Shown here piece by piece: positions 1-19,367 of a DNA stretch of 19,367 nucleotides. Each line of letters opens with the position of its first letter. The stretch's first letter is position 1. The DNA comes from an uncultured Sulfurovum sp. (lineage in GTDB: Bacteria; Campylobacterota; Campylobacteria; Campylobacterales; Sulfurovaceae): positions 1 through 19,367 of the forward strand of contig CAMZNQ010000021.1 of assembly GCA_947313765.1 (NCBI GenBank), given 5' to 3'. The notes below the pieces were generated by a model. The model did no database searches and had not been told where the DNA came from. It saw only the letters and a list, made by a program, of their open reading frames with translations. The translations under genes and the position numbers were made by a program.

Positions 1-24
1 CTATTCTTTTCCTTGAAATTTATT

Positions 25-252
25 TTAAAGTGTCTCTTTTGCTTTTTGTAAAGCTTCAATGACTTGGTCAATATTTGATTTTGGAATATGTACTTTCCAC
101 TCAGGTTCATCTGCATCAGCTTTAAGGTTAATTCCTATACTCGCTACGCTCTCACTTTCTGGTCCATAAGGTTGTGCTATTGTTGAAATAGTAATTTTCC
201 CTTTTGTGCCAGATAGAGTCATCTCATCAATTGAGGTTACTGTTCCACTCAT
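25..252 (-). CDS. Small conserved-looking protein of unknown function, 75 aa
   Basis: I do not recognise this family. The ATG at 252 is preferred over the upstream in-frame ATG at 294 because AAGGA lies 8 bases before it and the likely -10 element (285-290) falls between the two. The protein begins MSGTVTSIDEM, is acidic, and has no signal peptide or membrane segment. The first 45 or so residues alternate in a beta-strand pattern (GKITISTIA, SIGINLKA), followed by WKVHIPKSN and a C-terminal helix (IDQVIEALQKAKE). This suggests a small cytoplasmic beta-beta-alpha fold, but no ligand or catalytic residues can be named. It appears to be a single-gene unit. An AAGGA-like sequence just after its stop suggests another minus-strand gene beyond the window edge. 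Confidence 0.72.
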   Translation of the reverse strand: MSGTVTSIDEMTLSGTKGKITISTIAQPYGPESESVASIGINLKADADEPEWKVHIPKSNIDQVIEALQKAKETL

Positions 253-284
253 GATATATTCCTTTATGTTGTATTTACATTGGG

Positions 285-290
285 AGTATA
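285..290 (-). promoter_or_regulatory. Putative -10 element for the 75-aa gene
   Basis: The minus strand reads TATACT, 32 bases upstream of the preferred ATG at 252. No clear -35 is visible, which is common for sigma-70 promoters in Campylobacterota. Confidence 0.35.
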
Positions 291-314
291 TCATGATTTG
301 ATTTAATATTTAAA

Positions 315-1493
315 TTATTTAACTTTAATCATAAAAAAGTCTTTTGCTCGCTTATAACTATCACTCTCTCCTACAATAAGAACAGAACCATCACTTGTTC
401 GTGTAATTCCATGTGCAATATCTCTGTTTCTATCTCCATATACTTTTGACCAAATAAGCTTACCTTTTGAATCAAGAGCTAACAGATAATTGTCGAAGTC
501 TCCTTTTCCCATTGAGTTGGTTTTTCCTGCAACGAGGTAATTTCCATCTTTAGTTACTGTTACAGCATTTCCTTCATCATAGTATTTAAATCCATATATC
601 TTAAACCAGATAAGCTTACCTTTTTTGTTAAAATAGGTTACAGCTAGGTCAGTCTGTTCTGAATTATATGAACGTGTAGCACCTGTTGCCACTACTCCAC
701 CATCTGGAGTTGGTGCAACAGCATTTAGTACATCATATTCATTTTCTCCTAAGGATTTGGCCCATATCTTTTTACCATTTTGGTCAAAAAAAAAAAAAAA
801 GAAATCTGAATCTCCTGAACGATTTACCTCTCTAGCTCCTACCATCATGAAGTTACCATCTGCAGTTCTAGTTAATGCTTTTGCTTCATCATTGAGTTTT
901 CCACCAATAGTTCTTTGAGATACTTTTTTTCCATTTTTATTTAAAATGACAATATATATATCTTTGTAACCTCTTTTAGAGAATGATTCTGTATCTCCCA
1001 CAACCATAACTCCACCATTTGCTAAACCTGCAATACCACCTGCATATTCATCTCTATCTCCACCAAATGATTTTTCCCAAATAACTTTTCCATCAAGTGA
1101 AAGTTTTGCTACATATAGGTCTTTATCTGCATTATCGTTAAAAGATTTACCTGAACCTAAAATAAGTAAGTTTCCATCTTTTGCACGGGTAATTGAGACT
1201 CCTTTATCTTGTTTCTTTCCACCTAGAAGTTTTCTCCATACTATTGAACCATCTGCTGTGATACGTGTTACACATATATCTGAACGTTGTGCATTGAACG
1301 ATTTACATGTTCCAATAATTGCATTATCTCCATTCTCTAACATTACAACATCGTTTGCAATATCATCATCCTCTCCACCATAGGTCTTTTGCCATAGAGT
1401 TTTGAAAGCAGGTTGCTTCTGCACAGAATCTGCATAGAGTAGGGGGGTTAATAGTAGTGATGTCAAGATTAGTTTACTATAATTTTTTATCAT
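315..1493 (-). CDS. Exported seven-repeat beta-propeller protein
   Basis: This 392-aa protein has a signal peptide at about residues 1-21 (basic start, hydrophobic core LILTSLLLTPLL, cleavage near YA-DS). The rest is seven tandem repeats of about 52 residues, each opening with a W-x-K-x-x-G-G-like motif and closing with D-x-D, a hydrophobic strand and x-x-G-K. Repeats start near LWQK, VWRK, IWEK, VSQR, IWAK, IWFK and IWSK. Seven such units suggest a seven-bladed propeller in the periplasm or outside the cell, probably for binding or scaffolding; no catalytic motif is visible. Repeat 4 is the most diverged: its opening Trp is Ser, and its D-x-D strand is six phenylalanines encoded by TTC followed by a run of 15 T. 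The start has AAGGA about 7 bases upstream. It is probably transcribed alone. Fold confidence is good; role unknown. Confidence 0.85.
   Translation of the reverse strand: MIKNYSKLILTSLLLTPLLYADSVQKQPAFKTLWQKTYGGEDDDIANDVVMLENGDNAIIGTCKSFNAQRSDICVTRITADGSIVWRKLLGGKKQDKGVSITRAKDGNLLILGSGKSFNDNADKDLYVAKLSLDGKVIWEKSFGGDRDEYAGGIAGLANGGVMVVGDTESFSKRGYKDIYIVILNKNGKKVSQRTIGGKLNDEAKALTRTADGNFMMVGAREVNRSGDSDFFFFFFDQNGKKIWAKSLGENEYDVLNAVAPTPDGGVVATGATRSYNSEQTDLAVTYFNKKGKLIWFKIYGFKYYDEGNAVTVTKDGNYLVAGKTNSMGKGDFDNYLLALDSKGKLIWSKVYGDRNRDIAHGITRTSDGSVLIVGESDSYKRAKDFFMIKVK
786..800 (-). repeat. In-frame homopolymer of 15 T in the coding strand
   Basis: The plus strand shows 15 consecutive A. In the gene this gives five TTT codons after a TTC, so six phenylalanines. 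Repeat length matches the other propeller units, so the current tract length keeps the frame. A change of one or two bases would truncate the protein in repeat 4. Confidence 0.9.
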
Positions 1494-1522
1494 TGATTTT
1501 CCTTAATTTTTTAATCTTACCC

Positions 1523-1528
1523 ATTATA
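1523..1528 (-). promoter_or_regulatory. Putative -10 element for the propeller gene
   Basis: The minus strand reads TATAAT about 30 bases upstream of the ATG at 1493. No convincing -35 is present. It lies in the 131-base gap between the propeller gene and the LysR-like gene, so the propeller gene probably has its own promoter. The rest of that gap is AT-rich and shows nothing else I can support. Confidence 0.45.
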
Positions 1529-1624
1529 CTTAATATTTAATTGATTTTTTAGATGATTTTTGCTTTTTAATATAAACATTAATTATAATCTATTTGTAGT
1601 GTAACTTAATATATCATATAACTA

Positions 1625-2266
1625 TTAGTAGTTGTACAGCTCTTCAATAATATGTTTAATTCTACTCATATCCATATCTTTATGATATACAATATAGAAC
1701 TTTCTTACCATTTTAAGCTCTTTTAGTCGTGATATAAATAGTTTTTTATATCTCACTTCATCTTCTATGGCTCTTGATGAAACAATAGTAATTGTTGGGT
1801 GTTCCCTATTTGGTTTAGACCATTTTACACTCTGAATAGAGGCAGTTGTATTATTTATTGTTGATATGGAGTAGAAATCTCTATGTGATATATCTATTTT
1901 TGCAAAAAAACGATGAATAAGTTTATTTACAGGAGAACTCTCCTGTTGACATATTATTTTAAATCTGTATAGCTCTTCTTTATTGATAAAGGGTTTTAGT
2001 TCAATATTTGAGCAGATAACCATCTCATCATCTATCCACTCTTTAGCAATAATATCTTTATGGAATGTAGGTGTTTCGATAATTCCTAAATCTAATTCTT
2101 TAGTTTGTAATCTATTTATAACATCTAAACAGTTGCTAGTTCTTACATTTATAATAGAGTTATCTACTCTATTAAGTTTCTCATTTAGTTCCCCAGGTAG
2201 TATGTATGAACCAATGGTATAGGTTGAACCTAATTTAAAAGATTCTATTTTAGATATAGTAGTCAT
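1625..2266 (-). CDS. LysR-type effector-binding domain without a helix-turn-helix
   Basis: This 213-aa protein resembles the C-terminal substrate-binding half of LysR-type regulators. It begins almost at the first strand (FKLGSTYTIGSYILPGELNEKL), contains the usual LDVINRL...ELDLGIIETP stretch (about residues 47-66) and a late FYIVYHKD strand. LysR proteins are normally about 300 aa with about 90 N-terminal residues for the winged helix and linker; these are absent. The short start is supported by AGGGA before the ATG and by a terminator and promoter directly upstream, which leave no room for a lost HTH. There is no signal peptide, so it should be cytoplasmic. It follows the efflux operon on the same strand and could sense a small molecule, acting through a partner, but that is inference. 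It could instead be a decaying regulator. Confidence 0.75.
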   Translation of the reverse strand: MTTISKIESFKLGSTYTIGSYILPGELNEKLNRVDNSIINVRTSNCLDVINRLQTKELDLGIIETPTFHKDIIAKEWIDDEMVICSNIELKPFINKEELYRFKIICQQESSPVNKLIHRFFAKIDISHRDFYSISTINNTTASIQSVKWSKPNREHPTITIVSSRAIEDEVRYKKLFISRLKELKMVRKFYIVYHKDMDMSRIKHIIEELYNY

Positions 2267-2299
2267 TATTAATTTTCCCTAAAATAATTATTAGTTTAC

Positions 2300-2305
2300 A
2301 TTATA
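2300..2305 (-). promoter_or_regulatory. Putative -10 element for the LysR-like gene
   Basis: The minus strand reads TATAAT about 33 bases before the ATG at 2266. It sits downstream of the hairpin ending the efflux operon, so the LysR-like gene is probably transcribed separately. No good -35 is seen. Confidence 0.45.
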
Positions 2306-2335
2306 TCTAAAAGGGTGTTATGTAATGTTTAAGTT

Positions 2336-2365
2336 AAAACATGTGTAGGAGTCTACACATGTTTT
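2336..2365 (-). terminator. Hairpin terminator after the RND operon
   Basis: A perfect 13-bp inverted repeat (AAAACATGTGTAG paired with CTACACATGTTTT) with a 4-base loop lies 11 bases past the stop of the second RND half-gene. The stem ends in TTTT on the minus strand, but the U-tract is short, so termination may be partial. Confidence 0.7.
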
Positions 2366-2376
2366 TTAAAAGAATA

Positions 2377-4068
2377 TTAAAACTTTTTCTCCTCTTTCTT
2401 ATCCATAGCACGAGCATTATCCATAAGTACAGGAACAAATAATAAAGATACAAATACAGCAGCAACAGTACCAGAGATAAGGGCAACTCCTAGACCACCA
2501 AAAATAGGGTCTCCTGCAAGTAGAGCAGAACCAAGAATAATAGCAATAGCTGTTAAGAAAATAGGTTTAGCACGTGTTGCAGTAGCATGTGCAATTGCCT
2601 CTTTTTTCTCCATACCATCTTCAATTAGGGACATAGCAAAATCTATTAGTAGCAGAGAGTTTCTTGAGCTAATTCCCATTAGTGCGATAAATCCAATAAG
2701 AGAAGTAGCTGTTAGGAAAAATGTGTTTACAGTAACCAAATCAGCAACCCAATGCCCCACAATAACTCCAATAAGAGAGAGGAATGAACCACCTAAGATA
2801 ATTCCACTAAGTGCAAAACTTTTATAGTAGATAACCAATAAAAAGAAGATTAGAACTAGTGCAGCAATAAATGCAGCACCCAAATCTCTAAAGGTATCAA
2901 GTGTCACTTTCATCTCTCCATCCCATCGGATTAAGAACTCTTCACCTGTCTTTTTATCTTTAAGTTCAAGGTCAAACATATAGGTAGAGAATGGAGCATT
3001 CTTAACCTCATACTCTTTTTCAAAATACTCTACCATCTTCTCTCTAGCATCTAGTAGTGGATATACTTGAGATACATTATCTGTTTCAGCAATAACATTT
3101 ATCATTCTCTTTAAATCTTTATGCATAATAGTAGATTCAGATTTTACTTTAACAATATGGACTACTTCTGATAGAGGAACCATCATACCCTTTTGGTTCA
3201 TGAGGTTTAGAGAGGTAAGTTTTGAACTAATAGAGTCTATACTACTATCTTTTAGCTCTTTACTCTTTTTGCTTAATACTAAGAAGATAGGTATCTGTTC
3301 AGAGTGATTTTCTGAATTTTTAGTGGCAATAACCATCCCCTCAAATGCTAAATAGAGAATATTATTTACCTGCTCCACACCTAGTCCTGAACGTGCAATT
3401 TTTTCAATATCTGGAATAAGTTTATACTTATCATAGATATCATCAGCCATAATATCAATATCTACTAAATCCTTTGTATTACTAAGAATATTTCCAACTT
3501 CAACAGTTAGTTTTCTGCTATGTTCAATATCTTCTCCATAGACCTCAACAACTATTTGTGCCATTGTAGGAGGTCCTGATGGTTGCTCTATGATTTTAAT
3601 ATTTGTTCCTAGAACAATATTTTGACAACTATTTCGAATTATTGGTCTAAGACGACTTGTCATTAAAAATGATGGCTCTTCTCTCTCCTCTTTAGGTGTT
3701 AAGTTAATAGAGATTTCAGCCACATTTTCTGTTCTTTTCATCATTGAACCCTTAACCAGTCCAGCATAATCAAGAGGAATACCTTGTGCATAAAATATGG
3801 ACATATTTGTAATCTCTCTCTCTTTTCTTAATATATCTGTAATACAACTTGTCACTTTTTTAGTCTGCTCAATAGAACTTCCTGTTGGTGTATCTACATA
3901 GATTGAGTATGTATTTGCACTTTTCCCTGGTAGCATTCTTGCTAGAACCAGTTTTGAAGGAAACATTAATAGTGATGCAAAAAAGGCTATAAGTGTCAAA
4001 AGAATAATTAAAAATTTTCTAAACTTACTCTTTAAGACCCAATTGATAAATTTTTCAAGTCCTTTCAT
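2377..4068 (-). CDS. RND efflux pump, C-terminal half (TM7-12)
   Basis: This 563-aa inner-membrane protein matches the second half of an RND permease, which is usually one chain of about 1,000-1,100 aa. It has one membrane helix near residues 17-37 (TM7 equivalent), a periplasmic porter region (about 40-390), then five helices (about 393-550). The segment GFIALMGISSRNSLLLIDFA corresponds to TM10, and TRAKPIFLTA to the loop after it. In RND pumps this half works with the N-terminal half as one protomer of a trimer that uses the proton gradient to expel substrates. Its ATG follows the TAG of the preceding half-gene with no gap and in the same frame, with AAGGAGGAG 6 bases upstream. It needs the partner chain to work. 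The substrate cannot be told from sequence. Confidence 0.88.
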   Translation of the reverse strand: MKGLEKFINWVLKSKFRKFLIILLTLIAFFASLLMFPSKLVLARMLPGKSANTYSIYVDTPTGSSIEQTKKVTSCITDILRKEREITNMSIFYAQGIPLDYAGLVKGSMMKRTENVAEISINLTPKEEREEPSFLMTSRLRPIIRNSCQNIVLGTNIKIIEQPSGPPTMAQIVVEVYGEDIEHSRKLTVEVGNILSNTKDLVDIDIMADDIYDKYKLIPDIEKIARSGLGVEQVNNILYLAFEGMVIATKNSENHSEQIPIFLVLSKKSKELKDSSIDSISSKLTSLNLMNQKGMMVPLSEVVHIVKVKSESTIMHKDLKRMINVIAETDNVSQVYPLLDAREKMVEYFEKEYEVKNAPFSTYMFDLELKDKKTGEEFLIRWDGEMKVTLDTFRDLGAAFIAALVLIFFLLVIYYKSFALSGIILGGSFLSLIGVIVGHWVADLVTVNTFFLTATSLIGFIALMGISSRNSLLLIDFAMSLIEDGMEKKEAIAHATATRAKPIFLTAIAIILGSALLAGDPIFGGLGVALISGTVAAVFVSLLFVPVLMDNARAMDKKEEKKF

Positions 4069-5772
4069 CTATTTCTCCTCCTTTTTTTTACTCTTTTCAT
4101 CATGCTCATGAGTATGATGATTTTCAGAACATATTTCACAAATACCATAAGGATTATACTCCATATCATACTCCTCATTTTTGCTAGGTTCAGGCTTTTT
4201 AAGTAGTTTAAGACTTAGGTAAGGGGTAAATATATATGCAACAACTAAAGAGGCAAATAGAGCAACAGGAACATTGTACGGAATAGGTTTCATAAATGCA
4301 CCCATCATTCCTCCAACAAATGCCATTGGAACCATTGTCATAATAATTGCTAGTGTTGCAATGTTTGTAGGACCTCCAACTTCATCAGTAGCCTCTACCA
4401 ATAATGCACCCATCTCTTTTTTATCTGCACCCTCTGTATGTAGATGTCTGTGAATATTTTCAATAACAATAATAGCAGCATCAACAAGTAGACCTAGAGA
4501 TAAAAGGAATGCAAAAAGTGTAATACGGTTTATGGTTTGACCTGTAATATAGGCGATAAATAGAGTAATAGCTAAAATAGCAGGTACAGAGAATGTAACA
4601 ATAATGGTCTCTCTCCAACCTAATGCAAATACAAGCATTATTGCAATAATGGCAATTGTGATAACAAGGTGATGCATCAACTCTTCAACAGCATGATTTG
4701 CTCTCTCTCCATAGTTTCTTGTCTCTATAAATTTAATGCCTAGTTTATCAAACTTTTCTATCTTATCTTCAAGTAGTTCAAGAACATTGTTTGCAACAAA
4801 AACAGCATTTGTTCCTGCTAACTTAGATACAGATAGTGTTACTTGAGGTATGTTTTTTGAGAATGGTTTATTTGGGTCATTACTCTCTTTAAATATAAGC
4901 TCAACATCTTGAAAATTTTGTTTATCTATCCCTTTAGTTACCTTTGCTACATCTTTTAGATATATTGGAGAGTTCATATAGTTAGCAACCATTACATTTT
5001 TAACATCATTAATATTTTTAATAGCATTAGATAGACCAAATATAACTAGATGATTATCTCTTGTTCTTCCTTTTACATTTGGAACATTAACAGCTAACTG
5101 TTTGATTGCCATCATGATTTGCCCCATAGAGAGATGATATGCAGATAGCCTACCCATATCAACCTCTACATTAAATTGCTCTTTGTGTGAACCAGAGAGA
5201 GTTGTTTTTGCTACATTTTCAATGGCATTAATCTCATGTTGTAGGTCTCTAAGCTTCTCATTAAACTCTACAGTAGATAGTTTAGACTCTTTTGTTTGAT
5301 AGAATGCAAATGTTAATATTGGAACATCAATATCAATATCAAAAGGTTTAATAAGTGGTTGCATAACTCCTTTTGGCATTTTATCCATATTTTGCATAAC
5401 TTTATCATATAGCTTTAGGTTTGAATCTTCTCTATTCTCTCCAATAAAGTACATAACATTTACCATACCTACATTATTCATAGATACACTATATACATGC
5501 TCTATACCTTGAACCTCTCTAAGCTTCTTCTCTAGTGGTTTAGAGATGATATTTTCAATCTCTAATGGTGTTGCTCCAGGCATGGCAACAACAACACCTC
5601 CTCCTGAGATTGCAATTTGAGGGTCCTCTTCTCTTGGCATGGTATTTAATGAAATCCAACCTAATGTAAGAATAACAATTCCCAAAACAGCTGTTAGTGG
5701 ATTTCGCAGGAAAGCTTGACCTAGTTTACCTGCAACATCTTTTACAACGTAAGGCTCTTTTATCTTTTCCAT
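4069..5772 (-). CDS. RND efflux pump, N-terminal half (TM1-6)
   Basis: This 567-aa protein has TM1 near residues 25-44, an RND porter region (about 45-360, with MPREEDPQI and MPGATPLEIENIISKPLE), and TM2-6 from about 366 to 522. The TM4 motif GLLVDAAIIVIEN carries Asp431 and Glu438. This D-A form resembles heavy-metal (CusA-type) pumps rather than the D-D pair of AcrB. The chain ends in a polar tail with Cys545-x2-Cys548 and a His cluster (552-557), then a lysine/glutamate stretch and TAG. A normal RND protein would continue here into TM7; instead a new ATG follows immediately. It starts 2 bases after the adaptor gene and belongs to the tolC-hlyD-rnd operon. Drug, organic compound or metal export are all possible. 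Confidence 0.88.
   Translation of the reverse strand: MEKIKEPYVVKDVAGKLGQAFLRNPLTAVLGIVILTLGWISLNTMPREEDPQIAISGGGVVVAMPGATPLEIENIISKPLEKKLREVQGIEHVYSVSMNNVGMVNVMYFIGENREDSNLKLYDKVMQNMDKMPKGVMQPLIKPFDIDIDVPILTFAFYQTKESKLSTVEFNEKLRDLQHEINAIENVAKTTLSGSHKEQFNVEVDMGRLSAYHLSMGQIMMAIKQLAVNVPNVKGRTRDNHLVIFGLSNAIKNINDVKNVMVANYMNSPIYLKDVAKVTKGIDKQNFQDVELIFKESNDPNKPFSKNIPQVTLSVSKLAGTNAVFVANNVLELLEDKIEKFDKLGIKFIETRNYGERANHAVEELMHHLVITIAIIAIMLVFALGWRETIIVTFSVPAILAITLFIAYITGQTINRITLFAFLLSLGLLVDAAIIVIENIHRHLHTEGADKKEMGALLVEATDEVGGPTNIATLAIIMTMVPMAFVGGMMGAFMKPIPYNVPVALFASLVVAYIFTPYLSLKLLKKPEPSKNEEYDMEYNPYGICEICSENHHTHEHDEKSKKKEEK
4075..4083 (-). promoter_or_regulatory. Strong ribosome binding site between the RND half-genes
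   Basis: The minus strand reads AAGGAGGAG, then AAATAG, then ATG. This near-perfect Shine-Dalgarno sequence lies inside the last codons (Lys-Glu-Glu) of the N-terminal half-gene. It is better than any other ribosome binding site in the window and supports separate initiation at 4068. Confidence 0.75.
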
Positions 5773-5774
5773 CT

Positions 5775-6581
5775 TTAACCTTTAATGTATACTTTAGCAT
5801 ACATACCAGGATAGATAGATTTTTTTCCTGCATTAAATTTAAGCTTCATCTTAAACTTGTGTGTCATTGGGTTAGAGTTTGGAATAATAGATTTTATTGT
5901 ACCTACTGTCTTAAATCCTATGGATGGAATTTCAATATTCACTTTTTTACCAAGACTCATAAAACGTATATTATCTTCTGAAATCTCTACAACAACACTT
6001 AGTTTAGATAGGTCTGTTAAGATAATTCCTGGCATTCCAGGTATTGCCATCTCTCCAACTCTTAAACTTCTCATAATAATAACCCCTTTGTTTGGAGCTC
6101 TTAACTTAAGATACTTGTATTGGTTCATTACCTCTTTTTTCATAGCTTTTGCTTGTGCAACTTGCTTTTTAGCAATTTTAACCATATCTTCCATGTTTTT
6201 AGCACCAAGTTCTAGGTTCTCTAGTTCATATTTAGAAACCATACCTTTTCTAAATAGTCTCTGATAACGTCCAAGATTTAAAAGAACATTATTGTATTGG
6301 TTCTTATTCATCTGTAGTGCTAGTTGTGCTTGTGAGATACCTAACTGAACTTGTTCTCTTTTAGAATCAATCTCTTTTGAGTCAATCTGATAGAGCATTT
6401 GTCCTTTTTTTACAATATCCCCCTCACTTACATACATTTTTGTAACAATACCCATATATCTACTAGTAATTTTCTTATCATTATCTGAAATAACTGTACC
6501 TGCTAGGTTTAGTTCAATCGCATAGGTGAAACTTGCTGTTAAGATGAGTGCAAGTAGTACTTTGTTTATTAATCTTCTCAT
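5775..6581 (-). CDS. HlyD/AcrA-type periplasmic adaptor of the RND pump
   Basis: This 268-aa membrane fusion protein bridges the RND pump and the outer-membrane channel. It has a signal peptide at about residues 1-21 (VLLALILTASFTYA). A split lipoyl-like domain follows, with the first half around ITSRYMGIVTKMYVSEGDIVKKGQ and the second around KLRAPNKGVIIMRSLRVGE, separated by a helical hairpin (about 75-155). The end is a beta-barrel region closing with YPGMYAKVYIKG. It is shorter than AcrA (about 400 aa) because the membrane-proximal domain is minimal. No lipobox Cys is seen. Its ATG overlaps the TAA of the upstream gene (TAATG), with AGGAG 7 bases before it, implying translational coupling. 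Confidence 0.88.
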   Translation of the reverse strand: MRRLINKVLLALILTASFTYAIELNLAGTVISDNDKKITSRYMGIVTKMYVSEGDIVKKGQMLYQIDSKEIDSKREQVQLGISQAQLALQMNKNQYNNVLLNLGRYQRLFRKGMVSKYELENLELGAKNMEDMVKIAKKQVAQAKAMKKEVMNQYKYLKLRAPNKGVIIMRSLRVGEMAIPGMPGIILTDLSKLSVVVEISEDNIRFMSLGKKVNIEIPSIGFKTVGTIKSIIPNSNPMTHKFKMKLKFNAGKKSIYPGMYAKVYIKG

Positions 6582-8035
6582 TATATATCTCCTTTATTAA
6601 TAATGCTTGTTAACTCAAAAACTTTACCATTTCTATCATTTTTTACAGTTAAAAGTTTTAATAGTACCTCTAACTCTTTTGACTGCTTAATAATTACATC
6701 TGAAATAGAGCTAATTCCCTCTTTGTATCTAGCTTGATAGTTCTCATAAACTTTAGATGCAAAATTTAACTGTGTCTCTAGGTTTGTTATCTCTGCATCT
6801 TTACTTTTTACTTCAGTTATTAGTTTTCTTACTTTTAAGCATATCCCTTTTTTAGCAAGTTCTACCTGCTCTTTTACTTTCATGTTTTCAACTTTAGATT
6901 TCTCTAGGTTATATTGGTCTATTCTCCCATTAAATAGATTCCAATCTAATTGAAAACCAACTGTATAGAAATCTTTATGTGTAAACTCATTAAATGGATT
7001 GTTGTCTGAAGAGCCATACTCTCCAAATGCTCCAACAGTAGGTAACATATTAGACTCTTGAACTTTTATTGCCATATCTGTTATTTTTAGACCAAGCTTT
7101 GCTTTTTGAATATCAAGATTATCTTGTTGAACCTGTTCTCTATCTACTTGTGGCATTATTGCTAGAGTGCTAATAGGTTGAATTGAATCAATTTTTTGAT
7201 TTAATAAAAAAGATAGATATTGATATGCTAACTCTCTATTGTAGGTAGCTTTATTTAGCATACTCTCAACTTCTGCCTGTTTAGCTTCAACTTCAAGTCT
7301 ATCAATCTCTTTTGCATATCCCTCCTCTTTCATACTAGAGACTATATTTTTAAGCTCTTCAATATTGGATACTATCTCCCCTAAGTTATTAATATATTGG
7401 TCTATTAAAGATATATCATAAAAAGTTTTTTGGGTTTGAAAGATTTTTTCATTAAGTAGTTTACTGCTATCTAGTCTGCTCATCTTCTCTAAAGCTTTAG
7501 TTATCTTCCCATATTGGTCAAGTTTTCCACCTGTATATATAGGAACTTGATAGGTTAGAGTTGTTTGAAAATGGTTTCTTGTATCAGGAAAGTTCAAATC
7601 TTTAGGCTGTATGGCAAGAATATCTCCACCTTGTTGATTTAATCCTTGTGAGAATGCACCAAAATCTCCATTGGCTTGTTGTGCTCCTTGACCTATTGCA
7701 CCCATAAAATCAGAAAAACCAAAATCTCCAAAAGTAGCCTCTCTACTCTTTAACTTAAATCCAAATATGTTCCCTGGGTCATTTGAACGTAAAGCTTGAA
7801 GTTTTAAATCAAGTTTTCCATATTGATGTCCTTTTGCCATCTCTGCTTCATAGGCTTTCATCTCTTCATTAAATTTTGAGATTTTTAATTCAAGGTTGTC
7901 CCTTTTCATTAACTCTATAGCCTCTTCTAGTGAGAGGTTTGTTAAATGGTTTGCACTATCATCTGCATAAAGCAAAACTGTTGCACTCCAAAAGTATACT
8001 GCTAAAAAAACAATAGATATCTTTTTTAATATCAT
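6581..8035 (-). CDS. TolC-type outer-membrane efflux channel
   Basis: This 484-aa outer-membrane factor is the exit duct of the tripartite pump and the first gene of its operon. A signal peptide covers about residues 1-24 (cleavage near LLYA-DD). Two TolC-like halves follow: LSLEEAIELMKRDNLELKI opens the first, and beta-strand stretches (TTLTYQVPIYTGGKLDQ; TVGFQLDWNLFNGRIDQ) flank long coiled-coil helices. Between about residues 100 and 140 is an unusual Gly/Gln/Phe-rich stretch (for example QGAQQANGDFGAFSQGLNQQ). It sits before the first membrane strand and may be a surface or periplasmic loop. The ATG has GGGAG about 8 bases upstream. Confidence 0.88.
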   Translation of the reverse strand: MILKKISIVFLAVYFWSATVLLYADDSANHLTNLSLEEAIELMKRDNLELKISKFNEEMKAYEAEMAKGHQYGKLDLKLQALRSNDPGNIFGFKLKSREATFGDFGFSDFMGAIGQGAQQANGDFGAFSQGLNQQGGDILAIQPKDLNFPDTRNHFQTTLTYQVPIYTGGKLDQYGKITKALEKMSRLDSSKLLNEKIFQTQKTFYDISLIDQYINNLGEIVSNIEELKNIVSSMKEEGYAKEIDRLEVEAKQAEVESMLNKATYNRELAYQYLSFLLNQKIDSIQPISTLAIMPQVDREQVQQDNLDIQKAKLGLKITDMAIKVQESNMLPTVGAFGEYGSSDNNPFNEFTHKDFYTVGFQLDWNLFNGRIDQYNLEKSKVENMKVKEQVELAKKGICLKVRKLITEVKSKDAEITNLETQLNFASKVYENYQARYKEGISSISDVIIKQSKELEVLLKLLTVKNDRNGKVFELTSIINKGDI

Positions 8036-8051
8036 TGGCTAACTCCCTTTT

Positions 8052-8084
8052 TATAAATTAACTATAAATTAATCATAAGTTAAA
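8052..8084 (-). repeat. Three 11-bp direct repeats in the leader of the efflux operon
   Basis: On the plus strand these read TATAAATTAAC, TATAAATTAAT and CATAAGTTAAA with no gaps, so the period is exactly 11 bp. They lie 17-49 bases before the tolC start codon, just downstream of the likely -10. Helically phased direct repeats are typical binding sites for OmpR/PhoB-family response regulators, but AT-richness alone could give similar patterns. Confidence 0.5.
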
Positions 8085-8097
8085 TTTATTTAAGTTG

Positions 8098-8103
8098 ATT
8101 ATA
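8098..8103 (-). promoter_or_regulatory. Putative -10 element of the efflux operon
   Basis: The minus strand reads TATAAT in the context TTGATATAATC, about 63 bases before the tolC ATG. A weak -35-like TTTGTT lies about 16 bases upstream. The predicted start site near 8091 would put the 11-bp repeats at the beginning of the transcript. Confidence 0.45.
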
Positions 8104-8189
8104 TCAATAACTATTTATGAACAAACTAAAATTTAATTATAATAGATATTTTGTTTAAGTGGTTGAGAAGAAAAGATATAAATTAAGAG

Positions 8190-8216
8190 ATATAAGTTAC
8201 GTAATGTAACTTATAT
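8190..8216 (-). terminator. Hairpin after serA
   Basis: A perfect 11-bp inverted repeat (ATATAAGTTAC paired with GTAACTTATAT) with a 5-base loop lies 3 bases past the serA stop. The following U-tract is poor, so it may act as an inefficient terminator or a 3' stabilising structure. Confidence 0.5.
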
Positions 8217-8219
8217 ATT

Positions 8220-9809
8220 TTATATGGTTACATAAGTAACATTTAAACAAGTTTTTAAATTTGAGAGGTCTGAGATAAGTTCTTTGGTTACGACTCCATC
8301 AACTTTAACAACAGCTAAAGCTTGTAAATTTTTATCGCGTCCCAATCTAAAGTCAGAAATATTGAGTTTATGAGAGGCAATAATCCCTCCTACATCTCCA
8401 ATAACACCTGGAACATCTGTATTTCTAAATAGAATCATTGTCCCCTTTGGCTCTAAATCTAGTTGATAGCCATCAATATCAATAATACGAGGAGCATCTT
8501 CTCCAAAAACAGTACCTGAAATAGTGAATATTGTATCTTTAGTAACAAGTTTAATACAAACTTTATTGCTAAGTCCACTATGATTTACTTTACTCTCTTT
8601 TAAAATTTCTATATTTCTCTCTTGGGCAACAAACTCTGCATTCACATAGTTAACAGAGTCTTCTAAAGATTCAGATAAGATGCCTACTGTAGCAAATGTA
8701 CTTAATGAATCAATATAGTCAGAAACAGCACCCTGTGTAGAAATTTTTATAGTTTTAATTTTAGAGCGTGTTGCTTGTGCAGATAGACTTCCCATACGTT
8801 GTATCAGTTCAAGATATGGTCTTAAAAAGTCTGGTAATTCACTCTCTTTAATTGGCAAGTTTAAAGCATTGGGATAAGCAATATTTTTTGCCGCATCAAT
8901 AGCATTTTGGGCAGCTTGAATAGCAATGTTTTGTTGAGACTCTTTTGTATTTGCACCTAAATGAGGTGTTACTATAATATTATTTAGGTCAAGAAGTGGA
9001 TTGTCTATTGCAGGTTCTTTGTTAAAAACGTCAATTCCTGCCATATGAATCTTTCCAGATTTCAATCCATTAAGTAGAGCATCTTCATCGTAAAGACCAC
9101 CTCTAGCACAGTTGATAAGAACCACACCATCTCTCATCTTCTCCATCTCTTTTGAGCCTATAATTCCAATAGTCTCTTTATTTTTTGGAGTGTGTATGCT
9201 AATAATATCACAAGCTAAAATATCATCAAAATTAGATGTATATTTAATATCAAAATCGGTTACTTTTCTTGGGTCAATATATGGGTCATAAGCTACAATA
9301 TCCATCTCAAACGCTTTAGCTCTTTTTCCTACACGTGAACCAATATTACCAAAACCTATAATACCTAACTTTTTATCTTTAAGTTCAGTACCATACTAAT
9401 CTTGTCTTCTCCAAACTCTATCAACTTTTAAGTTGTTGTGAGCATAAGGAAATTGACGTACACAAGATAGCATATGAGCCATAGTAAGTTCAACAGCAGC
9501 AATAGTATTTGCTGTTGGTACATTCATAACAATAATACCTTTTTTACTACAACCATCAATATCTACATTATCAACACCCACACCAGCACGGATTATTGAT
9601 TTGATATTGTGGGCATTATCTAGAAACTTTTGGTCTACATCTGTAGAGGAGCGAGTAATAGCAACATCAGCAAGGGGTATAATTTCAGAGATGAGCTTAT
9701 CTTTAGGCTCATCTGCAGCATTAATAAGATTTATATCAGCATCATTCGCGAGAATATCCAACCCTTTTTGGTGGATATGGTCGCAAACTACAACAGTTAT
9801 TTTAGACAT
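8220..9809 (-). pseudogene. serA: D-3-phosphoglycerate dehydrogenase, interrupted by an in-frame TAG
   Basis: SerA oxidises 3-phosphoglycerate with NAD as the first step of serine synthesis. The frame is full length (529 codons plus stop), of the long type: substrate/NAD domains, an intervening domain, and a C-terminal ACT domain (about the last 75 residues, MILFRNTDVPGVIGDVGG). Codon 138 (9396-9398) is TAG, between RRQD and YGTELKDKKLGIIGFGNIG, where the family has Trp (the D-W-Y-G pattern). The N-terminal piece stops before the NAD motif GFGNIG (152-157). The catalytic Arg (NCARGG), Glu (NKEP) and His (TPHLG) lie after the stop. The next ATG in frame is at 9305, beyond GFGNIG, with no ribosome binding site, so neither fragment should be active. 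The ATG at 9809 is chosen over the TTG at 9818: AGGA, overlapping the rpsA stop, is 10 bases from the ATG but only 1 from the TTG. Confidence 0.85.
9396..9398 (-). other. Premature amber codon in serA
   Basis: The minus strand reads CAA GAT TAG TAT GGT. Homology runs unbroken in one frame on both sides, so this is a single-codon nonsense change. A G-to-A change in TGG would produce it. Confidence 0.9.
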
Positions 9810-9821
9810 TTTTGTCAATTC

Positions 9822-11486
9822 CTACTTTCTTCTAAAGTCGCCAAAAGCATCACCCAAAGTCATGCTATTATCTTGCTCAGCATTGAGTTTTTCAAGTGCT
9901 TCTCTCTCTTCTTGACGCTCTAGTCTTCTAACTGAAACTCTAATTCTATCATTTCTAGCATCAATAAAAGATATAACAGCTCTAATGCTTTGACCTTTCT
10001 CAATCTCTTCTTCTTTAATAGGAGCTAAGTCATCAAGTCTAATAAGTGCATCAACACCAGCTTCTAAAGAGATGAAAACACCAAAGTCTTTTTTATCTTT
10101 TACTGTACCCTCTACAATATCTCCATTTTTATGAGTTTTTGCAAATTTAGCTACAGGAGACTCTTCAAGTGCTTTTTTACTTAAAGATACTTTACCATTC
10201 TCTCTATCAATCTTAATGATTTTAACTTCAATCTCATCTCCAGATTTATATAGAGATTTTGCAGATTCTGACTTATCCCAAGATATCTCTTGATTATGAA
10301 GAAGACCCTCTACTGCACCAATTTTAAGGAAAGCACCAAAATCAGTAACTGATGAAACTGTACCTGTGATAATATCTCCTGTTCTATTTGCTGATGCAAA
10401 TTGGTCAATTGGTTTAGGAAGTAATGTTTTTCTTGAAACTCTAAGTCTTCTTTGTTGTTTATCAATTTCAATAATTTGAACATCTATAACTTGTCCAATC
10501 TCAATATAATCTTTAGGATGTTTAACATTTTTATCCCAAGAAATTTCAGATACATGTAAGAATGCTTCTAAATCTTCACCTAAATCAACAAATGCACCAT
10601 ACGGTTCAATATTTGAAATAGTAACAGATACAGTATCTCCTGCTCTAAGTGTATTATCAATATTTTTCCATGGGTCAATAGTTGCCTCTTTTATAGATAG
10701 AGATAAGTGTCTTTTCTTCTTATCATAATCTATTGCAACAACATTAACTTCATCACCCTCTTTGTAGTATTTTGAAGGGTTGATAGGACCTTTGTGAGAG
10801 ATTTGTGAATAGTGAACAAGACCATCCATTCCACCAACATCAACAAACATACCGTAAGATGTAATCTTTTTAATAACACCAAGAACAACTGCTTTGTTTT
10901 CTAAAAGTTTATCAACAATCTCTTGAGTCTCTGTTTTTTCACGCTCAATCAACTCTTTTCTTGAAACAATTACTGAACCCTTCTCTTTGTCAACTTTAAC
11001 AATAAGTGCTTTAATTTTTCTGCCAATTGGGTCAACTTTATATGAGATATATGATAATGTTCTTGGCATAAAGAACTCTAAACCAGATACATCTACAACA
11101 AATCCACCCTTATTTTTCTTAGTAACTACACCTTCAATAACATACTCTTGCTCATCATCATACTCTTCTATAAATTCTGCAAGTGCTGCTCTTTTTTCTG
11201 CTAGTTCATAAGATACGTTTGGTCTCTCGCCTCTAAATCCAGTAATAACAACTGTAATTGCTTCACCCTCTTCAAACATAATTTCGCCATCTTCATCTCT
11301 GATTTGGTCTAATGACATAAATGCTTCATTTTTACGACCAACATCAATAATTGCTTGATTATCTTCTTCAACTATTTTTACAATAACACCATCTACTAAA
11401 TCACTTTTTGTATCTGCTTTTTTAAACGACTCCTCGAGCATCGCTCCAAAATCTACATCTTCTATTTCGATATCTTCGAATTTCAT
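9822..11486 (-). CDS. rpsA: 30S ribosomal protein S1
   Basis: This 554-aa protein binds mRNA at the 30S subunit and helps initiation. Six S1 (OB-fold) repeats can be read, starting near residues 27, 112, 195, 280, 367 and 452. Repeats 3-6 are the clearest, with G-x-V-x-x-I-x-x-[YF]-G-x-[FV]-V-x-[VL]-G followed by G-L-[VL]-H and S-[QE]-[IL]-S. The acidic N-terminus and the charged C-terminal tail (RRLERQEEREALEKLNAEQ) fit S1 proteins, and the length is normal. It ends in TAG, and the serA ribosome binding site overlaps that stop, so the two are probably one transcript. Its own promoter is upstream. Confidence 0.96.
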   Translation of the reverse strand: MKFEDIEIEDVDFGAMLEESFKKADTKSDLVDGVIVKIVEEDNQAIIDVGRKNEAFMSLDQIRDEDGEIMFEEGEAITVVITGFRGERPNVSYELAEKRAALAEFIEEYDDEQEYVIEGVVTKKNKGGFVVDVSGLEFFMPRTLSYISYKVDPIGRKIKALIVKVDKEKGSVIVSRKELIEREKTETQEIVDKLLENKAVVLGVIKKITSYGMFVDVGGMDGLVHYSQISHKGPINPSKYYKEGDEVNVVAIDYDKKKRHLSLSIKEATIDPWKNIDNTLRAGDTVSVTISNIEPYGAFVDLGEDLEAFLHVSEISWDKNVKHPKDYIEIGQVIDVQIIEIDKQQRRLRVSRKTLLPKPIDQFASANRTGDIITGTVSSVTDFGAFLKIGAVEGLLHNQEISWDKSESAKSLYKSGDEIEVKIIKIDRENGKVSLSKKALEESPVAKFAKTHKNGDIVEGTVKDKKDFGVFISLEAGVDALIRLDDLAPIKEEEIEKGQSIRAVISFIDARNDRIRVSVRRLERQEEREALEKLNAEQDNSMTLGDAFGDFRRK

Positions 11487-11521
11487 TCTTACTAATCCTT
11501 GCTTGTGCCTAATTTTGTGCT

Positions 11522-11527
11522 ATTATA
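11522..11527 (-). promoter_or_regulatory. Putative -10 element of rpsA
   Basis: The minus strand reads TATAAT in GAGTATAATAGC, giving a likely start site near 11515 and a leader of about 28 bases. AAGGA lies about 10 bases before the ATG. No strong -35 is visible. Confidence 0.55.
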
Positions 11528-11601
11528 CTCTTATTTTTTTAATACATAATGAAAAATATAAAATATAAAGATAGATTAATTAATGATATAAAAGAAGAAT
11601 T

Positions 11602-11647
11602 AAAGTTCTAAAAAAAGTAAACTTTTACTTTTGTTTATTAGAACTTT
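11602..11647 (-). terminator. Nested hairpin between ispH and rpsA
   Basis: An outer 10-bp inverted repeat (AAAGTTCTAA paired with TTAGAACTTT) encloses an inner 9-bp one (AAAAGTAAA paired with TTTACTTTT). It lies 17 bases past the ispH stop in a 178-base gap that also holds the rpsA promoter. It probably ends the pheS-pheT-aroA-ispH transcript. It is AT-rich and its U-tract is irregular. Confidence 0.55.
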
Positions 11648-11664
11648 TTATATTTAATATTTTT

Positions 11665-12501
11665 TTAATGATTAATCTCTTGGATTTTATTCACAACATT
11701 TTGAATAATCCAATCTGGAGTAGAAGCTCCAGCAGAGATACCACAAAGTTTTTTATCGTTGAACCAATTTGCATTAAGTTCTGTCTCATTTTCGATTAAA
11801 TAACTCTCTTTGCACTCCTGTTCACATATACTATGTAACATTTTAGAGTTAGAGGAGTGTCGACCTCCAATAACAATCATAATATCAGCCCTTTTTGCTA
11901 GTTCAGATGCTGCATCTTGATTCTCAAATGTTGCATTACAGATGGTGTTAAATACACGCACCTCTTTGTGGGTAAGAATAAGTCTATTTACTACTTTTAA
12001 AAAATCTTCAGGTTTTTTTGTAGTTTGAGAAACTAACGCAACTTTATTTTTTAGAGGTAGGGCATCAAGCTCTTGGGGTTCTAATACAACAAAGGCGTGG
12101 TTCTTATCACTAGCATAAGAGACAACACCTTTTATCTCTGGATGTTTTTTATCTCCAAATATTACAACTGAGTACCCCTCTGCACTCATTTTTGCTACAA
12201 TGTTTTGAGGAGTAGTAACATAGGGGCAAGTTGCATCAATAATCTTATTTTCTTGATTTTTTAGAAGTGCTAACTCATTTTTTGGAATACCGTGGGTTCT
12301 AATAACCACAGCATTATCATTTTTAATATCTTCAATTTTTTCAATTAATCCAATATTAAATCCCTCTTTTAAGCGATTTATCTCATCTTTATTATGGATA
12401 AGTGGCCCATAAGTAAAGCTGTTTCTATGTTGTTCAGCAATATTAATAGCACGTTTAACTCCATAACAGAAGCCATAACTAGAAGCTAATTCTATTTTCA
12501 T
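11665..12501 (-). CDS. ispH: 4-hydroxy-3-methylbut-2-enyl diphosphate reductase
   Basis: This 278-aa iron-sulfur enzyme makes IPP and DMAPP from HMBPP in the last step of the MEP isoprenoid pathway. The three cluster cysteines are present: Cys12 (YGFCYGVKRA), Cys92 (DATCPYV) and Cys188 (NTICNAT). So are the substrate-binding histidines His36 (GPLIHN), His70 (RTHG) and His120 (KKHPE), the SQTT segment near 158, and the SSNS motif of the third domain (GGRHSSNSKML). There is no fused S1 domain. The start is 3 bases after the aroA stop, consistent with one operon. Nothing is missing. Confidence 0.96.
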   Translation of the reverse strand: MKIELASSYGFCYGVKRAINIAEQHRNSFTYGPLIHNKDEINRLKEGFNIGLIEKIEDIKNDNAVVIRTHGIPKNELALLKNQENKIIDATCPYVTTPQNIVAKMSAEGYSVVIFGDKKHPEIKGVVSYASDKNHAFVVLEPQELDALPLKNKVALVSQTTKKPEDFLKVVNRLILTHKEVRVFNTICNATFENQDAASELAKRADIMIVIGGRHSSNSKMLHSICEQECKESYLIENETELNANWFNDKKLCGISAGASTPDWIIQNVVNKIQEINH

Positions 12502-12504
12502 ATT

Positions 12505-13791
12505 TTATCCTAATTGTGTAATTTGGCTAAGTATATCAAAAAAGTTAGGGAATGATGTATCAATACACTCTATATCTTCTATTTTCATACCACAATTAAC
12601 TCCTGCAATAGCAAAACTCATTGCAACTCTATGGTCTCCATAGCTATTAATTGTAGAAGACTTTAAGCTAGAACCAATAATCTCATATCCATCTTTATGC
12701 TCTATGGTCTCTACGCCACATTTGGTTAATCCCTCTAGTACAGTTGATATTCTATCACTCTCTTTTACACGTAACTCTTTAGCATTTTTAACTACACTTT
12801 TACCCTCTGCTAGAGCCATAGCAATAGATAGGGCAGGTAGTTCATCAATAAGCCAAGCAATATTGTTTTCAACAGTTACAGCAGATAGTTTACCATTGTA
12901 AGAGATTTCAATATCTCCAATAGGTTCATAAAGATTCTCTTTTTCCACAAAAGAGATTTTTGCACCCATCTTCTCTAATATTTTATATGCCTCTATTCTA
13001 GTAGGATTAAGTGTTACATTTTTAATAATAGTTTTAGAGTTAGGTGTAATAGCAGATGCTACAGCAAAGAAAAATCCAGAAGATGGGTCTGCAGGAACTC
13101 TAATATTTAGGGGTTTTAGAGGCTTTACTAAAGGTTCAATTTTAATCCATCCATCTTCTCCTATATCAACTTTTGCACCCATTCCTCTAAGCATTCTCTC
13201 TGTGTGGTCTCGTGATAGTAGATTCTCTTTATAGTAAGAGACCTCTTCTGCCTGAATACCTGCTAAGATAAGAGCAGATTTAACCTGTGCAGAGTCAATA
13301 GGAGAGTTGTATCTAAATGCTTTTAACTCTCCCCCACGAATGGATAGTGGTGCTAGGTTTCCCTCTTCTCTACAATCTATTTTTGCTCCAATCTCTCTAA
13401 GTGGAGTGGTTACACGATTCATTGGTCTTGAACGTAAATATTTATCTCCAGTTAAGATAAATGAACCATCTACTCCAGCCAATAGACCTGCATATAGTCT
13501 CATTCCTGTACCTGCATTACCACAATCAAGAATATCATTAGGTTCTGTTAGTTTTTTAGGTGGCTTGATTGTTATATTTGAACCATCTCTTAAGACTTCA
13601 GCACCTAACTGCTCTGCAATAGAGAGAGAAGAGATAGTATCTTCTCCTAATAGAAAATTTTTAATAGTTGAGGTATCATTTGAGAGTAGAGAGAAGATAG
13701 CACAGCGATGCGAAATAGATTTGTCAGGAGCAATATCTGAACACTCTAAATCAAATGAGTTAGAGTATCTTTTAATTGTTACAGTTTTCAT
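12505..13791 (-). CDS. aroA: 3-phosphoshikimate 1-carboxyvinyltransferase (EPSP synthase)
   Basis: This 428-aa enzyme joins shikimate-3-phosphate and phosphoenolpyruvate to form EPSP in the shikimate pathway. Recognisable sites are DKSISHR (23-29), CGNAGTGMR (90-98), SRPM (121-124), SAQVK (167-171), RDHTE (194-198), DELPA and RVKESDR. SAQVK and RDHTE resemble class II enzymes of the CP4 type. However, the PEP-site glycine in GNAGT is retained, whereas CP4 has alanine there, so tolerance to glyphosate cannot be predicted. Its ATG overlaps the pheT stop (ATGA), indicating translational coupling. Confidence 0.96.
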
Positions 13792-16121
13792 CTAAGTTTA
13801 GCTCCATACTCACTATGAAGTGCTTCAATAATAGCATTTACTGTTGAGTCAATATCTTTGTCATGAAGTGTATCTTTTAATGATTGTATAAAGAGGCGAA
13901 TTGTTAAACTCTTCTCTTCTCCTAGTTTCTCATCTTCATAAACATCAATGGCATAAAATCTATTTAATAGAGGTAGATTTAAAAGTTTAATGATATTAGA
14001 GATATTTGAATATGGTATATCTTTATCTATAACTAGACTTAAATCTTTATATACACCTTGAAATTTAGAGATAGCATGAGCATTAATATGTTTTGGAAGT
14101 AGTGCATCAAAATCTATCTCTGCAACAAAAGTATCTGGAATATCAAAATCATCACAGACATTTGGATGTACTTTAGTTAAGAATCCACAAACTTCATTAT
14201 TGATGATAATATCAGCAGATTGATATGGATTTATTAATGAGTTTTTTTGATTAGATGTTCTAAGTTCAAAGTTTCCAATAACAGCAGAGAGCTTTTTAAC
14301 AAATAAATCAAAATCAATATTTTTTGGTTTTCCTGCATTTGCTACATACTCTGTTTGAGATTGACCTGAATAGATTAGGGAAAGAACTTCCCTCTCTTCT
14401 CTTTTTGAATTAAAGATAGTACCTATCTCAAATAGTGCTACTCTCTTTTTTGAGTAGCTTACATTACGCTCTACAGCTTGTAATAGGTTAATTATAGTTG
14501 TTGTTCTTAGTGTATTAAAATCAGAAGTAATAGGATTGATAATATCCAACTCCTCATCAATAATAGGGAAATTATATTTTTCAAGTAGAACTTTATCTGA
14601 AAAAGCGTATGAGATACTCTCATCAAATCCACCACTTATAGCACTATAACGTAATGCTTTTTTAGCGTAATATCTATCCATTGTAACATTAATAGATTGA
14701 GCTTCTTTAAACTCTAACGCTTTTGCTTCAATGTTATTAATACCAATCATACGAACAATCTCTTCAGTTATATCTTGAATATTCTCAATATCATGTCGGT
14801 ATCTTGGTATTGTTACTCCAAATTTATCTTCAGCTGTACTTTGTACTTTAAATCCTAAATTTGTTAAGATTGTTACAATTTCTATCTTGTCAATACTATT
14901 TCCAATAAGTTGAGAAATCTCTGTAGAGCTAACAGTAATTATCTTATCTTCCATATCCTCATCTAAAGAGATAGTTCCATCAAAAAGTTTACATTTAGTA
15001 TAACTCTCAAAAAGATATGTTAGATAGTTTATCCCAAAACATAGATTTGGTTCAGAGCCACGAGAGGTATTATAAAATAGCTCATCTGTTTCTAATTTAT
15101 GTTTAGCAACCAAATCTATTAGAAGAGTAGGGTTCATATATGAAGTTTCAAAGAGAACTTTTGATGACTCTTGAGTAGCTTCTAGCTCTTTTATGTGATT
15201 GATACCAATCTTTGAATATAACTTATCGTTAATCATTACGTTAACAATATCATCTTCTTTATCAAGGTTAATTGTAAGCTTCTCTCCGTTTTCAAAATCA
15301 ATATCTTTAACATCATAAGCTCTTAATATGACACCTGTAGAGTGTGTAATGTATGTTAATACATTATGAAGAGCATCATCTTTAAGTTTTTCAATAAATC
15401 CAAGTCTTATTGAGAATAGTAGAGAGGTATATAGCTCTTCCATATTTGCAATTACATATTGAACAGAAGCCTCTATATCCCCTTTTGCAACCAATTTTGC
15501 TACTCTAGCTAAACCAATTTTTGCAGGATTTTGACTCTCATAGTCAAAACGATTCATAGGTATATTTAGTGAAGCAGATAAATCTCTAGCAACACCATGT
15601 ACAGATAGACAATCTCCACGATTTGCAGTAAGTTCAATCTCAATTACTGTATCACAGAGTTTATCGTATTTGTTTAGCTCTTTACCAATAACAAGTTCAC
15701 CAATACTATCATCAAGAATCATAATACCATTACCGATATTAGGAAGTCCCAATTCAGAAGCAGAACATACCATTCCCTCACTATCAACACCACGAAGTTT
15801 GGCATGTTTTATCTCAAAATCTTCTCCAAGTTTAGCACCAACAGTTGCAACAGCTACATACTCTGCATCAACAACATTTGAAGCTCCACATACAATCTGT
15901 CTCACTCCTGAACCAATATCAATTTGACAAACATTTAGCTTATCTGCATCTGGATGTTTTTCGCAAGAGAGTATCTTACCAATTACAACTTTTGCTGGAA
16001 TATCATATTTTTTGATAGAATCAACCTCTAAACCAATAGAGTTTAGTCTCTCATATAGCGTCTCATTACTAACTTTGCTTATATCAAGAAAGTTATTTAA
16101 CCATGTTCTTGTTAAAATCAT
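13788..16121 (-). CDS. pheT: Phenylalanyl-tRNA synthetase beta subunit
   Basis: This 777-aa subunit pairs with PheS in an alpha2-beta2 enzyme that charges tRNA-Phe. Domains in order: an EMAP-like tRNA-binding domain (about 40-150, [24 protein letters not shown]), B1/B3/B4 with the editing region (about 160-360), B5 (about 395-465), a catalytic-like core (about 470-680) and a C-terminal anticodon-binding ferredoxin-like domain (about 685-777, [20 protein letters not shown]). The B3/B4 region (about 215-330) looks diverged: I could not pick out all the usual editing-site signatures. Length is normal. The ATG overlaps the pheS stop by 4 bases. Confidence 0.95.
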
Positions 16122-17113
16122 CTAAATTGCTCCAATAAACGTGTATCTCCCTCAAAGAGCATTCTTAGGTCAGGAATCTTATGTAATAGCATTGCAAATC
16201 TCTCTATCCCTAATCCAAAAGCGTAACCACTAACATCTTTATAGTTTACAGCATCAAAAACATTTGGGTCTACAATCCCACAACCAAGAACTTCTAACCA
16301 TCCTGTATGTGAACATATACGACAACCCTCTGCTTCACAGAAGATACATGAGATGTCAACTTCTGCAGATGGTTCAGTAAAAGGGAAAAAAGTTGGTCTA
16401 AATCTTACTTCAACCTCTCCAAACATATAGTTTAGAAAATCGGACATAATAGACTTTAGATTAGCAAAACTAACCTCTCCCTTTCCTCCTACAACTAACC
16501 CCTCTATTTGGTGGAACATTGGAGTATGGGTAATATCATAATCTTTTCTAAAAACAGCACCTGGGGCAATCATCCGAATTGGTGGTTTTTGTGCTAACAT
16601 AGTTCGTATCTGTACAGGAGATGTGTGAGTTCTCAATACAGCTTTATCTTTGAAGAAAAATGTATCTTGCATATCTCTTGCAGGATGGTTCTTTGGTAGA
16701 TTCAATGCCTCAAAGTTGTGAAAATCATCTTCTACTTTTGGACCATCTTCTATTGAGAAGTTTAATGCAACAAAATAGTCAATAATCTTATCCATAGTAG
16801 CCATTACAGGGTGTAATGCACCTTTTTCATTAAGATTACCATAGAGAGATACATCAATAGCTTCAGATTTTAATAGACGCTCTATCTCCTCTTTTTTTAG
16901 TTTCTCATAACACTCATCATAAACAGTTTGAAGATGGGCTTTATTTTTGTTAAGCCCCTCTGCAAATGCTTTTTTCTCTGGACCGGGTACATCTTTTAGC
17001 TTCGCAAACTCTTTTGATAATGCACCTTTTTTCCCAAAAAGTTCAATCCGAACTTTACCAAGTACATCAAGAGAATCTGCATCTCTAATCTCTTTTTTTT
17101 TTTTTTTTACAAT
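16118..17113 (-). CDS. pheS: Phenylalanyl-tRNA synthetase alpha subunit, start codon uncertain
   Basis: The catalytic subunit of PheRS. Family motifs are intact: [44 protein letters not shown], a C-x2-C-x4-C-x2-C cluster that may bind a metal, GWLEVLGCG and the closing [15 protein letters not shown]. Homology extends about 100 codons upstream of the first in-frame ATG (16804), through [20 protein letters not shown] and the N-terminal helices, so a start at 16804 would lose the tRNA-contacting coiled coil. The open frame runs to 17122, after an in-frame TAA at 17123-17125, and contains no ATG, GTG or TTG. The candidates are ATA (17122), ATT (17113) or a start destroyed within the adjoining run of 16 A. 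I give ATT as the least unlikely of these, giving 331 aa, but GAGG is only 2 bases from it. First gene of pheS-pheT-aroA-ispH. Confidence 0.85.
17093..17108 (-). repeat. Run of 16 A at the expected start of pheS
   Basis: The plus strand shows 16 consecutive T. On the coding strand the run follows TAGAGGTTATTGT and precedes GAGATTAGAGATG. It begins 7 bases after GAGG, the normal place for a start codon, and encodes five lysines in the open frame. Confidence 0.9.
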
Positions 17114-17149
17114 AACCTCTATTTATATTCTCTAATTAATATTTGTGAA

Positions 17150-17155
17150 ATTTTA
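17150..17155 (-). promoter_or_regulatory. Putative -10 element of the pheS operon
   Basis: The minus strand reads TAAAAT (5 of 6 to consensus) in CGATAAAATTTC, about 37 bases before the likely pheS start. No clear -35. It lies back to back with the HIT gene promoter. Confidence 0.35.
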
Positions 17156-17185
17156 TCGAAACTATGCTAATAGTGGGATTTATTG

Positions 17186-17194
17186 TGTTATAAT
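17186..17194 (+). promoter_or_regulatory. Extended -10 promoter of the HIT gene
   Basis: TGTTATAAT is a full extended -10 (TGn plus TATAAT). The predicted start near 17201 leaves a leader of about 39 bases with AAAGGA 7 bases before the ATG at 17240. Confidence 0.55.
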
Positions 17195-17239
17195 TTTTTA
17201 AATTAAAAAAATTAACCATTAAAAATAAAGGACAGCAAA

Positions 17240-17593
17240 ATGTGTATTTTTTGTAGACTAGTAGCAGGAGAGATTCCCTCAAATAAAATTTTAGAAAATG
17301 ACAAGTTTATTGCATTTCATGACCTATCCCCTAAAGCACCTATTCATATTTTGGTTATTCCAAAAGAGCATGTGGATTGTTTTCAAGATGCATCTTCTGA
17401 AATTATGGCTGAAATGACACCATTTATTCAAGAGGTAGCAACTATTATGGGAATAGATAAGAGTGGTTATAGACTGATTGTAAATAATGGAAAAGATGGA
17501 GGACAAGAGGTAAACCATCTCCATTTTCATATTTTAGGTGGAACTAAGTTGCAATTTGGACATTTAGTAGATGAACCACAAAAGAATCTGTAA
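17240..17593 (+). CDS. HIT-family (HINT-like) nucleotide hydrolase
   Basis: This 117-aa histidine-triad protein carries the family motif H93-L-H95-F-H97-I, the last His being the usual nucleophile. N-terminal Cys2 and Cys5 (MCIFCRLVAGEIPS) plus His44 (KEHV) fit the zinc-binding sites seen in HINT-type members. HINT enzymes hydrolyse purine nucleoside phosphoramidates and acyl-adenylates in the cytoplasm. Next to the pheST genes one could imagine clearing aminoacyl-AMP, but the link is positional only. Length is typical and the protein looks complete. It has its own promoter and is divergent from pheS. Confidence 0.92.
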   Translation: MCIFCRLVAGEIPSNKILENDKFIAFHDLSPKAPIHILVIPKEHVDCFQDASSEIMAEMTPFIQEVATIMGIDKSGYRLIVNNGKDGGQEVNHLHFHILGGTKLQFGHLVDEPQKNL

Positions 17594-17602
17594 ATTATGT
17601 AT

Positions 17603-17619
17603 GTGTGACCGTGTCACAC
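17603..17619 (+). promoter_or_regulatory. Palindromic operator copy 1 upstream of argD
   Basis: GTGTGAC-CGT-GTCACAC is a perfect 7-bp inverted repeat with a 3-base centre. It lies 10 bases after the HIT stop and is centred near -49 from the predicted argD start site. The same arms recur at 17668. Confidence 0.75.
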
Positions 17620-17625
17620 GATAAA

Positions 17626-17653
17626 TTGAAATTTATATATTTTAATTTATAAT
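17626..17653 (+). promoter_or_regulatory. Core sigma-70 promoter of argD
   Basis: TTGAAA (5 of 6) at 17626-17631 and TATAAT (6 of 6) at 17648-17653 are 16 bases apart, the best promoter in the window. The predicted start is near 17660. A second TATAAT at 17692 would start transcription on top of the ribosome binding site (AGGAA, 17700-17704) and is less likely. Between the operators lie two further AT palindromes: ATAAATT-GA-AATTTAT (17621-17636), overlapping the -35, and TAATTCGAATTA (17653-17664), overlapping the start site. Confidence 0.65.
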
Positions 17654-17667
17654 AATTCGAATTAAAC

Positions 17668-17684
17668 GTGTGACATTGTCACAC
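17668..17684 (+). promoter_or_regulatory. Palindromic operator copy 2 upstream of argD
   Basis: GTGTGAC-ATT-GTCACAC has the same arms as copy 1 and a different 3-base centre. The two centres are 65 bp apart, about six helical turns. This copy falls near +16, a position suited to repression. Confidence 0.75.
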
Positions 17685-17714
17685 CTATGGATATAATATA
17701 GGAAAAAATAAAAA

Positions 17715-18899
17715 ATGACATTAGAAGAACTTGATAAAAAGTATGTACTACAGACATACAAGAGAGATTATACAAACTTTGTAAAAGGAGAGGGTTCAAC
17801 TCTCTTTGCAGATAATGGAGATGACTACATAGACTTTGCTTCAGGTATTGCTGTGAATTCTGTAGGGCATAACAATCCTACATTGGTTAAGGCACTTCAG
17901 GAGCAGGTAGAGAAGATTATCCATATCTCAAATCTACAAGTGATAGAGCCACAAGCTAAGTTGGCTGAACAGATTTCGACATTGGCAAACTATGATGGGG
18001 CAATATTTTTTGCAAACTCTGGAGCAGAGGCCAATGAGGGTGCAATTAAAATAGCAAGAAAATATGGTGAGACTAGATTTGATAAGAAACGTTATAAGGT
18101 TATTACCTTAGAACACTCTTTTCATGGAAGAACCATAACAACAGTAAAGGCAACAGGTCAAGAGAGTTTTCATACACCAAATTTCTCTCCATACCCCGAT
18201 GGGTTTCTCTATGTTAATGGATTAGATGCTGTATATGAAAGCATAGATGATGAGACTGTAGCTGTTATGATAGAGCTTGTTCAAGGGGAGGGTGGAGTTC
18301 AACCTTTTGCTAAAGAGGCAATCCAAAAGCTAGAAAAACACCTCAAAGAGAAAGATATTTTATTAATTGTAGATGAGGTGCAAACAGGAATCTATAGAAC
18401 AGGTAAGATGTTAGCTTCAAATATGTATGAGATAAGTCCAGATATTATTACAATGGCAAAAGGTCTTGGTGGAGGTGTTACTATTGGTGCTGTTATGACA
18501 AAACATAAAGATATATTAACAGCAGGAGACCACGGTTCTACATTTGGTGGGAATTATCTTAGTACAAGAGCAGGTTTAGCTGTTTTAGAGATATTAAGTG
18601 AACTCCATAAAAGTGGAAAACTAATTGAAACTATAGCCTACTTTACTATTAAGCTCAAAGAGACAGAAAATAGATACCAAAATCTAGTTAAAGATGAGGT
18701 GGGATTAGGAGCTATGAGAGGTCTTCGTGCAAAAGATAATGATACTATGAGAGTTGTAATCTCTAAATCTATGGAGCATAGATTGATTATACTTCCTGCT
18801 GGAAAAAATACAGTTCGTTTTCTTCCTGCCTTGACCATAACAACAGAGGAGATAGATGAAGGATTTAGACGTTTTGAAGAAGCTCTTAGCTCTATTTAG
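17715..18899 (+). CDS. argD: Acetylornithine aminotransferase
   Basis: This 394-aa PLP enzyme of the class III aminotransferases converts N-acetylglutamate semialdehyde to N-acetylornithine in arginine synthesis, and related enzymes also serve lysine synthesis. Key sites: NSGAEANEGAIKIARK (phosphate-binding region, 101-116), EHSFHGRT (133-140), Asp220 in IVDEVQTG (pairs with the PLP ring nitrogen), Lys249 in TMAKGLGGG (the Schiff-base lysine) and HGSTFGGN (the PLP-phosphate segment). Length is normal. Its last 44 bases are shared with a following TolC-type gene. The twin operators suggest it is tightly regulated, perhaps by amino-acid supply. Confidence 0.94.
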   Translation: MTLEELDKKYVLQTYKRDYTNFVKGEGSTLFADNGDDYIDFASGIAVNSVGHNNPTLVKALQEQVEKIIHISNLQVIEPQAKLAEQISTLANYDGAIFFANSGAEANEGAIKIARKYGETRFDKKRYKVITLEHSFHGRTITTVKATGQESFHTPNFSPYPDGFLYVNGLDAVYESIDDETVAVMIELVQGEGGVQPFAKEAIQKLEKHLKEKDILLIVDEVQTGIYRTGKMLASNMYEISPDIITMAKGLGGGVTIGAVMTKHKDILTAGDHGSTFGGNYLSTRAGLAVLEILSELHKSGKLIETIAYFTIKLKETENRYQNLVKDEVGLGAMRGLRAKDNDTMRVVISKSMEHRLIILPAGKNTVRFLPALTITTEEIDEGFRRFEEALSSI

Positions 18900-19367
18900 T
18901 CTTCTCTCTTCCTCTCTCTTGGCAGAGGGAGAGTTGAGCAATATTTTATCTTCTGATAGAAATGCTCTTATAAATCAACAGATAAATCAGAGTAGTATTA
19001 AAAAGAGAGAGTTAGAGAGGTCATGGATTAATCTTATTATGGTTCAATACTCCAAAAACTATACAACACAGTTTGGAGATACCTTGGATACGCAACAGTT
19101 TGTTATCTCTGTTGACCAACCCATTTTTAAAATGGGTGGAATTTGGTCTGCCATTAAGTATGCTAAGGCATCAGGAGAGGCAAATAGGATAGATATTGAA
19201 CTACAAAAACGACAAGCAATATCACAAGCTATAACCATTTTATATAATCTAAAAAAAATTAAATATCAGATGGAGAAACTAAATCTTCTTTTAGCTAATG
19301 ATGATATTGATATTGAGATACAAAAAGAGAGCTATGAAAATGGTTTAACAAATCGCACTCTATATGA
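18856..19367 (+). CDS. TolC-type outer-membrane protein, 3' end cut by the window
   Basis: 170 codons are present and the frame runs off the right edge. The ATG at 18856 lies inside argD in another frame and has GAGG 6 bases upstream. A signal peptide covers about residues 1-23 (KKLLALFSLLSSSLLA, cleavage before EGEL). The mature part has N-terminal helices (NALINQQINQSSIKKRELE), the beta-strand pair typical of outer-membrane factors (FVISVDQPIFKMGGIWSAIK) and then long helical sequence. It is distinct from the other TolC-type protein in this window. Its partner pump genes, if any, lie outside. Confidence 0.8.
   Translation, partial: MKDLDVLKKLLALFSLLSSSLLAEGELSNILSSDRNALINQQINQSSIKKRELERSWINLIMVQYSKNYTTQFGDTLDTQQFVISVDQPIFKMGGIWSAIKYAKASGEANRIDIELQKRQAISQAITILYNLKKIKYQMEKLNLLLANDDIDIEIQKESYENGLTNRTLY

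Follow-up and report, generated by a model that had tools for sequence, protein, structure and literature searches.

An in-frame TAG in serA of an uncultured Sulfurovum draft genome, probably a base error in the assembly

Given the occurrence of a TAG codon inside an otherwise continuous serA, we questioned whether the codon marks a lost pathway, an unusual reading of UAG or a fault in the assembled sequence. Read literally, such a stop would point to a Sulfurovum-like bacterium that cannot make its own serine or that suppresses UAG. An earlier note on this DNA had left four options side by side (a nonsense mutation, a mixed population, a sequence error, and readthrough or suppression). Analysis of the 19,367-bp stretch of DNA as a whole (the window), of a sample of the draft assembly from which it derives and of related genomes now favours a sequence error and argues against suppression or recoding of UAG, with a true nonsense mutation or a minority strain staying as the main rival.

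The serA frame and its internal stop

The gene occupies one 529-codon frame on the minus strand (9809-8220), which closes with TAA and holds a single internal stop, a TAG at codon 138. Translation and domain matches bore out the proposal that a continuous, full-length serA frame is broken at this codon, as consecutive SerA domains lie on either side of it:

9399..9809, minus strand: 5' part of serA, codons 1-137, with the 2-Hacid_dh catalytic domain (PF00389, E = 2.2e-24)
9396..9398, minus strand: in-frame TAG of serA, codon 138; TGG in 80 of 80 related loci (best 80 of the 185 found)
8220..9395, minus strand: 3' part of serA, codons 139-529 and the final TAA, with the NAD-binding (PF02826), PGDH intervening (PF19304) and ACT (PF01842) domains; first later ATG at 9305

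The domain set of long-type SerA was found in order, with the two pieces matched apart, and the uninterrupted reading frame that this enzyme requires is broken by the TAG. The first ATG, GTG or TTG past the stop is the ATG at 9305, 30 codons on and beyond the GFGNIG nucleotide-binding motif, in agreement with the claim that no start codon lies between the stop and this motif. It opens a 361-residue frame beginning at Met169, and no clear ribosome-binding site adjoins it.

Conservation at codon 138 was assessed in related loci (mostly Sulfurovum or Campylobacteraceae records) and in public SerA proteins. A motif search placed Trp at the site in 124 of 127 fetched proteins. Of the remaining three, P0114 did not match the motif, and two are C-terminal pieces without this segment, the window's own among them. 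The earlier supposition that this position is normally Trp therefore holds for close relatives but does not extend to the wider family, as M. tuberculosis 1ygy aligns a Phe there. An alignment of 80 sequences joined the window to all of the 80 relatives but the partial L081, which fell below the length filter. In it, 241 SerA columns were invariant or had one exception, and the window departs from these at only two, namely the stop and one Thr-to-Ser change. With its conserved residues and frame otherwise kept, serA is not a decayed pseudogene, and because the remainder of the gene is open and conserved, the pattern at the stop is more than chance.

The interruption is private to this genome. 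Among the 161 of 175 family genomes with a serA match (E of 1e-80 or better), the window's own genome alone had a stop inside the gene, and a TAG was found in serA of none of the others. The nearest public SerA proteins among the matches listed were 91% identical, in a database clustered at 90% in which a closer sequence could hide, so a second assembly of the same species was not seen there; the window's C-terminal SerA piece was a singleton in public protein clustering. Other drafts had serA broken in different ways: G162, G084 and G013 divide it between two contigs, G134 has it as a pair of overlapping frames on a single contig (C36, 9483-11071; likely a frameshift), contig ends truncate it in G051 and G145, and G174 carries an odd upstream fusion. 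No paper on the serA stop was found among the matches listed in a literature search.

Elsewhere in the window, TAG serves as a genuine stop, as had been claimed: it ends rpsA and argD, as well as the first half of an RND efflux pump. The RND permease region (2377-5772, minus strand) consists of two genes, with the TAG directly before an ATG. This split, at 4069, had been a candidate interruption, but five relatives share it, each with the stop directly before an ATG and behind a GGAG- or GGGG-type sequence, and the TAG at 4069 is therefore a real gene end. A further TAG had been flagged as lying inside serB, which would have argued for suppression in another serine gene; the locus reading placed it directly before the serB ATG, and serB is intact (206 residues). 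The serC match scored under the family cut-off.

Other lesions in the same draft assembly

The source assembly (G000) is a draft of 379 contigs and 83.4% completeness. We screened the window and 60 further contigs (two by their first 20,000 bases; 20 read N), 385,735 readable bases in all, with a coding model for stops within genes. Four candidates were obtained, namely the serA TAG and three TAA codons:

L109 11965-11967 (contig C217), minus strand: in-frame TAA in topA; a Ser codon in 7 of 7 relatives
L134 4736-4738 (contig C9), minus strand: in-frame TAA in ispDF; both IspD halves match PF01128 consecutively
L158 2045-2047 (contig C35), minus strand: TAA cutting the frame of a probable Cache-type histidine kinase; less certain

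The topA pieces on both sides of the TAA are consecutive matches to the Toprim domain. The open frame of topA has 705 residues, as against 726-794 in 28 others of the genus; in one more the gene lies on two contigs, and no match was obtained in 4 of 34. At the ispDF stop, a sense codon (TCA or TTA) stands in all 7 relatives compared; the frame spans 259 residues, shorter than the 296-412 of the 32 other matching genomes in the genus (one of the 34 lacking a match). For the kinase, Cache and kinase domain matches were found only after the TAA.

The same screen returned one candidate in control genome G143 (413,347 readable bases), three in G150 (278,015) and two in G063 (400,000). The G143 candidate was kept as a likely true interruption. 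The candidates in G150 and G063 were set aside as ordinary gene ends: in G150, two have a ribosome-binding-type sequence before the next start, and the case for L201 (9154) is less clear; in G063, only 29 and 38 codons follow the stop. The excess of stop-interrupted frames in the source genome is suggestive, not strong, and depends on how the control candidates are read (4 vs 1, p = 0.018; 3 vs 1, p = 0.057; raw 4 vs 6, p = 0.25). A search by homology found no frameshifts in any of the four genome samples (34,470 to 82,292 bases covered); two control candidates from that screen (L196 and L177) appear to be chance antisense frames and were left uncounted. An earlier, looser interruption screen yielded 26 rows, mostly read as antisense or chance frames.

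Two homopolymer runs were also present in the window's contig:

17093..17108, minus strand: poly-A run of 16 bases (sense strand) in the pheS start region; same-length replacement of the mixed sequence of three relatives
786..800, minus strand: poly-T run of 15 bases (sense strand) inside the ORF at 315-1493; same-length replacement of the mixed sequence of G143

The poly-A run is likely to cover the position at which the relatives appear to start pheS with TTG. Runs of at least 11 bases were absent from 1,096,580 bases (5,218 N) of the three control genomes, and the rest of the source-genome sample, the two runs in this contig aside, held a single A12. A base-for-base replacement would be hard to obtain by mutation and easy to obtain by faulty base calls, whereas slippage would be expected to alter length; both runs thus support base-level error in the contig that carries serA. 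The contig is nevertheless not full of errors. Private changes at first and second codon positions in six window genes numbered 67 in the source genome, 34 in G143 and 55 in G157; as the count is raised only modestly, other errors are few, and a raised substitution rate was not used as proof of error.

The kind of break carries more weight here than the number. topA, ispDF and pheS are core genes that cells are expected to need, and private, unlikely lesions elsewhere in an assembly (topA, ispDF, the poly-A/T replacements) are what base-level error would leave behind. Several such lesions lie in core genes of this draft (379 contigs, 83% complete), and the serA TAG is most likely an error at one base of the assembly, a reading to which we assign a probability of roughly 0.68. 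A common technical origin, for example reads that were few or of poor quality, may underlie the private breaks and the poly-A/T runs, and the serA stop would then be one more error of this set. In the living cell, serA is likely to be unbroken and serine synthesis normal. In view of the other lesions, isolated stops in this draft should not be taken as biology until the reads have been checked.

Alternative readings of the stop

A genuine, recent nonsense mutation, either fixed or carried by a minority strain whose sequence the assembler selected, is a possible but doubtful explanation. If it were true, translation would end after 137 residues, leaving no working SerA and making the cells dependent on outside serine or glycine. 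One transition from TGG suffices to produce the codon, and serA lacks other decay, as a recent event predicts. The earlier note had suggested looking for another serA, and none was found in the contigs searched of this 83.4%-complete assembly; GlyA was likewise not found in those contigs. Transition from TGG is moreover described, in the part of a recoding survey that deals with pseudogenes (PMC8629427), as a favoured way for a true stop to arise in frame, which counts against the error reading. However, serB is intact, and topA, ispDF and pheS are broken as well, a combination that would be improbable in a living cell. Among the 120 proteins listed, none was a truncated SerA from a different contig of the species.

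Translation of UAG as Trp, by a suppressor tRNA or programmed readthrough that would restore full-length SerA, is highly improbable. The strong conservation on either side of the stop is what it would predict, and, as tRNA-Trp was not recovered in the assembly and one tRNA match has an unreadable anticodon, a CUA variant may have been missed. However, recoding would be expected to make UAG rare as a terminator and to be accompanied by loss of RF1, and neither was observed: in the genome sample, TAG terminates 109 of 350 coding-scored frames with a length of 100 codons or more, and 100 of 315 open frames when the minimum is set at 150 codons with no coding filter, and the RF1 gene (prfA) is intact (503-bit match, no internal stop). 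The search for a tRNA with a CUA anticodon, also proposed earlier, found none among the 22 readable anticodons of 23 tRNA matches, a set from which tRNA-Trp and several others are missing in the contigs. Nor does UAG interrupt several conserved genes, the serA TAG being the only one among the four candidates in the 385,735 readable bases. The stops in broken frames are not of one codon (one TAG, three TAA), as predicted by error and not by amber suppression, and TAA is unreadable by a CUA anticodon. The serA TAG also recurs in none of the other family genomes searched. On its use as a terminator, the intact RF1 and the TAA-type breaks elsewhere, recoding of UAG or amber suppression at serA was rejected as improbable.

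A narrower version, in which a suppressor tRNA-Trp (CUA) encoded in the unassembled part of the genome reads some UAG codons as Trp, with most genes bearing UAG still terminated by it and serA dependent on the suppressor, is remoter still. Equally far-fetched is a split enzyme of two polypeptides acting together, the second made by re-initiation at Met169: the 361-residue frame from 9305 and a public SerA piece of the same length and start (P0124, on a 14,497-base contig) would fit it, but this ATG lies past the nucleotide-binding motif, so that the NAD-binding domain would be cut, it follows the stop by 30 codons with no clear ribosome-binding site adjoining, and the genome nearest to P0124 among those compared (93%) has an intact serA.

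Comparison with known systems

Apart from the stop, serA of the window resembles known long-type enzymes. The order PF00389, PF02826, PF19304 and PF01842 is common to its 529-codon frame, to the SerA of Sulfurovum relatives (the nearest 88-91% identical) and to M. tuberculosis 1ygy, from all of which it differs by the one in-frame TAG at codon 138.

Known stop-codon recoding in bacteria, as covered in the part of the survey concerned with it, involves UGA read as Trp or Gly in certain clades (PMC8629427). Such cases share with serA of the window a stop falling in frame where Trp is conserved. In contrast, the codon here is UAG, which is a common terminator in this genome, RF1 is intact, and none of the readable anticodons belongs to a suppressor tRNA. 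The serA stop is most likely ordinary, and a novel role for UAG is improbable. Another parallel is offered by the spurious stops of drafts and pseudogenes discussed in the Codetta screen (PMC8629427). The passage in question concerns yeast pseudogenes, whereas serA of the window is otherwise intact; common to both are an isolated stop at a former TGG and a TAG that otherwise acts as a terminator.
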